A stretch of DNA of 64,000 nt from Synechococcus sp. CBW1107 (GTDB lineage: Bacteria > Cyanobacteriota > Cyanobacteriia > PCC-6307 > Cyanobiaceae): positions 186,001 to 250,000 of the forward strand of contig NZ_CP064908.1 in NCBI RefSeq assembly GCF_015841355.1. Direction: 5' to 3'. The position numbers and the translations under genes were made by a program. Below, piece after piece: positions 1-64,000 of this stretch (the stretch's first letter is position 1; each line of letters begins with the position of its first letter). The notes beneath the pieces were generated by a model. The model ran no database searches. It was not told the DNA's origin and saw only the letters and a list, made by a program, of their open reading frames with translations.

Positions 1-515
1 CCCGCTGGGAAGCTCTCTTCAACCCCCAGCGGCTGGACCTGGCGCCGGTGACCGCGGAGGCGATCCTGGAGCTGGAGAAACTGTGGGTGGGGCGGAACCT
101 GCGCCTGATCACCGACATTCCCGCCGACCTGCCGGATGTGTTTGCCGATCAACGGCGCATGCGCCAGGTGCTTCTGAATCTGCTGGAGAACGCGTTGAAA
201 TTCACCCCTGATGACGGCGCGGTGACTCTTTCGCTGTTGCACCGCACCAGTCAATGGGTTCAGGTGAGTGTCTGTGATACAGGTCCGGGAATTCCCCGCG
301 GAGAGCAGGAGCGGATCTTCCTGGAGCGGGTACGGCTGCCTCAGACCTCGGGCACCACGTCTGGGTTCGGAGTGGGACTCTCCGTTTGTCGCCGCATCGT
401 TGAAGTGCATGGCGGACGGATCTGGGTGGTCTCCGAGCCCGGTGAAGGAGCCTGCTTCCACTTCACCGTTCCGGTGTGGTCAGGACAGAACTCCCCCAGC
501 CAGGCCTCGCCTTGA
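1..515 (+). CDS. sasA: SasA-like circadian sensor histidine kinase, C-terminal part
   Basis: Only the C-terminal catalytic part is in the window; the reading frame is open from base 3. It is a HATPase_c domain. The N box (ENALKF), the G1 box (DTGPGIP) and a G2-type glycine loop (GFGVGLSV) are all visible. The ending [21 protein letters not shown] closely matches my recollection of cyanobacterial SasA, the kinase that reads the KaiC clock and phosphorylates RpaA. The KaiB-like sensor domain and the phospho-acceptor His lie outside the window, so another clock or osmosensory-type kinase cannot be excluded. A short Ser/Pro-rich tail precedes the stop. Confidence 0.8.
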
Positions 516-588
516 CGAAGGGACACTCCGACCCGTAGCGTCCATGGAACGGAAGCGGCGCCTTCAAACGCCCCTGCTCCGTGGCCTC

Positions 589-661
589 GCCCCCATCGTC
601 TAGAGGCCTAGGACACCTCCCTTTCACGGAGGCGACAGGGGTTCGAATCCCCTTGGGGGTA
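589..661 (+). tRNA. tRNA-Glu (anticodon TTC)
   Basis: A full cloverleaf can be drawn. The acceptor stem GCCCCCA pairs with TGGGGGT (one G-T at the first pair). The anticodon arm CCTCC-CTTTCAC-GGAGG places TTC at 623-625, and the T arm contains GGTTCGAATCC. The discriminator base is A at 661. CCA is not encoded, since the next bases are TCA. In cyanobacteria charged tRNA-Glu also feeds tetrapyrrole synthesis, through glutamyl-tRNA reductase and the hemL product encoded later in this window. Confidence 0.97.
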
Positions 662-944
662 TCACGATCAACCAGAAGATGGCTGAGTCCTGTCAGCTGG
701 AAGCCATCAGATTGTAATGACCGGGGCAGAACTCCCCAGTCGATTGAGCGGTGATGATCCTGACATCTTCTGCGCAGGATTGCTCACCATAAAAATGACG
801 TCAGCCAAGGCGGCAAATAAGTCCTCCAACAATTGATCCGAAAAAGGGATTGTCCATGAGGTTCGGGATCAAGGATCCTTTCTGCCTTGACACTCAAACC
901 GGAGACGTGAACTTGATGGTTGAAATGATCGGCGACTGAACCAT
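662..944. other. intergenic region with no recognisable gene
   Basis: This gap separates tRNA-Glu from the convergent SRPBCC gene. It is less GC-rich than its surroundings. I find no convincing ORF, repeat or U-tailed hairpin in it. Short ORFs on the minus strand that reach into it have no recognisable domain and overlap the SRPBCC gene. Confidence 0.5.
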
Positions 945-1505
945 TCAGGCCTGTGCGGCGCGGCGCAGAGCTTCCTGTTGGACGGCGCGCAGGTTGGCAG
1001 CCAGGTCTTCGCGAAGCCGCTGCTCGATCAGCCCGATCGGCATGCCCTGGCGCCCCTGCACGGTGAGTTCGTAGAGCAACCGGGAGCCACCGGGTTCGCC
1101 GCTGACCTGCCAGGCCCCCTCGAAACGACGAAAATCTCCCTGGCGCATGCTGAAGCTGAGCAGGCCATCGTCGTGATGCTCCCGCAGTTCCAGTTCGACG
1201 CGGGCCGTGAAGCGCAGGCCGCAGAACTGCTGACAACCCACCTGTTCCAGGCCCACGGTGCTTCCCCGTCGCCAGAGCAGACGGGAGGTGGAAAGGTTGG
1301 GGATGAAGCGGCTGAGATTCTCGTAGTCGGTGAGCACGGCCCAGATCTGCTGGGGAGGGAGCTCGAGGCGGAGCTGAACCGCCAGACGACGGGCTCCCTG
1401 AGGCAGTCGCTCCATGTCCTGCTGGATCGTGTCCAGCGAACAGGCGTCCTGGCTGCTGAGCAGGCCCTGGATGGGAGGGGTTGTCAGAACCGAAAGTTGC
1501 GCCAA
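945..1505 (-). CDS. SRPBCC (START/cyclase-like) family protein
   Basis: This 186-residue protein fits the SRPBCC/polyketide-cyclase fold as found in cyanobacteria and plastids. It has an N-terminal strand of the type RLAVQLRLELPPQQIWAVLTD, then the motif DYENLSRFIPNLSTSRLL, a mid-domain strand pair, and a C-terminal helix ending in Ala/Arg-rich residues. Members of this group bind hydrophobic ligands such as lipids or pigments in a deep pocket, but the ligand here is unknown. There is no signal peptide or membrane segment. It is transcribed divergently from petH with 161 bases between the two starts. Confidence 0.8.
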   Translation of the reverse strand: MAQLSVLTTPPIQGLLSSQDACSLDTIQQDMERLPQGARRLAVQLRLELPPQQIWAVLTDYENLSRFIPNLSTSRLLWRRGSTVGLEQVGCQQFCGLRFTARVELELREHHDDGLLSFSMRQGDFRRFEGAWQVSGEPGGSRLLYELTVQGRQGMPIGLIEQRLREDLAANLRAVQQEALRRAAQA

Positions 1506-1631
1506 GTGAGGGGGAACGCCGGATTCATCGCCAGCCGGATCAAACCAGCCGCCACCAAACCTAACCGCAACAATCGGTTGCCGGTGCGGAAAGGCCCACG
1601 ATCAGGAGGAGGGCTGTCCATGGGCATTGCC

Positions 1632-1637
1632 TATGAT
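1632..1637 (+). promoter_or_regulatory. possible -10 element for petH
   Basis: TATGAT lies 29 bases before the petH start codon and matches the bacterial -10 consensus at five of six positions. No good -35 hexamer is visible at 16-18 bases upstream, so this is only a candidate. It would give a leader of about 20 bases. Confidence 0.25.
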
Positions 1638-1660
1638 CGGCCCGGTTTTCCGGAGATTGA

Positions 1661-2824
<1,164 letters not shown>

Positions 2825-2859
2825 GCCAGACCGGGCTCTCTACGAGCCACGAATCCCCC

Positions 2860-2886
2860 GCCCGCCCCAGTGGCGGGCTTTTTTTT
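2860..2886 (+). terminator. intrinsic terminator of petH
   Basis: A perfect 7-bp stem GCCCGCC/GGCGGGC closes a 5-base loop and is followed directly by eight T residues. It begins 35 bases after the petH stop codon and isolates petH from zwf. Confidence 0.9.
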
Positions 2887-2976
2887 GCCGAAATCAGCAC
2901 AGAGGGGAAGCCCCACTGCCCTTAGCTGGGTGTTCCCCGCTTTCGTGGGTAAACCGGTGTCATCTGCGCGCACTCC

Positions 2977-4500
2977 ATGACCGTCACGCTCACCAATCCA
3001 CTGAGGGTCGGGCTGCGCCAGGAGCGTGTGGTGTCGCCCCAGTGCCTGGTGATCTTCGGGGCAAGCGGTGACCTCACCCACCGCAAGCTGGTACCGGCCC
3101 TGTTCGAACTGTTCCGCCAGCGGCGGCTGCCCACCGAATTCGCGGTGCTGGGCTGTGCCCGTCGCCCCTGGAGCGACGAGGACTTCCGTGGCCACATGGC
3201 CGAGGCCCTCGGCGAGGTGGTCCACGAACACCGCAGTGCCTGGGATCAGTTCGCGTCCGGGCTGTTCTACGAACCAGTGGATCTGCAGCAACCCGATCAC
3301 CTGGTGCGGCTCGCCCAGCGGCTGGAGGTGATCGACCGCCACAGGGCCACCCGCAACAACCGCACCTTCTACCTTTCGGTGTCGCCGAATTTCTACGGCA
3401 GCGGTTGCCGCGCCCTGGCCGCCGCCGGGCTGCTCAGCGATACCCAACGCAGCCGCGTGGTGATCGAGAAGCCCTTCGGCCGCGACTACGGCAGCGCCCA
3501 GGAGCTCAACCGGATCGTGCAGGCCAGCGCCCACGAGAGCCAGGTCTTCCGCATCGACCACTACCTGGGCAAGGAAACGGTCCAGAACATCCTCGTGCTG
3601 CGCTTCGCCAACACGATCTTCGAGCCGATCTGGAACCGGAACTACATCGCCAGTGTGGAGATCACCGCGGCAGAGACCGTGGGAGTGGAAGAGCGGGCGG
3701 GCTACTACGAAAGCTCCGGTGCGCTGCGGGACATGGTGCAGAACCACCTCACCCAGATGCTGGCCCTCACCACGATGGAGGCCCCCGGTCGCTTCGAGCC
3801 CGAGGCGATCCGCAACGAGAAGGCCAAGGTGCTGCAAGCCGCACGGCTGGCCGACGAGCTGGAGCCCTGGAACTGCTGCGTTCGCGGCCAGTACGGCCCC
3901 GGTGGCACTCCGGCCCGGCCCCTGGCGGGGTATCGACAGGAACCCGGTGTGAGCCCCAACAGCACCACCGAAACCTATGTGGCGATGAAGCTGTTCATCG
4001 ACAACTGGCGCTGGCAGGGGGTTCCCTTCTATCTGCGCACCGGCAAACGCCTGCCCAAGCGCATGAGCGAGGTGGTGCTCACCTTCCGCGAAGCACCGGT
4101 GCACCTGTTCGACGCCGCCGGCGGCAGCCCCACCGCCAACCAGCTGATCCTGCGCATCCAGCCGGATGAAGGAGCCGGCTTCCGCTTCGAGGTGAAGTCG
4201 CCGGGATCGGGTATGCGCAGCCGGCCGGTGGACATGCACTTCTCCTATGACGAATCCTTCGGGGAACCGTCCGATGAGGGCTACGTTCGACTGCTCGCCG
4301 ACGCCATGCTGGGGGACCCCACGCTGTTCACCCGCGGCGATGAGGTGGAAGCCGCCTGGCGGCTGTACACCCCCTTGCTGGAGCTGATCGAAGACAGCCC
4401 CTGGCAGCTGCCAGTCCACCCCTACGAGGCTCGGACCTGGGGACCGGCCGCCTCGGACAACATGCTCGGCCGCGATGGCCTGATGTGGCGCCGCCCCTGA
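2977..4500 (+). CDS. zwf: glucose-6-phosphate 1-dehydrogenase
   Basis: This 507-residue enzyme catalyses the first step of the oxidative pentose-phosphate pathway and supplies NADPH in the dark. The N-terminal Rossmann motif GASGDLTHRKL (from Gly28) and the active-site signature RIDHYLGKE (about residues 192-200, with the catalytic His region) are intact, and length is normal for the family. It starts at an ATG soon after the petH terminator. opcA follows after 86 bases on the same strand, the usual cyanobacterial arrangement in which OpcA activates the enzyme. In this group the enzyme is known to be redox-controlled by thioredoxin through Cys residues. Several Cys are present, but I did not map the pair. 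Confidence 0.98.
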   Translation: MTVTLTNPLRVGLRQERVVSPQCLVIFGASGDLTHRKLVPALFELFRQRRLPTEFAVLGCARRPWSDEDFRGHMAEALGEVVHEHRSAWDQFASGLFYEPVDLQQPDHLVRLAQRLEVIDRHRATRNNRTFYLSVSPNFYGSGCRALAAAGLLSDTQRSRVVIEKPFGRDYGSAQELNRIVQASAHESQVFRIDHYLGKETVQNILVLRFANTIFEPIWNRNYIASVEITAAETVGVEERAGYYESSGALRDMVQNHLTQMLALTTMEAPGRFEPEAIRNEKAKVLQAARLADELEPWNCCVRGQYGPGGTPARPLAGYRQEPGVSPNSTTETYVAMKLFIDNWRWQGVPFYLRTGKRLPKRMSEVVLTFREAPVHLFDAAGGSPTANQLILRIQPDEGAGFRFEVKSPGSGMRSRPVDMHFSYDESFGEPSDEGYVRLLADAMLGDPTLFTRGDEVEAAWRLYTPLLELIEDSPWQLPVHPYEARTWGPAASDNMLGRDGLMWRRP

Positions 4501-4586
4501 GCCCCCAGCCCTGATCCGCAGCGCACGCCCGGCCGCGCCCTCTCCGAAACGCCTCAACGCTTCCACGCCTCAACGCCTGCAAACCC

Positions 4587-5873
4587 ATGTCTCCCCAGCT
4601 CACGCTTCAGGCCCCCGTGGCGCTGCCACCACCGGAACTCACCGACTATCTGGAAAAGCTCTGGAGCCAGGACCTGGAGTCCTCCAGCGGCGCCTCCACC
4701 TTCACCCTGCTGGTGTGGCAACCGGCCTGGGTGGAACAGCATCTCGTGCGCACCGGCCGCCTCGATGGCCCCGTCACCGGTGTGGTCCGCAGCGAACTCC
4801 TGGAGGCCGCCCGCGCCGCCGTCCCCGAATGCGGGCTGCCCCTGAGCATCTCTCCTCTCTCTCCAAAGCTGGCCTGGGCCCTGGGCCAGCAGAGCGGCGA
4901 CCACGCCATCGAAGATCTGCGCGGCCAGCACATCGACGCGGCCATCAGCGCCTACCAGCCACGCCGCCTGATCACCCTCGCCCCCACCCTCGCCCACGGC
5001 CAGCCCCTGGAAACCCTGGTGGCGGCGTACTGCCCGCTGCCGGGAGAAGGCAGCACAGCCGCCGCCTGCGGTGATGTGGTGGTGCTCCGGGGTGACTTCG
5101 GTGCCCTGCAGCAGGGCCTGCAACTGCTCCAGCCGCTGGTGCCGGCTGATCTGCCCTGCTGGGTGTGGTGGAACGGATCCCTCGATGAGGCCCCCGAACT
5201 GCTCGACGCCCTGAGCGAACCCGGCCGCCGCCTGGTGATCGACACCGCCATGGGCACCCCGCGCCGCTGCCTCGACCTGCTGGAGTCCCGCGTGGCCAGC
5301 GGTCAGCCCGTCAACGACCTCAACTGGCTGCGGCAACGGGCCTGGCGCGAATCGCTGGCCATGGTCTTCGACCCCCCCAACCGGCGCGACGCGCTTAATC
5401 ACGTGGTTCAGCTCGACATCGACGTGGAGGGCACCCATCCGGTTCAGGGTCTGCTGCTGGCGGCCTGGCTGGCCGACCGGCTCGGCTGGCACTGGGTCGA
5501 GAGCCACACCGAAGGCGAGGAGATCCACGCGGAATTCGAACGCACCGATGGTGTGACGGTCCATGTCCACCTCAGCCCCGTGCCGGTGGGAGTCCCCGGC
5601 AGCCACCCGGGCAGCGTGGTGGGCCTGCGTCTGATCTGCGAGCCGCCCGCTCGCCAGGCCCTCTGCGTGATTCTCTGCTCGGAATCCGGGGGCTGCATGC
5701 GCCTGGAAGCGGGGGGCATGGCCCGGATGGAGCTGGCGGAGGAAGTGGTGCCGATGCGCCACGCCACCGACGAGTGGGAGATGGCCCGTCTGCTGGGCGG
5801 TGGCCACGACTCCACCAATCCCCTGCTGGCCGCCGCGGCCCCCCTGGCTGCCAAGCTGCTGCCGCACGGATGA
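4587..5873 (+). CDS. opcA: glucose-6-phosphate dehydrogenase assembly protein OpcA
   Basis: A 428-residue cytosolic protein. The N-terminal region (LTLQAPVALPPPELTDYLEKLW) and the body resemble cyanobacterial OpcA, the factor that promotes oligomerisation and activation of glucose-6-phosphate dehydrogenase. It lies directly downstream of zwf in the same orientation, as is typical in Synechococcus and Nostoc, and probably shares its transcript. The family has no known catalytic motif, so the call rests on overall similarity and gene order. Confidence 0.93.
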   Translation: MSPQLTLQAPVALPPPELTDYLEKLWSQDLESSSGASTFTLLVWQPAWVEQHLVRTGRLDGPVTGVVRSELLEAARAAVPECGLPLSISPLSPKLAWALGQQSGDHAIEDLRGQHIDAAISAYQPRRLITLAPTLAHGQPLETLVAAYCPLPGEGSTAAACGDVVVLRGDFGALQQGLQLLQPLVPADLPCWVWWNGSLDEAPELLDALSEPGRRLVIDTAMGTPRRCLDLLESRVASGQPVNDLNWLRQRAWRESLAMVFDPPNRRDALNHVVQLDIDVEGTHPVQGLLLAAWLADRLGWHWVESHTEGEEIHAEFERTDGVTVHVHLSPVPVGVPGSHPGSVVGLRLICEPPARQALCVILCSESGGCMRLEAGGMARMELAEEVVPMRHATDEWEMARLLGGGHDSTNPLLAAAAPLAAKLLPHG

Positions 5874-5893
5874 AGGCCTGAGGGAACAAGGGG

Positions 5894-7372
5894 ATGGCCT
5901 GTCTGATCGCGGCACCCTGCAGCGGCAGCGGCAAGACCCTGCTCAGCCTCGCGCTCACGGCCCTGCTGCGTCGTGGCGGGGCCAGTGTTCAGGTCTTCAA
6001 GGTGGGGCCCGATTACCTCGACCCGCAGCTGCTCGGACGGGTGAGCGGGCGACCCTGCCGCAATCTCGACCGCCTGCTCTGCGGCGAGGACTGGCTGGAG
6101 CGGGCCTACCACTGGTGGGGCAGCCAGGCCGACCACTGCCTGGTGGAGGGAGTGATGGGCCTCTTCGATGGCCGGGGGCCGAGCGCCGAGGGCAGCTCGG
6201 CCGAAGTGGCCACCCTGCTGGGGCTGCCGGTGGTGCTGGTGGTGGAGGCCAGCCGGCAGGCAGGCTCCCTGGCGGCCCTGGTTCGGGGCTTCCGCGATCA
6301 CCAGCCGGGACTGGAGCTGGCCGGGGTGGTGCTCAACGGCGTGAGCACCGAACGTCACCGGGCCCTGCTGAGCGAGGCCCTCGACTCGATCACCATGCCT
6401 CTGCTGGGTGTCCTGCCCCGCCATCCCGATCTGAGCCTGCCCTCCCGCCATCTCGGCCTGCTGCCTCCCGATGAGTTGCAGGATTTCCAGGCCAGAAGCG
6501 AGGAATGGGCCGCCCTGGCAGAGCGCAACCTGGATCTGGACTGCCTGCTCCCCCTGCTGAGGCCGCCGCCGCCCCTGGCGAGCGGCGAGGGCAGGGCCCT
6601 CGATCCGATCCGCTGGTGCCTGGAGCGATCCGCCCGTACAGCGGCCGACCTGGACTGCGGCGGTGGCAGCACAGAGCTGCCGGTCGCGATCGCCAGCGAC
6701 GCCGCCTTCCACTTCCGCTACCCGGAGGCCGCGGAGCTGCTGACGGCGCTTGGGATGACTCCTCTGCCCTGGCAACCCCTGGCCGATCAACCCCTGCCAC
6801 GGGGCTGCCGGGGGGTGATCCTGCCGGGGGGCTACCCGGAGCTGCATGCCGCCGAGCTGGCGGCCAGTCAGCGCAGCCAGGGCGACCTGAGACGCGCGGC
6901 CGCCGCCGGCCTGCCGATCTACGCCGAGTGCGGCGGACTGCTGCTGCTCGGCCGGACGCTGGAGGATCCCCAGGGTGAAGCCCATGCCATGGCCGGTCTG
7001 CTGCCGTTCAGCGCCCGGCGCGGCTCATTGCAACTGGGGTACCGCCAGGCCAGCCCCCTCGGAGACGGGCTTGTGACACGCCGGGGTGAGGCGCTCGTCG
7101 GCCATGAATTTCACCGCTGGGAACTGAACGACACAGTCGTGGACGGGAGCGAACCGCTGTGGCAGCTTGAAGGCTGGGGTTGGGCACCGAGGCTGGAAGG
7201 ATGGACGACGCCGACACTGCACGCAAGCTGGCTGCACCTCCACTGGGCTGGATGTTCGGCGATCTGCCGGCGCCTGCGCGACGCGGCCGCCCAGGCGACT
7301 CCCTTCCCCGAGGGAGCGGAGGCCCTCGAGGGCGCAGCGGTGGTGGCGCCTCCGTGGAGCGGTGGCGCCTGA
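5894..7372 (+). CDS. cbiA: cobyrinate a,c-diamide synthase
   Basis: This 492-residue ATP-dependent amidotransferase amidates the a and c side chains of cobyrinic acid in (pseudo)cobalamin synthesis. The N-terminal dethiobiotin-synthetase-like domain starts with the P-loop APCSGSGKT and includes KVGPDYLDP. The C-terminal class-I glutaminase domain has GVILPGGYPELHA and the nucleophile elbow YAECGGLLLLG. The ATG is preceded by a purine-rich AAGGGG. It begins 20 bases after opcA stops, suggesting one operon, and its 3' end overlaps the next gene. Confidence 0.95.
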   Translation: MACLIAAPCSGSGKTLLSLALTALLRRGGASVQVFKVGPDYLDPQLLGRVSGRPCRNLDRLLCGEDWLERAYHWWGSQADHCLVEGVMGLFDGRGPSAEGSSAEVATLLGLPVVLVVEASRQAGSLAALVRGFRDHQPGLELAGVVLNGVSTERHRALLSEALDSITMPLLGVLPRHPDLSLPSRHLGLLPPDELQDFQARSEEWAALAERNLDLDCLLPLLRPPPPLASGEGRALDPIRWCLERSARTAADLDCGGGSTELPVAIASDAAFHFRYPEAAELLTALGMTPLPWQPLADQPLPRGCRGVILPGGYPELHAAELAASQRSQGDLRRAAAAGLPIYAECGGLLLLGRTLEDPQGEAHAMAGLLPFSARRGSLQLGYRQASPLGDGLVTRRGEALVGHEFHRWELNDTVVDGSEPLWQLEGWGWAPRLEGWTTPTLHASWLHLHWAGCSAICRRLRDAAAQATPFPEGAEALEGAAVVAPPWSGGA

Positions 7373-7623
7373 TCGTGAGTGGCCGCGTGCAGGGGGTGGG
7401 CTACCGGCAGGCCTGCTGTCAGCGGGCCCAGGCCCTCGGACTGGGGGGATGGGTGAGGAACCGCGAGGACGGCCGGGTGGAGCTGGAGGCGGAAGGATGC
7501 AGCCAGAAACTCGAGCAGCTCAGGATCTGGTGCGAATCGGGCCCTGCGACCGCCCAGGTGAGCAGCGTCAGCGAGAGCGTCATTCCTCTCGGGGGTCACG
7601 ACTGGTTCGAGGTGCGCCGCTGA
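7354..7623 (+). CDS. acyP: acylphosphatase
   Basis: A protein of about 90 residues with the whole acylphosphatase signature: WRLIVSGRVQGVGYRQACCQRA (phosphate-binding loop with catalytic Arg) and then GLGGWVRNREDGRVELEAEG (catalytic Asn). It hydrolyses carboxyl-phosphates such as 1,3-bisphosphoglycerate. The chosen GTG gives MERWRLIVSG, the normal family N-terminus, and overlaps the last 19 bases of cbiA in another frame. The frame is open further upstream inside cbiA, but that extension has no family match. Confidence 0.93.
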   Translation: MERWRLIVSGRVQGVGYRQACCQRAQALGLGGWVRNREDGRVELEAEGCSQKLEQLRIWCESGPATAQVSSVSESVIPLGGHDWFEVRR

Positions 7624-7638
7624 ACCGCGATGACCCAC

Positions 7639-7659
7639 CCTCTGGCGTGACCCCAGAGG
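7639..7659. other. perfect 7-bp hairpin after acyP
   Basis: CCTCTGG and CCAGAGG flank a 7-base loop 15 bases after the acyP stop. There is no T tract, so a classical terminator is not supported. It could protect the 3' end of the transcript. Confidence 0.35.
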
Positions 7660-7783
7660 ACGCTCCGCAGAGTCCGTCCAGACCCGAGCTGTGGTCGTTC
7701 CGCCATGGTGCCAGCTGACCGGACCGGAAAGGGCAGCAGCCCGTCATCCTGCACTGGAGGATCCCCTGCAGCGCACCACTCCC

Positions 7784-8470
7784 ATGACCGATGCCACGCT
7801 CTGGGCTGAGCTGCTGGCCTACGGCAGCGGCATCAGCCTCAGTCCGATCCACATCGGCCTGCTGCTGCTGCTGCTGCTCGGGCCCGATCCCCTGCGCCGG
7901 GGGGGGCTGTTCCTGCTGAGCTGGATCCTCACCATCGCCACGATGATGGCTCTTCTGCTGACTGTGGGTCACGGCCTGCTGCTCACCATGGAGCAGGGCA
8001 GTGACCACCGCACCGGCCTGGATCTGATCGGCGCCGGGGCTCTGCTGGCCCTGGGGATCAGGGATCTGCTGCCCACCAAGGCCGGAGGGGAAGAACCCGC
8101 CGGCTGGATCCGCCAGCTGGATCGCTTCTGCGCCCTGCCCCTGCCGCTGCTGATCGGCGTGAGTGTGGCGATCGAGGTGATCAGCCCCGACGACCTGGTG
8201 CTGATGGCCAAGGGCGCTTCCGCTCTTCTGGCCGCGGGTCTGGGTCGCGGCCAGGAGCTGCTGCTGGCGGGCTGCTTCACCCTGGCGGCCAGCCTGCTGC
8301 TGCTGCTGCCGGTGCTGGGGGTGGCCCTGGGCCGCGAGCGGGTGCTGCCGCTGCTGCAGCGGGGCAAGCAGAGTCTCTACGCCAACGGTGAGCTGGTGAT
8401 GGGCACGATCAGCCTGGCCCTGGCGGTCTATCTGGCCTGGCAGGGCATCGAGGGGCTGAAGCTGGCCTAG
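7784..8470 (+). CDS. GAP-family integral membrane protein
   Basis: A 228-residue protein with about six hydrophobic segments. The first is SPIHIGLLLLLLLGPDPLRRGG, then SWILTIATMMALLLT, a segment around residue 85, and further ones at 130-215. The SPIH... opening and the overall layout resemble the GAP family (Pfam Sap/sulfolipid-1-addressing protein), related to LysE-type exporters. Substrate is unknown. The first ATG with the full first membrane helix was chosen over an upstream GTG. Its end is convergent with, and overlaps, the helicase gene by 4 bases. Confidence 0.75.
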   Translation: MTDATLWAELLAYGSGISLSPIHIGLLLLLLLGPDPLRRGGLFLLSWILTIATMMALLLTVGHGLLLTMEQGSDHRTGLDLIGAGALLALGIRDLLPTKAGGEEPAGWIRQLDRFCALPLPLLIGVSVAIEVISPDDLVLMAKGASALLAAGLGRGQELLLAGCFTLAASLLLLLPVLGVALGRERVLPLLQRGKQSLYANGELVMGTISLALAVYLAWQGIEGLKLA

Positions 8471-9966
8471 CGGCGCGAGGGGGGTCCGGGCTCCTCGGCC
8501 AGGGGCTCCTCCAGAGCCTCCTGCCAGAAGCGGCGATCCGCCGCGCCTCCAGGGCCGCCGGCCAGCCAGACCCCCTGCCGCGCGCGGGTCACGGCCACGT
8601 AAACCAGCTGCCGGCGCAGGCGCAGATCGGAGGGCCAGAAGACATCGGCATCGATGAACACCTCCCCGAACCCGCTCCCCTGGGAGCGGTGCACCGTGAG
8701 CACCGCGGCGGGGCCCAGGGAGGCGAAGGCGTCTCTCACCAGGAAGTATCGGCGCCAGAGGGCGCGGCCCTGATCCTGCCCCGCCTCGCGGGCCTGGCGC
8801 CTCAGGGAGGCGAGCACGGCCTCCAGCTGTGCCCGGGCGGCGGTTCCGACCGGCGGCAGCAGACGCAGGCTCAACGGTGTCTCACCGAAGGCCACCTCCA
8901 CCAGCTGGGTGTCGATCACCGGGGACTCCGCGACGCCGTAATCGGCCAGATCACAGCGCTCCGGGGTCACATCCCGGACCAGCAGCTCCCGGTTCGAGGC
9001 CAGCACCATGTCCGGTTCCTCGCCCCCCTCGGCTCCCTGGCGACAGGCCGGCGCCATCACCGCCATGCGGCTGAGCAGGACTTCACCGGGCAGCACCGGC
9101 AACTGGTCGGCCATGGCGCCGTGGATGGCGCGGCGGGCCAGGGGCACCAGCCGCTCCAGCGAACGGTTGGTGTAGCAGAGGAGCCTGACCTGGTCGGGAT
9201 CGTCGCTGGCGGCGGCCCGGCGCAGGGCTGCCTGGGCGGCCGCCAGCCAGGCGCCGCGCTCCAGCACAGCCACAGTCCCCTGGGGCGTCCGGCGGTGGGG
9301 CCCCACCGGGGGCAGACGGCAGGGAAACTGCTCCTGGCGCAGGGCGGTGGCCAGGCGCAGCACGGGGCCCTGGTGGCGAACCACCTCAGTGAGATCGGCG
9401 CGGCAGGAGCGCTGCAGCGCGAACACCGGGCTGAGCGCTTCCCCCACCGGCGGCAGCTGGGCCGGATCGCCAACGAACACCAGCCGGGTGCCGTAGGGGT
9501 GGGCCCCCTGCAGGCTGAAGCGCAGCAGACTGGGATCCACCATCGAGGCCTCGTCGATCAGCACCAGCCCGAGGTGCTCCAGGGCCAGCGCGGTCTGATC
9601 GGTTTCTTCGCAGACCTCCCGCCCCGCCAAGCGGCGCAGCTTCAGGCGCAGAAGCCGATGCAGGGTGGAGGGGTGCCAGGTGGGGCGCAGACCCGCCAGC
9701 TCCAGAGCGCCCCGCAGAACTCCGACGGCCTTGTGGGTCGGGGCCACCGCGGTCCAGCAGAGCCCCCTGGCTTCGGCCGCGGCCAGGAAGACCATCGACA
9801 GGAACGTCTTGCCTGTGCCGGCATAGCCGCTGAGCACGAAGGGCTCATCCCTGACGGGTCGCGCCAGCCATGCCGTGAAGGTGTCCACCGCACGGCTCTG
9901 GGACGGGGTGAGCTCCGGGGGGCCGCCGGGCGCGCTGTCGCTCAGGCCAGAGGCAGCCAACCCCAC
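8467..9966 (-). CDS. RecD/UvrD-like ATP-dependent DNA helicase
   Basis: A 499-residue superfamily-1 helicase. Walker A is GYAGTGKTFL near residue 47, and Walker B is LVLIDEASMV followed by the motif III region VFVGDPAQLPPVGE. The C-terminal helicase motifs are LTVHRSQGSGFGEVFIDADV and QLVYVAVTRARQGVWLAG. The order and spacing fit the short RecD2/PIF1-like class rather than RecD of RecBCD, and there is no long N-terminal domain. It is the last gene of a folD-crtE-DivPAP-helicase minus-strand run. The stated start overlaps the DivPAP end by 25 bases, so a start a few codons later is possible. Confidence 0.88.
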   Translation of the reverse strand: MGLAASGLSDSAPGGPPELTPSQSRAVDTFTAWLARPVRDEPFVLSGYAGTGKTFLSMVFLAAAEARGLCWTAVAPTHKAVGVLRGALELAGLRPTWHPSTLHRLLRLKLRRLAGREVCEETDQTALALEHLGLVLIDEASMVDPSLLRFSLQGAHPYGTRLVFVGDPAQLPPVGEALSPVFALQRSCRADLTEVVRHQGPVLRLATALRQEQFPCRLPPVGPHRRTPQGTVAVLERGAWLAAAQAALRRAAASDDPDQVRLLCYTNRSLERLVPLARRAIHGAMADQLPVLPGEVLLSRMAVMAPACRQGAEGGEEPDMVLASNRELLVRDVTPERCDLADYGVAESPVIDTQLVEVAFGETPLSLRLLPPVGTAARAQLEAVLASLRRQAREAGQDQGRALWRRYFLVRDAFASLGPAAVLTVHRSQGSGFGEVFIDADVFWPSDLRLRRQLVYVAVTRARQGVWLAGGPGGAADRRFWQEALEEPLAEEPGPPSRR

Positions 9967-10457
9967 CCCTGGGCAATCTGCAGCGGCGATCCAGCCAGGG
10001 CCAGCCCCGTCAGGGCGATCGCCGGGCCGATCAGACTGCCGGCCAGCACCTCCGAGCGGGTGTGGCCGAGGCTCTCCTTGAGCCGGTCAGGCGGCCCGGG
10101 GTTCCAGAGGGAGGCGGGCAGAGCGTTGAGGCGGGCAGCCTGGAGGCCCGCGGCCCGGCGCACCCCGCTGGCGTCGTACATGACGATGAAGGCGATGGTG
10201 CAGGCGAAAGCGAAGAGGGGATCGGCAAATCCCAGTTCCCAGCCGATGCCGGCGCAGGCCCCGGTGATCAGAGCCGAGTGGCTGGAGGGCATGCCCCCGG
10301 TTTCGAACAACACCGCAGGCCGCCAGCGGCCATGCTCCACCAGCTCCACCAGCAACTTGCCGAGCTGGGCCAGACCGCAGGCGATCAGAGCCCAGGCCAG
10401 CACACCGTTGTCGAGCAACTGAATCAGGGGACCATCCGAGAGGGGAGAACCGATCAT
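9942..10457 (-). CDS. divergent PAP2 family membrane phosphatase-like protein
   Basis: A 171-residue membrane protein of the DUF212/DivPAP family. It has an N-terminal helix ([20 protein letters not shown]), the conserved [13 protein letters not shown] motif carrying the PAP2-type SxxH, and the stretch [20 protein letters not shown]. Homologues occur throughout cyanobacteria and plants and are presumed lipid or polyprenyl phosphatases. Its ATG overlaps the crtE stop codon (ATGA), so the two are probably translationally coupled. That context suggests a role with prenyl diphosphates, which is an inference. Confidence 0.88.
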
Positions 10458-11356
10458 CGATCCCGGCTCGTGATGTAGTCGGCCAGCGCCAGGAGAGGAC
10501 GGGCGCTGGCCTCCCAGGGCTGGAGGGCGGCCTTGGCCTCGGCCACCAGGGCATCAGCCCGTTGCCTCGATTCCTCCAGACCCAGCAGCTTGGGATAGGT
10601 GGTCTTGTCGGCAGCGAGATCCTTGCCTGCGGTCTTGCCCAGCACCTCACTGCTGGCCGTCACATCCAGGATGTCGTCGATGATCTGAAAGGCCAGGCCG
10701 ATGCCCCTGGAATAGGTGCGCAGGCCCTGGAGCAGGGGCTCGCTGGCTCCGGCGATCATGGCCCCGGTGAGCACGCAGGCCTGCAGCAGAGCACCGGTCT
10801 TGTGCAGATGGATGTACTCCAGGGTGGCGAGGTCCACGTCCTTGCCTTCCGACTCCAGATCGACCACCTGGCCACCCACCAGCCCGGGAGCTCCGGCAGC
10901 AAGGGACAGCTCCCCGACCACCTGGAGCAGGCGTTCCGCCGGCACGCCGGGGCTGCGCAGGGCCACCATCTCGAAGGCTCTGGTGAGCAGGGCATCCCCG
11001 GCCAGAATCGCCTGGGCATCGCCGAACACCTTGTGGTTGGTGGGACGTCCGCGGCGCAGGTCGTCATTGTCCATGGCGGGGAGATCGTCGTGGATCAACG
11101 ACATGGTGTGGATCATCTCCAGCGCCACCGCCGTGGGCAGGGCCAGAGCCACCTCTCCGCCGGCCAGTTCACAGGCCGCCAGGCAGAGGATCGGGCGCAG
11201 GCGCTTTCCACCCGCCAGCAGCGAATAGCGCATCGCCTCGCGCAGGGACTCGGGCCGCTCGGGACCGAGTGAGGCCTCGAGGGCCTGCTCCACCTGAAGC
11301 CGGGCCGACTCCAGGTAGGCGGCGAAATCAAAGTCCGTGCTCACCGCCACGGCCAT
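10454..11356 (-). CDS. crtE: geranylgeranyl diphosphate synthase
   Basis: A 300-residue short-chain trans-prenyltransferase that makes C20 diphosphate for carotenoids, phytol and quinones. The first Asp-rich motif is [19 protein letters not shown] (the DDx4D form typical of GGPP synthases of this type) and the second is FQIIDDILD. The substrate loop GGKRLRP is near the N-terminus. The start [11 protein letters not shown] was chosen because the upstream extension is Trp/Pro-rich and not family-like. A second prenyl synthase (sds) at 43,468 is the long-chain partner. Confidence 0.94.
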
Positions 11357-11408
11357 GGGTACCAGCGCGCTGGCGGGGATTCTCTCAGGCCATCGGCCCA
11401 GCGGTGGC

Positions 11409-12311
11409 TCAGGCCAGCAGATCCGCCAGGGGATGGTCCACACGACCCGGGCCTGGATCCCCCTCCTGCGTCCGCTTCCACCAGCTCACCACGGTGTTCA
11501 CCAGCAGCATCGTGACTGTCATCGGCCCGACACCACCAGGCACCGGCGTGATGGCGCTGGCCAGCGGCTCCACCTCCTCGAACCGCACATCACCGCAGAG
11601 GCTCCCGTTCAGGCGGTGAATGCCCACATCCACCACCACCGCTCCAGGGCTCACATGCTCGGCGCCCACCAGGCGCGGCCGACCGGCAGCCACCACCAGG
11701 ATCTCCGCCTGCCGGGTGAGGGCCGCCAGCTCACGGGTGCGGGAGTGGGCCACGCTCACCGTGGCATCGGCGGCCTGCAGCATCAGAGCCATCGGCTGGC
11801 CCACAAGGATGCTGCGGCCGACCACCACGGCCCGGCGGCCGGCGGGATCGATCCCATGGCGGGCCAGCAGAGCCATCACTCCGGCCGGTGTGCAGCTGCG
11901 CGGCCCCGGCTCGCCCTTGAGCAGCCGACCGAGGTTGAGGGTATGCAGCCCATCGGCGTCCTTGGCCGGATCAACCGCCGCCAGCAGCTGAGCTTCATCC
12001 AGCCCGGCCGGCAGGGGCAGTTGCAGGAGGATGCCATCCACCGCCGGGTCCCGGTTGAGTGCCGTGATCAGAGCCAGCAGCTCCTCCGGAGTGGAGTCGG
12101 CGCCCCGGTGCTCCACCAGGCTGTGGATGCCCACCCGGTCGCAGGCCCTGGCCTTGTTGGCCACGTAAACCCCACTGGCGGGATCATCCCCCACCCGAAG
12201 CACCGCCAGACCCGGAGGGCGGCCGGCCCGCTCCAACCGCTCGCTGATGACGGCGCGCAGGCGGGTCTCCAGCTCCGCCGCGAGCTGGCGGCCGTCGAGG
12301 CGAAGGGCCAT
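11409..12311 (-). CDS. folD: bifunctional methylenetetrahydrofolate dehydrogenase/cyclohydrolase
   Basis: This 300-residue enzyme interconverts 5,10-methylene-, methenyl- and 10-formyl-tetrahydrofolate. The catalytic YxxxK appears as [12 protein letters not shown]. The conserved block [10 protein letters not shown], the NADP-binding [14 protein letters not shown] and the closing [16 protein letters not shown] are all present. It is the first gene of the minus-strand operon leading into crtE (52 bases apart). Its start faces the HD-domain gene divergently across about 80 bases. Confidence 0.97.
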
Positions 12312-12393
12312 CGGTTCATGGTTGCGGACAGCTCCAGCATGCAGCGGAGCGCGTGCAGGCGCCCTGGCTAGCGTTTGGCTTCAAGCAACGGTG

Positions 12394-14481
12394 ATGGTGC
12401 TGCGACGGGGTCGCCTCAAGAACATCTGGCGTCGGCTGCTGCGGCAGGAAAGCCCATGCCAGGCCCTCTGCTCCTGGCGACGCCTCGACTGGGCCGCGAT
12501 TCTTCTGGCCTGTGCGCTGGTGGCCATGATTTCCAGCTGGCCGTGGCTGGTGGAGCCGAGTCTGCGGCCGGGGATCGCCGCGCCGATCAGCGTCACCGCC
12601 CCTGAGGACGCCACCGTCATCAACAGCGAAGCCCTGGAGCAACGCCGTTCCCAGCTGGGGACCCGCACCCATGTGCAGGTCGTGGATCTGGAGGCCAACC
12701 AGATGCTGCAGGAGCGGCTGGAGCGTCAGCTGCAGGAACTGGACCAGGTGTCGCGCAGCAGCCAGACCAGGGTGGGACCGCTCAACCTCAGCCCCCAGGA
12801 GCGGGCCTGGCTGGTGGGCCGCGACCCCAAGGATCTGAACAACTGGAAGCTGGCGCTGCGCAAGGCCCAGCAGCGCATGCTCAGCCAGGGGATCGTGGGC
12901 AACCTCGCCAAGCGCCAGCTGGAGCTGGCGGCCCGGCTCCAGCTCTCGCCGATGGAGGAGCCGGGACTGAGCCTGGGGAGCCGCCTGCTGGCCACGAACC
13001 TGCAGGGGCGGACCAACCTGCGCACCGACCCGCTGATGAGCCAGCAGCTGATCGAGGAGCTGCTCAATCAGCAGGGCATCCCCCGAATCGTGGTCAAGAA
13101 AGGTGATCTGATCGCACGCCAGGGGGAACCGATCAGCCCCCAGGCCTACGACGTGCTCGATTATTTCGGCCTGGTGAACCGCCGGCCGCTGCTGTGGACC
13201 TGGTTGGGGTACTTCAGCGAAGCCCTGGTCGGCTGCGTGGTGATGGTCCTGATCCTGCGCCGCTGGCGCTGCAGCCTCGAGCCCCGTCATGCCCTCCTGG
13301 CACTGGCGATGCTGGCGGTGGTGCAGGGCTTCAAACTCTGGCTGGGCAACGCCGCCAGCCCCCTGGCGCTGCTGGTACCCCCAACGCTGCTGCTGGCCCA
13401 GGCCCTGGGAACGCCGGCCGGCCTGGGCTGGCTGGCGGTGGCCAGCCTGCTCTGGCCCCAGCCTCTGGATGACTTCAGCGGAGTACGCCTGCTCGTGGCG
13501 GCCCTGGTGGCCGTGGCAGCGGCTGTGCTGGCCGGACGTCAGCGCAGCCGGGCTCAGCTGGTGCAGCTGGCGATCCTGCTGCCGGTCGGAGCACTGGCGC
13601 TCCAGTGGCTCGTGCTGCAGAGCGTGGCCCTCTGGCATGGACGCACCCGGGTGCCCCCGAGCGGCACCGAACTGGCCGCCGAGGCCCTGCTGATGGGGGG
13701 CCTGCTGATGGGGGGCCTGCTTCTCGGCCCGCTGGTGGAGAGCTTCTTCGGGCTGCTGACGCGTGCCCGCCTGCTGGAGATGGCCGATCTGGAGCGGCCG
13801 CTGCTGCGGCGGTTGTCCACGGAGGCCCCTGGCACCTTCGAGCACACCCTGATGATCTGCGGACTCGCCGAGGAGGGAGCCCGGGCGATCGGCGCCGACG
13901 TGGACCTGATCCGCACGGGTTCGCTCTACCACGATGTGGGCAAACTGCATGCGCCCCAGTGGTTCATCGAGAACCAGTCCGAGGGGCCCAACCCCCACGA
14001 CGAGCTCAACGATCCCTTCGGCAGCGCCAGGGTTCTCCAGGCCCATGTGGATGAAGGGCTCAAGCTGGCCCGGAAGTACCGGCTGCCACGCCCCCTGGAG
14101 GACTTCATTCCCGAGCACCAGGGCACCCTGCGGATGGGTTACTTCTTTCATCAGGCGCGTGAACGCGATCCGTCCACACCCGAAGCCGCCTTTCGCTACC
14201 GGGGCCCCACCCCCCAGAGCCGGGAAACAGCGATCCTCATGCTGGCCGATGGCTGCGAAGCGGCCCTGCGCTCCCTGCCGCCAGGCACCTCGGAGCAGGA
14301 GGCCGCAGCCATGGTCAGGCGCCTGATCGACGCCAGGCGACTCGACGGACAGCTGCGCGACAGCGGCATCAGCCTGGGGGAACTGGAGCTGGTGATCCGC
14401 GCCTTCGTGAAGGTGTGGCGGCGCATGCGCCACCGGCGCATTCCCTACCCGATTCCCCCACGCAAGGCCTACAGCGCCTGA
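12394..14481 (+). CDS. 7TM-HD family phosphohydrolase (PgpH-type, c-di-AMP phosphodiesterase-like)
   Basis: A 695-residue protein. An N-terminal membrane anchor (LDWAAILLACALVAMIS) is followed by a long extracytoplasmic 7TMR-HDED domain, a membrane block (about residues 265-460) and a cytosolic HD domain. The HD signature is SLYHDVGKLHAPQWFIENQ, with metal ligands His513-Asp514. PgpH-type proteins hydrolyse cyclic di-AMP, a second messenger linked to osmotic and night-time homeostasis in cyanobacteria; assignment here is by family. ATG 12394 is preferred; GTG at 12391 is also possible. A 15-bp tandem duplication in the last membrane region encodes a repeated LLMGG. Confidence 0.88.
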   Translation: MVLRRGRLKNIWRRLLRQESPCQALCSWRRLDWAAILLACALVAMISSWPWLVEPSLRPGIAAPISVTAPEDATVINSEALEQRRSQLGTRTHVQVVDLEANQMLQERLERQLQELDQVSRSSQTRVGPLNLSPQERAWLVGRDPKDLNNWKLALRKAQQRMLSQGIVGNLAKRQLELAARLQLSPMEEPGLSLGSRLLATNLQGRTNLRTDPLMSQQLIEELLNQQGIPRIVVKKGDLIARQGEPISPQAYDVLDYFGLVNRRPLLWTWLGYFSEALVGCVVMVLILRRWRCSLEPRHALLALAMLAVVQGFKLWLGNAASPLALLVPPTLLLAQALGTPAGLGWLAVASLLWPQPLDDFSGVRLLVAALVAVAAAVLAGRQRSRAQLVQLAILLPVGALALQWLVLQSVALWHGRTRVPPSGTELAAEALLMGGLLMGGLLLGPLVESFFGLLTRARLLEMADLERPLLRRLSTEAPGTFEHTLMICGLAEEGARAIGADVDLIRTGSLYHDVGKLHAPQWFIENQSEGPNPHDELNDPFGSARVLQAHVDEGLKLARKYRLPRPLEDFIPEHQGTLRMGYFFHQARERDPSTPEAAFRYRGPTPQSRETAILMLADGCEAALRSLPPGTSEQEAAAMVRRLIDARRLDGQLRDSGISLGELELVIRAFVKVWRRMRHRRIPYPIPPRKAYSA
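13686..13715 (+). repeat. 15-bp perfect tandem duplication inside the HD protein gene
   Basis: The unit CCTGCTGATGGGGGG occurs twice in a row and is followed by a third partial copy. It keeps the frame and encodes consecutive LLMGG units in a membrane segment. Each unit contains a run of six G, so slippage is plausible. Confidence 0.8.
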
Positions 14482-14492
14482 GGCTGCTCAGT

Positions 14493-14714
14493 TCAGCCCT
14501 GGGAGAGCAGGGTGCCCAGGCCGATCTGATGCAGGATCCCCTGGCCTGTGAGGGCTTCGGTGAGCACACCGATCACAAAGCCAAGCATGGCGGCACGGCC
14601 ATTGATGAGCTCGACGCGGCGGAGCTGCTCGTCGTGGATCTGGGCCGCGGCGGCACTCTCGTACCAGGCCTGGCCGGGCACGGAATCGGAACGGACTGGG
14701 GAGGTGGTGGTCAT
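14493..14714 (-). CDS. hli: high-light-inducible (HLIP/Scp) chlorophyll-binding protein
   Basis: A 73-residue single-helix protein of the light-harvesting-like superfamily. The diagnostic core VELINGRAAMLGFVIGVL carries the chlorophyll-binding Glu, Asn and Arg, followed by the C-terminal EALTGQGILHQIG. Such proteins bind chlorophyll and carotenoid in thylakoids and protect photosystem II and chlorophyll-synthesis intermediates under excess light. It is convergent with the HD gene (11 bases apart). No clear HLR1-type motif is visible in its upstream region. Confidence 0.95.
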   Translation of the reverse strand: MTTTSPVRSDSVPGQAWYESAAAAQIHDEQLRRVELINGRAAMLGFVIGVLTEALTGQGILHQIGLGTLLSQG

Positions 14715-14761
14715 GGAGCGCGACGCGAACCTGAATTAATGCAACAGTACCTTACGAAGCA

Positions 14762-14778
14762 TTGACAGATCTGCTGTC
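14762..14778 (+). promoter_or_regulatory. TTGACA box overlapping a small inverted repeat upstream of cbiX
   Basis: A perfect -35 hexamer TTGACA (14762-14767) lies inside the dyad GACAG-ATCTG-CTGTC (14764-14778). The region 17 bases downstream (TACTGG) is only a weak -10 match. It lies in the divergent region between hli and cbiX and could be an operator-promoter overlap, but the evidence is slight. Confidence 0.25.
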
Positions 14779-14888
14779 GAGCCTTACTGGTCAGAGACCG
14801 CCTTGGGGTTGTCCCCCTGCCCATCCCTCCGAAGCGCCCGGTGCGCGCCAGGGGGGGAGCGATAGGGTCCCCCAAGGCAGGATGGCCC

Positions 14889-16034
14889 ATGGTTTCTTCT
14901 CCAGCACAACCCCTGACGGCCCTCGGCCCCCACGGCAAGCTCGGCGTGATGGTCTGTGGCCATGGCAGTCGCAACCGCCTGGCCGTTGGCGAGTTCGCTC
15001 AGCTGGCGGAGGGGCTGCGCGCCCGACTGCCGGGCGTGCCCGTCGACTACGGCTACCTCGAATTCGCCCGCCCGATCCTGCGGGATGGCCTGGACAATCT
15101 GCGCTCCCAGGGGGTGGAGCACGTGCTGGCGGTACCGGGAATGCTGTTCGCGGCCGGCCATGCCAAGAACGACATCCCCTCGGTTCTCAACACCTATGCG
15201 GCAGAAACCGGTCTGCGCATCGACTACGGCCGGGAACTGGGGATCGACCGCAAGATGATCCAGGCTGCCGCCGCCCGGATCAGCGCCTGCCTGGAGCAGG
15301 CCGGCACCTCCGTTCCGCTGCACGACACCCTGCTGGTGGTGGTGGGACGAGGTTCGTCTGATCCCGATGCCAATTCCAACGTCAGCAAGGTGACGCGGAT
15401 GCTGGTGGAGGGCATGGGCTTCGGCTGGGGGGAGACCCTGTATTCCGGGGTCACCTTCCCACTGGTGGAGCCTGGCCTGCGCCATGCGCTCAAGCTGGGC
15501 TTCCGCCGCATCGTCGTCTTCCCCTATTTCCTCTTCTCGGGCGTGCTGGTGAGCAGGATCCAGCAGCACAGCCAGCGGGTGGCGGCGGATCATCCCGAGA
15601 TCGAGTTCCTCTCGGCCAGCTACCTGGGGGACCACCCCCTGGTGCTTGACACCTTCCGCGAACGGGTCGAGGAGGTGATCCGGGGGGACACGCAGATGAA
15701 CTGTTCCCTGTGCAAATACAGGGACCAGGTGCTGGGCTTCGAGAGCGAGGTGGGGTCTCCCCAGCGCAGCCACCACCACCACGTGGAAGGCCTGGTGGAG
15801 AGCTGCACACTCTGCGAGCGCGAATGCACCGGCGCCTGCCAGCCGGACGGGGTGCCGATCCCCATGGGCCACAGCCACGGCCACGGCGACCACAGCCACA
15901 GCCATGGTCCCGGCCACGCGCACACCCACGCGCCCTATCCCCAGGCGGACCATCCCCTCGGTCCGCGCAGCCTCGGCCCGGCCGGCTCACCTGTCTCGAT
16001 CCCAGCCGAGTCGCAGGAGACACGGCTGGCATAA
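14889..16034 (+). CDS. cbiX: sirohydrochlorin chelatase (CbiX/SirB-type) with Cys/His-rich tail
   Basis: This 381-residue protein is a two-repeat class II chelatase that inserts Co or Fe into sirohydrochlorin for cobamide or siroheme synthesis. The N-terminal half has GVMVCGHGSRN with the metal-binding His; the second half has LLVVVGRGSSDPDAN. Beyond about residue 268 there is a cyanobacterial extension: C272xxC275, the SHHHHVEG stretch, a Cys cluster C306-x2-C309-x3-C313-x3-C317, and a tail with alternating His at about 326-347. The tail could store or sense a metal such as cobalt or nickel. The start was chosen just before MVSSPAQP; an upstream GTG in frame adds 16 unconvincing residues. 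Confidence 0.92.
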   Translation: MVSSPAQPLTALGPHGKLGVMVCGHGSRNRLAVGEFAQLAEGLRARLPGVPVDYGYLEFARPILRDGLDNLRSQGVEHVLAVPGMLFAAGHAKNDIPSVLNTYAAETGLRIDYGRELGIDRKMIQAAAARISACLEQAGTSVPLHDTLLVVVGRGSSDPDANSNVSKVTRMLVEGMGFGWGETLYSGVTFPLVEPGLRHALKLGFRRIVVFPYFLFSGVLVSRIQQHSQRVAADHPEIEFLSASYLGDHPLVLDTFRERVEEVIRGDTQMNCSLCKYRDQVLGFESEVGSPQRSHHHHVEGLVESCTLCERECTGACQPDGVPIPMGHSHGHGDHSHSHGPGHAHTHAPYPQADHPLGPRSLGPAGSPVSIPAESQETRLA

Positions 16035-16054
16035 GCCCTGCTCATGCATCAGCG

Positions 16055-16115
16055 ATTTCCCCAGGTTGATGGGGTTTTCCCCAGGTCGGAAGGGGTTTTT
16101 CCACAGGTTATGGGG
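16055..16115 (+). repeat. three direct ~20-bp repeats resembling DnaA boxes
   Basis: Three units begin at 16055, 16075 and 16097: ATTTCCCCAGGT, TTTTCCCCAGGT and TTTTCCACAGGT. Each is closed by a GGGG run. The third contains TTTTCCACA, the published cyanobacterial DnaA-box consensus; the others differ at one and two positions. They point the same way at 20- and 22-bp spacing, about two helical turns. They lie 21 bases after cbiX ends and about 230 bases before the DUF2811 start. No dnaA or dnaN gene is in the window. Confidence 0.6.
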
Positions 16116-16344
16116 CCTAACCGTCCGCCACGGCGTTGGGCCTGGGGATTCCGCCCTTCCCCAGGCCCGGAACTTGACAGCCCGCCGCCATCCCTTTGCA
16201 CACCCTGTCCGGGTCCTCGCCAAGGGGTGCAAGACCGCTCAAGGGCTGGCTGTCTCAGCCTTGGGCCGGGTGAATCCGACGCCGCACGGCCGCTTTGACG
16301 CCACACCCCTCTCCGTGGCTTTCTGGGTCCATCCAAGTGGATCC
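16116..16344. other. rest of the cbiX-DUF2811 intergenic region
   Basis: Together with the repeat array this makes a 310-base non-coding gap. Beyond the repeats I see only GC-rich sequence with no ORF of recognisable family and no clear promoter. It must contain the DUF2811 promoter. Confidence 0.4.
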
Positions 16345-16584
16345 ATGCCCATGCATCACGATGGCCAAGAGACCCGGGGCAGCGCTGACATCAGCCTGGA
16401 AGCAGAGATCCCCGAAGACCTCTTCAACGGCATGCACGAGTTCATGCTCAGCCACCCCCACTGGGATCAGTACCGCCTGATCACCTCCGCCCTGGCCGGC
16501 TTCCTGTTCCAGAACGGTTGCAGCGACCGCTGCGTGACCCAGCACTACCTCGATGGTCTGTTCATGAAGGCCGGCTCCAGTTGA
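16345..16584 (+). CDS. DUF2811 family small protein
   Basis: A 79-residue acidic, soluble protein. The core ISLEAEIPEDLFNGMHEFML, the HPHWDQYRLITSALAGFLFQNG block and the ending YLDGLF match the cyanobacteria-specific DUF2811 family, whose function is unknown. The arrangement (short beta strand, then helices) looks like a small DNA- or protein-binding domain, which is an inference. ATG 16345 was chosen; a second ATG two codons later is equally good. The long open frame upstream, running back through the cbiX tail, is a high-GC artefact. Confidence 0.85.
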   Translation: MPMHHDGQETRGSADISLEAEIPEDLFNGMHEFMLSHPHWDQYRLITSALAGFLFQNGCSDRCVTQHYLDGLFMKAGSS

Positions 16585-16761
16585 GGGTCGGCAGAGCGGC
16601 GCGAGACAACGGCCAGAAAACGCCAAAAAAAAGCGAAAGCTGCCGCTCCCGCCGTTTCTCCCTTGCCCGACCCGTTGAAAGGTCGCCCGCAGATTGTGCG
16701 GCCTGCGATCCAGCCAGGTTGTGGTCATTGACACCAGTTGCCCACGCTGGTGTGCAGCCGC

Positions 16762-18441
16762 TCACATCCCCGAGCGGCCCAGATCGGCCGCCGCCCGCTC
16801 GCAGGCCCGCCAGGTGATCGCCATTTCGGTCAGGGTCGGGCTCTGCCAGCCGGCACTGGGCCAGCAGGACCCATCAGTCACGAGCAGGTTCGGGGCCTGC
16901 CAGTGGCGGTTCCAGGAATCGAGCACCCCGTTCTCCGGGTTTGCGGCCATGCGGGCGCCGCCCAGCTCATGGATGTAGTAGCCGGGAGGGGCCGCCGTGG
17001 GGGCAAGGGCCACACCACGGCGGACCAGGGGTTCAGCCAGGGGGAACAGGAACAGGTCATGGAGGGGGTGGATCTCCCCGCCGCCGGCCGCCACCACCTC
17101 CTGCATCCGCTGCTGCATGTGGGTGACCATCCGGTGTTCGTTCTCCCCCCAGTGGCAGTCGATGTGGGCGGCCGGCAGCCCCCAGGCATCTCTGACGGAG
17201 GAACTGAGCGTGAGCCGGTTCGCAGACCGGGGCAGCACCTCGCCGTGGCCGATCAGAAACCCCACCGCCTCGTGGGGATGGCGCTTGAACGGTGCGGGTG
17301 GATCGAAACGCTGCACTCCCACCCAGAGGCCGTAGCCACGCAGAAAGGGGAGATCACCGGGGCCCTCGAGGTTCACCGTGTTGGGGATGAAGGCACTGCC
17401 AGCCCCGGAGAGCTCAGCCGCCTCAGCCGGTGGCGGCTGATCGGGCAGCGCGAAGAAGCGGCTGCTGGAGATGTGATCCATCAGGTACCGCCCCAGGCAG
17501 CCCGAGTCATCGGGCAGGCCCCGGCTCTGGTGCGACTCGCCGGAGTGAAGCAGGATCCTCACGCTCTCGAGGGTGGAGGCACAGAGCACCACCAGCCGGC
17601 CCCGGGCACGGTGGCGAACGCCTCCGAGGCGATCGACAAAGACGACTCCCTCGGCGAGGCCGTCACCGCCGATCTCCACATGGCTCACCACCGCATCGCT
17701 GCGCAGGCACACCCGGCCACTGGCAAGGGCACGGGCCAGGGCACCGCCCTGGGAGCAGGAGCGGGGCCAGGGACTGCTGGCCGAGCGCCGCTGCAGCCGG
17801 AAGCCTCGCGAGTGAATCAGGGGCAGGCCCAGCTCGCGGGCGATCGCCCCGCCCAGGTGCTCCTCCGCGGGAGTGAATGGCAGGGGAGGCAGGTACTGGC
17901 CGTCGGGGAGCTGGGACAGACCGTCGCACTGGCCGTGCACCCCGAGCATCCGCTCGAGCCTGTCGTAGTAGGGGGCGAGATCCTCCCCCGCGATCGGCCA
18001 GGGCAGGCCATGGCCATCCCGCTCGGCCGCCTTGAACTCATGGTCGGAGAGGCGCAGGGTGATGCCGCCCCAGGTGAGGCTCTTGCCCCCCACCTGCCGT
18101 CCCCGGCTCCACAGGAATGGCCGCTTCTCGGGAGTGGTGTAGGGGTTCCTGATCTCATCGACGTAGAGATCGGGGTTGGCCTTCCAGTAGCCCGGGTGCT
18201 GGCTCTGCAGCTTCTGGCGGCCGCTGCTGAGGTTGGCCAGCCGGCGCAGGCTGTTGACTGGCTCCCGGCCGAAGGCCCTCGCGGGGCTCAGATCGGGGCC
18301 CGCCTCCAGCACCAGCACGCGCAGGCCCGCCTCCGCCAGCACCATCGCGGCCACTCCACCTGTGGCACCCGAACCCACAACCACCGCGTCGTAGGTGAGG
18401 ACTGGATCGAAGCGGGGAGATGCGGCAAGGCCAGACGACAT
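16762..18441 (-). CDS. GMC-family FAD-dependent oxidoreductase
   Basis: A 559-residue flavoprotein of the glucose-methanol-choline oxidoreductase family. The N-terminal ADP-binding motif is YDAVVVGSGATGGVAAMVLAE. The middle has VGGKSLTWGGITLRL. The C-terminal GMC_oxred_C domain carries GGARMAANPENGVLD and the closing DGSCWPSAGWQSPTLTEMAI. The substrate alcohol or sugar is unknown; cyanobacterial members are annotated only by family. The chosen start MSSGLAASPRFDP leaves the FAD domain intact; an upstream in-frame extension is Cys/Pro-rich and unlikely. It stands alone, downstream of tRNA-fMet and its terminator. Confidence 0.9.
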   Translation of the reverse strand: MSSGLAASPRFDPVLTYDAVVVGSGATGGVAAMVLAEAGLRVLVLEAGPDLSPARAFGREPVNSLRRLANLSSGRQKLQSQHPGYWKANPDLYVDEIRNPYTTPEKRPFLWSRGRQVGGKSLTWGGITLRLSDHEFKAAERDGHGLPWPIAGEDLAPYYDRLERMLGVHGQCDGLSQLPDGQYLPPLPFTPAEEHLGGAIARELGLPLIHSRGFRLQRRSASSPWPRSCSQGGALARALASGRVCLRSDAVVSHVEIGGDGLAEGVVFVDRLGGVRHRARGRLVVLCASTLESVRILLHSGESHQSRGLPDDSGCLGRYLMDHISSSRFFALPDQPPPAEAAELSGAGSAFIPNTVNLEGPGDLPFLRGYGLWVGVQRFDPPAPFKRHPHEAVGFLIGHGEVLPRSANRLTLSSSVRDAWGLPAAHIDCHWGENEHRMVTHMQQRMQEVVAAGGGEIHPLHDLFLFPLAEPLVRRGVALAPTAAPPGYYIHELGGARMAANPENGVLDSWNRHWQAPNLLVTDGSCWPSAGWQSPTLTEMAITWRACERAAADLGRSGM

Positions 18442-18507
18442 CCGAGGGCTTCCCAGCCGGCAGCACAGGCCGAAGCTAGGGCAGGGCTGGAAGGGGGGAG
18501 CGCCATC

Positions 18508-18540
18508 AAAAAGCCCGGGCATCTGGAGATGACCGGGCTT
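18508..18540 (-). terminator. intrinsic terminator of tRNA-fMet
   Basis: Read on the minus strand, AAGCCCGG pairs with CCGGGCTT (8 bp) around a 14-base loop, and five T follow immediately. It starts 8 bases after the encoded CCA of the tRNA. Confidence 0.85.
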
Positions 18541-18547
18541 CGTGATG

Positions 18548-18624
<77 letters not shown>

Positions 18625-18675
18625 GCGCCTGTTGGAGACTACCAGCCCAAGGTGCCCGTCAGCAAACCGCAGACC

Positions 18676-19659
18676 TCAGGTGGTCGCGGCATCGAAGCGC
18701 AACTCGCCACTCACCGCCAGCTCGAGCCCCTCTCCAGGCACCAGGAACTGGCGCTTGAGGTCCTCAAGGGTGATCGGGGTGAGCCAGTCGAGCTGCTCGA
18801 GCAGGTGCAGAGCCACCGCGTGCTTGGCCCGGCTGGCTCCGTCCTCCACCTTGATCGCCAGTCCCAGACCCTCGCCGACGCGGCTGAGGCACTGGATGCC
18901 CTCGGCACCACCCTTGCTGATCACCATGCCGTGACCCCGGGCCATCAGCTCGGTGTCGAAGCGCCCTTCACCGGCCACCAGCTCCGGGTGGGCGAGCATC
19001 GCCCGGCTGAGCCGCTCCAGATCCGCGTGCTCGGAGGAGCCGAGGTGGGCGAAGAGCAGAGCCATCTGGGCCAGCGGCAGCTGCAGGGTGGGGGCACCGC
19101 AGTCGTCGCGGGCGGTGACCAGCTCAGCCCCCGGCAGCCCCAGCAGTTCCCCGACCCTGCGCAGCATCTGCTGCTGCAGCGGATGGTCCACATGCAGATA
19201 GCTCTCCAGGGGCCAGTGCAGACGCCGGCAGGTGGTGAGAAAGGCCGCGTGCTTGCCGGAGCAGTTGTGCTGAAGCGGACTGTCGGCTCCCGCCGGGGTG
19301 GGGCATTGCAGCTGTTCGGCTTCGATGTCGGCGCTCCAGAGCAGCTTGAAGGCCTCGCGGGCGTGGGCGGCGGTGCCGGCATGGGAGGCGCAGGCGATGG
19401 CCAGTCCGCGGTCGCCGCTGCCGGTCTGATCGGCGGCGCCGCTGCTCACAAAAACCATGGCCTGGAAAGGCTTCAGCGCCGAGCGTATGAAGCTGAGCCG
19501 CTGGGGGTCGCCGGCGCGCATCAGCACCCGGCCGCGCTTGTCGCAGACCGCCGCATGGACGCGATGGAGCGACTCCGCGATGCCGTTGCGCAGCAGACGC
19601 ACCTCCAGGGGAGGCACCCCGGGGCGCTGAGGGCTGCCGAAGCTGGAGGACAGGGTCAT
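18676..19659 (-). CDS. asparaginase (type II, Rhizobium/AnsA-like family)
   Basis: A 327-residue protein of the asparaginase II family (Pfam PF06089), unrelated to the E. coli threonine-type asparaginases. Recognisable blocks are PPLEVRLLRNGIAESLHRVH, RSALKPFQAM, the Ser/His region IACASHAGTAAHAREAF, HNCSGKHAAFL with the conserved SGKH, and VTARDDCGAPTLQLPL. It deamidates asparagine to aspartate and ammonia in the cytosol. The start MTLSSSFGSPQ was chosen over an upstream ATG because family similarity begins just after it. CGLD27 and rsfS lie upstream on the same strand. Confidence 0.88.
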   Translation of the reverse strand: MTLSSSFGSPQRPGVPPLEVRLLRNGIAESLHRVHAAVCDKRGRVLMRAGDPQRLSFIRSALKPFQAMVFVSSGAADQTGSGDRGLAIACASHAGTAAHAREAFKLLWSADIEAEQLQCPTPAGADSPLQHNCSGKHAAFLTTCRRLHWPLESYLHVDHPLQQQMLRRVGELLGLPGAELVTARDDCGAPTLQLPLAQMALLFAHLGSSEHADLERLSRAMLAHPELVAGEGRFDTELMARGHGMVISKGGAEGIQCLSRVGEGLGLAIKVEDGASRAKHAVALHLLEQLDWLTPITLEDLKRQFLVPGEGLELAVSGELRFDAATT

Positions 19660-19690
19660 CGGGGAGGGAAAGAGACCGCGGGTGGAACGC

Positions 19691-20194
19691 TCAGAGAGCC
19701 TGGCAGAGGCCGGCACCCCCCAGCAGCAGCAGCAGGGCGAGGCTGAGGGCCTGGCGCAGCCGGACCAGCACCGGCCTCACCTGATGGCGGGCCACCAGCA
19801 GATCCTGCTGACGCCAGGCCAGGGGCTTCTCCCACACCTGGCCGTCGTACCAGCCCGATTCCTCGTACTCCACCCGCTCGGAGATCAGGCGACGGTTGAC
19901 GTAGGACCAGCCCAGCCACTGCCGGGTCAGCAACAGCAGGGACGGCAGCACCGCCGCCACCGCCGCCGTGGCGGCCAGCTGCAGGGGATCGTGACGCAGG
20001 GGCCAGCTGCCGGAGCTGATCAGGACGGTGAGCGGAAGAGCCAGACACCAGCTGATCAGCAGAGGCCGCCACAGGCCTGCGTTGGTGAGCGCAGGCCAGG
20101 CGAAGAACCAGGAGCTGCAGAGCTGGCGGTATTCCTCGAGAGGGCGCTGCTCCGGCGGCACCGGGCAGGGACTCTCCGAGCAGGCCTGATCCAT
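19691..20194 (-). CDS. CGLD27 family protein (DUF1230)
   Basis: A 167-residue protein with two central hydrophobic segments (about residues 44-60 and 68-88) and a third at the C-terminus. The conserved CPVPPEQRPLEEYRQL and RRLISERVEYEESGWYDGQ blocks define the DUF1230/CGLD27 family, shared by cyanobacteria and plastids. The plant and algal member has been linked to iron-deficiency acclimation, but the biochemical role is unknown. It is likely thylakoid or plasma-membrane located. It lies 64 bases downstream of rsfS on the same strand. Confidence 0.9.
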   Translation of the reverse strand: MDQACSESPCPVPPEQRPLEEYRQLCSSWFFAWPALTNAGLWRPLLISWCLALPLTVLISSGSWPLRHDPLQLAATAAVAAVLPSLLLLTRQWLGWSYVNRRLISERVEYEESGWYDGQVWEKPLAWRQQDLLVARHQVRPVLVRLRQALSLALLLLLGGAGLCQAL

Positions 20195-20258
20195 GGCAGT
20201 CAGAGGAAAGTCACCGGGAGGTCGCTGAGCTGGTGGCGAGCAGTCCCCGAGGGACGAC

Positions 20259-20666
20259 TCATTGGGGCAGGGCTGGTTGTGAGCTTAGGAATGGCTCATG
20301 GTCACCGTGCCCCCAGAAGGATTCCAGGTCGTAATAGCGACGCTCAGCGGGGGTGAGCACATGCACGATCAGTTCGCCGTAATCGAGCAGAACCCAGCGT
20401 CCTTCGCTCTGGCCCTCCGTGCGCAGGGGGAGCCGGCCGGCCTCGCTTTCAAGCCGATCCTCCACGGACCGGGCGATGGCCCGCACCTGCACATCGGAGA
20501 GGCCGGAGCAGATCACGAACCAGTCGGCCAGGGACGAGACCTCCTCCACCCGGATGAGGCGAATGTCGACGGCCTTACGGTCGTCACAGGCCTCGGCGGC
20601 GAGCAGGGCCAGTGCGCGGCTGTCACCGGAGGACACCAGGGCTGGGCTGGGGGCTGACTCAGCCAT
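20259..20666 (-). CDS. rsfS: ribosomal silencing factor RsfS
   Basis: A 135-residue protein of the RsfS/Iojap family, which binds ribosomal protein uL14 and blocks joining of the subunits when nutrients are scarce. Typical blocks are [66 protein letters not shown]. The ATG giving MAESAPSP was chosen; another start lies four codons upstream. It overlaps the end of the DUF3318 gene by 8 bases, so the two are probably co-translated. Confidence 0.95.
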
Positions 20667-21294
20667 AGACGTTCTCACTGGTCACAGACTGACGGCTTCC
20701 CTGTTGCTGGGCCATTTCAGCTCTGGCTCGGCCCGCACTCTTGCGCAGCGCCTCGAGGCGGTCCTCGTAGAAGGAGCGACGACGCTTCTTGCGGGTCTGC
20801 TCCAGCAGTTCCTTGAGGGCGCCACCCAGGCTCTTGTAGGCGTTGGGGAGGCTGTAGCCGAAACGGCAGGCCAGGGAGATGGCCCGCTCATCAGCGGCGA
20901 TGGCGTCCTGCAGACGCTTCTCGTTGTTGTTCTTGAGGTAGAGGCGATAGCCGGCGAAGCCGGAGAGACCCAGGGCCATCATCAGCAGCAGCCCGTCCTG
21001 CACCCAGAGCTCGCCGATGGCGCCACCGAGGCCGATGGCCAGGGCCGCCATCTCCCAGCCGTCGCGGGGAACGGCATCGTTCTGGATCCGCCCCACCTCA
21101 TGCCAGAAGAGCAGGTTGCGGTGGTCGAGAGCGAAGGGCTCCCACTTGAGCAGGTCCACCTGGATCTCCACCTCATCGCGGCCGATCTCCTCGATCGTGA
21201 TCAGGGGGGGATCGGCGGAGGCAGCCGCTTCCACAAACACCCAGCTCTGCATCTCCGGAGGGAGGAGCCCCTTCAGGCGCTGGAGTTCGCTCAT
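20659..21294 (-). CDS. DUF3318 family membrane protein
   Basis: A 211-residue cyanobacterial protein. The N-terminal [21 protein letters not shown] and the block [22 protein letters not shown] match DUF3318. One or two hydrophobic segments sit at about residues 85-115, followed by a positively charged C-terminal region with [20 protein letters not shown]. Function is unknown. It is upstream of, and overlaps, rsfS, and is divergent from carB (117 bases between starts). Confidence 0.85.
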
Positions 21295-21411
21295 GGAGCC
21301 ACATTCGCTGATCACAAGATCCTCACGTTAGCGAGGACACAGCGCTTCACCGTCCGGGTCGGTGGTGGGGCCGTGAGAGGCTGGCGAGGTTTGGCAGTTC
21401 AAGCGCCGCCC

Positions 21412-24400
21412 ATGCCCCGCCGGTCGGATCTGCATCGCATCCTTCTGCTGGGCTCGGGACCGATCGTGATCGGCCAGGCCTGCGAATTCGACTATTCGGG
21501 AACCCAGGCCTGCAAGGCCCTCCGCGACGAGGGATACGAGGTGGTGCTGGTGAATTCCAACCCGGCCTCGATCATGACCGATCCGGACATGGCGGATCGC
21601 ACCTACATCGAGCCTCTCACCCCCGACGTGGTGAGACAGGTGATCGAACTGGAGCGCCCCGATGCCCTGCTGCCCACCATGGGCGGCCAGACGGCCCTCA
21701 ACCTGGCGGTGGCCCTGGCGGAGGACGGCACCCTCGAGCGCTTCGGTGTGGAGCTGATCGGAGCCAATCTCCAGGCGATCCGGAAGGCCGAGGACCGGCG
21801 CCTGTTCAAGGAGGCCATGGAGCGGATCGGGGTGGCCGTGTGCCCGTCCGGCATCGCCTCCTCGCTGGAGGAAGCCGAACGCGTGGGTGAAGAGATCGGC
21901 ACCTACCCCCGCATCATCCGGCCGGCCTTCACCCTGGGAGGTTCCGGCGGCGGCATCGCCTACAACCCCGAGGAATTCCAGGCCTTCTGCAAGAGCGGCC
22001 TGGAGGCCAGCCCGGTCAGCCAGATCCTGATCGAGCAGTCGCTGATCGGCTGGAAGGAATTCGAGCTGGAGGTGATGCGTGATCTCGCCGACAACGTGGT
22101 GATCATCTGCAGCATCGAGAACCTCGACCCGATGGGGGTGCACACGGGCGACTCGATCACCGTGGCGCCAGCCCAGACTCTCACCGACCGGGAGTACCAG
22201 CGCCTGCGGGACCAGTCGATCGCGATCATCCGCGAGATCGGCGTGGAGACCGGCGGCAGCAACATCCAGTTCGCGATCAACCCCGCCAACGGCGACGTGG
22301 TGGTGATCGAGATGAACCCGAGGGTGAGCCGATCGTCGGCGCTGGCGTCCAAGGCCACCGGCTTCCCGATCGCCAAGATCGCGGCACGCCTGGCCGTGGG
22401 CTACACCCTCGACGAGATTCTCAACGACATCACCGGCAAGACGCCCGCCTGCTTCGAGCCCACGATCGACTACGTGGTGACCAAGATCCCCCGCTTCGCC
22501 TTCGAGAAGTTCCAGGGTTCACCGGCGGTGCTCACCACGTCGATGAAATCGGTGGGCGAGGCGATGGCGATCGGCCGTTGCTTCGAGGAGTCGTTCCAGA
22601 AGGCCCTGCGCTCGCTGGAAACAGGCCATGCCGGCTGGGGCTGTGACCGCCCCGACAATCCGCTGGAGCCCACCGACCTCGAGCGGATGCTGCGCACCCC
22701 CTCACCCGATCGGATCTTCGCGGTGCGCGCCGCCATGGTGGCGGGCCGCAGCGACGAGGAGATCCACCAGCTCAGCGCCATCGATCCGTGGTTCCTCGCC
22801 AAGCTCCGGCAGCTGATCGAGGCCGAGGAGCGGCTGCTGCGGGGACGGACTCTCGAGCAACTCTCGGCGGCGGATCTGCTGGAGCTGAAGCAACTCGGCT
22901 TCTCCGACCGTCAGATCGCCTGGGCCAGCGGTGGCGACGAACTGAGTGTCCGCCGCTACCGCCAGGCTCTCGGGGTGAGCGCGGTGTTCAAGACGGTGGA
23001 CACCTGCGCAGCGGAATTCGCGTCCACCACCCCCTACCACTACGCCACCTACGAACGGCCCCTGGAGCGCCTCGACGAGGCAGGCCAGGCGATCCGCCTG
23101 GCTCCGGAGGATGAGGTGCGCCCGGAAACCCGCCGCAAGGTGATGATCCTCGGCGGCGGTCCCAACCGCATCGGTCAGGGCATCGAGTTCGACTACTGCT
23201 GCTGCCACGCGTCGTTCGCCCTGCGGGCCGACGGCTTCGCCACGGTGATGGTGAACAGCAACCCGGAAACGGTGTCGACGGATTACGACACCAGTGACCG
23301 GCTCTATTTCGAGCCTCTCACCCTCGAAGACGTGCTCAACGTGATCGAGGCGGAGAAACCCGAGGGGGTGATCGTGCAGTTCGGCGGCCAGACTCCACTC
23401 AAGCTCGCCCTGCCCCTGCTGCGCTGGCTGGCCACGCCGGACGGTGCCGCCACCGGCACCCGCCTCTGGGGCACGTCCCCGGAATCGATCGATCAGGCCG
23501 AGGACCGGGAGCAGTTCGAAGCGATCCTGCGCCGCCTCGACATCCGTCAGCCCCGCAACGGCCTGGCCCGCAGCGAGGCGGAGGCCCGCGCCGTGGCCGA
23601 GCGGGTGGGGTACCCGGTGGTGGTGCGGCCCAGCTATGTGCTCGGTGGTCGTGCCATGGAGGTGGTCTTCGACGAGGAGGAACTCAACCGCTACATGGTG
23701 GAGGCCGTGCAGGTGGAACCCGATCACCCGGTGCTGGTCGACCAGTACCTGGAGAACGCCATCGAGGTGGACGTCGATGCCCTGGCCGATCGTCAGGGCC
23801 AGGTGGTGATCGGCGGCCTGATGGAGCACATCGAACCGGCCGGCATCCATTCCGGAGATTCGGCCTGCACCCTGCCGGCGGTGTCGCTCTCCGAGCAGGC
23901 GCTGGCCACGATCCGCCAGTGGACCCGGGACCTGGCCCTGGCCCTGGAGGTGACCGGCCTCATCAACCTCCAGTTCGCCGTCCAGCCGGACCCCATCGCG
24001 GGGGATCGGGTGTTCATCATCGAGGCCAACCCGCGCGCCTCCCGCACGGTGCCCTTCGTGGCCAAGGCCACCGGCGTGCCCCTGGCCAAGCTCGCCAGCC
24101 TGCTGATGGCCGGCCACACCCTCGGCGAACTGGGCCTCACCAGCGAGCCGGTCCCGCCACTGCAGAACGTCAAGGAGGCGGTGCTGCCCTTCAAGCGCTT
24201 CCCCGGGGCCGACACCCTGCTCGGCCCGGAGATGCGATCCACCGGCGAAGTGATGGGCAGCGGGGCCAGCTTCGGCATGGCCTACGCCAAGGCCGAGATC
24301 GCGGCTGGTGAAGCCCTGCCCGGCACGGGCACGGTGTTCCTCTCCACCCACGACCGGGACAAGCCCTCCCTGGTACCGGTGGCCCGGCGGCTCTCGGAGC

Positions 24401-24732
24401 TGGGCCTGGACCTGATCGCCACCAGCGGCACCGCCAGGGTGCTCCAGGAGGCGGGCCTGGAGGTGGAGTCGATCCTGAAGGTGCATGAAGGCCGGCCCAA
24501 CATCGAGGACGCGATCCGATCCGGCCGGATCCAGCTGATCGTGAACACGCCGATCGGCCGTCAGGCCACCCACGACGACAAGTACCTGCGCCGGGCCGCC
24601 CTCGACTACGCCGTGCCCACGGTGACCACCCTGGCCGGAGCGCGGGCGGCCGTGGAGGCGATCGCCACACTGCAGCATCAGGAGCTCACTGTGACGGCCC
24701 TTCAGGACATCCACCCGGTTCCGGCTCGTTAG
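21412..24732 (+). CDS. carB: carbamoyl-phosphate synthase large subunit
   Basis: A 1,106-residue enzyme that makes carbamoyl phosphate from bicarbonate, ammonia (from CarA) and two ATP, for arginine and pyrimidine synthesis. The two homologous ATP-grasp halves are clear: the first begins [20 protein letters not shown], the second [19 protein letters not shown]. Each contains the [17 protein letters not shown] or [18 protein letters not shown] motif. The C-terminal MGS-like allosteric domain includes [19 protein letters not shown] 21412 gives the standard N-terminus; the frame is open another 330 codons upstream only because of high GC. carA is not in the window. Confidence 0.99.
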
Positions 24733-24775
24733 GGTTGATGCCCCTCGGGCCTCCCGTCCCTTGACCAGCACCGCC

Positions 24776-25486
24776 ATGCCGACCAGCGCCGGAGCCACCG
24801 GCGCCGTTGAGGCCGCCGTCGCCCCCGGCAGCGACATCCGCGAGCTGTTCCGCGCGGCCTACGAGAACCGCTACACCTGGGATCCGGGCTTTGCCGGGTA
24901 CCGCGGCCGCTGCGTCTGGGAACAGGACGGACGACGGGTGGAGGGCACCTTCACGGTGGGCGCCGACCTCAAGGCCAGCGTGGAGGGCATCGAGGACGAG
25001 GCGATCAGCAAAGCCATCGGTTCCCAGCTCTGGGAGGTGTGCATCCACAGGGTGCGCCGCAGCTTCGAGCAGACCCACGGCGCCAACACCTTCAGCGCCG
25101 GCGACACCGACGCCGTGGGACTCGAGGTGATCGTGGGCGGAAAGAACGCCGGCGACCGCTACCGCATCAAGGATTCGGTGGTCACGATGGTGCACCGGCA
25201 GATCCACGGCACCGTGGTCACGATCTTCACCGGCAGCACCACCGACACCGGAGCGGGCTACCTCAGCCGCACCTACACCAGCCAGTACAGCGATCCGGCC
25301 AGCGGCGAGGCCCGTAGCGGCATGAGCTCCTTCACCGACACCTTCGTGCCCCTGTCCGGTGAGGGCCCCTGGGTGCTGAGTGAGCGGGTGATCAGCAGCG
25401 AAGACCCTGAAGCACCGGAAACCCCGAACCTGCAGACCTTCCGCTTCGAATCCCTCGAGGCCCTGGAGCCCCCCATGGCCGGGTGA
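24776..25486 (+). CDS. DUF3386 family protein
   Basis: A 236-residue soluble protein typical of oxygenic phototrophs. The opening DIRELFRAAYENRYTWDPGF, the strand-rich middle, the HGTVVTIFTGSTTDTGAGYL segment and SSFTDTFVPLSGEGPWVLSERVI fit DUF3386. Function is unknown. It follows carB by 43 bases on the same strand; an in-frame TTG 15 bases earlier is an alternative start. Its stop is convergent with the next gene, 9 bases away. Confidence 0.85.
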   Translation: MPTSAGATGAVEAAVAPGSDIRELFRAAYENRYTWDPGFAGYRGRCVWEQDGRRVEGTFTVGADLKASVEGIEDEAISKAIGSQLWEVCIHRVRRSFEQTHGANTFSAGDTDAVGLEVIVGGKNAGDRYRIKDSVVTMVHRQIHGTVVTIFTGSTTDTGAGYLSRTYTSQYSDPASGEARSGMSSFTDTFVPLSGEGPWVLSERVISSEDPEAPETPNLQTFRFESLEALEPPMAG

Positions 25487-25495
25487 AGCACAGGT

Positions 25496-25735
25496 TCAGA
25501 CCCCGTCCGGCAGGGCGGGGATCGACTTGAGCCGTTCGTTCAGCTGAAAGGCCATCGACTGGCGCCCGACGGCCAGCACCTTGAGGGTGTCCTCATAGAG
25601 CCGCAGCTGGGCGTCGGCCACCTGCATACCCCGCACGAGTTCCTTGACGTCGTCGGGGAGAGCATTGAGTTCGTAGCGCTTGCCCTCGAAGGTGAGAACG
25701 GGGGGTTGGTTGGGAGAGGCCGTCAAGGTCACCAC
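25496..25735 (-). CDS. small DUF6447-like protein
   Basis: A 79-residue protein with an N-terminal strand pair (VLTFEGKRYELNALPDDVKELV) followed by a long amphipathic helix containing QVADAQLRLYEDTLKVLAVGRQ. The layout fits the DUF6447 group of small cyanobacterial proteins of unknown function, and the helix may form a coiled coil. It is the downstream partner of the 122-residue gene on the same strand, 18 bases away. Confidence 0.65.
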   Translation of the reverse strand: MVTLTASPNQPPVLTFEGKRYELNALPDDVKELVRGMQVADAQLRLYEDTLKVLAVGRQSMAFQLNERLKSIPALPDGV

Positions 25736-25753
25736 TGTGTCGTCGGGGGCAGG

Positions 25754-26122
25754 TTAAGCCGCTCCCGGCGGGCTCTCGGCGCCTGGAGCGGCCAGGGATG
25801 TGCCGGCCGGCGGCAGCTTGGCCGGGGCCGGGCGGCGGATCCGTTTGAAGAAGAACATCAGCAGCGGGCCCACCTGGGCCGCCTCGACCATTTCCCAGCC
25901 CTCCTTGCCGAGCAGGTTCATGAAGAACTGCAGCTGCTCCGCCGGGTGACGAGGGGTCTGGGAGGCGCCGTAGAACTCGGGAAACTCCCGGGCGATGAAT
26001 TCCGGACTGAGAATCCCCTGCAGCTTCTGACTGGCGGCCTGGGGATCGGGCGGTTGGGGTGGGGAGGTGTTCTCCACATTGATGTGGATGACCCGGTACT
26101 CCCACTGAGGCATTTCAGCCAT
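25754..26122 (-). CDS. conserved cyanobacterial hypothetical protein (DUF4177-like)
   Basis: A 122-residue protein starting MPQWEYRVIHINVE, with a central block QLQFFMNLLGKEGWEMVEAAQVG and then LLMFFFKRIRRP. The WEYRVI and GWEMVEA signatures are reminiscent of the DUF4177 fold, but the assignment is weak. The C-terminal 25 residues are Pro/Ala-rich and probably disordered. It lies between an ABC exporter gene upstream and the DUF6447-like gene downstream. Confidence 0.7.
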   Translation of the reverse strand: MAEMPQWEYRVIHINVENTSPPQPPDPQAASQKLQGILSPEFIAREFPEFYGASQTPRHPAEQLQFFMNLLGKEGWEMVEAAQVGPLLMFFFKRIRRPAPAKLPPAGTSLAAPGAESPPGAA

Positions 26123-26181
26123 GGTCGCTCGTGCGTGGAACTGAACGGCGGAACCTGGGGTGTGGCATCAACGCGGACGGC

Positions 26182-27921
26182 TCAGGCCGCCACCCGGATC
26201 AACTGACGGTCGCACAGCTCGCGGTAGCGGCCGGGTCTTGCCATCAGCTGATCATGGCTGCCGCGCTCGATGATGCCTCCTCCCTCCAGCACCAGGATCT
26301 GGTCGGCCCCCTGCACAGTGGAGAGGCGGTGGGCGATCACCAGCACGGTGCGGCCGGCCATCGCCTGCTTCAGGCCCCGCTGCACCGCCTCCTCCGCCTC
26401 CGCATCGAGTGCGCTGGTGGCCTCATCCAGCAGCAGCACCGCGGGATCACCGAGCACCGCCCTGGCGATGGCGATGCGCTGGAGCTGGCCACCGGAGAAA
26501 TTGCTGCCCCGCTCCTCGATGCGGGAGTGATAGCCCTCGGGGAGGGCTTCGATGAAGCCGGCCGCATTGGCCAGACGCGCCGCCTGATGCACCTGCTCGT
26601 CGCTGGCGGGACGACCGAAGCGGATCGCCTCGGCCACGCTGCCCGAGAACACACGGCTCTGCTGGGGCACCAGGGCCACAGCCCGGCGCAGGTCGGCGGC
26701 CCGCAGGCCCGCGAGGTCCTGACCATCGAGCAGCACCCGCCCTCTCTGGGCGGTGTTGAAGCGCAACAGCAACGAAAACAGGGTGCTCTTGCCCGCACCC
26801 GAAGGGCCCACCAGGGCCACCAGCTGTCCGGGCTCCGCGCTCAGATCGAGATCCCTCAGCACCGGCTGTTCCGGTTCGTAGCCAAACCAGACATGCTCCA
26901 GGCGCAGGGCTCCACGCACCGGCCCGAGGGGCTGCGCCCCGGGGCTGTCGGGGATCTCCATCGGCTCACGCTCGATCTCGCGCAGGCGGTTGAGGGACGC
27001 CTGCCCCTGCTGGAACTCGTTGTAGTTGGTGGTGAGGTGTGAGATCGGATCGATCAGCATCAGCAGGGCAGCCACATAGGAGCTGAACCCCTGGCTGTCG
27101 AGTCCTCCGGCCTGGATGCGTGCCGCCCCGATCAGCAGCACGGAGAGGATGCCGGCCGCTTCGATGAAGCCCACCACCGGATGTTGCAGGGCCAGCAGAC
27201 GCAGGGTGCGGTACCGGGCGCGCCGGTGCAGATCGATTTCCTGCTCGAAGCGGTCCTGCAGCCAGGCTTCCGCCGCGAAGGCCCGCACCAGGGGCAGTCC
27301 ACCGATGGCTTCGGCCAGCAGCCCCGCCAGGTCGCTCACCTGCTTCTGGCTGCGCTCCGCCGCCCCCATCACCCGGGCGCCGAAACCGCTGACCATCACC
27401 GCCACCAAGGGGGCCAGCAGAAGGGTGGCCAGCGACAGCTTCCAGTCCAGGAACACCATGTAGCCGAACACCACCACCAGCTGCAGCAGGCTTGGGGTGG
27501 TGTCCTGAATCGTTTTGTAGATCACTTCGCCGACGCGGTCGGCGTCTTCGGTGAGGCGATAGGTGAGATCACCGGCCGAAAGTTTCTCCAGGGCCGAGAA
27601 CTCCAGCCGCTGGAGACGCGCGAACAACTGACTGCGCAGCGCCTGACTCACCTGCAGCGCCGGGGAGGCCAGCAGGGTGTCCTGGCCGAACTGGGCCAGC
27701 TTCTGCACCAGGAACACCGCCAGAGCCAGGGAGATCGCCCGCAGCACCCGGGGGAAATCGCCCGCGCCGATAGCCGGGATCAGCTGGCCTGCCAGAGCGG
27801 CGAGCAGTGGCCAGCAGGCCACGAACACAAGCATGCACAGGCCACCGGCCACCAGCCTGCGGCGGTGGGGCTTCAGCAGCGGCAGCAGCCCGCGAAAGCC
27901 GGCCGGTGGGGGTGCGAGCAT
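26182..27921 (-). CDS. ABC transporter, fused permease-ATPase (MsbA/lipid-exporter type)
   Basis: A 579-residue half-transporter. The N-terminal type-1 exporter membrane domain has about six helices over residues 20-300. The nucleotide-binding domain follows: Walker A VGPSGAGKST, Q-loop VPQQSRVFSGSV, signature FSGGQLQRIAIARA, Walker B VLLLDEATSALD and the switch His in VIAHRLSTV. It should work as a homodimer in the plasma or thylakoid membrane. Lipid or multidrug export is likely from family similarity; the substrate is unknown. It is divergent from the S4 gene, 38 bases apart. Confidence 0.93.
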   Translation of the reverse strand: MLAPPPAGFRGLLPLLKPHRRRLVAGGLCMLVFVACWPLLAALAGQLIPAIGAGDFPRVLRAISLALAVFLVQKLAQFGQDTLLASPALQVSQALRSQLFARLQRLEFSALEKLSAGDLTYRLTEDADRVGEVIYKTIQDTTPSLLQLVVVFGYMVFLDWKLSLATLLLAPLVAVMVSGFGARVMGAAERSQKQVSDLAGLLAEAIGGLPLVRAFAAEAWLQDRFEQEIDLHRRARYRTLRLLALQHPVVGFIEAAGILSVLLIGAARIQAGGLDSQGFSSYVAALLMLIDPISHLTTNYNEFQQGQASLNRLREIEREPMEIPDSPGAQPLGPVRGALRLEHVWFGYEPEQPVLRDLDLSAEPGQLVALVGPSGAGKSTLFSLLLRFNTAQRGRVLLDGQDLAGLRAADLRRAVALVPQQSRVFSGSVAEAIRFGRPASDEQVHQAARLANAAGFIEALPEGYHSRIEERGSNFSGGQLQRIAIARAVLGDPAVLLLDEATSALDAEAEEAVQRGLKQAMAGRTVLVIAHRLSTVQGADQILVLEGGGIIERGSHDQLMARPGRYRELCDRQLIRVAA

Positions 27922-27959
27922 CGGCGAACCTTATCAGTGCCGATTCGGCTCTCCGTCTC

Positions 27960-28145
27960 TTGCGGCTTGATCAGTTCCTCAAGTTCCAGGGCCTGGTGGC
28001 CACCGGCGGTGAAGCCAAGGTGCGTGTGCAGGCTGGAGAGGTCAGGGTCAACGGGTCTGTGGAACGTCGCCGCGGCCGCCAGCTCCTGCCGGGCGACACG
28101 GTGGAACTCGAGCGACTGAGACTGGTGGTCCCCTCCGAGACCTAG
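27960..28145 (+). CDS. S4-domain RNA-binding protein
   Basis: A 61-residue protein consisting of a single S4 domain: [20 protein letters not shown], then [23 protein letters not shown]. It belongs to the YbcJ/YaaA-like group of small S4 proteins found beside housekeeping genes. The best start is TTG at 27960, because no ATG or GTG in this frame gives a domain-complete protein and the upstream extension is not S4-like. tpiA follows 32 bases later and is probably co-transcribed. Confidence 0.82.
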
Positions 28146-28177
28146 GTTGTGGGGCAGTTCTGGGCGAGGACGATCCT

Positions 28178-28918
28178 GTGCGTAAGGCCGTGATTGCAGG
28201 GAACTGGAAGATGCACATGACCTGCGCCGAGGCGCGGGCCTATGCCGCCGCTTTCCTGCCCCTTCTGGGAGACCTTCCCAGTGATCGGGAGGTGGTGCTG
28301 GCCCCTCCCTTCACCGCCATCGCCGCCCTGAGTGAAGCTCTCGCGGGCAGTCCCGTGAAGATCGCCTCCCAGAATGTGCACTGGGATCACATGGGGGCCT
28401 ACACGGGCATGATCTCGGCCCCGATGCTGCTGGAACATGGCGTCAGCCACGCGATCGTGGGCCACAGCGAGCCGCGGAAGTACTATAGCGAAACCGACGA
28501 ACAGATCAATCTGCGGGCCCGTACGGCCCAGAAGTCGGGAATGATCCCGATTCTGTGCGTGGGCGAGAGCGATTCCCAGCGGGAGGCGGGCGAAGCCGAG
28601 CGGGTGATCCGTCGACAGGTGGACCAGGGCCTCGAAGGCCTTGACCCCACCCGCCTGGTGGTGGCTTACGAGCCCATCTGGGCGATCGGCACCGGCAAGA
28701 CCTGCGGAGCCGAAGAAGCCAACCGCCTCTGCGCCCTGATCCGTGGCTGGGTGGGCTACAACGATGTGGTGATCCAGTACGGCGGCTCGGTCAAGGCGGA
28801 GAACATCGACCTGCTGATGGCCCAGCCCGACATCGACGGCGTGCTGGTGGGAGGCGCTTCACTGGATCCAGCCGGTTTCGCGCGCATCGCCCGCTACCAG
28901 GTGCCCGTGGCAGCCTGA
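28178..28918 (+). CDS. tpiA: triosephosphate isomerase
   Basis: A 246-residue TIM-barrel enzyme interconverting dihydroxyacetone phosphate and glyceraldehyde 3-phosphate in the Calvin cycle and glycolysis. The catalytic Lys is in AGNWKMHM, the electrophilic His in [10 protein letters not shown] and the catalytic Glu in [15 protein letters not shown]. The phosphate-binding ending [13 protein letters not shown] and GVLVGGASL is intact. Translation starts at GTG. It is convergent with glcD (15 bases apart). Confidence 0.98.
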
Positions 28919-28933
28919 CCAGGCTGCGAAGGC

Positions 28934-30478
28934 TCAGAACACCTCGATCGCTGCGGCCAGGGATTGATCGGAGGTCTCAGCGCCGGCGTCATCAGCGGAG
29001 GACACCTGCACGCGCACGCTGCGGGAACGACGGGCTGACTCGCCGCAGCTGCGAGGGGTGGGGAAGAGCTTGCCGGGATTGGCTCGGCCCTCGGGATCGA
29101 AGGCCTGGCGCACCAGCTGCATCGTGTCCAGGTCGTCCGGGGAGAACATCCAATCCATGTAGCACCGCTTGTCGGCGCCCACCCCATGCTCACCGGTGAT
29201 GCTGCCGCCGGCGTCGATGCACAGACGCAGGATGTCGGCGCCGAGGGCCTGAACCCTCTCCTGCACGTCGGTCTGGCCGGCGTCGTAGAGGATCAGCGGG
29301 TGCAGGTTGCCGTCACCGGCATGGAAGACATTGGCCACCGGCAGGGCATAGCGGCGGCTGAGTTCCTCGATCGCGGCCAGGACCTGCGGCAGGGCGCTGC
29401 GGGGAACAACCCCGTCCTGAACGTAATAGGTGGGGGTGATCCGGCCCACGGCCGCGAAGGCCGACTTGCGCCCCTTCCAGAGCAGGGCGCGATCGGCCTC
29501 GGATTCGGCCCGGCGCAAGGTACGGGCGCCGGCCTGACAGCAGAGCTCCATCGCCCTCTCCGCCGCGGCGCTCACCTCCTCCAGGCGGCCGTCGAGCTCG
29601 ATCAGCAGCACCGCAGCCGCATCGCGGGGGTACTCATCGCAGCCGAAGAGGTCGTCGACGGCATTGATCGTGAAGTTGTCCATGATCTCCATCCCCGCCG
29701 GCAGCACCCCCGCTTCGGTGACGCGGCGCACCGCCTCACCGGCCGCTTCCATCGAGGGGAAATCCGCCAGCAGCACCTGCACCGTCTGGGGCTGTGGCAG
29801 CAGCCGCAGGGTGATGGCGGTGGCAATGCCGAGGGTGCCCTCGCTGCCGATGAAAACTCCGCGCAGATCCAGGCCGGGCATTTCCGCCAGGCTTCCACCC
29901 AGGCGGGTGATGCGGCCATCCGGGAGCACCACCTCCAGCTCCAGCACGTGATTGCTGGTGACGCCGTACTTGAGGCAGTGCACTCCACCGGCGTTCTCGG
30001 CCACGTTGCCGCCGATGCTGCAGACCACCTGGCTGGAGGGGTCGGGGGCGTAGTAGAAGCCATCGCCGGCCACGGCACGGGTGACCCAGCTGTTGATCAC
30101 CCCCGGCTGAACGGTGATGCGCTGGTTCTCCAGATCCACGGCCAGGACAGAACGCATGCGGCTGGTCACCACCAGCAGCGACTCCTGTTCGGCCACGGCA
30201 CCGCCCGAGAGGCCAGTGCCGCTGCCTCGGGCCACGAAAGGAATCCCCTCCTCATGGCAGAGGCGCAGAACCGCCGCCACCTGGTCAGTGGTTTCAGGCA
30301 GCACCACCAGGGGCGGCTCATGCCGCTGCAGGGTGAGGCCATCGCTGTCGTAGGTGAGCAGCTCCGGGCGACGGGCCACCACTGCCCTGGAGGGCAGCAA
30401 CTGACGCAGACGCCGCTCGATCCGGCCCCAGGGCAGGGTCAGGGCAGGCGGCTTGGCCAAGGGGTCAGCCAACAACAA
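28934..30478 (-). CDS. glcD: glycolate oxidase/dehydrogenase FAD-linked subunit
   Basis: A 514-residue FAD-linked oxidase. The PP-loop FAD domain shows PFVARGSGTGLSGGAV, SSQVVCSIGGNVAENAGGVHCLKYG and GSEGTLGIATAITLRLLPQP. The C-terminal FAD-oxidase domain has the conserved NVFHAGDGNLHPLILYD and GSITGEHGVGADKRCYM. It oxidises photorespiratory glycolate to glyoxylate, or possibly D-lactate. The GlcE and GlcF partners are not adjacent, as is common in cyanobacteria. It is divergent from hemL across about 257 bases. Confidence 0.93.
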   Translation of the reverse strand: MLLADPLAKPPALTLPWGRIERRLRQLLPSRAVVARRPELLTYDSDGLTLQRHEPPLVVLPETTDQVAAVLRLCHEEGIPFVARGSGTGLSGGAVAEQESLLVVTSRMRSVLAVDLENQRITVQPGVINSWVTRAVAGDGFYYAPDPSSQVVCSIGGNVAENAGGVHCLKYGVTSNHVLELEVVLPDGRITRLGGSLAEMPGLDLRGVFIGSEGTLGIATAITLRLLPQPQTVQVLLADFPSMEAAGEAVRRVTEAGVLPAGMEIMDNFTINAVDDLFGCDEYPRDAAAVLLIELDGRLEEVSAAAERAMELCCQAGARTLRRAESEADRALLWKGRKSAFAAVGRITPTYYVQDGVVPRSALPQVLAAIEELSRRYALPVANVFHAGDGNLHPLILYDAGQTDVQERVQALGADILRLCIDAGGSITGEHGVGADKRCYMDWMFSPDDLDTMQLVRQAFDPEGRANPGKLFPTPRSCGESARRSRSVRVQVSSADDAGAETSDQSLAAAIEVF

Positions 30479-30735
30479 CGGGCAGCTCCGTGACGATAGC
30501 GAGCATGGCGGGTGAGCACCTCCCAGGAGCTCCGGGCCGGAAAGACTCGTTGCGAAGTCTTGCGCAAGCGGAGGCTCCCGTGGAGTCTGAGAGGACGATC
30601 CGCTGGCATGGTTGGTGCTTCTGCTGACGGGAACGGCAGCCCGTTGGGCGAAGATGCACCATGGTCAGGTGGTGCCAGGGCTCTCCTCAGGGTCGGCCCA
30701 GCCCCTTACCCCCTTCAACGTTCGCGGATCACGCC

Positions 30736-32052
30736 TTGACTTCGGCCCCTGTTTCGGTTCCTGCCCTGAACACCTCCCGTTCCCAGGACCTCTTCAGTGC
30801 CGCAAAGACCCTGATGCCCGGTGGGGTCAGTTCACCGGTGCGGGCCTTCCGCTCGGTGGGCGGTGACCCAATCGTCTTCGACAGGGTCAAGGGCGCCTAT
30901 GCCTGGGACGTGGACGGCAACCGCTACATCGATTACATCGGCAGCTGGGGGCCGGCGATCTGCGGTCATGCCCACCCGGAAGTGATCGCCGCCCTGCATG
31001 AGGCTCTCGACAAGGGCACCAGCTTCGGCGCCCCCTGCGCCCTGGAGAACACCCTGGCGGAGATGGTGATCGAGGCGGTCCCCAGCGTCGAGATGGTCCG
31101 CTTCGTGAATTCGGGCACCGAGGCCTGCATGTCGGTGCTGCGGCTGATGCGGGCCTTCACCGGCCGCGACAAGCTGATCAAGTTCGAGGGCTGCTACCAC
31201 GGCCACGCCGATATGTTCCTGGTGAAGGCCGGCTCGGGCGTGGCCACGCTCGGACTGCCCGATTCCCCTGGTGTCCCCCGCACCACCACCACCAACACGC
31301 TCACCGCCCCCTACAACGACCTGGAGGCGGTGAAACAGCTCTTCGCCGACAACCCCGGCGAAATCGCCGGGGTGATCCTCGAGCCCGTGGTGGGCAACGC
31401 CGGCTTCATCACACCCGAACCGGGATTCCTCGAGGGTCTGCGCGAACTGACCACCGAGCACGGTGCCCTGCTCACCTTCGATGAGGTGATGACGGGCTTC
31501 CGCATCAGCTACGGCGGCGCCCAGGCCCGCTTCGGCATCACCCCCGATCTCACCACCCTGGGCAAGGTGATCGGCGGCGGCCTGCCGGTGGGCGCCTATG
31601 GCGGCAGGGCCGACATCATGGCGATGGTGGCCCCGGCCGGGCCGATGTACCAGGCCGGCACCCTCAGCGGCAATCCTCTGGCGATGACCGCCGGCATCAA
31701 GACCCTGGAACTGCTGAAACAGCCCGGCACCTACGAACGGCTGGAGACGATCACCAAACGCCTCAGCGACGGCATCCAAGCGGCGGGTGCGGAGGCCGGC
31801 CTTCCGATCTGCGGCGGCTCGATCAGCGCCATGTTCGGCTTCTTCCTCTGCGAGGGCCCCGTGCGCAACTTCGAGGAAGCCAAGGCCACCGACAGCCAGC
31901 GCTTCGGTCGGCTGCACCGGGCCATGCTCGAGCGCGGGATCTACCTGGCCCCCAGTGCCTTCGAGGCCGGATTCACCTCCCTGGCCCACAGCGACGCCGA
32001 CATCGAAGCTACCCTCAGGGCCTTCCGCGACTGCTTCGCCGCCATCGCCTGA
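30736..32052 (+). CDS. hemL: glutamate-1-semialdehyde 2,1-aminomutase
   Basis: This PLP enzyme (438 residues from the chosen start) makes 5-aminolevulinate, the committed precursor of chlorophyll, heme, bilins and cobamides. Conserved blocks are [66 protein letters not shown] and the PLP-lysine region [21 protein letters not shown] 30736 ([12 protein letters not shown]) gives a typical length; an upstream ATG at 30661 adds 25 residues rich in Pro and Trp. The stop overlaps the next gene's ATG by one base (TGATG). Confidence 0.97.
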
Positions 32053-33269
32053 TGCAGGCAGGCCGGCGTTTCCGGATCGCGGCCGTCCTGGGGGCCGCTC
32101 TGTCCCTGGGGACCGCACTGGCGGCCTGCGGACCCCGCGCCGAAGACCAGCCGCTGCAGCTCAAGGGAGGCATCCCCGTCGGGGCGGTGCTCTCGCTCAC
32201 CAGCAACGCCAATGCCTACGGGCAGGATCAGCAGATCGGCCTCAAGCTCGCTCAGGCCTGGTTCCAGCAACGCCAGGGGGCCAACCCTCAGGGCGCCCTG
32301 CCGCTGAACCTGCGCCTCGAGGACGGCGGCGGCGATGAGGCCACCGCCAGCCAGGCCTTCAATCTGCTGATCGACGCCGGGATGGTGGCCCTGATCGGTC
32401 CGACCCTCTCGCAGCAGGCCTTCGCGGCCGACCCGATCGCCCAGCGCCGCGGCGTGCCGGTGGTGGCGCCCTCCAACACCGCCAGCGGCATTCCCCAGAT
32501 CGGTGGCTTCATCAGCCGGGTGTCGGCCCCCAGCACCGAGATTGCACCCCTGTCCATCGCCAAGGCTCTGGAGCTGACCCCCTCGATCCGTCGGGCGGCG
32601 GTGTTCTATGCCCAGGACGACGCTTACAGCACCTCCGAGACCGCCATCTTCCAGAAGGCGCTCACCGACAAGGGGCTCAAGCCCGTGACGGTGCAGCGCA
32701 CCCAGCTCAATGACCAGGATTTTCAGAACCAGATCACCGCCGCCCTGCGTGAGACGCCCGATCTGATCGTGATCTCGGCCCAGGCGGTGGATGGCGGCAA
32801 CCTGATCCGTCAGCTGCGCGAGCTGGGTTACAGGGGCACGATCGTGGTGGGCAACGGCATGAACACTCCGAACATCTATCCGATCTGCCAGGCCTACTGC
32901 GACGGCATCCTGATCGCCCAGGCCTACAGCCCGGAGCTCGACACGGCCGTGAACCGCGACTTCGTGGCCCTGTATCAGAAGGCCAAGGGCGGGGCCATCC
33001 CTCCCCAGCTCACGGCCCAGGCCTTCACGGCTTACCAGGTGGTGGCTGAAGCGCTGCAGCGGCTGAACCAACGCCAACCGCTGGCCAGGGTTCCCCTGGG
33101 GGAGGCGCGCAAGGCGCTGATGGCCGAACTGCTCGCCGGCCGCTACGACACCCCTCTGGGCGAGATCAGCTTCAGCCCCGATGGCGAGGTGGTGCAACAG
33201 AGTTTCCACGTCGCCCAGGTGCGGATGCAACCCGGCGGACGAAGCGGCCGTTTCGCGCTGCTGCCCTGA
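32052..33269 (+). CDS. branched-chain/neutral amino-acid ABC transporter, substrate-binding lipoprotein
   Basis: A 405-residue periplasmic binding protein of the LivK (Peripla_BP_6) type. The N-terminus is a lipoprotein signal with lipobox LAAC at about residue 26. The ligand-binding lobes follow, from GGIPVGAVLSLTSNANAYGQ through GPTLSQQAFAADPIAQRRGVPVVAPSNT and DLIVISAQAVDGGNLIRQLRELGY. It starts inside the hemL stop codon and heads a complete five-gene transporter. The nearest cyanobacterial parallels are the Nat (neutral amino acid) and Urt (urea) systems. The lipoprotein anchor and lack of linked urease genes favour amino acids. Confidence 0.88.
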   Translation: MQAGRRFRIAAVLGAALSLGTALAACGPRAEDQPLQLKGGIPVGAVLSLTSNANAYGQDQQIGLKLAQAWFQQRQGANPQGALPLNLRLEDGGGDEATASQAFNLLIDAGMVALIGPTLSQQAFAADPIAQRRGVPVVAPSNTASGIPQIGGFISRVSAPSTEIAPLSIAKALELTPSIRRAAVFYAQDDAYSTSETAIFQKALTDKGLKPVTVQRTQLNDQDFQNQITAALRETPDLIVISAQAVDGGNLIRQLRELGYRGTIVVGNGMNTPNIYPICQAYCDGILIAQAYSPELDTAVNRDFVALYQKAKGGAIPPQLTAQAFTAYQVVAEALQRLNQRQPLARVPLGEARKALMAELLAGRYDTPLGEISFSPDGEVVQQSFHVAQVRMQPGGRSGRFALLP

Positions 33270-33276
33270 GCCCAGC

Positions 33277-34209
33277 GTGGTTCATCTCCTGCAGATTCTG
33301 ATCAACGGCCTGGCCTCCGGTTCGGTCTATGCCCTGTTCGCCCTCGGCTACACCCTGGTGTTCTCGGTGCTGGGGGTGATCAACTTCGCCCATGGGGCGG
33401 TGTTCACGATCGGGGGATACCTCACCTACCTGCTGATCGGTGGTGCGGTGGGGGCCAATGGGCTGTTGGCGGGCTGGCAACTGCCCGTTGCCCTGCCGTT
33501 CTGGCTGGCCCTGGCCGTGGCCGGAGCCGGCTCCGCCCTGGTGGGCCTGGGCGTGGAGGCCGTGGCCTTCCGCCCCCTGCGCCAGCGCGACGCCGAACCG
33601 TTGCTCTACCTGATCTCCAGCCTGGGGGCCGGGGTGGTGCTGGTGAACCTGGTGCAGCTGCTGATGGGAGCTGAGAGCTACTCGATACCAGCCTCCACCC
33701 TGGCGGCCCTGCCGCCGGCGCTGAGCCTGGGCGGCGCCCAGATCCGCACCGTGCAGCTGCTCCTGCTGCTGGTGGCCGCCCTGCTGCTGGCGCTGCTCAC
33801 GATCTGGCTGGAGGGGAGCCGCAACGGCAAGGCCCTCCAGGCGGTGGCGGAAGATCCCATCACCTCCCGCCTGCTCGGCATCGATTCCGGCGCCATGATC
33901 CGCCTGGCCTTCGCGCTGAGCGGTTTCCTGGCGGGGGTGGCCGGCGGGCTGGTGGGGCTGAGCGTGAGCATCGCGGGGCCCTACTTCGGCATCGGCTACG
34001 GGCTCAAGGGTCTGGGCGTGCTGGTGCTGGGGGGGCTCGGCAGTGTGCCTGGGGCGGTGCTGGGCGGCCTGATCGTGGGACTGGCCGAAGCCCTGGTGCC
34101 CTCGGAGCTCTCCGGCTACAAGGACGGGGTGGCCTTTGCGATTCTGTTTCTGGTGCTGCTGCTCAGGCCCCAGGGACTGCTCGGCAAACCTCTGGCGAAC
34201 AAGGTGTGA
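33277..34209 (+). CDS. ABC transporter permease LivH/NatD-like
   Basis: A 310-residue BPD_transp_2 permease with about eight hydrophobic helices. The opening LLQILINGLASGSVYALFALGYTLVF and VLGVINFAHGAVFTIGGY are classical LivH signatures. GLGVEAVAFRPLRQRDAEPL and the closing RPQGLLGKPLANKV also match. GTG 33277 was chosen to give the standard start and lies 7 bases after the binding-protein stop. It overlaps the next permease by 4 bases. Confidence 0.93.
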   Translation: MVHLLQILINGLASGSVYALFALGYTLVFSVLGVINFAHGAVFTIGGYLTYLLIGGAVGANGLLAGWQLPVALPFWLALAVAGAGSALVGLGVEAVAFRPLRQRDAEPLLYLISSLGAGVVLVNLVQLLMGAESYSIPASTLAALPPALSLGGAQIRTVQLLLLLVAALLLALLTIWLEGSRNGKALQAVAEDPITSRLLGIDSGAMIRLAFALSGFLAGVAGGLVGLSVSIAGPYFGIGYGLKGLGVLVLGGLGSVPGAVLGGLIVGLAEALVPSELSGYKDGVAFAILFLVLLLRPQGLLGKPLANKV

Positions 34210-35087
34210 GCGATCTCTCCCTGCTGGTGCAGATGGGTTTCGGCGCCCTGCTGGCCCTCTCGGTCTACCTGCCCCTGCGCTGCGGTCAGCTCTCCCTCGC
34301 CACACCGGGCTTCTATGTCATCGGCGGGTATGTGGCCGCCCTGCTCTCCACCCGCTGGCCCGCCCTCACGGGTGATGGGGGGGGCTATCCCCTCACGTCC
34401 CTGGCCCTGGAGCTGCTGCTGGCGGCCCTGGTGGCGGCCGCTGTGGCCCTGCTGCTGGGCCGACCTGTGCTGCAGCTGCGCGGCATCTATCTGGCCATCG
34501 CCACCATCGCCCTGGTGGAGATCCTGCGGGTGCTGAACCTCAACCTGGACTGGAGCGGCGGCGCCGTGGGGATCTTCGGCATTCCCCAGCCCTTCGCAGG
34601 TCCGGGGGGCTATGCCCTGGCCACCGGGATCCTGCTGGCACTGGTCTGCTGGCTCTGTGCCCGTCTGGAGGCCATGCGGCTGGGACGGGCCATGGCGGCC
34701 ATCCGCGATGACGAGCTGGCGGCCCGCTGCATGGGGATCCCCACGGCCGACGTGAAACTCACCGCCTTCGTGCTCAGTGCCGTGATCGCCGCCCTCACCG
34801 GTGTCCTGGCCGCCCACTTCCTCAACACGTGGAACGCCCGTCAGGGCAGCTTCGATGCCAGCGTCACCACCCTGGCGTTCGTGGTCTTCGGGGGCTCGCG
34901 GATCTGGCTCGGGCCGGTGCTGGGGGGCCTGGTGATCACGGCCCTGCCCGAACTGCTGCGGCCGGTGGGGGATCTGCGCCTGATCCTCTTCGGCCTGGTG
35001 ATCCTGGTGGGGCCGATCCTCTTTCCCCAGGGCCTGGTCACCCCGGAGCGCTTCGCCAGGCTCCGGGACGCTCTGCGACGACCCTGA
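34206..35087 (+). CDS. ABC transporter permease LivM/NatC-like
   Basis: A 293-residue permease with about eight to ten hydrophobic helices. GQLSLATPGFYVIGGYVAALL near the N-terminus, the cytoplasmic EAMRLGRAMAAIRDDELAARCMGI coupling loop and the C-terminal VVFGGSRIWLGPVLGGLVITALPE are LivM hallmarks. It begins at GTG overlapping the LivH-like stop (GTGA) and ends in TGATG with the ATPase gene, so the whole operon seems translationally coupled. Confidence 0.92.
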   Translation: MSDLSLLVQMGFGALLALSVYLPLRCGQLSLATPGFYVIGGYVAALLSTRWPALTGDGGGYPLTSLALELLLAALVAAAVALLLGRPVLQLRGIYLAIATIALVEILRVLNLNLDWSGGAVGIFGIPQPFAGPGGYALATGILLALVCWLCARLEAMRLGRAMAAIRDDELAARCMGIPTADVKLTAFVLSAVIAALTGVLAAHFLNTWNARQGSFDASVTTLAFVVFGGSRIWLGPVLGGLVITALPELLRPVGDLRLILFGLVILVGPILFPQGLVTPERFARLRDALRRP

Positions 35088-35884
35088 TGCCGACCGCCTC
35101 AGCCCAAGGAACGGCTGCAGCTCCCCTGCTGGTCCTGGAGGAGGTGAGCTGCCGCTTCGGCGGCCTGCTCGCCCTGGATCGGGTGTCCCTTCAGGTGCAG
35201 CCGGGAGAGATCTTCGGACTGATCGGTCCCAATGGAGCCGGCAAGACCACCCTGTTCAACCTGATCTCCGGGGTGGGAAGGCCCACGGCCGGGTCGATCC
35301 GCTGGGGTGGTGAAGCGATCGACGGCCTGCCGCCCGACCGGATCAACCGTCTGGGGATCGGCCGCACCTTCCAGAACCTGCGCCTGTTCCAGCGGCTGAG
35401 CTGCCTGGAGAATGTGCTGATCGGTCTGCACCACAGCGCGGGCTCCCCCCTGAACGCCGCCCTGCTGGGGGGACGACCGTTTCGTCAGCACCAGGGGGAG
35501 TTGCGCCAACAGGCGCTGGAGCTGCTGGCGCTGGTGGATCTCGACACCACTGCCGGCCGGCCGGCCGGCAGCCTGGCCTATGGGTCGCAACGGCGGCTGG
35601 AGATCGCCCGCGCCCTGGCCACCGCCCCACGGCTGCTGCTGCTGGATGAACCGGCCGCCGGCATGAACCCGATCGAGAAAGAGGAGCTCTCGGTTCTGAT
35701 CCGCCGCCTGCGATCCCGCTTCGATCTCAGCGTGCTCGTGATCGAGCACCATGTCCCGTTGATGATGCGCCTCTGCGACCGGCTGGCCGTGCTGAACTTC
35801 GGCCGGCGGATCGCCCTGGGCACCCCTGAGCGCGTGCGCCACGACCCGGCGGTGATCGAGGCCTATCTGGGGGTGAGCCCATGA
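35087..35884 (+). CDS. ABC transporter ATP-binding protein LivG-like
   Basis: A 265-residue ATPase. Walker A is LIGPNGAGKTTLFN, followed by the LivG-type IGRTFQNLRLFQRLSCLENVLIG. The signature is the LivG variant LAYGSQRRLEIARALA, and Walker B is LLLLDEPAAGMNP. An approximately 12-residue Ala-rich N-terminal tail precedes the domain. ATG overlaps the LivM-like stop by one base. Confidence 0.94.
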   Translation: MPTASAQGTAAAPLLVLEEVSCRFGGLLALDRVSLQVQPGEIFGLIGPNGAGKTTLFNLISGVGRPTAGSIRWGGEAIDGLPPDRINRLGIGRTFQNLRLFQRLSCLENVLIGLHHSAGSPLNAALLGGRPFRQHQGELRQQALELLALVDLDTTAGRPAGSLAYGSQRRLEIARALATAPRLLLLDEPAAGMNPIEKEELSVLIRRLRSRFDLSVLVIEHHVPLMMRLCDRLAVLNFGRRIALGTPERVRHDPAVIEAYLGVSP

Positions 35885-36627
35885 GCTCCAGCACCGCCCC
35901 GCCGCTGCTGGCCCTGAGGGATATCTCGGTGCGCTACGGAGCGATCAGCGCCCTCAGTGGCGTCGATCTGCACATCCACGACGGGGAACTGGTGGCCCTG
36001 CTGGGTTCCAACGGTGCCGGCAAGAGCACCACCCTGCGGGCGATCTCGCAGCTGGTGAAGCCGGAGACGGGACGGATCGACTGGCAGGGCCGCTCTCTGG
36101 CCAGGACCGCCACCGAGGGAACGGTGCGGCTCGGGATCGGTCACTGCCCGGAAGGGCGCCGGGTGCTTGCCCGCCAGACGGTGGCCGTGAATCTTGAGCT
36201 CGGGGCCTACCTGCGCCGCGATCGGCGCGGGATCGAGCTGGATCTTCAGCGCTGCTACGAGCGCTTCCCCCGCCTGCGGGAGCGCCGCGCGCAACTGGCC
36301 GGCAGCCTCTCCGGCGGAGAGCAGCAGATGCTGGCGATCGCCCGCTCGCTGATGGGGCGTCCGCGGCTGCTGCTGCTGGATGAACCCAGCCTGGGGCTGG
36401 CACCGATGCTGGTGGCCGAGGTGATGGCGATCCTGCAGCAGCTTCATCGCGAGGGACTCACGATCCTGCTGGTGGAGCAGAACGCCCAGGCGGCCCTGGC
36501 CATCGCTGACCGGGGCGTGGTGCTCCAGGCCGGCCGCGTCAGCCTCAGCGGCAGCGCCGCCGAACTCCTGGCCCACGAGGATCTCAGGACCTCCTATCTC
36601 GGAGCCGAGGAGCCGGGTGATGGCTGA
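35881..36627 (+). CDS. ABC transporter ATP-binding protein LivF-like
   Basis: A 248-residue ATPase that completes the transporter. Walker A is LLGSNGAGKSTTLRAIS, the LivF-specific LGIGHCPEGRRVLARQTVAVNLELGA lies before the signature SLSGGEQQMLAIARSLM, and Walker B is LLLLDEPSLGLAP. It overlaps LivG-like by ATGA and its 3' end overlaps the antiporter start by about 8 bases. Confidence 0.95.
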   Translation: MSSSTAPPLLALRDISVRYGAISALSGVDLHIHDGELVALLGSNGAGKSTTLRAISQLVKPETGRIDWQGRSLARTATEGTVRLGIGHCPEGRRVLARQTVAVNLELGAYLRRDRRGIELDLQRCYERFPRLRERRAQLAGSLSGGEQQMLAIARSLMGRPRLLLLDEPSLGLAPMLVAEVMAILQQLHREGLTILLVEQNAQAALAIADRGVVLQAGRVSLSGSAAELLAHEDLRTSYLGAEEPGDG

Positions 36628-37756
36628 TCTGATCCGGCGGCTGCTGATCAGCCGCTGGAGCCTGCTGCTGCCCTTCACCCTGCTGACGCTGCTCTCCGTT
36701 CCCTTTCCCGCCCTGGAGCGGATCCCGGTGCTGCTGAGCTTCGGGCTCCACGGGCTTGGCCTGGTGCCCCTGGGGCGAATGATCGCCGTGCTGGTGGAAG
36801 CCCTGGCCCAGCGACTGGGAAACCGGCTCGGCGGTCTGGTGGGAGTGGCTCTGGGCAACCTGGTGGAGCTTGTGGTCTCGTTCACCGCCCTCAACAGCGG
36901 CCTCTACCCCCTGGTGGTCACCAGCCTGGCGGGCGCGGTGATCACCAACTGCCTGCTGGTGCTCGGGCTCAGCACACTGGTGGCCAGCCGCCGCGTGATC
37001 GCGGTGCCGATCCACGCTCACAGCACGCAGCTGCAGACCCAGCAGCTGCTGATCAGCACCATTCTGCTTTCGGTGCCTTCGATCTTCCTGCTTCATCAGG
37101 GGGAGGGAATCTCCGCGGGCTCGGACCGCTTCGAAGGCTTCGCCCTCTATTCAGCCCTGGTGGCGGCCCTGGTGCTGGGGTACTACCTGCTCTCCTTCGT
37201 CTATCAACTCGGCACCCACCGTCGGTTGTTTGCCGGAGTCGAGGCAAGTCGTGGACTTCAGATGGTCAGCGCGCTTGGCCGGCATCGGGCCTCGCTGGCC
37301 ACGATCCTGGTGCTGATCGCCCTGGTCAGTCTCCTGCTGGTGGGGGTATCGAAGGCCCTTGTGAGCTCCCTGGAGCAACTGGTGGCCCAGCTCGATCTGA
37401 ATCCCCTGTTCGTGGGACTGGTGCTGCTGCCCCTGTTCGGCTGCTTCGCGGAAGCCGTTGTGGCCATCCAGGCGGGCCGCAACGGCAACATGGATCTGGC
37501 CATGAGCAGCACGGTGGAATCCAGCCTGCAGCTGCTGCTGTTCGTGCTGCCGGTGCTGGTCCTCTCGGGGCTGGTGATGGCGCGCTATCTGCATCTGGCC
37601 TTCCCACCGGTGGCCCTGGCCTGCCTGGGCTGCACGGTGCTGATGGTCGACTGGATCAGCAAGGACCGACAGCTCAGCTGGTACGAGGGCCTGCAGCTTC
37701 TGCTCCTCTATGCCAGCTTCGCGATCGGGGCCCTGCTGCTGCCGGCCGCCCCTTGA
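36620..37756 (+). CDS. Ca2+/H+ (cation/proton) antiporter, CAX/ChaA family
   Basis: A 378-residue membrane protein with about eleven hydrophobic helices in two inverted halves. Each half carries an ion-binding alpha repeat: GVALGNLVELVVSFTALNSG in the first and LLPLFGCFAEAVVAIQAGRNGNMDLAMSS in the second. These match bacterial CAX proteins that extrude Ca2+ and other cations in exchange for protons. ATG 36620 is preferred over GTG 36617. It overlaps the livF-like end but is probably a functional outlier in that operon. Confidence 0.88.
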   Translation: MADLIRRLLISRWSLLLPFTLLTLLSVPFPALERIPVLLSFGLHGLGLVPLGRMIAVLVEALAQRLGNRLGGLVGVALGNLVELVVSFTALNSGLYPLVVTSLAGAVITNCLLVLGLSTLVASRRVIAVPIHAHSTQLQTQQLLISTILLSVPSIFLLHQGEGISAGSDRFEGFALYSALVAALVLGYYLLSFVYQLGTHRRLFAGVEASRGLQMVSALGRHRASLATILVLIALVSLLLVGVSKALVSSLEQLVAQLDLNPLFVGLVLLPLFGCFAEAVVAIQAGRNGNMDLAMSSTVESSLQLLLFVLPVLVLSGLVMARYLHLAFPPVALACLGCTVLMVDWISKDRQLSWYEGLQLLLLYASFAIGALLLPAAP

Positions 37757-37765
37757 GCAGGGCCT

Positions 37766-38206
37766 TCAGCCCAGCATCAGGCCCCCCTCCTGGCGGAGGC
37801 ACTCCTGGGTGCTGCGCAGGTCGTAGAGCAACTCCTCGAGGCTGAGCCGGGCCAGCTCCCGCTCCAGCGCCTGCTGCAGCCGCCGCTCCAGGGCCAGGGC
37901 CACCTGCTCCCCCGCCTGCTCGGGGGAGGGCGCGACAGCCGAAGCCTGGGAGGGATCCGACTCCACCGCCCGCAGCACCTCCAGCAGGGGAATGGCGGCG
38001 GCGGCACGCCGAAGCCTGTAGCCGCCATGACGACCCCGGCGGGCCTCCACCAGGTCAGCCCGGCGCAGCTGCAGCAGCACCTGCTCCAGCATCGGCTCGG
38101 GAATCGCCTGGCAGGCGGCCAGATCAGGCCCCGAGCGCCAGCTCTCGGGCTCCAGTGCCAGTTCCAGCAACGCCTGGATCGCCTGGAGTCCCCGGCGTTT
38201 GAGCAT
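37766..38206 (-). CDS. Rrf2-family transcriptional regulator
   Basis: A 146-residue winged-helix regulator. MLKRRGLQAIQALLELAL, then IPEPMLEQVLLQLRRADLVEARRGRHGGYRL give the Rrf2 fold with the wing. The three clustered Cys that hold Fe-S in IscR/NsrR-type members are absent (only two isolated Cys remain), and the C-terminus is a long helical stretch. It probably senses something other than an Fe-S signal. It is convergent with the antiporter and lies just downstream of ubiD. Confidence 0.85.
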   Translation of the reverse strand: MLKRRGLQAIQALLELALEPESWRSGPDLAACQAIPEPMLEQVLLQLRRADLVEARRGRHGGYRLRRAAAAIPLLEVLRAVESDPSQASAVAPSPEQAGEQVALALERRLQQALERELARLSLEELLYDLRSTQECLRQEGGLMLG

Positions 38207-38230
38207 CACGGCCTGGGAGGGAGCATCGGG

Positions 38231-39796
38231 CTAAGCGCGCGGGACGGCCAGCCGCTCGAGCACGTGTTCGAGCGTGTAACCGAACAGCACCGGATCGGGA
38301 TCACGGGCATCGATGTCCGCGAGGCCCAGTTCAGCCCAGCGCCGATCCACCCTGGCCTCCTGCTCCGCCGTGCGCCGCAGTGGTTCGCCCCAGTCGTGGC
38401 GCTTCTCGGGACCGATCTTGGTGGTGGCATCGATCGCCAGACGGCCACCGAGCCCGAGCCGCTCGCTGGCGAAATCCAGGGTGTCGAAGGGGGTGTCCTC
38501 GAGCACGAACAGATCCCGCTGGGGATCCACCTGGGCGCTGATCGCCCAGATCACCTGGCGTGGATCGCGGATGCTGATCGTCTTGTCGACCACCACCACG
38601 AACTTGGTGTAAGTGAACTGGGGGAGAGCACTCCAGAAGGCCATCGCCGCGCGCCTGGCCTGGCCCGGATAGGCCTTGTCGATGGCAATCACCGCCAGCT
38701 TGTAGCTGAGGCCCTCCATCGGCAGGAAGAAATCGACGATCTCCGGCACCTGCTGGCGCAGGATCGGCGTGTACATCCGGTTGAGGGCGATCGCCAGCAT
38801 CGCTTCCTCCTTGGGCGGGCGGCCGCTGAAGGTGGTGAGAAAGACCGGATCGCGCCGCTGGGTGACGCAGTGGAAGCGCACCAGGGGGGAATCCTCCAGG
38901 CCGCCGTAGAAGCCCATGTGATCCCCGAAGGGGCCATCCGGGAGAACCTCGCCCGGAGCGATCGTGCCCTCCAGCACCACCTCGCTGTGGCTGGGCACCT
39001 CCAGGTTGAGCGTCTTGCACTTCGCCAGGCGCACCCCCTCCCCGGCATAGATGCCGGCGAACAACCACTCGCTCAGCTGCACGGGAATCGGGGTGGCGGC
39101 GGCCATCACCAGCAGGGGGTGCACGCCGATCGCCACCGCCACCTCCAGCGGCTTGCCCAGGGCCGCTGCCTTGCGCAGGTGGCGAGCCCCGCCGCGCACA
39201 CTCAGCCAGTGCACGGTCATCGTGTTCGCTGACTGGCGCTGCAGGCGGTACACGCCCACGTTGGGCACCCCCGTTTCCGGGTCCTTGGTGATCACCAGGC
39301 CGAGGGTGACCACGCCGCCGGCATCACCAGGCCAGGGGCGCAGCAGCGGCAGGGCATCGAGATTCACCTGCTCGCCCTTGAACACCTGCTGGTGGCAGGG
39401 AGGAAGCAGGTCGAGGTCGGGGCGGGCCTTGACGACATCCCAGAGCACCCCGCCGAAGCGGGCCGCTTCCCGCAGGCCCTTGGGGGGGCGCGGTTGCTGC
39501 AGCAGGGCGAGCCGCTCGCCCAGGTCTTCGAGCTGCTCGGCCCGCTCCAGGCCCATGCTCCAGACCACCCGCTCCACCGTGCCCAGCAGGTTGACCGCCA
39601 CCGGCATGGAGCTGCCGATCACGTTCTCGAACAGCAGTCCAGGTCCACCGCGGGCCAGCACCCGGTCAGCGATGGCGGCCAGCTCCAGATCGGGATCCAC
39701 CGGAGCGCTGATCCGCCGCAGCTGACCACGTTGCTCGAGCAGCGCCAGAAAGCCCCGCAGGTCTCGGGTGGTGCTCCGCGGCAACACTGCCTGCAT
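38231..39796 (-). CDS. ubiD: UbiD-family decarboxylase
   Basis: A 521-residue prenylated-FMN-dependent decarboxylase. In cyanobacteria this family removes the carboxyl group of the 4-hydroxybenzoate-derived ring in plastoquinone synthesis. Recognisable stretches are [40 protein letters not shown], the [24 protein letters not shown] block, [23 protein letters not shown] and [25 protein letters not shown]. The prenyltransferase UbiX partner (flavin synthesis) is not in the window. Long-chain prenyl synthase sds lies 4 kb away. It is divergent from comB. Confidence 0.93.
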
Positions 39797-39849
39797 CGGT
39801 TCAGATCCGTTGCTGCCTACTGTGGCGCACCCTCCTCACCCGCCGTGCC

Positions 39850-40605
39850 GTGCTGATCCAGACCTTCCACACCTCCGAATGCGTGCCGGAAGCGGGGAGT
39901 GCCGAAGGCGGCAGACCCGATGCGGCTGTGGTGATCGATGTGCTGCGGGCCACCACCACCATGGCCTGGGCGCTGCAGAACGGCGCCGAGGCGATCCAGG
40001 CCTTTGCCGACCTCGAGGCCCTCAAAGCCAGTGCCGCCGCCTGGCCCCCCGAGCGACGTCTCACCGCCGGTGAGCGCGGCGGGGCCCGGGTGGAGGGCTT
40101 CGACCTGGGCAACTCGCCGCTGGGGGTGACCCCTGAGCTGGTGGCGGGCAAGCGCATCTTCATGAGCACCACCAATGGAACCCGCTCCCTCGACCGGGTG
40201 CGGGATCTGCCCCTGCTTCTCACCGCCTGCCTGCCGAACCGCACGGCAGTGGCCATACGGCTGATCGAGCGGGAGGTTGAGAACGTCTGGATCGTGGGCA
40301 GCGGCTGGGAGGGGGCCTATTCGCTGGAGGACAGCCTGGCGGCGGGCGCCGTGGGGGCCGCGTTGCTCGAGCTGGCACCGGCCGCGGGGATCAACGTGGT
40401 GGCGGGGAACGACGAGATGGTGGCGGCCCTGGCCCTCTGGCAGCAGTGGCGGCACGACCCCGAGGGCTGCCTGCGCACCGCCAGCCATGGCCAACGCCTG
40501 GAGAGGCTCGGCAACCACGATGCCGACTTCCAGTGCTGTGCCGCGCTCGACACCCTCACGATCGTGCCGATGCAGGCCGAACCCGGAGTGCTCAAAGCCA
40601 GCTGA
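39850..40605 (+). CDS. comB: 2-phosphosulfolactate phosphatase family protein
   Basis: A 251-residue Mg-dependent phosphatase of the ComB family. The start [13 protein letters not shown], the catalytic-region [42 protein letters not shown] and [14 protein letters not shown] match it well. ComB makes sulfolactate in coenzyme M synthesis in archaea. In cyanobacteria the family is universal and its true substrate is unknown, since coenzyme M is not expected. Starts at GTG. Confidence 0.9.
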
Positions 40606-40686
40606 GGCCAGCCCATGAGGGGGCCGCCCTGGCCGCCCCCCGACGGACCTCCCCCTAAAGTTCCGCCGACCTGGCACTTCCCTCCG

Positions 40687-41505
40687 GTGACGAGCTTTCT
40701 GGCTGCCGCGGTGCAACTCACCAGCACACCCGATCCGGACGCCAACTTCGCCGCCGCCGAAGAACAGATCGAGCTCGCCACCCGGCGCGGCGCCGAGCTG
40801 GTGGGACTTCCTGAGAATTTCGCCTTCATGGGCGACGACAACCGCCGCCTGGAGCTGGCCCCCAGCCTGGCGGACCGCTGCAGCCGCTTCCTGGTCACGA
40901 TGGCGCGGCGCTACCAGGTGACACTCCTCGGCGGGGGCTTCCCCGTGCCCGCCGGCGAGCGGGTCACCTACAACCGGGCGGAACTGGTGGGCCGTGACGG
41001 CCAGCTGCTGGCCCGCTACGACAAGATCCACCTCTTCGATGTGGATCTGCCTGACGGCAACACCTACAGGGAATCGGAAACCGTCCGATCCGGCACCACG
41101 CTGCCACCTGTGGTCGATGCTCCCGGCCTCTGCCGAATCGGCCTCTCGATCTGCTACGACGTGCGCTTCCCCGAGCTCTACCGCCACCTGGCCGGTGCAG
41201 GCGCTGAGCTGATCATGATTCCGGCAGCCTTCACCGCCTTCACCGGCAAGGACCACTGGCAGGTGTTGCTGCAGGCCCGGGCGATCGAGAACACCGTCTA
41301 CGTTCTCGCCCCGGCCCAGACGGGACTGCACTACGGACGCCGCCAGAGCCACGGCCACGCCCTGGTGATCGATCCCTGGGGCACGGTCCTGGCCGACGCC
41401 GGCATCGGTGTCGGGCTTGCGGTGGCCCCCGTCGACCCTGACCATGGCCGTCGGGTCCGTGCCCAGATGCCCAGCCTCAACCACCGTCGTCCTTCGCTGT
41501 TCTGA
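40687..41505 (+). CDS. carbon-nitrogen hydrolase (Nit1/Nit2-type, deaminated-glutathione amidase-like)
   Basis: A 272-residue nitrilase-superfamily amidase with the full catalytic triad: Glu in ELVGLPENFAFMG, Lys in YDKIHLFDVDLPDG and the nucleophile Cys in IGLSICYDVRFPELYR. The FDVDLPDG context and the ending VDPDHGRRVRAQMPSLNHRRPSLF are typical of the Nit1/NitFhit branch that repairs deaminated glutathione. GTG 40687 was chosen because the first 24 residues of the longer frame are Pro-rich and non-family. Confidence 0.92.
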   Translation: MTSFLAAAVQLTSTPDPDANFAAAEEQIELATRRGAELVGLPENFAFMGDDNRRLELAPSLADRCSRFLVTMARRYQVTLLGGGFPVPAGERVTYNRAELVGRDGQLLARYDKIHLFDVDLPDGNTYRESETVRSGTTLPPVVDAPGLCRIGLSICYDVRFPELYRHLAGAGAELIMIPAAFTAFTGKDHWQVLLQARAIENTVYVLAPAQTGLHYGRRQSHGHALVIDPWGTVLADAGIGVGLAVAPVDPDHGRRVRAQMPSLNHRRPSLF

Positions 41506-41507
41506 TC

Positions 41508-42614
41508 CTGAGGAAGTCACGCCTACCCCGTCTCGGCCCGCTGACCACCGTTCTCCTCGGTGGAGCGCTTCAGGCCACCCTGCTGCTGGCGGCTCTGCCG
41601 GCCTGGGCGGCCAGTGCCCTGGCGGCCTGGCGCATCAACAGCGATGGCGTGCTGGAGCTGCGCACGTCCCCGTCGATTTCCCTCCAGGCTTTCTTCGAGG
41701 CGGGCCGCGGGAACACCGGGCCCAGGGTGTGGGTGGATCTGCCGGGAGCTCCCAGCCGCACCCGCAGCATCCGCGGCAACGGCATCCTGCGGGAGGTCCG
41801 CATCGGCAAGCCGGATCCCGGCACCACCCGGCTGGTGCTCGAGTTTCAGCCAGGCACCCAGCTCGATCCCAGACGGCTGAGGCTGGTGGGCACCGCCAGG
41901 GACCGCTGGAAGCTCGAATTCGAGGGTCTTCCCAATGGCAGCCTGCGCACGGTGGGTGAGGGGGATGTGACCGCCGCCTCCGTTCCATGGCGGTCGAATC
42001 CGGGTTTCACCCCCGGCTACCGCCGGACGCCCCTCTCCTCGGCCGGACTTCCCGATGTGCCCCGCGGGCGCTACCGGGTCGTGATCGATCCGGGCCACGG
42101 GGGGCCCGACCCCGGGGCTGTGGGCATCGGCGGGCTGCGCGAAACCGATGTGGTGCTCGACATCAGCCTCCAGGTGGCGCGGCTGCTCCAGGCCAAGGGG
42201 GTCCAGGTGCTGCTCACCCGCACCTCGGAAATCGACGTGGACCTGCCACCGCGGGTGTCCCTGGCCAACAGCAGCGGGGCGAATGCCTTCGTCAGCATTC
42301 ATGCCAACGCCCTCAGCATGGCCCGGCCGGATGTCAACGGGATCGAAACCTTCTACTTCCAGAGCTCGCTCTCCAGAGCTCTGGCGGCCGCCATCCAGTC
42401 GGAAGTGCTCGCCGTGTCACCAGGGAGTCCGGATCGGGGGGTGCGCACCGGACGGTTCTTCGTGATCCGCCGAACGGTGATGCCCGCCGCCCTGGTGGAA
42501 ACCGGGTTCGTCACCGGCGACATCGACTCCCCGCGTCTGGCCACCGCCTCCCACCGTCAGCGACTGGCCCAGGCGATCAGCAGCGGTATTCTCCGTTATC
42601 TGGCAGGGGGCTGA
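41508..42614 (+). CDS. N-acetylmuramoyl-L-alanine amidase (AmiC-type, AMIN + Amidase_3), start unresolved
   Basis: A secreted peptidoglycan amidase. The frame holds a signal peptide (basic RKSRLPR, then hydrophobic TTVLLGGALQATLLLAALPA), an AMIN domain (about residues 45-150) and the zinc amidase domain: VIDPGHGGPDPGAVG, RETDVVLDISLQ, AFVSIHANA and the catalytic ETGFV. No ATG, GTG or TTG precedes the signal peptide; the first such codon is GTG at 41649, which would remove it. I place the start provisionally at CTG 41508, just after the nitrilase stop. The end overlaps murI by one base (TGATG). Confidence 0.85.
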   Translation: MRKSRLPRLGPLTTVLLGGALQATLLLAALPAWAASALAAWRINSDGVLELRTSPSISLQAFFEAGRGNTGPRVWVDLPGAPSRTRSIRGNGILREVRIGKPDPGTTRLVLEFQPGTQLDPRRLRLVGTARDRWKLEFEGLPNGSLRTVGEGDVTAASVPWRSNPGFTPGYRRTPLSSAGLPDVPRGRYRVVIDPGHGGPDPGAVGIGGLRETDVVLDISLQVARLLQAKGVQVLLTRTSEIDVDLPPRVSLANSSGANAFVSIHANALSMARPDVNGIETFYFQSSLSRALAAAIQSEVLAVSPGSPDRGVRTGRFFVIRRTVMPAALVETGFVTGDIDSPRLATASHRQRLAQAISSGILRYLAGG

Positions 42615-43444
42615 TGGAGCAGCGAATCGGCCTGCTGGACAGCGGACTGGGCGGGCTGACGGTGTTGCGGCGGATGCTCGAGCATCATCCCGATCTTCCC
42701 TTCGTGTACCTGGGCGACACCGCCCGTGTGCCCTACGGCCATCGCTCTCCCAACGAGATCCGCCGGATCGCCGCGGAAGTGGTGGGCTGGTTGCGGGTGC
42801 AGAACGTGAATGCGGTGCTGATGGCCTGCAACACCACCAACGCCCTGGCCTTCGACATCGCCGAGGCCGAAGCCGGTGAAGGCATCCCCGTGTTCGGCCT
42901 GATCGACTGCGTGGCCAGCCAGCTGCATTGCCGGCGGGTGGGGGTGCTCGCCACTCCCGCCACGGCCGGCAGCGGGGCCTATGGACGGGCCCTGCGCCAG
43001 GCCGATCCCTCCTGCCATGTGATCGAGATCGGTTGTCCGGCCTTCGTGCCCCTGATCGAAGACGGCAATTTCGACGATCCACGCCTGCGCGCCGCGGCGA
43101 TCTCCTACCTGGAGCCGCTGCTGGCGGAGCGGGTGGAGGCGATCGTGCTGGGCTGCACCCATTACCCGCTGCTGGAGGAGCTGCTGCGTGAGCTGCTTCC
43201 GCCCGAGGTGGTGCTGGTGGATCCGGCCCAGGCGGCGGTGGCTCAGCTGGGTCAACGGCTGGGCAAGGCACCCGTCCATCAGGCCCGCTGCTGTGGCCTG
43301 CACCCCAGGGAGGTGCCGGTGGAGCGGGGACGATTCTGCGTCACGGGAGATGCCGAGGCCTTTGCCCTGGCCGCAGCCCCCTGGCTCGGCTGGCAACCCC
43401 AGGTGGAGCAGGTCTGCCTGCGTTCGTCGGTGGGAGCCTTCTAG
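42614..43444 (+). CDS. murI: glutamate racemase
   Basis: A 276-residue enzyme giving D-glutamate for peptidoglycan. The N-terminal IGLLDSGLGGLTVLR, PYGHRSPNEI, the first catalytic Cys in MACNTTNALAFD and the second in VLGCTHYPLLEELL are all present. It starts in the amidase stop codon, so a cell-wall hydrolase and a wall-precursor enzyme share a transcript. Confidence 0.97.
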   Translation: MEQRIGLLDSGLGGLTVLRRMLEHHPDLPFVYLGDTARVPYGHRSPNEIRRIAAEVVGWLRVQNVNAVLMACNTTNALAFDIAEAEAGEGIPVFGLIDCVASQLHCRRVGVLATPATAGSGAYGRALRQADPSCHVIEIGCPAFVPLIEDGNFDDPRLRAAAISYLEPLLAERVEAIVLGCTHYPLLEELLRELLPPEVVLVDPAQAAVAQLGQRLGKAPVHQARCCGLHPREVPVERGRFCVTGDAEAFALAAAPWLGWQPQVEQVCLRSSVGAF

Positions 43445-43467
43445 GATCTGCGCACCGGGCGGGAGAC

Positions 43468-44439
43468 ATGGCCACCGTTGCAGAGCTGCTCCAGCCGGTC
43501 GAGAACGACCTGGAAACCCTGCTGAGCGATCTGCGCAGTCTGATCGGAGCGGGGCATCCCATTCTTCAGGCGGCAGCCGAGCACCTGTTCAGTGCTGGAG
43601 GCAAGCGGATCCGCCCCGGCATCGTGCTGCTGCTCTCCCGCGCCCTCTCTCCCGACGGCGAACTCTCCAGCCGCCACAGGCGCCTGGCGGAGATCACCGA
43701 GATGATCCACACCGCCTCGCTCGTTCACGACGACGTGGTGGACGAGGCCTCCACCAGGCGCGGTGTGGACACGGTGCACAGCCGTTTCAACAATCGCCTG
43801 GCGGTGCTCGCCGGTGATTTCCTCTTTGCCCAGGCCAGCTGGCACCTGGCCAACCTCGACGACCTAGCCGTCGTCAAGCTGCTTTCCCGCGTGATCATGG
43901 ACCTCGCCGATGGCGAGGTGAGGCAGGGCCTCTACCGCTATGACACCGGCCAGAGCTTCGAGACCTATCTCGACAAGAGCTACTGCAAGACGGCCTCCCT
44001 GATCGCCAACAGCGCCAAGGCGTCCGGTGTGCTCAGCGGCCTCGCTGACGACCGCCTCGAAGACCTCTACCGCTTCGGGCGCCAGCTCGGCCTTGCCTTC
44101 CAGGTGGTCGATGACATTCTCGACTTCACCGGCAGCGACCAGCAGCTCGGCAAGCCCGCCGCCAGCGATCTGGCCACCGGCTATCTCACGGCTCCGGTGC
44201 TCTTTGCCCTGGAGGAACGTCCTGCCCTGGCCGGCCTGATTGAACGGGAACTCTGTGAGCCCGAGGACCTCGCCCAGGCCCTGGCCCTGGTGCGGGGCTG
44301 CGAAGCGATCCCCCGCTCCAGGGCCCTGGCCGAAGGGTTTGCCCGCGAGGCCGGTGAAGCCCTGCAGTGGCTCAGCCCCTCCGACTCGCGCACAGCCCTG
44401 CTCAGCCTTCCCGACTTCGTGCTCAGCCGGCTCTACTGA
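43468..44439 (+). CDS. sds: all-trans polyprenyl (solanesyl) diphosphate synthase
   Basis: A 323-residue long-chain prenyl synthase for the plastoquinone side chain. The first Asp-rich motif TASLVHDDVVDEASTRRG (DDxxD) and the second FQVVDDILDFTGS are intact, with the loop AGGKRIRPGIVLLL before them. The DDxxD form separates it from the crtE product at 10,454. It follows murI by 23 bases, as in several Synechococcus genomes. Confidence 0.94.
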   Translation: MATVAELLQPVENDLETLLSDLRSLIGAGHPILQAAAEHLFSAGGKRIRPGIVLLLSRALSPDGELSSRHRRLAEITEMIHTASLVHDDVVDEASTRRGVDTVHSRFNNRLAVLAGDFLFAQASWHLANLDDLAVVKLLSRVIMDLADGEVRQGLYRYDTGQSFETYLDKSYCKTASLIANSAKASGVLSGLADDRLEDLYRFGRQLGLAFQVVDDILDFTGSDQQLGKPAASDLATGYLTAPVLFALEERPALAGLIERELCEPEDLAQALALVRGCEAIPRSRALAEGFAREAGEALQWLSPSDSRTALLSLPDFVLSRLY

Positions 44440-44446
44440 GCCGGCT
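44425..44446. other. paired AGCCGGCT palindromes between convergent genes
   Basis: Two self-complementary copies of AGCCGGCT sit 6 bases apart across the sds stop codon and can form an 8-bp hairpin. No T tract follows on either strand. They may act as a weak bidirectional end for sds and the DoxX gene. Confidence 0.35.
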
Positions 44447-44449
44447 CTG

Positions 44450-44881
44450 CTATCGACGGAGCCTCGGCCGCCGCTCGACCGGCGGTTGATTGGCCACCAG
44501 CAGCAGACCCGCCACGATCGCCAGATTCTTCAGCAGCTGGATGCGGTCGGCGGTGTCAGCCAGCTCGCTGTGGAAGATGAGGGTGGTGGGCACCAGGAAG
44601 ACCAGCAGCAACACCGCTCCCAGACGCTGACGCCAGCCCAGGATCAGCAGGGCCGATCCCACCGCCAGCAGCGCGATGGCCAGCACCAGCAGCAGAGGGG
44701 CCAGAGGCAGGCCTCGGGCCGCGATCGTGCCGGCCACCGCGCCGAAGTTGGTCAGCTTGCCGACGAGGGCATGCACGAACACCAGGGCGAGCAGCACTCG
44801 GGCCACCCCCTCAATCCAGGGATTGGCCCGGTGGCGCTGGCCAGAGCGGGAGAGGCGCAGCTGGGGCCTGGAGCTCCTCAT
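44450..44881 (-). CDS. DoxX family membrane protein
   Basis: A 143-residue protein with four hydrophobic helices: GVARVLLALVFVHALVGKL, LAPLLLVLAIALLAVGSALLIL, LGAVLLLVFLVPTTLIFH and NLAIVAGLLLVANQP. The FxFxHALVGKLTNF opening and four-helix layout fit the DoxX/DoxD family of small oxidoreductase-associated membrane proteins; the actual partner is unknown. The ATG giving MRSSRPQLRLS was chosen; the longer frame is Pro/Cys-rich. It is divergent from the MliC-like gene. Confidence 0.82.
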   Translation of the reverse strand: MRSSRPQLRLSRSGQRHRANPWIEGVARVLLALVFVHALVGKLTNFGAVAGTIAARGLPLAPLLLVLAIALLAVGSALLILGWRQRLGAVLLLVFLVPTTLIFHSELADTADRIQLLKNLAIVAGLLLVANQPPVERRPRLRR

Positions 44882-44968
44882 CGTGAACCGTGCATGGGGC
44901 CTGCAGTCTGCTGGCACCAGATTGGGTCTCGTGATGGCACAGTGCAAGGGCACGTCAGGATCCACGCC

Positions 44969-45349
44969 ATGGTCGGCCTTTCGTTGCTACGAGCCCCGGT
45001 GCTGCCGACCCCGGTGGTGCTGTCGACCCTGGGAGCTGGCCTGGGAAGCGTGCTGCTGATCACTCAGGCCGCCATCGCCGAACCAGCGATCCGGGCGGAC
45101 TATCGCTGCAGCGGCCCTGGAGAAACGCTGCAGGTCACGGCCCTGTTCTTCCCCGAGAACCCGCGGCAGGTGGTGCTGATCGTGGAGGAGCAGGCGGTGC
45201 GCCTGCCCCAGGCCCCCTCCGGCAGTGGCGCCCGCTACAGCTCCCTGGGCCAGGAGTTCTGGGTGAAGGGCCGGGAAGCGCGCTGGATCCGCACTCACGC
45301 ACAAGCGGAACAGCCCCTGACCTGTGCGGTCGTTCCCCAGGGCCGCTGA
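44969..45349 (+). CDS. MliC-family (C-type lysozyme inhibitor-like) secreted protein
   Basis: A 126-residue protein with a signal peptide (LGAGLGSVLLITQAAIA) and then an MliC domain: IRADYRCSGPGETLQVTALFF, AVRLPQAPSGSGARYSS, LGQEFWVKGREARW, and a C-terminal Cys in LTCAVVPQG. The two Cys likely form the family's disulfide, and the SGSGARY loop is where MliC proteins reach into the lysozyme active site. No lipobox is present, unlike E. coli MliC. It overlaps the RodZ-like gene by one base. Confidence 0.78.
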   Translation: MVGLSLLRAPVLPTPVVLSTLGAGLGSVLLITQAAIAEPAIRADYRCSGPGETLQVTALFFPENPRQVVLIVEEQAVRLPQAPSGSGARYSSLGQEFWVKGREARWIRTHAQAEQPLTCAVVPQGR

Positions 45350-46320
45350 TGCAGCAGAGGCGTCTGACGGCATCGGACCTTCCCTTCATGATGGAGTCCA
45401 TCGACCGCAACCCCAGCGTGAGCGAGCGCGCGTCCCACCCGGCGGAGCCCTGCGAACCGGCCGACACAGCCGACCCTTCAACCGTGGAGCGTCTACCCAT
45501 TCTGGTGAGCCTGGGCCGGACGCTCGCTGAAGCCCGGGAAGCCCAGGGCATCCCCCTGGCGGTGCTGGCGGAGCAGAACTACCTCTCCGCCGACCGGCTC
45601 GATGCCCTGGAATCTGGCGACCACACGCGGCTGCCCGAGAGGATCTACCTGATTGCCCAGGCCAGACGGGTGGCCACCAGCCTCGGCCTCGACGCCGACC
45701 AGCTGACCGAGCCCCTGCTGGAGATCCACCTGCCTGGAGTCAAACGCACGGCCGCACCTTCCTCGGCTCCCGTGGCGAGGGTGAGCCTGGCGGCTCCCGC
45801 CATGGCTCCCCGGGACCCCAGCAGCACCGCCCGGCTTGAGCCAGCCCGAAAGCCCCGACGGGTCGGAGTGACCTGGCTGCTGGCAGGCGTTGCCGGCGTG
45901 GTGGCCCTCGTGGTGGGCCTGGCCCTGGGGTGGAAGCCAAGCCAGCCCAAGGCCACCACCACGACGCGCCCACCCGCGGGAGCCGAGGCCAGCACAACCA
46001 TCAGCCCAGCCGGCAAGCCCAGCCAGTCCACCAGTGCCGGCAAGCCCAGCCAGGGAAGCCTTCAGCTCAGCAGCCGTGAACCCAGTTGGCTGGAAGTGCG
46101 CAATGGCGAGGACAAGGAGCTGTTCCGGGGTCTGTTCACCGGCACCGGCAATTTTTCTCTGGGGTCAGGACTGAAGGTGCTGGCGGGCCGCCCGGACCTG
46201 ATCACGGTGACCACCGCCTCTGGCGAGTCCGAGACCCTGGGCACGATCGAGCAGATCAGCTGGCAGCAGTTCTCCAGCAGTGGGGAACGTCAGCCCTCCC
46301 AGCGCCGATCCAGCCCCTGA
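45349..46320 (+). CDS. RodZ-like membrane protein with cytoplasmic HTH domain
   Basis: A 323-residue protein. A disordered head of about 45 residues is followed by an HTH_25/XRE-type domain (LAEAREAQGIPLAVLAEQNY, then LEAL-type LDALESGDHTRLPERIYLIA), a basic linker, one membrane helix (VTWLLAGVAGVVALVVGLAL), a Ser/Thr/Pro-rich periplasmic stretch with repeated AGKPSQ units, and a DUF4115-like C-terminal domain (REPSWLEVRNGEDKELFRGL). This is the RodZ architecture, linking cell shape and envelope. The start overlaps the MliC-like stop. Confidence 0.8.
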   Translation: MQQRRLTASDLPFMMESIDRNPSVSERASHPAEPCEPADTADPSTVERLPILVSLGRTLAEAREAQGIPLAVLAEQNYLSADRLDALESGDHTRLPERIYLIAQARRVATSLGLDADQLTEPLLEIHLPGVKRTAAPSSAPVARVSLAAPAMAPRDPSSTARLEPARKPRRVGVTWLLAGVAGVVALVVGLALGWKPSQPKATTTTRPPAGAEASTTISPAGKPSQSTSAGKPSQGSLQLSSREPSWLEVRNGEDKELFRGLFTGTGNFSLGSGLKVLAGRPDLITVTTASGESETLGTIEQISWQQFSSSGERQPSQRRSSP

Positions 46321-46389
46321 AGCCGCCCGGGAGAGAATGCCACGACCCCCTGGAGCAGTCTGATCGAGCGCATCTGCGAACCCGAACTG

Positions 46390-47046
46390 ATGGATGGGGC
46401 CGAGCAGGCCTGGGCCTATGCCGCTGCCGATTTCAATGCCAGCGACCAGGCGATGGTGGACCGCATCGCCCTCTGTTTCGGTTCCCGGCTCGGAGAGCGG
46501 ATCCTCGATCTGGGCTGCGGCCCCGGCAACATCACCTTCCGGCTGGCGAGCCGCTACCCCTCCAGCCGGGTGGTGGGAGTGGATGGTTCAGGCGCGATGC
46601 TGGCCATCGCCCTCGCCCGCCTGGATCAGCGGAGACAGCACCAGCAGGACTCCCCGCCCTGCGGATCCGTGAGCTTCGTGCAGGCGCTGCTCCCCTCGTC
46701 CCGGCTGCAGGGGGGCTACGACGCTGTGGTGAGCAACAGCCTGCTGCATCATCTCCACGATCCCCAGGTTCTCTGGAGCACGGTGCGCCAACTGGCGGCC
46801 CCCGGGGCCGCGATCTACATCAAGGATCTGCGCCGCCCCCCCGATCAGACCACCCTCGAGCGGCTGGTGGCCACCCATGCGGCGGGGGCCCCTCCCGTGC
46901 TCCGGCACGACTACCGCCAGTCCCTCGGGGCTGCCTTCACGGTTCAGGAGGTGCAGGACCAGCTGCGTCAGGCCGGCCTCGGACAGCTGCTGGTGCGGGA
47001 AGCCGAGGATCGCTATCTGGAGGTCATGGGCCGGCACCCGGCATGA
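46390..47046 (+). CDS. class I SAM-dependent methyltransferase
   Basis: A 218-residue Rossmann methyltransferase. Motif I is ILDLGCGPGNITFRLA, the acidic residue after strand 2 is in VVGVDGSGAML, and motif IV is YDAVVSNSLLHHLHDP. Substrate unknown. The frame upstream is open for about 20 codons and reads family-like (ERICEPEL), but its only candidate start there is CTG 46360, so ATG 46390 may clip the true N-terminus by about ten residues. Confidence 0.85.
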   Translation: MDGAEQAWAYAAADFNASDQAMVDRIALCFGSRLGERILDLGCGPGNITFRLASRYPSSRVVGVDGSGAMLAIALARLDQRRQHQQDSPPCGSVSFVQALLPSSRLQGGYDAVVSNSLLHHLHDPQVLWSTVRQLAAPGAAIYIKDLRRPPDQTTLERLVATHAAGAPPVLRHDYRQSLGAAFTVQEVQDQLRQAGLGQLLVREAEDRYLEVMGRHPA

Positions 47047-47139
47047 ACCAGCTGCCGGTGAACCTGCTCGTGGATCCACACGGACAGGGGGGGAGGTCAC
47101 CCTTACTCTTGCCGCACGTTCTGTGCATCACCGAAGCCG

Positions 47140-48009
47140 TTGCTCAGCTCCCTTCACGCGCGTCCGACACGCCAACCCCGGAACGCTCTCCTGCTTGGGC
47201 TCACGGCTCTGCTCCAGGCGCTGATGCTCCCGGCCGCCGTCTTCGCCGAGGAGGAGCAGACAGCCGAGCCCCCCGCACCCTCCCCCTGGAGCGCCACGGT
47301 GGAGCTGTATGGCTTCGCTCCCCTGCGCACCACAGGCAGCACCACCGTCAGGGGGCTGACCGCCGATGTGGACCTCGATCTTGAGCAGGTGCTGCGTCCG
47401 CTGACCATGGCGGCCTACGTCCGAGGCAGCGTCGAGTACAAGCGGCTGGGTCTGCTCACCGACCTGAGCTATGTGTCGGTGCGCGGGGAAGACGCCGTGA
47501 CGTCCCCCGCTGGCAGCAGACGACTGAGCGCGAAGCTGAACAACATCCAGGGCATCTATGACGTGGCCCTTCGCTATCGCTTCGGTGACAGGGAGCAGGC
47601 CGTTGCCAAGGCCGGCAGCTTCAGCGTGATCCCCTATGCGGGCGTGCGATTCGTCGACATGCGCTACGACCTGAGGGCCCAGTTCGACGGACCGCTTCTG
47701 AGCCTCGCCCGCTCCAGGAGCTTCGGTGGCACCGTGACTCAGCCGTTGCTGGGGACGCAGGCCAGTGTGTTCCTCTCGCCGCGCTTGCGCCTGTTCGCCC
47801 GGGGTGATGTCGGCGGCTTCGGCGTCAACAACTCCGACGACTATTCCGCCAATGCCCAGGTTGGTCTGGGTTATGCGGTGGGCAACAACACCCAGCTCAA
47901 TCTCTCCTGGCGCTATCTCCACCTCGGTGGGACCAACGATCAGTCCCCGGAGAATGCCTATGACATCAACCAGAATGGCGTTGAGATGGGGGTGAAATTC
48001 TTTTTCTGA
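47140..48009 (+). CDS. outer-membrane beta-barrel protein of unknown function
   Basis: A 289-residue protein with a signal peptide (LLLGLTALLQALMLPAAVFA), an acidic linker, and alternating-residue strands throughout. Barrel-like segments include TMAAYVRGSVEYKRLGLLTDLSYVSV, IYDVALRYRF, VIPYAGVRFVDMRYDL, NAQVGLGYAV and QLNLSWRYLHLGG. The C-terminal Phe (GVEMGVKFFF) is the classic outer-membrane assembly signal. The start is TTG. I see no S-layer homology domain, so it is not a typical cyanobacterial porin of the SLH-OprB type. Confidence 0.8.
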   Translation: MLSSLHARPTRQPRNALLLGLTALLQALMLPAAVFAEEEQTAEPPAPSPWSATVELYGFAPLRTTGSTTVRGLTADVDLDLEQVLRPLTMAAYVRGSVEYKRLGLLTDLSYVSVRGEDAVTSPAGSRRLSAKLNNIQGIYDVALRYRFGDREQAVAKAGSFSVIPYAGVRFVDMRYDLRAQFDGPLLSLARSRSFGGTVTQPLLGTQASVFLSPRLRLFARGDVGGFGVNNSDDYSANAQVGLGYAVGNNTQLNLSWRYLHLGGTNDQSPENAYDINQNGVEMGVKFFF

Positions 48010-48073
48010 GCTGTACCGAGACAGGCCTTCCAGACGTTGGGCAGCCGATCTGATCCAGGCGATGAGCTGAACC

Positions 48074-48988
48074 ATGGCCTGGTTACCGCTGCTGCTGTAC
48101 GTGGTGCTCAAGGGGCTCAACGCCACCGCCCTGAAAGGGCTGCAGGCCTTCGGGGCGTCTCACCCGATCGGTGGCGAGAACCCGATCAGTTTCTGCAACG
48201 TCTACTTCGTGGCCCAGTTGATCGTGGGCCTCACGGTGCTGTTGCCCGGACATCAGGGGCTGCCGTTGCTCCTGGCCAGGCTGGAGGGGGCCGATCGCCG
48301 TCTGCTGATGCTGGACACGGTGCTCGGTCTGATCCTCGGACCCGTGGCCTTCTACTTCGCCCTGGAAGCCCTTTCGGTGATCAGCCAGACCCTGCTGTTC
48401 GCCCTGGTGCTGCCGCTGTCGGCACTGCTGGCCAGGCGTCTGCTGGGGGAAACGCTGCCACGGGGCTTCTGGTTGAGCTTCGGGCTGATCGTGCTCGGGC
48501 TGCTGCTGCCCCAGCTGGCGATGGCCGGCATGGGTGGACCGATGGATGAACTGCGGGGGGTGATCTGGGCGCTGGTGGGAGTGGTCGCCTTCGCGGGCGC
48601 CGGAGTGAGCGGCCGCGCCATCGCTCGGCGTGGCTGGCCGGCCGCCCTCACGGTTGGGCTCACCACCACGATCTCGGCCCTGGTGTTCGGCGCCCTGGCC
48701 CTGATCCTGTTCGGACCCACCCATTTCCACCTGCTCAATGCCGCCTGGGTGGTGGGGGTGATCGTGATCTATGGACTCGGGCTGTCCCTGGGCAGTGAAC
48801 TGGCCCTGCGCCAGGCCTACCGCCACTGGAGTGTGGCCCAGGTGTCGTTGTGGGGATCGCTGACGATCGTGGTGGCGGTGATCAGTGCAGCCCTGGTGCT
48901 GGGAGAGGCCATCCACCCCATCACGGTCATCGGGCTGCTTCTGGTGCTGCTGGGCACCAGGATGGGGACGGCCGTCGGTGGTGCTTGA
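48074..48988 (+). CDS. EamA/DMT-superfamily transporter
   Basis: A 304-residue permease with about ten hydrophobic helices in two EamA halves. Examples are LLMLDTVLGLILGPVAFYFALEA, SQTLLFALVLPLSALLARRLLGE, VWALVGVVAFAGAGVSGR and VIVIYGLGLSLGSELALRQAY. A conserved ending ALVLGEAIHPITVIGLLLVLLG closes the second half. Substrate unknown. It may start a plus-strand run of overlapping genes through 54,954, although its function is probably separate from them. Confidence 0.85.
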   Translation: MAWLPLLLYVVLKGLNATALKGLQAFGASHPIGGENPISFCNVYFVAQLIVGLTVLLPGHQGLPLLLARLEGADRRLLMLDTVLGLILGPVAFYFALEALSVISQTLLFALVLPLSALLARRLLGETLPRGFWLSFGLIVLGLLLPQLAMAGMGGPMDELRGVIWALVGVVAFAGAGVSGRAIARRGWPAALTVGLTTTISALVFGALALILFGPTHFHLLNAAWVVGVIVIYGLGLSLGSELALRQAYRHWSVAQVSLWGSLTIVVAVISAALVLGEAIHPITVIGLLLVLLGTRMGTAVGGA

Positions 48989-49778
48989 GGTGACCGGACG
49001 CAGCGCAGCAGCATCGCTCGCTCTGGCCCTGGGGGCCCTGCTGACCGTCACGGTCAGCCCGCCGCCGGCTTATTCCCGGCCATCGCCCCTGGAGGGGAGT
49101 GCCTGGCTGCTGGAGTCGATTCCGGGGCAGCGCGCGGTGCTGCCGCCGGCTCCGACCATGCGGCTGGAGAACGGCCGCATCAGCGGCAGCGACGGCTGCA
49201 ACCGCTATGCCGCTTCCGTGCTGATCAGGGGCTCCGTCTTCCGGGTGAGCGCAGAGGGCCCCTCCACCCAGATGGCCTGCCCCGAGAGGCTGATGCGTCA
49301 GGCCGAGTCGTTCAGAGCAGCCCTCACGGCGGCCAGGGGCTACAGCCTCCGCAACGGCCAGCTGGAGCTGATGGCCGCCAATGGCACTCCTGTGGCCCGC
49401 TTCAGGCCCCAGCCCCAGGAGATCGCCGGCGCCCTCTGGATCGTCAGAGGGCTCAACAACGGCAAACAGGCGGTGGTGAGCCCTCTGACGGGGACCACCC
49501 TCAGCCTGGAGCTCAGCGCGCGCGGGCGGCTGGCGGGAACGGCTGGATGCAACCGCTACACCGCAACGGCAGTGCTCGGCCAGGGAACGATTCAGGTGGG
49601 ACCACCGGCGGCGACCCGCAGGATCTGCGTGCGGCCCCGGGGAGTGATGGAGCAGGAGATCCAGTTTCTGAGCGCCCTTGAATCCGCCGGCCACTGGCAG
49701 ATCGAGGCGAACCGGCTGGAGCTGCGGAGGCCCGATGGGGCCCTGGCGGTCACCCTTCGCCGCGCCGACGGCCGATGA
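48978..49778 (+). CDS. secreted protein with two META domains
   Basis: A protein of about 266 residues with a signal peptide (AASLALALGALLTVTVSPPP) and two META domains, each with the SDGCNRY- or TAGCNRY-type motif. They span about residues 35-130 and 150-260. META (HslJ-like) domains are linked to heat or lipid stress in other bacteria, but the molecular role is not settled. Several GTG starts lie within five codons of the DMT stop (48978, 48981, 48990); the first is reported. The end overlaps the aspartic-protease gene (ATGA). Confidence 0.85.
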   Translation: MVLEVTGRSAAASLALALGALLTVTVSPPPAYSRPSPLEGSAWLLESIPGQRAVLPPAPTMRLENGRISGSDGCNRYAASVLIRGSVFRVSAEGPSTQMACPERLMRQAESFRAALTAARGYSLRNGQLELMAANGTPVARFRPQPQEIAGALWIVRGLNNGKQAVVSPLTGTTLSLELSARGRLAGTAGCNRYTATAVLGQGTIQVGPPAATRRICVRPRGVMEQEIQFLSALESAGHWQIEANRLELRRPDGALAVTLRRADGR

Positions 49779-50776
49779 GCAGCAGGGCTGCCGCGCTGGG
49801 GCTGGCTCTGGGGCTGGGGCTCGTTGGCCTGCAACCCGCGGCGGCTTCCCCTGTCTCCATGGCGCCCTGCCCAGCAGCGGCCCTGATCCAGCTGGGTGGG
49901 CCGCCCCTGGCCTCCGGGCGGATCAGCGGCCAGGTGAACGTCCCCCTGGAGCGGGCCAGCGGCGGTGACACCCCCGTGCTCAGCCTCCGGAGTGAAGGCG
50001 GCCCTGTGCGGTTGCTGCTCGACACCGGGGCCTCCACCACCCTGGTGAGCCCCGAGCTGATGCGGCGGCTGAAGCTCGTGGGCCGGCCCGTGGATCCGAA
50101 GTCCTTCACGCTCGCCGGGGCCGGAGAAGGCTGCCCGGACCTGAAGCCCGGGCGGGTGAAGCTGCCCGAACTGGTGCTTGCCGCTGGCGGCGAACGGCTT
50201 CGGCTCAGCGGCGTGGAGGCCCTGGTGCTGCCCGTGGCGGGATTGCCTCCAGGAATCGACGGTGTTCTGGGGGCTCCGCAGCTGCGTCAGCAGCCGCTCT
50301 GGATCGACCCCCACGGGCAGCGCCTGAGCATCGGCGCGCTGGCCCTCGCCGATGCCGGGCGTTTTCGCCGTAGTGCCAGTGCCGGGACCGCCGCCAGCCT
50401 GCCCCTGGTCTGGCGCGAGGGGGTGCCGCTGCTGCCCCTGGCTACACCCCGGGGCACGGAATTCGCCCTGGCCGACACCGGCGCCGAGGGGCTGTTCATC
50501 ACGGCGGGACTGGCGGCGCGGCTGCAGCCGCTGGCACCGGCCAGGGCTCTGAGGCTCGCGGGGTTCTGCGGCGAGCAGTCGGCTCGCCTTCAGCCCCTCT
50601 CGGGCCTGGCTCTGCCAGGGGGCGATCCAGGCCGGCCGGTCGAGGCCATCGTGACGGCCAACCCAATCTTCACAAGCCTGGGGGTGAAAGCGATCGTGGG
50701 GCAGGAGCTGCTGCGCCGCCGGGCCCAGCTCTGGCGGCTCGACGCGGTGCCTGCGACGCTGACCCTCTGGCCCTAG
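49775..50776 (+). CDS. secreted pepsin/retropepsin-like aspartic protease with two DTGA motifs
   Basis: A 333-residue exported protein (signal AAALGLALGLGLVGLQPAAA). Its first active-site motif is VRLLLDTGASTTLVSPEL (Asp83). A second, FALADTGAEGLFI (Asp234), lies 151 residues later, so one chain could supply both catalytic Asp and act as a monomer. A Gly-rich flap-like segment LPPGIDGVLGAPQLRQQ precedes the second lobe. Most bacterial proteins of this type carry one motif and dimerise. Substrate unknown; it is probably periplasmic. It is followed 4 bases later by the zinc-ribbon gene. Confidence 0.83.
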   Translation: MSSRAAALGLALGLGLVGLQPAAASPVSMAPCPAAALIQLGGPPLASGRISGQVNVPLERASGGDTPVLSLRSEGGPVRLLLDTGASTTLVSPELMRRLKLVGRPVDPKSFTLAGAGEGCPDLKPGRVKLPELVLAAGGERLRLSGVEALVLPVAGLPPGIDGVLGAPQLRQQPLWIDPHGQRLSIGALALADAGRFRRSASAGTAASLPLVWREGVPLLPLATPRGTEFALADTGAEGLFITAGLAARLQPLAPARALRLAGFCGEQSARLQPLSGLALPGGDPGRPVEAIVTANPIFTSLGVKAIVGQELLRRRAQLWRLDAVPATLTLWP

Positions 50777-50780
50777 CGCA

Positions 50781-52118
50781 GTGCCGATGCCGCAAGGATT
50801 CCCGTTCAGCGCCCTCCTGACCCGCGCCTGGCGCCGGCTGGGGCGGTCGATCAGGGAACTGCTGCAGCGTTCGGGAACCCTGAACGGCGAGCCCCTGAAC
50901 AAGGCCAGCCTGCTGGTGATCGTGCTGGTCGATCTGGTGTTGCTGGTCAACATCTTCAGTGGCATGGCCGCCATCGCGGAGTGGCCCCTGAGCCCTCAGC
51001 AGGCCTTTCCCTGTCAGGCCGAGTGGAGCCTGTACCGGGACGGCGACAGCGACCGGCGGGAGCGGGACCTGGCGATTCTGCGCCGGGCCATTCCGCGCCG
51101 TGGACCAGGCGAGCCGCAGGCTTCCGCCCCCGATCCGAGCGTTCGCGCCAGGGCCCTCGAGGCCAGCCGTGACCACCTCGGCCGTGTTTCCCCCCTCTGC
51201 CTGGAATTCGCCGGCCATCAGGACCGCATCGCCGCTCAACCGGAGCTGCGCCAGTGGCAGAGGGAGCTGGATGCGGCCGAAACCGACATCACCAGGCTGG
51301 AGCAGCGGAACGCCGCGATCCGCTCCCAGTACGACTCCAGCCTGCTGGAGCGGATCGCCGGTCAGCCTGACTCCCGGTCCATCCAGGAGGTGCCGGCCTC
51401 CCAGGCCCGACGGCAGATCGACGCCAACAACGCCCGCATCGGTGCCCTGCGCGCCGAGGTGGTCACCCTCAACCAGCAGCTGCTGGAGGCCAGGGAGAGT
51501 CAGTCGTTTCTGAGGTTCCTGAACCGCAGCAGCGGCTACGAGGCGATGGAGCGGGCCTTCGCGAGGGCCGAGTTCTGGGCTCCCAGCCAGCGCCTGCTGC
51601 TGCAGGGCCTCTTCCTGATGCCGCTCGTGCTGCTGAGCCTGCTGATCCACCGCCACGCCCTGCGCCGGGGCCATGGCCTGCTGGCGCTGGTGAGCTGGCA
51701 CCTGCTGGTGATCTCCCTGATCCCGCTGCTGCTGAAGCTGGCCGAAGCGGCTCAGGTCGGTGCGCTCTTCGAGCTGCTGCTGGCGGCGGTGCGAGCGATC
51801 GCCGGCAACCTGCGCTTCCTCGTGAACTACCTCTACCTGCTGGCGGTTCCGCTGGTGGGCTTCGCCCTGATCAGGCTGCTGCAGGCCCTGGTGTTCAACC
51901 CGAGGCTGCAGGCTGCGGAGCGGGTTCAGCGCGGCCGCTGTCTGCACTGCGGCCGCAGGCTCCCCAGCGGTGGCCGCCACTGCCCCCATTGCGGCTATGC
52001 CCAGTTCCGCGCCTGCGTCCACTGCCTCGAGCCCACCCACCGACATCTTCCCTATTGCAGCCACTGCGGCGCCGCCCAGCTGGAGGTGGCGCCACGGCCA
52101 CTGAGCCCCCGGCCATGA
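50781..52118 (+). CDS. membrane protein with coiled coil and C-terminal double zinc ribbon
   Basis: A 445-residue protein of unknown function. One helix near the N-terminus (LLVIVLVDLVLLVNIFSG) leads to a Cys-containing exported or cytosolic region, a long coiled coil (about residues 150-245, LRQWQRELDAAETDITRLEQ), then three or four helices at 270-370, and two zinc ribbons at the C-terminus: CLHCGRRLP...CPHCG and CVHCLEPT...CSHCG. The start is GTG. It sits between two protease genes and overlaps the second (ATGA), so it may be a scaffold or regulator of them; that is an inference. Confidence 0.75.
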   Translation: MPMPQGFPFSALLTRAWRRLGRSIRELLQRSGTLNGEPLNKASLLVIVLVDLVLLVNIFSGMAAIAEWPLSPQQAFPCQAEWSLYRDGDSDRRERDLAILRRAIPRRGPGEPQASAPDPSVRARALEASRDHLGRVSPLCLEFAGHQDRIAAQPELRQWQRELDAAETDITRLEQRNAAIRSQYDSSLLERIAGQPDSRSIQEVPASQARRQIDANNARIGALRAEVVTLNQQLLEARESQSFLRFLNRSSGYEAMERAFARAEFWAPSQRLLLQGLFLMPLVLLSLLIHRHALRRGHGLLALVSWHLLVISLIPLLLKLAEAAQVGALFELLLAAVRAIAGNLRFLVNYLYLLAVPLVGFALIRLLQALVFNPRLQAAERVQRGRCLHCGRRLPSGGRHCPHCGYAQFRACVHCLEPTHRHLPYCSHCGAAQLEVAPRPLSPRP

Positions 52119-54583
52119 CATCCACCTCCTCCCAGAGGCCACGGCAGCGGCGTGGCCTCTGGCCCCTGCTCCCCCTCCTGCTGCTCCTGACCCTCGCCGT
52201 GTCGCAGCTGCTGGCTCCCTCCGTGGCCGGCGCCCCCGCCACCGGCAGCAGCTACGCCCTGGCCCAGGCCGCCTCCTTCAACCGACCCAGCCACTACCCA
52301 CTCGACCAGCGCCCCGATCCGCGCCTGTACCAGGCCCACGCCGACTGGATCGGGCGGCTGATCCTGCCCGGCAGCTCCGAGACAGACCGGGACCCCGGCG
52401 ACTGGGTCTGGATCGAGATCGAGCACGCTCCGCCCATGGCCCGGGAGTTGGAGGGGCAGGTGCTGCGCCTGGAGTGGGCTGAGCGGCCGGCCCTGCGGGA
52501 GCTGGTGGAGCGGGTGAGCACCGATGTGCGCTTCGCTCCTGCGGCGCAGGAGCTCGAGGAGCAGGGCAACCTCCTTCCCCGGCGGCTGGATGGTCGCCTG
52601 CGGGTGGGTCCGCTGCAGTCGCTGGCGGGGGCCCGCCCCAACGACGATCTGATCGTGCAGCTCGAGGAGGTGGAGCTGACGCCGGAGACAGATGGCTCCA
52701 CCCGGCTGAGCATCGGCCGACCCCCGCTGCAGATCACCGGCCGTTATGTGGGCCTGGGAGAGATCCTTGGCCCCGTTGGCGAGGAGCCCGATCACTTCCG
52801 GGTGCGCCACTGGAGCCCGAGCCGGGGAGACTTCAGCGGCCCCGAGGACGTGGTGCGTGTCCCCCAGCAGCCGCGTGACCGCTTCGGCCGCTGGATCTCC
52901 ACGCCCCGGGGGTTCAGCTCGAATCCCCTGGGAGCTCAGGGGTGGTACCTCTACGGGGCTCCCGACGCCGAGGGGCTGTTCACGGTTCAGGCCATCAGGC
53001 CAAGGGCCCTGCACCGGCTCCATCCCGATGCCGTGCTGCCCGCGGCCCGTCAGGGAATTCCCTACATCCTGCACGGCAACTGGGCCGACACCCCCCGGCA
53101 ACGGGGCCGGATCCGGCGGGTGCTGCTGGAGCCCGCTGGATCCGGCCCCTCCAGACAGACCACTGGGCCGGTGGGTGAGCGCTGGCGGCCGGGGGATCGG
53201 GCCCTGCTGATCCACAGCTTCGGCGGCATCGGCGGGCCCGGGGGAGAGCGGATCAGCGGCTTCACCGTGACCGGCCACTTCGCCTTCGGGGAAGCGCGGG
53301 TGGTGAGCGATGCCATCACCGGCGAGCCGCGCTTCGATCTGCGTTATCACCAGATCTATGCCAACAACCCGAACGGCATTGTCTCGGGAACCCAGGACTG
53401 GACCGCCTTCAGCGGCGACCTGCAACGGGGCTGGATGGGCTCACGGCCGATCTCCGATGTGCTGATCAAGCTGCAGCCCTTCGACGACCTGACGGTGGAC
53501 GGGCGCCCCCTCTCGCTGCTGCGGGAGCTGGCGATCCAGGCTGAGGTGCTGATGGCCCGCTACCGCAGCGGTGATGGCACCGGAGTCTCCACGGTGACCC
53601 CGTCCACCTCCTGCGTGCAGGATTCCAGCCAGGCCCTCTACATCGCCATCGATCGCCTGCGCCGCCGGGCAGCGGAGGACCCGGGGCTGCGCCGCTGGCT
53701 CCAGCTCCATCCCCAGGACAGCGCCAGCAGGGCCATCCGCCAGCTGGCGCGTCTCTCGTCCTCCCTCGACCAGCTGCTCACCCCCTTCGGCACGGTGCGA
53801 TCCGACTGGCGCCATAACGCATCAGTGGTGGCGGGTGAGACGTTCGTGCGCGGCGAGACGGGGCTCGACGCCCTGATGAGCTGGCGCTCGATGCTGCCCC
53901 GCCGCGCTCACGACGACATGGCGCGGGTGTTCCTGCAGCACGGTGCCAGCCTCTGGTTCCTGCGCAGCAACCAGCTGGCTGGAGGCGACACCACGATCGA
54001 GCCCCTGGCCCCCACTCTGCTGCTGGGTCAGATCCCGATGCTCTCCATCCTGCTGCGGCGTTTCAGCGATGCCCTGTTCGCGCCCCTGGGTCCAGCCGCC
54101 CTGGGCCGCGCTCTGGCGATCCTGGCGATCTACGCGGCGCTGGCCCTGCCGCTGGGCTGGCGGTCGGGCTTTCTCAGCCCCTGGAGGCTGGAGGCGTTCG
54201 GTCCGGCGCTGAGGGCCATTCCAGGCCTGCTGCTGATGCCGGCCCTGGGGGAGGAACTTGTGTTCCGGGTGGCCCTGCTGCCCCATCCGCTCGAGGGGGG
54301 CTCACTGGCCGGCGCCGTGGCCTGGGGAGTCCTCAGCGTCGGTCTGTTCGTGCTGTATCACCCCCTGGCGGCCCGCTGCTGGTACCCGCCTGGGCGTGGG
54401 CTGTTCCGCGATGGTCGCTTCCTGATGCAGTGCGCCCTGCTGGGAGCAGCCTGTGTGCTGGCCTACGGGGCCACCGGCTCCGTCTGGCCGCCGGTGCTGC
54501 TGCATGGGCTGGCTGTAACGCTTTGGCTCTGGGGCCTGGGGGGCAGGGCGAGGATGCAGGACCTGCCGCAGCCGATCCCGTGA
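52115..54583 (+). CDS. large CPBP-family (CAAX-like) membrane metalloprotease
   Basis: An 822-residue protein. A signal-anchor helix (LWPLLPLLLLLTLAVSQLL) is followed by an extracytoplasmic region of about 580 residues with no domain I recognise, and then a C-terminal intramembrane protease domain with several helices. The three CPBP motifs are intact: E713-E714-x3-R718 (EELVFR), F745-x3-H749 and H797 in LLHGLAVTLW. CPBP enzymes process prenylated proteins, bacteriocins or regulatory peptides. It overlaps both neighbours by 4 bases. Confidence 0.85.
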   Translation: MTSTSSQRPRQRRGLWPLLPLLLLLTLAVSQLLAPSVAGAPATGSSYALAQAASFNRPSHYPLDQRPDPRLYQAHADWIGRLILPGSSETDRDPGDWVWIEIEHAPPMARELEGQVLRLEWAERPALRELVERVSTDVRFAPAAQELEEQGNLLPRRLDGRLRVGPLQSLAGARPNDDLIVQLEEVELTPETDGSTRLSIGRPPLQITGRYVGLGEILGPVGEEPDHFRVRHWSPSRGDFSGPEDVVRVPQQPRDRFGRWISTPRGFSSNPLGAQGWYLYGAPDAEGLFTVQAIRPRALHRLHPDAVLPAARQGIPYILHGNWADTPRQRGRIRRVLLEPAGSGPSRQTTGPVGERWRPGDRALLIHSFGGIGGPGGERISGFTVTGHFAFGEARVVSDAITGEPRFDLRYHQIYANNPNGIVSGTQDWTAFSGDLQRGWMGSRPISDVLIKLQPFDDLTVDGRPLSLLRELAIQAEVLMARYRSGDGTGVSTVTPSTSCVQDSSQALYIAIDRLRRRAAEDPGLRRWLQLHPQDSASRAIRQLARLSSSLDQLLTPFGTVRSDWRHNASVVAGETFVRGETGLDALMSWRSMLPRRAHDDMARVFLQHGASLWFLRSNQLAGGDTTIEPLAPTLLLGQIPMLSILLRRFSDALFAPLGPAALGRALAILAIYAALALPLGWRSGFLSPWRLEAFGPALRAIPGLLLMPALGEELVFRVALLPHPLEGGSLAGAVAWGVLSVGLFVLYHPLAARCWYPPGRGLFRDGRFLMQCALLGAACVLAYGATGSVWPPVLLHGLAVTLWLWGLGGRARMQDLPQPIP

Positions 54584-54954
54584 CCCTTGAGCGCTTCAAG
54601 AAGGCCCTGACGGCCCTGATGGAGAAGGCACCGGAGGATCCACTGGAGCGGGATGAGTTCTTCGAGGTCACGCCCCTGCCTGCCGAGGACGGACCGTTCG
54701 AGGTGGTGGTGGTGGATGAGGAGGCCGCGATCTTTGCGGTCCTCTACCTCGATCAGCTCTTTGCCGATGAGGAGAGCGAAGGGCAGCAGGAGGTGGAAGC
54801 CCTGGTGCCCGCCTACCTGAAGTCGCACTTTCAGCTGGAGGAGGGGGAATGGGCCTCGACGGCCCCGTTCGACCTCGGCTGGCGCAGCCGCGACTTTCTC
54901 TGGTTCCAGGAATTCACGGTGCCGGGGCTGACCCCGGCCTGCCGCTACGACTGA
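54580..54954 (+). CDS. small acidic conserved hypothetical protein
   Basis: A 124-residue soluble protein. MTLERFKKALTALMEKAPED is followed by strands (FEVVVVDEEAAIFAVLYLDQL), an acidic loop and WRSRDFLWFQEFTVPGLTP. I do not recognise the family. It starts at GTG overlapping the protease stop and may be its cytosolic partner or regulator. Confidence 0.7.
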   Translation: MTLERFKKALTALMEKAPEDPLERDEFFEVTPLPAEDGPFEVVVVDEEAAIFAVLYLDQLFADEESEGQQEVEALVPAYLKSHFQLEEGEWASTAPFDLGWRSRDFLWFQEFTVPGLTPACRYD

Positions 54955-54990
54955 GCCGGGGCCGTGCTGAGCACCGGCTGGCGCCCACCA

Positions 54991-55794
54991 TCAGCGGCGG
55001 CCGTTGACGATCACCGGTGTGCCGCTGCCCACCGTGCCCGGCAGGGCCGGAACCACGGAGGTCTGCCCGTCCCATTTGTCGAGGAAGAGCTTGAAGAGCA
55101 CCTGATCATCCAGGCTGGAGTTGAGGATCTGGTAGCGCTTGGCTTCCTGCTCGGCGATCTTCACTTCGGTCTGGGCGCGCAGGAGCCGTTGATCGGCGAT
55201 CTGCTTCTGCTCGATCGCCGAACGGTATTCCTCGGCGATCTGCAATCCGGTGAGGTCGAGTCCCTGGACTTTCACGTAGTCGAACTTGCTCAGTTCCTGA
55301 GCCACCATGTCCTGAACGAGCTCGGAGATGCTGTTCCACTCGGTAGCGATGGTCACCAGCTCGTACTGGGAGAACACAGATTTGAGCGCTTTCAGCAGCG
55401 ATGGCTGAATGATCCGAGGATAGATCTGCTGGTTTTCGGTGGCGATTGTCTCGAAGATCCGGCCTGCTTCCTGCGGCTTGATCGAGTACTTCACCGTGGC
55501 GGTGGCCTCGATCACCTGCAGATCCTTGGTGAGTGTGGAGAACTGCTCAGGCCGCACCTGGGTGCGCACATCGAACAAGGAGGTGGCCTGAATCAGCGGC
55601 ACCTTGATGTTGGGCCCCGGGCTGCGCTGGCCCCCGGTCACCCGCCCCAGGGTGGTGACCACGGCCACGTTGCCGGCCGGGACGATGAAGATGGTCTGGG
55701 TGAGCAGGATCACCAGCGCCACGGCCACGGCCGCGATCAGCTGAAAGCCAGCCCCTGGTCCATCACCACCGGCCGGTCGCATCGAGCTCTGCAT
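54991..55794 (-). CDS. prohibitin/SPFH-band 7 membrane protein
   Basis: A 267-residue prohibitin homologue. After a membrane anchor (FQLIAAVAVALVILLTQTIFIVPAG) come the SPFH core (VAVVTTLGRV, GPNIKVPLIQATSLFDVRTQ, TKDLQVIEATATVKYSI) and a coiled C-terminal part (AEEYRSAIEQKQIADQRLL). Cyanobacterial prohibitins form large ring assemblies near thylakoids. MQSSMRPAGG was chosen as start; a longer in-frame ATG at 55893 would overlap the divergent cupin gene. Confidence 0.93.
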   Translation of the reverse strand: MQSSMRPAGGDGPGAGFQLIAAVAVALVILLTQTIFIVPAGNVAVVTTLGRVTGGQRSPGPNIKVPLIQATSLFDVRTQVRPEQFSTLTKDLQVIEATATVKYSIKPQEAGRIFETIATENQQIYPRIIQPSLLKALKSVFSQYELVTIATEWNSISELVQDMVAQELSKFDYVKVQGLDLTGLQIAEEYRSAIEQKQIADQRLLRAQTEVKIAEQEAKRYQILNSSLDDQVLFKLFLDKWDGQTSVVPALPGTVGSGTPVIVNGRR

Positions 55795-55891
55795 CAAGAG
55801 GTGGGGTCGGAGGGCCCAAACCCTAGGGCCATGGCCTCGAGAGCTGCGCAGCGGCAGCACCGACCTAGGTTGAGTCACATCCGAAAATTCC

Positions 55892-56422
55892 ATGCAACCC
55901 CTGGATCTGATCGATCACCCCGAAGGAGGCCGATTCCGAGAGGTGTTCCGATCAACCACGCGTGTGGGCTCCACCACGACAACAGATCGCGTCGCGCTCA
56001 CCCATATTTATTTCGAACTGCGGGAAGGTGAACGCAGCCTGTTTCATCAGGTGGCCGCCGATGAAGTCTGGAATCTCTACCGGGGCACGGGCCTGAATCT
56101 CTACAGCTGGGATGGCACAAGCCACGGCCCCAGTTGCATCACGCTGTCGGCTGAAGCCAACAGCTTCTGCCATGTGATCCCAGCCGGACACTGGCAGGCG
56201 GCGGAACCGATCAGCGAGGCGGTCCTGGTGGGCTGCAGCGTGGCGCCAGGCTTCGAATTCGAAGATTTCCGGCTGCTTCAGCCCGACTCACCCCAAGCCC
56301 TGGCCCTGGTGGGCTGCGATCCGGCCCTGGCCCGGTTTCTTCCCCGTGGCGAGGGGACTGATGGTCGCCAGCCCAAGGAGCCTCTCGAGAGGACAGCCTC
56401 ATCACAGGCCGAAGAGCCGTAG
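55892..56422 (+). CDS. cupin domain protein (DUF985)
   Basis: A 176-residue protein whose first 140 residues form a DUF985 cupin. HPEGGRFREVFRS, THIYFELREGERSLFHQVAADEVWNLYRG and the second motif FCHVIPAGHWQAAEPI give the beta-barrel and probable metal-binding His and Glu. Members are small-molecule-binding or sugar-epimerase-like enzymes of unclear substrate. The tail after residue 150 is disordered. It is divergent from the prohibitin gene. Confidence 0.87.
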   Translation: MQPLDLIDHPEGGRFREVFRSTTRVGSTTTTDRVALTHIYFELREGERSLFHQVAADEVWNLYRGTGLNLYSWDGTSHGPSCITLSAEANSFCHVIPAGHWQAAEPISEAVLVGCSVAPGFEFEDFRLLQPDSPQALALVGCDPALARFLPRGEGTDGRQPKEPLERTASSQAEEP

Positions 56423-56433
56423 GGTCCGGGAGA

Positions 56434-56778
56434 ATGGCCTGTGAAATGAATCGAACCTCTGGATGTGGCGTCCTGAAACGCGTCCTGGTCCTCCTCGGAG
56501 TCGTCATGGCAGCACCAGGACTGCCTGCCTCTGCTCAGTCCCAGCCGTGCCTTCAGCTGTCCGAGCAACTCCTGAAGCAGCTCGAGCGTGTCCCCGCCCG
56601 ATCGATGGAGGCCCTGGCTGAGAAGCAGCGCCAGGACCTCCGCTCACGAAACTGCGACCCGCAGGCCACTGGTTACGACCTGGGAGTCGAGAGCAGGAGG
56701 CTGAACCAGGACCTGGGTCCGAGAACCGAGGAGACGGTCCCCTTCCGCTTCGATCAACTGATCCGCATTCAGTATTGA
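56434..56778 (+). CDS. small exported protein of unknown function
   Basis: A 114-residue protein with a clear signal peptide (VLKRVLVLLGVVMAAPGLPASA) and a short mature helical region with two Cys (QPCLQLSEQL, RSRNCDPQ). No family recognised. It overlaps the GH3 gene by 4 bases (TTGA), implying coupling with a sugar hydrolase that itself lacks a signal peptide. Confidence 0.6.
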   Translation: MACEMNRTSGCGVLKRVLVLLGVVMAAPGLPASAQSQPCLQLSEQLLKQLERVPARSMEALAEKQRQDLRSRNCDPQATGYDLGVESRRLNQDLGPRTEETVPFRFDQLIRIQY

Positions 56779-58967
56779 GGGACCCCGGCGCCTCGATCCG
56801 GGCTCAGGCCCTGGACCTGCTGGAGGAGCTGACCACGGCCGAGAAGCTGAAGCTGTTCGACGGTGACACCCCCTTCTGGTCCGGCATGGCGGACATCGCC
56901 CTGCATCAGGCCTCCCACCGCCATCCCTGGCCCGCAGCGCAGGTTGCCCGTCTGGGCCTCACGGGCCTTCACTTCGTCGACGGCCCCCGCGGCGTGGTGC
57001 TGGAGGGTGGGGCCACCACCTTTCCCGTGCCGATGGCCCGGGGGGCCAGCTGGGACCCAGATCTCGAGGAACGCATCGGCGAGGCCATCGGCCGCGAGGC
57101 CCGTACCTTCGGCGCCAACTGGGTGGCGGGGGTGTGCATCAACCTCCTCCGCCATCCGGGCTGGGGCAGGGCCCAGGAGACCTACGGGGAGGACCCGGTG
57201 CACGTGGGCGCCATGGGGGCCGCCATGACCCGGGGGCTGGAGCGCCACGCCGTGGCCTGCGTCAAGCACTTCGCCCTCAACTCGATCGACAGCTCCCGTT
57301 TCCTGGTCGACGTGGAGGTCAGTGAGCGGGTGCTGCACGAGCTCTATCTCCCCCACTTCCGCGACTGTGTGGAGGCCGGCGCCGGATCGATGATGAGTGC
57401 CTACAACCAGGTCAACGGCCTCTGGTGCGGGCAGCACCCAACCCTGCTGCGGCGGATCCTCAAGGAGCGCTGGGGATTCCGCGGCTTCGTGGTCACCGAC
57501 TTCATCTTCGGCGTGCGTGATGGGGTCGCCGCCCTGCTGGCCGGCCAGGACCTGGAGATGCCCTTCCGCATGGTCTTCGCCGGTTGTCTGCCCGAGGCCG
57601 TCGCCGACGGCCGGGTGCCGATGCGATGCATCGACGAGGCGGTGCTGCGGCTGCTGCAGGTGCAGCTGGGTGTGCCGCCCGGCACCTACCCGAGGTCGCT
57701 TCGCTCCTGCGGGAGCCACCGGGCCCTGGCCCGCGAAGCGGCCACCAGCTCGATCGTGCTGCTGCGCAACGAAGGGCCGGTGCTGCCCTTCTCCGGCCTG
57801 AGCTCACTGGCCGTGATCGGGCGCCTGGCGTCGGTCGCGAACCTGGGGGATCGGGGATCCTCGGACACCAGACCCCTGCCCGGAGTGGTGGTGACGCCGC
57901 TGGATGGCCTGCGGGCAGCCGCGCCGGATCTGCGGATCGAGCAGACCAGCGGCAGCAGCGCCCAGGCCGCGGCGGAGCTGGCGGCGCGCTGCGATGCCGC
58001 CGTGGTGGTGGCCGGTCTCGACTGGCGCCTGGAGGGGGAGCACATCCACCCGGGGGACATCGCCCCGATCCTGCGCCTGGTCCCTCCTCCGGGCTGGATG
58101 CTGCGCCTGCTGGGGCGGCGCCGGCTGATGCCGCTGTGGCGTCCCCTGGCTCACCTGTTCGCCTGGATCACCAGCTTCGCCTCAGCCCGGCCGGGCGGCG
58201 ACTTTGCCGCCGGTGATCGCACCGACCTGTCGCTGCCCGCGGATCAGCTGGCCCTGATCCGCCAGGTCGCCGGGGCCAATCCCCGCACCGTGGTGGTGCT
58301 GATGGGCGGTGGCGCGGTGCTCATGGAGGACTGGCATCGGCTGGTTCCGGGCCTGCTGGTGCTCTGGTACCCGGGGGAGCAGGGGGGGGCAGCCCTGGCC
58401 GATGTGCTGCTCGGCCGGGTGTCGCCGTCCGGCCGTCTTCCCTTCTCCGTGCCAGCCCGGGCCTCCCACCTGCCGCCCTTCGAACCCCGGGCGCGGCAGG
58501 TGGTCTACGACCTCTGGCATGGCTACCGCCGCCTGCAGCGGGACCGCCATGGCGCGACCTATCCGTTCGGCTTCGGCCTGTCCTACAGCCGATTCACGGC
58601 GTCCGATCTCACCGCCGTGCTCCAGCGCGCCGATGGCCGGATGGATCAGCTGCAGGCGAGCGTCAGCATCACCAACGCCGGTGATGTGGACGCCGCCGAG
58701 GTGGTGCAGCTGTATCTGGAACCCCCGGCCCGGGAGGTGGAGCGTCCGGCACGAACCCTGGTGGCCTTCCAGCGCCTGCACCTGGCCGCCGGGACGAGCA
58801 GGCGCATCACCATGGCGGTTCCCCTGCGCGCCTGCGCCACGTTCGATCCGGCCCGGGATGGCTTCGTGACCGAGGCCGGTGCGCACCGGCTGGTGGTGGC
58901 CAGGCATGTGGAGGACGACGGCCTGGCGGTGACGCTGGAGCTGGAGGCGGCGTTCGTGGGCCGTTGA
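56775..58967 (+). CDS. glycoside hydrolase family 3 (beta-glucosidase-like)
   Basis: A 730-residue three-domain GH3 enzyme: TIM barrel (PVPMARGASWDPDLEERIG, ACVKHFALNSI), alpha/beta sandwich and fibronectin-III-like C-terminus (QLYLEPPAREVERPARTLVAF). The nucleophile Asp is in RGFVVTDFIFG. The second domain carries an unusual insertion at about residues 435-475 rich in Arg, Leu and Trp (for example LGRRRLMPLWRPL). There is no signal peptide, suggesting a cytosolic glycosidase. The start is TTG. Substrate is probably a beta-glucoside. Confidence 0.9.
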   Translation: MRDPGASIRAQALDLLEELTTAEKLKLFDGDTPFWSGMADIALHQASHRHPWPAAQVARLGLTGLHFVDGPRGVVLEGGATTFPVPMARGASWDPDLEERIGEAIGREARTFGANWVAGVCINLLRHPGWGRAQETYGEDPVHVGAMGAAMTRGLERHAVACVKHFALNSIDSSRFLVDVEVSERVLHELYLPHFRDCVEAGAGSMMSAYNQVNGLWCGQHPTLLRRILKERWGFRGFVVTDFIFGVRDGVAALLAGQDLEMPFRMVFAGCLPEAVADGRVPMRCIDEAVLRLLQVQLGVPPGTYPRSLRSCGSHRALAREAATSSIVLLRNEGPVLPFSGLSSLAVIGRLASVANLGDRGSSDTRPLPGVVVTPLDGLRAAAPDLRIEQTSGSSAQAAAELAARCDAAVVVAGLDWRLEGEHIHPGDIAPILRLVPPPGWMLRLLGRRRLMPLWRPLAHLFAWITSFASARPGGDFAAGDRTDLSLPADQLALIRQVAGANPRTVVVLMGGGAVLMEDWHRLVPGLLVLWYPGEQGGAALADVLLGRVSPSGRLPFSVPARASHLPPFEPRARQVVYDLWHGYRRLQRDRHGATYPFGFGLSYSRFTASDLTAVLQRADGRMDQLQASVSITNAGDVDAAEVVQLYLEPPAREVERPARTLVAFQRLHLAAGTSRRITMAVPLRACATFDPARDGFVTEAGAHRLVVARHVEDDGLAVTLELEAAFVGR

Positions 58968-58974
58968 CCAGCGT

Positions 58975-59478
58975 TCAGGGCCTCCCTCCGGGGTGGCGAG
59001 GGCAGGACAGTCGGCTCAGCGTCCGGCCCAGGCGCAGGCGGTTGTAGCGCTGCAGCAGCAGGCACGGCAGGTTGAACAGGGTCGCGAAGATCAGGTTGAC
59101 GAGCACGCCGGCTGGCGGCAGCCACAGGGCGGTGACCATCCAGACCGGCCAGAGGGCCCAGTGCACCAGCTCGGCCCGGCGGGTCTCCAGGCGCAGCCGC
59201 TGCAACGCCAGCGGGTCCCGGCGGGCCAGGCTGGCCTTGCGCACCCCTCCGGGCAGGGCGTTGCCGGCATCGGGGATCCAGCGCTTCCAGACCCGGATGC
59301 CCAGCCAGAACTCATAGAACCGCACCGGGGCCTCCACCCGCGGGTCGCACTGGTCGCGATCCCCCCGGCGCAGCAGCCGATCCGGCAGCCGATTGGCGAT
59401 CGCTCCGATCACGACCGACCCGAGGAGCCACAGGCCTGCCGAAGCGGCCACCGGAACCAGCCCGCCCGGCAGTGCCAT
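58975..59478 (-). CDS. CrtO-type acyltransferase (glycosyl-diaponeurosporenoate acyltransferase-like)
   Basis: A 167-residue membrane protein with an N-terminal helix (PVAASAGLWLLGSVVIGAIANRL), then FYEFWLGIRVWKRWIPDAGN, a helix pair and the ending VNLIFATLFNLPCLLLQRYNRLRL. These motifs match the small acyltransferase family of staphylococcal CrtO, which esterifies a glycosylated carotenoid. It shares the TGATG junction with the glycosyltransferase gene upstream. The ATG MALPGG was chosen over a long non-family extension. Confidence 0.8.
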   Translation of the reverse strand: MALPGGLVPVAASAGLWLLGSVVIGAIANRLPDRLLRRGDRDQCDPRVEAPVRFYEFWLGIRVWKRWIPDAGNALPGGVRKASLARRDPLALQRLRLETRRAELVHWALWPVWMVTALWLPPAGVLVNLIFATLFNLPCLLLQRYNRLRLGRTLSRLSCPRHPGGRP

Positions 59479-60584
59479 CAGCGGGTGCTGAAGGTGCGAC
59501 CCTTCCAGCGCACCTGGCCCCGTTTGAGGTTGAGGATCGCCATCAGGAACACCCCCAGGAAGAACAGCACCGGGATGGGGAACAGCAGGTTGATCCAGGC
59601 GAAGCGCCCCACGGGCCGGGTGATCACCAGCAGCTGAAGCACATACGCCGCGTAGACCAGCGCATTGCTGCCCACGGAATGGTCTCCCACCAGCGGCCAG
59701 CCGAGCAGGGAGGCCGGCAGGCACCAGGCGGCCCAGAACAGTCCGGAGAGCCAGAGCACCACCGCCAGCATCCAGCTCCAGCGCACTTCACCGGCCGCGG
59801 TGGCGAAGTTCTTGTCGAAGCCCACCACCATGTCGTTCAGGCCGCCCGGATACATGCGGTACGACATCTGGCCGTAGCCGAGGAAAGCACTCACGGGCAG
59901 ATCGACCTGTTCATAGGCATGGGCCAGGAACCAGTCTTCGACCACCTTGCCGGCGACGGCTGCGTGACCGCCGCTGCGGTCGTAGTCGGCGCGGCTGGTG
60001 GCCAACGCCGGCCCGAAGGCCACCCCACAGGCGGGTCCCAGGGGAACGGCCATCAGGCCCACCAGGTTGAACAGCAGCGAGAGCTGCTCATAGGCCTTCT
60101 CGGTGCGGTGGTACGGCTGCACCGACACGAGCCCCCCAAGCTGCTGATGGACCGCCACCAGCCGCTCGAGGAATTCTGGCCCGGGTTCGGTGTCGGCATC
60201 GAGGAACACCAGCAGCTCGCCGCGACTGGCCAGCACACCGTTGTGCAACGCCCAGGTCTTGCCGCACCAGCCCTGCGGCAACGATGGCGAGGGCAGCACA
60301 CGGACGGGCAGACCGGAGCGGGGCTCGGTGGCGATGGCGGTGGTGCGATCACTGGAGTGGTCGTCGACCACGATCACTTCCAGGGGCCGGAGGCTCTGCC
60401 GGGCGAGACCATCAAGCAGATGCGGAAGCGTCGACTCCTCGTTGCGGGCTGGGATCAGCACCGACACCGAGGGCGGCTCCAGCGGCGAGCCAGCGGGGAG
60501 GACAGGAAAGCGCAGTCCCAGGACCCAGCCCAGCAGCCAGCGCACCAGCATGGAAACGCCAACCCAGCTCATCGAGCGCTCCAC
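59478..60584 (-). CDS. CrtQ-like membrane glycosyltransferase (family 2)
   Basis: A 368-residue GT2 enzyme. An N-terminal helix is followed by SVLIPARNEESTLPHLL, VVDDHSSDRTTAI, the DxD-type FLDADTEPGPEFLERL, the acidic VEDWFLAHAYEQVDLP, and SYRMYPGGLNDMVVGFDKN; C-terminal helices close it. The arrangement resembles CrtQ, the carotenoid glycosyltransferase of staphyloxanthin synthesis. Together with the downstream CrtO-like gene it forms a glycosylation-acylation pair that may act on carotenoid carboxylates or other lipids. Confidence 0.85.
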   Translation of the reverse strand: MERSMSWVGVSMLVRWLLGWVLGLRFPVLPAGSPLEPPSVSVLIPARNEESTLPHLLDGLARQSLRPLEVIVVDDHSSDRTTAIATEPRSGLPVRVLPSPSLPQGWCGKTWALHNGVLASRGELLVFLDADTEPGPEFLERLVAVHQQLGGLVSVQPYHRTEKAYEQLSLLFNLVGLMAVPLGPACGVAFGPALATSRADYDRSGGHAAVAGKVVEDWFLAHAYEQVDLPVSAFLGYGQMSYRMYPGGLNDMVVGFDKNFATAAGEVRWSWMLAVVLWLSGLFWAAWCLPASLLGWPLVGDHSVGSNALVYAAYVLQLLVITRPVGRFAWINLLFPIPVLFFLGVFLMAILNLKRGQVRWKGRTFSTR

Positions 60585-60626
60585 CTGCGCTCCTCAGTAT
60601 GGGTAGCTGGCCTTGACCCGGCGGAC

Positions 60627-61259
60627 TCAGGGCCTGAGCAATTCCCTGACCAGGGGCCCGATGGCCGCCTGATCCCTCAGCAGCTGGGGGTGCGTCGCCA
60701 CCGGCAGCGGGGTGCGGGCGCCGACGGGCAGGACGGCGCGCCATCCAGGCAGCACGGCCAGATCGATGGCGGAATAGAAGCTGTGACACTCGATCCCGTG
60801 GAGGGTGTCGAGATTGCTGTTCAGGCGCTGCAGCAGTCCGCTGCCCCACTTCAGACCAGCGATGCCCTTGAAGATGCGCCCTGGCCATGGCTGGGCCGTG
60901 AGCGTTCCCTGCTGGGGACTGCCGACGCTGATGAAGCGCCGTGTGCGCTGATGTCCCTCCAACAGCTGGATCCAGGTGCGGGCGATGACGCCACCGATCG
61001 AAAAGCCGAGCAGGTCGATCGGCTGCTCCGTCCCGAAGGTGGCCTGAATGTGGCCACCGAGCAGTTCGGCGGCCTGTTCGATCGGGGTGAGGCCGAAGCG
61101 CAGCGGCAGGGCAGGGATCAGCAGATGCGGTCGTCGCTCTCCCAGCGTCTGCCGGAGCTTGTTGAACACCGCTGGGCTGTCGAGCAGCCCGTGAACCAGA
61201 ACCAGAGGTCGACGAGAAATCGGAAACCATGCGGATGCCACCTTCCAATTCAAGACCAC
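60627..61259 (-). CDS. alpha/beta hydrolase (lipase-like)
   Basis: A 210-residue alpha/beta-fold hydrolase. The oxyanion strand RRPLVLVHGLLDSPAVFNKL and the nucleophile elbow IDLLGFSIGGVIARTWI (Ser) are clear, with a GSPQQGT loop later and a likely catalytic His in PVATHPQLLRD. It resembles cyanobacterial triacylglycerol-lipase-like proteins. It lies just upstream of the GT2 gene on the same strand and may be co-transcribed. Confidence 0.83.
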   Translation of the reverse strand: MVLNWKVASAWFPISRRPLVLVHGLLDSPAVFNKLRQTLGERRPHLLIPALPLRFGLTPIEQAAELLGGHIQATFGTEQPIDLLGFSIGGVIARTWIQLLEGHQRTRRFISVGSPQQGTLTAQPWPGRIFKGIAGLKWGSGLLQRLNSNLDTLHGIECHSFYSAIDLAVLPGWRAVLPVGARTPLPVATHPQLLRDQAAIGPLVRELLRP

Positions 61260-61344
61260 GGCAACCCGATGCCTGCCGGCCTCGAAGGGTGGATCTCCCC
61301 CTCAGCCAACCTGATCAGCCTCTTCAGTGGAGCTGGCCTCCTGC

Positions 61345-61887
61345 TCAAGGAAACACAAGGCCCGGAAATGCAGGGCCATTCAGGTCCTCATCCAGAGGGT
61401 TGATCCTGCACATCGGTGGAATGTGCAGGAGCTTCCTCCCAACGATGGTCACATCCCGCTTGAGCGGACACTGTGGGGGGATGAGGCGAATCAGGAATCG
61501 GGCGACCGACGGCTCATCAGGCTGCAGATCATCGAGGCAGTGTCGCAGCAGCGTCTGGGCATCGGCGCTGGCCTGGGGACCCTCCTGGTCAACGGAAGGT
61601 GCAGCAGCTGCTCCTCTCCTGACCCGAGAACATCCCCCCAATGCCCGAGCAGGGCCACTTCCTCCACGCTGAGCAGTCCATCGGAGAGGGCCACGGCCAG
61701 AGCCGTGCGAATGAAAGCGTCAGCCTCCGCCGAACTCCTGCCGAAGCAGGCGACCAGTGCCTCATCTGCGGGTTGAGGCCAGGGTGCCGCCGGCGCGTAC
61801 GGGATGAGCGGTCAGGAGCACGAGCGCCACAAACAACAGGCCGCCAGGGATGAATCCCCATGGATGGGTTGCGTCGTGGAAGTCCAT
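61345..61887 (-). pseudogene. decayed gene for a TerB-like / Mo-nitrogenase C-terminal domain (Mo-nitro_C) protein
   Basis: Three consecutive minus-strand frames each carry part of what looks like one protein. The first (start 61887) gives a membrane segment (GGLLFVALVLLTAHPV). The second, near 61,600-61,790, gives a helical TerB-like stretch (ALSDGLLSVEEVALLGHW). The third, to 61345, gives a Mo-nitro_C domain (RFLIRLIPPQCPLKRDV then GRKLLHIPPMCRINPL). At least one and probably two frameshifts would be needed to join them. The third part alone is recognisable; linking the first part is an inference. Confidence 0.6.
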
Positions 61888-62064
61888 GGTGACTGTGTCT
61901 GGGAGATCTTGATTGTCCCTCCCGCCTCGCTCCCAGCTGAACTCCACCCCACCAATCCACGAGCAGGTGCTGAGTAGCCACGCACAGCTCAGCGGTGACC
62001 GTGCTGATCCAGGATCAGGGGATCAAAGCGCACCACGAACGATTGGCACAACGCCTTGAGCACC

Positions 62065-62693
62065 TCAGGAATTGGCAATAAAAAGCTTAGGGAGCAATAG
62101 TCCTGAGCGAGCTTTGTAGGATTCAAAATCAGGGTAGCGCTCAAGCGACTTGTCTTTTTTGAGCATATTTGGGATGAAGATGCCGGCAGTGACCCCCCCC
62201 CCAGAATGACGAAGGGAATCCAACTCGACGCTATCATCGCAAATGCTAAATAAATCAGAATTTCCCCTAGATAATTTGTATTCCGGCAGCGCGCGAAGAA
62301 GCCTTCCGTAATCAGGCCAGACTTGTATTTAAGTGTATAATGTTTTTGAGCATCACTGCTGTAATGCAGGAAAATTCCTACGATGCATATCGCCACTGCC
62401 GCCGCGATCAACGGCAAAGCTGGCTCAAGGCGACTGCTGATGAGGATGAATGGAGCAACCCAATATAAGCTTATCACTCCAAAGCCGAGCACACCTGTCG
62501 ACCATGAGACCTCCTGCTCCCATTGTTTGTCAGGGTAAATTCTGTCTTTCAGTAGCCACAGTATTCCATAAGTACCGTGCAGAGAAAGATAGATCCAAGG
62601 CCCAAAAGTAAAATTTTGATAGGCGATCATCAAGCCCAGGACAAACAAAAACGTAGCGCCCTTGTGCAGATTGATAAAGCGCTTGATCTTCAT
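62065..62693 (-). pseudogene. isoprenylcysteine-methyltransferase/DUF1295-like membrane protein, frameshifted at a G10 tract
   Basis: The first 165 codons give a polytopic protein with several helices and the family core KSGLITEGFFARCRNTNYLGE. At a run of ten G (coding strand) the frame shifts, and the rest reads Ser/Leu-rich nonsense to 61989. A frame with 8 or 11 G restores a family-like ending (NMLKKDKSLERYPDFESYKA, then LLLPKLF) and a stop at 62065. The gene is AT-rich (by eye near 45% GC) against about two thirds GC elsewhere, suggesting recent transfer. The shift may be a sequencing artefact, decay or phase variation. Confidence 0.7.
62193..62202. repeat. homopolymer tract of ten C (ten G on the coding strand)
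   Basis: This mononucleotide run lies exactly where the reading frame of the membrane protein breaks. Runs this long are prone to slipped-strand mispairing. Confidence 0.9.
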
Positions 62694-62717
62694 GGCTACG
62701 TCTCTCAGAATTCCCAA

Positions 62718-63181
62718 TCACAGTCTAGCAACAGGGGCTACCTGAGCCCCGGGCATTGCTGGAAGATAGCCCGCAATAACCTACATTGAATCCCAAGCAA
62801 TGACGAGCCTTCCGTTCGACGTTTCAAGGAAACTCTACATCCAAACCAGAGACATCAACAATTCCTTCGATTCGGTGCAGTCGCCGGAAACGAATGACAT
62901 GTGGCGAAACCTGATCTGAACGAGCACCAACTGCCATTCCGCGACAACTCCAGAACTCATCATGTTCAGGAAAGGACCCTGGACAGGAGTCGACTGAGTG
63001 AGCACACAGCTCCGGGACATCGATCGCTCCGTAAAGGTATCCCCATGGCCATATCTCCTTGATGGAGAACTGACAGAAGCTGCCTCTTCGCTTGCTCCAC
63101 CACCAACCACGGCGCCGGTCTCGACTGCCGATTCCATCGGGCTGCGGTTCTCCTGCCTGGGACCCGGCCGCCGCGGGTTCC
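62718..63181. other. AT-rich intergenic region without a supported gene
   Basis: About 460 bases between two minus-strand genes, continuing the AT-rich composition of the frameshifted gene. It contains a GGGGCT-ACCTG-AGCCCC hairpin (62734-62750). ORFs of 60-100 codons on both strands show no recognisable domain. It should hold the promoter of the membrane-protein gene. Confidence 0.5.
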
Positions 63182-64000
63182 TTACAACCGACTCAGCAGC
63201 TCCTTTTTCTTCTCGGTGAATTCCGCCTCGCTCAGCACCCCCTTGGCCATGAGCTCACCCAGACGTTCCAGGGCGCTGATCACATCCCCGCTGGAGGTGG
63301 GGGTTTGGACTACCGCTGGCGCCGGGGCCGGGGCAGCTGGAGATGCAACGGAAGGACCTTTCGGGGAAAAAGGTGGCAGGCTCGAAAGACTGACGGAGCC
63401 ATCCGGCGTGGAGAACATCACCTCGGCGCTGCTGCTGGCCTGGGCGATCCCGTTGATCGGATGGTCGCGGGCATCCAGCAGGCTGAGGGTGCCGTCGTGC
63501 TCCACGGCCAGGCAGCCCGATTCGGCGAACCAGGCGTAACGCAGATTGTTCTGGGCGCCGGTGGCGCTGGGGCTGCCCAGCTCCGCAGGCCACCAGTTCT
63601 CGAATCCGGCCATCGGCTGCATCGGCTGCATGGCCATTGGCTGCATCGGCTGCATCGCCATCGGGGCCATGGCGAAGGAGGCCGATGACTGTTGGTGCCC
63701 GCCGCCGGAGCTGCTCTGTTGCTGGCTGCCGCCATGGCCCGATTGCTGCTGGCTGCCGCCGCCCATCGAGGTGAGGCTGGAGAGGCTCACCGTGCCGCCC
63801 GGGGTGGCGAAAACCACGGTGCCGCCTGAGCCCTGCTGCTGGGACAGACCGGCGATCTGATGATGGCCCGTGTCGTACACCGACACCTGGCCGTTCGACT
63901 GAATGGCCAACCGGCCAGCGGACGGGAAGAAGGCGTAGCTCATGTCGTTCTGACTGCCCAGCGCCGCGGGGACGCCCAGCTCGGCGGGCCACCATGTATC
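63182..64000 (-). CDS. SHOCT-domain protein with two WWPAELG repeat domains, N-terminus beyond window
   Basis: The frame is open to the window edge, so at least 272 residues are present and the start is missing. Two homologous ~75-residue domains begin with WWPAELG, run through a strand-rich region (YAFFPSAGRLAIQSNGQVSV and YAWFAESGCLAVEHDGTLSL) and end in GTVSLSSL or GSVSLSSL. Between them lies a low-complexity linker of Gln/Ser/Gly and Met-Pro-Gln repeats. The C-terminus is a SHOCT domain (LERLGELMAKGVLSEAEFTEKK). Function unknown. Confidence 0.75.
   Translation of the reverse strand, partial: DTWWPAELGVPAALGSQNDMSYAFFPSAGRLAIQSNGQVSVYDTGHHQIAGLSQQQGSGGTVVFATPGGTVSLSSLTSMGGGSQQQSGHGGSQQQSSSGGGHQQSSASFAMAPMAMQPMQPMAMQPMQPMAGFENWWPAELGSPSATGAQNNLRYAWFAESGCLAVEHDGTLSLLDARDHPINGIAQASSSAEVMFSTPDGSVSLSSLPPFSPKGPSVASPAAPAPAPAVVQTPTSSGDVISALERLGELMAKGVLSEAEFTEKKKELLSRL
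63610..63667 (-). repeat. tandem repeat encoding Met-Gln-Pro units
   Basis: Forward-strand copies of GGCTGCATCGGCTGCAT recur with interspersed GGCCAT units, encoding repeated MQPMQPMA in the linker of the SHOCT protein. Composition suggests slippage growth. Confidence 0.75.

Follow-up and report, generated by a model that had tools for sequence, protein, structure and literature searches.

Most of the 822-residue protein that had been described as a CPBP protease is in fact a separate unnamed domain, here termed X, which the preliminary description of this locus overlooked. The domain is fused to a CPBP-fold membrane domain (X-CPBP), and the gene for a retropepsin-like aspartic protease (ASP) lies beside X or CPBP genes in several genera. 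The five-gene cluster as put forward is no new system. We tentatively favor, with somewhat less than even confidence, an envelope-proteolysis operon with ASP and X-CPBP as its conserved core, in which X would likely act as a Cys-His(-Asp/Gln) hydrolase outside the membrane and the other three proteins would tune the unit. The window, as we call the whole analyzed stretch of 64,000 nucleotides, belongs to the genome (G000) of a small cyanobacterium, 3.2 Mb in a single contig.

All five genes lie where the preliminary description had placed them, on the forward strand and with the contents it claimed: a double-META protein (META), ASP, a zinc-ribbon membrane protein (ZRM), X-CPBP and a small acidic protein (SMALL; Table 1). 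Its observation that most of them share 4-base overlaps holds for three of the four junctions, which overlap by exactly 4 bases (ATGA at 49775–49778 and 52115–52118, GTGA at 54580–54583), but not for the ASP–ZRM junction, a gap of 4 or 10 bases depending on whether ZRM starts at the alternative GTG at 50781 or at the start given in Table 1. The EamA-type transporter gene upstream overlaps the META start by up to 11 bases and is present in six of nine genus members (partial in L131), this genus sample comprising the window and eight named loci (L128–L135). No sigma-70-like site was found in 46200–56000, against 0.3 expected by chance, a result that says little. Among the best 80 of 221 relatives, the closest named loci belong to Synechococcus and Cyanobium strains, e.g. 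WH 5701, CS-1329 and 1G10.

Table 1 Features of the locus, in window coordinates.
Feature	Coordinates	Strand	Remarks
EamA-type transporter gene	48074..48988	+	PF00892; upstream of META
META, 266 aa	48978..49778	+	Likely signal peptide and two META domains; PF03724
ASP, retropepsin-like aspartic protease, 333 aa	49775..50776	+	PF13650
First DTGA motif of ASP (D83)	50021..50032	+	Alignment of 11
Second DTGA motif of ASP (D234)	50474..50485	+	Alignment of 11
ZRM, 443-aa membrane protein with putative double zinc ribbon at its C terminus	50787..52118	+	DZR below cut-off
Zinc-ribbon cysteines of ZRM, C385–C427	51939..52067	+	Alignment of 7 sequences
X-CPBP fusion, 822 aa	52115..54583	+	N-terminal signal/anchor helix, domain X, CPBP (Rce1-like) membrane domain
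Domain X, ~590 residues (about residues 40–640)	52232..54034	+	Common to X-CPBP, ABH-X and X-only proteins (120 rows)
Invariant H388 of X	53276..53278	+	120/120; first residue of predicted strand
Invariant C500 of X	53612..53614	+	120/120; second residue of predicted helix; in C-x-Q-D
CPBP membrane domain, residues 641–822	54035..54580	+	Pfam Rce1-like 702–800; fold match SpdC
CPBP motif 1, E713-E714-x-x-F-R718	54251..54268	+	Alignment A4
SMALL, acidic protein, 124 aa, GTG start	54580..54954	+	Without family
SPFH/Band 7 gene	54991..55893	-	PF01145; convergent with SMALL

The identity of META was confirmed by two META stretches matching PF03724 at E 3.3e-45, with 153 bits where the cut-off is 24. 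For ZRM, the eight CxxC cysteines are kept in all seven aligned sequences, window included, but the best Pfam match, DZR (PF12773), falls just short of its cut-off (25.4 against 27.3 bits). SMALL is present as described and has no match in Pfam or NCBIfam. Together with the convergent SPFH gene (window 54580–55893), it retains its neighborhood outside the genus in L136, L137, L141, L144, L158 and L088; in the genome G069 both genes lie more than 900 kb away from X-CPBP.

The preliminary description saw in the five genes an envelope-proteolysis or stress-response module scaffolded by the zinc-ribbon protein. Matches in 120 genomes of the window's order numbered 20 for the CPBP protein, 14 for ASP, 16 for META (nine near full length), 11 for SMALL and four for ZRM; X-CPBP was full length in 19 genomes, the twentieth (G112) matching in separate pieces. 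All five genes co-occurred in 4/120 genomes, all from the window's own genus, and the five-gene block was seen in the neighborhoods of that genus only, so that a five-gene system is rejected. Within the genus, META, ASP, X-CPBP and SMALL stand together in all nine members (X being interrupted in L134), with META adjoining ASP throughout. ZRM occurs in seven of the nine, as locus comparison and a whole-genome search of the genus agree, the latter finding it nowhere in the two genomes that lack it at the locus; outside the genus it was not found among the 120 genomes of the order. It therefore cannot be a required scaffold, and in L128 and L129 a spacer of 10 bases separates ASP from the X-CPBP gene downstream. 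Five genomes of genus g8 carry the double-META gene at a different site, mutually syntenic among themselves, and four of g9 have SMALL without an X-CPBP match. Co-conservation thus fails for three genes (ZRM, SMALL and META being dispersed or missing), which are best read as genus-level additions, but holds for ASP and the CPBP protein, neighbors in several genera though not in 46 loci from other cyanobacteria. Envelope proteolysis remains the most sensible theme for the ASP/X-CPBP pair, not for a conserved five-gene set.

The assignment of ASP as a two-motif aspartic protease stands, with 52.6 bits to Asp_protease_2 (PF13650) against a cut-off of 24.3 and a DTGA motif in each half. All 11 sequences of an alignment that includes the window's keep both motif aspartates (D83 and D234), the first motif being DSGA in one of them. 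Its hydrophobic amino terminus was read as a signal peptide. Of the 120 genomes of the order, 14 carry ASP, and in ten of these, spanning five genera (g1, g16, g17, g8, g15), its neighbor is an X or a CPBP gene: four genomes of the window's genus and G059, G119, G063, G069, G112 and G054. An antisense oxidoreductase gene intervenes in G119, ASP is cut short in G069, its neighbor in G112 is a CPBP domain without X, and in G054 it is the pair of c24 and an alpha/beta-hydrolase-X (ABH-X) gene, the other architecture of X. The remaining four genomes (G079, G091, G107, G086) have ASP away from X and CPBP genes, G086 yielding no X-CPBP match. A six-frame profile search of the named loci (the best 80 of 221 relatives, 34 of them picocyanobacterial by title and tree) detected ASP in 12, all picocyanobacterial (L128–L137, L148, L150), within two genes of X or, in L134, of the nearer X piece; it detected none in the 46 non-picocyanobacterial X-CPBP loci, seven of which are under 8 kb.

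Immediately upstream of X-CPBP, nine loci carry a rhomboid-cluster gene, and three members tested match PF01694 (E 6.2e-15, 1.7e-15 and 3.9e-18). L077 (7021–9183) and L148 (3933–8010) each have rhomboid, ASP and CPBP genes in succession on the same strand, with the rhomboid gene directly before ASP. The three genes of L148, of which the last encodes X-CPBP, overlap by a few bases; L077 has 43 bases between rhomboid and ASP, a four-base overlap of ASP with CPBP, and a CPBP domain without X.

These neighborhoods bear on whether the genes share a function at all, since an ordinary run of genes with short intergenic distances in a compact cyanobacterial genome, each working alone, would fit the independent gain and loss of ZRM, META and SMALL, the company that SMALL keeps in G069 (the SPFH gene, not CPBP), the lineage-dependent neighbors of X-CPBP (rhomboid and PPK2 versus an SbcC-like gene, named by eye) and the lack of ASP in 46 of 46 non-picocyanobacterial loci. 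Such a run fits less well with ASP having X or CPBP as its neighbor in ten of the 14 genomes, from five genera and once with ABH-X, which is above the usual drift, although the counts ignore kinship and hence describe an association, not independent events. We regard the absence of any joint function as somewhat unlikely and retain ASP and X-CPBP as the preferred core. An anti-phage defense system was also considered and rejected, as scanning seven proteins with PADLOC gave no match beyond two at E 0.034 and 0.042.

The boundaries of X (residues ~40–640) emerged when the X-CPBP proteins were aligned with another protein set, of ~950 residues each, and the domain occurs in three architectures: X-CPBP, ABH-X, whose hydrolase part was recognized by its GxSGG motif, and X alone. 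Longer ABH-X proteins carry an additional N-terminal membrane part that elsewhere is the separate gene c24, for which the best Pfam match, Yip1, is not significant (E 0.27). Across an alignment of 120 domains (94 X-CPBP, 18 ABH-X and 8 X-only; 111 different sequences, some genomes being represented twice), 33 positions never vary, including H388, Q413, R444, R482, R484, D487, C500, Q502 and D503. In a sample of 339 cyanobacterial genomes (129 genera), 43 genomes from 29 genera carry X. A tree of 111 rows, calculated by a quick method that leaves 31 of 108 inner branches open, places 85 X-CPBP rows together with two label changes, compared to 23.6 in shuffles. The only X-only rows among them are L140 and L142, and the ABH-X rows and six further X-only rows fall on the other side. 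This grouping of the X-CPBP proteins points to an old fusion. The best 80 of 221 relatives from the genome contigs scanned are all cyanobacterial, so that a restriction to this phylum is likely. No copies were found among viral contigs, and the two plasmid records are both from cyanobacteria.

Several loci show the two parts of the fusion in other arrangements. L140 (10001–11848) and L142 (9854–11809) encode X alone, with 615 and 651 residues, within the X-CPBP clade, and the next gene, a 123-residue reading frame, contains no CPBP part; L077 conversely has CPBP alone, so that X and CPBP are separable. In L214, an ABH-X gene (1292 aa) is followed in tandem on the same strand by an X-CPBP gene (895 aa), which makes the two main architectures of X direct neighbors. 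The X-CPBP gene of Synechococcus sp. WH 5701 is interrupted within X by an insertion of ~1.7 kb (L134, about 8308–10000); this insert holds two transposase-like reading frames on the opposite strand, as judged by eye, and inverted repeats of at least 12 bases were not found. The intact gene hence seems dispensable in that strain.

Searches of Pfam, NCBIfam, PADLOC and the solved structures gave no match to X. A Pfam scan of 61 members returned scattered chance-level matches only, the best at E 0.017 in a single member, and one sequence search against the PDB returned nothing, another only two matches lacking credibility (E 1.5 and 1.9). The AlphaFold model of full-length X-CPBP was confident (mean pLDDT 88.7, pTM 0.87), with C500 at the second position of a helix and H388 opening a strand. 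Residues 318–640 modeled alone gave a poorer pLDDT of 75.6, and neither the full model nor this part yielded a credible fold match for X with Foldseek or VIA-align; OB-like folds listed within residues 40–301 reached Z scores of about 4–5 only. The order of a strand histidine followed by a helix cysteine suggested a permuted papain-like fold. This identity found no support, as there was neither a credible fold match nor a sequence-profile match: a local HH alignment with peptidase C92 gave a probability of 0.6 %, no better than chance (the 12 C92 rows used include at least two, L228 and L234, that look misread), and the papain-type falcipain-2 appeared among the folds listed at E of at least 1.6 and a probability of at most 0.08. 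The invariance of its residues and the predicted placement of cysteine and histidine make a hydrolase with a Cys-His(-Asp/Gln) center the most likely identity of X.

The carboxy-terminal membrane domain, also recovered by a family search of the genome, belongs to the CPBP fold by sequence, with an Rce1-like match of 40.4 bits (PF02517; cut-off 22.4), but motif 3, HxxxN/D, is not intact, and the domain cannot be claimed as a canonical CPBP protease. In the 74 aligned X-CPBP sequences (A4), E713, E714 and R718 of the EExxxR motif are present in all rows. The FxxxH motif (F745 and H749 in the window) has F or Y at 745 in all rows and H749 in 69, being lost from five, and H797 is found in 73 rows, the last one having a gap. 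Position 801 is V in 60 rows, A in five, L in three and R, E, Q, T, I or a gap in one each, without a single N or D; another protein of the window genome, L001, reads HALWN at its CPBP motif 3. Given the missing Asn/Asp and the loss of H749 in 5/74 rows, the membrane domain may lack protease activity. MmRce1 uses E140, E141, H173, H227 and N231, with equivalents in myxosortase (PMC11980579, PMC10811503). The same papers describe myxosortase MrtX and the didemnin enzyme DidK as bacterial CPBP proteins acting in sorting and maturation. A unit that matures or sorts a single class of surface proteins or exported peptides, using CPBP in the manner of a myxosortase or of prodrug maturation, would have these precedents; both proteins possess the Asn of HxxxN, which the X-CPBP proteins do not, and we consider such a role very unlikely here.

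A further reading has a non-catalytic membrane domain. SagB is a cell-wall enzyme that partners SpdC in a peptidoglycan release complex. The closest solved structure listed for the CPBP part (residues 640–817) was SpdC of the SagB–SpdC complex (6u0o_A; VIA-align Z 8.5, rmsd 4.1, 158 residues aligned), and X might be an enzyme or binder of peptidoglycan, glycan or lipid that is anchored and placed, as in that complex, by a non-catalytic CPBP-fold domain, ASP being a separate envelope enzyme. The unconserved HxxxN/D motif fits this arrangement, as does the attachment of X to the quite different module of ABH-X, which makes the membrane part look exchangeable. A mere anchor would, however, hardly need E713, E714 and R718 in 74/74 and H797 in 73/74 rows, a Z score of 8.5 is not decisive for a helical bundle, and no peptidoglycan-enzyme family matched X in the Pfam scans. 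We judge the anchored binder or enzyme to be rather unlikely, and the envelope-proteolysis reading remains the preferred one.

The loop charges place X outside the membrane. In the 74 X-CPBP sequences, the mean number of K/R residues is 2.85 before and 0.80 after the N-terminal helix, and alternates along the membrane loops (1.04, 0.04, 3.07, 0, 2.88), a pattern indicating an inside amino terminus; the mean helix hydropathy over these sequences is depressed by rows with short N-termini. In X-only and ABH-X proteins, positive residues were seen by eye after the N-terminal helices, and X may therefore lie in the cytoplasm in these proteins, which would mean either that X has more than one substrate or that the topology given here for X-CPBP is wrong.

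In the envelope-proteolysis reading, ASP would be exported and X-CPBP would expose the large soluble X on the outer face, its CPBP domain lying within the membrane. At the surface, X would bind or cleave a protein or peptide of the envelope; the part of that substrate embedded in the membrane would be cut by the CPBP domain, or simply be held and presented by it, and ASP would then trim the released product. META, ZRM and SMALL, added within one genus, would tune this unit and not define it. Gene order, family matches, the fusion, the invariant residues, the neighborhood of ASP and the loop charges were observed directly; catalysis by X, continued cleavage by CPBP, export of ASP, a substrate common to ASP and X-CPBP and the order of steps are inferred.

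A bolder version, which we hold to be quite unlikely, takes X for an undescribed enzyme fold with a Cys-His-Asp center and X-CPBP for a two-engine enzyme relaying with secreted ASP and, in some strains, with the rhomboid. If true, an outer-face thiol hydrolase would share one protein with an intramembrane site of the glutamic type, and up to four catalytic mechanisms would act on one cyanobacterial envelope substrate pathway. Uncharacterized conserved domains are, in our impression, common in cyanobacteria. Nevertheless, a domain found in 43 of 339 sampled genomes in three architectures, with no name in the libraries searched and no solved relative found, and its old fusion to CPBP merit specialist attention. 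If X is an enzyme, the fixed residues H388, C500, D503, D487 and R482 allow direct point-mutation tests, and its pairing with ASP in picocyanobacteria offers a route to the substrate. A literature search, beyond whose reach most subscription papers lay, retrieved no paper on domain X or the X-CPBP fusion. An apicoplast CaaX-like protease of cyanobacterial origin has reportedly been studied.

Comparison with known systems shows both shared and deviating features. META has the domain of HslJ (Pfam E 3.3e-45) but in two stretches, and reaches only 28.6 bits with the HslJ model PRK10449, far below its cut-off of 168. ASP passes the Pfam cut-off of the retropepsin-like bacterial aspartic proteases (Asp_protease_2) and has a D[ST]GA motif in both halves, yet joins the two halves in one chain and repeatedly adjoins X or CPBP genes. 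Permuted papain-like enzymes have a histidine on a strand preceding a cysteine at the start of a helix. X resembles those of the peptidase C92 and LRAT type in this order, and differs from them in giving neither a profile match, which is a weak test, nor a fold match. With the CPBP/Rce1-like intramembrane glutamic proteases MmRce1, MrtX and DidK, X-CPBP has in common EExxxR, mostly FxxxH and a Pfam score above cut-off, whereas it lacks the Asn/Asp of HxxxN and carries ~590 residues outside the membrane. The SagB–SpdC complex (6u0o) provides the best-scoring fold for the membrane part and, likewise, a CPBP-fold protein paired with a cell-wall enzyme; SagB, however, is a separate protein, whereas X is covalently joined and of an unnamed type.
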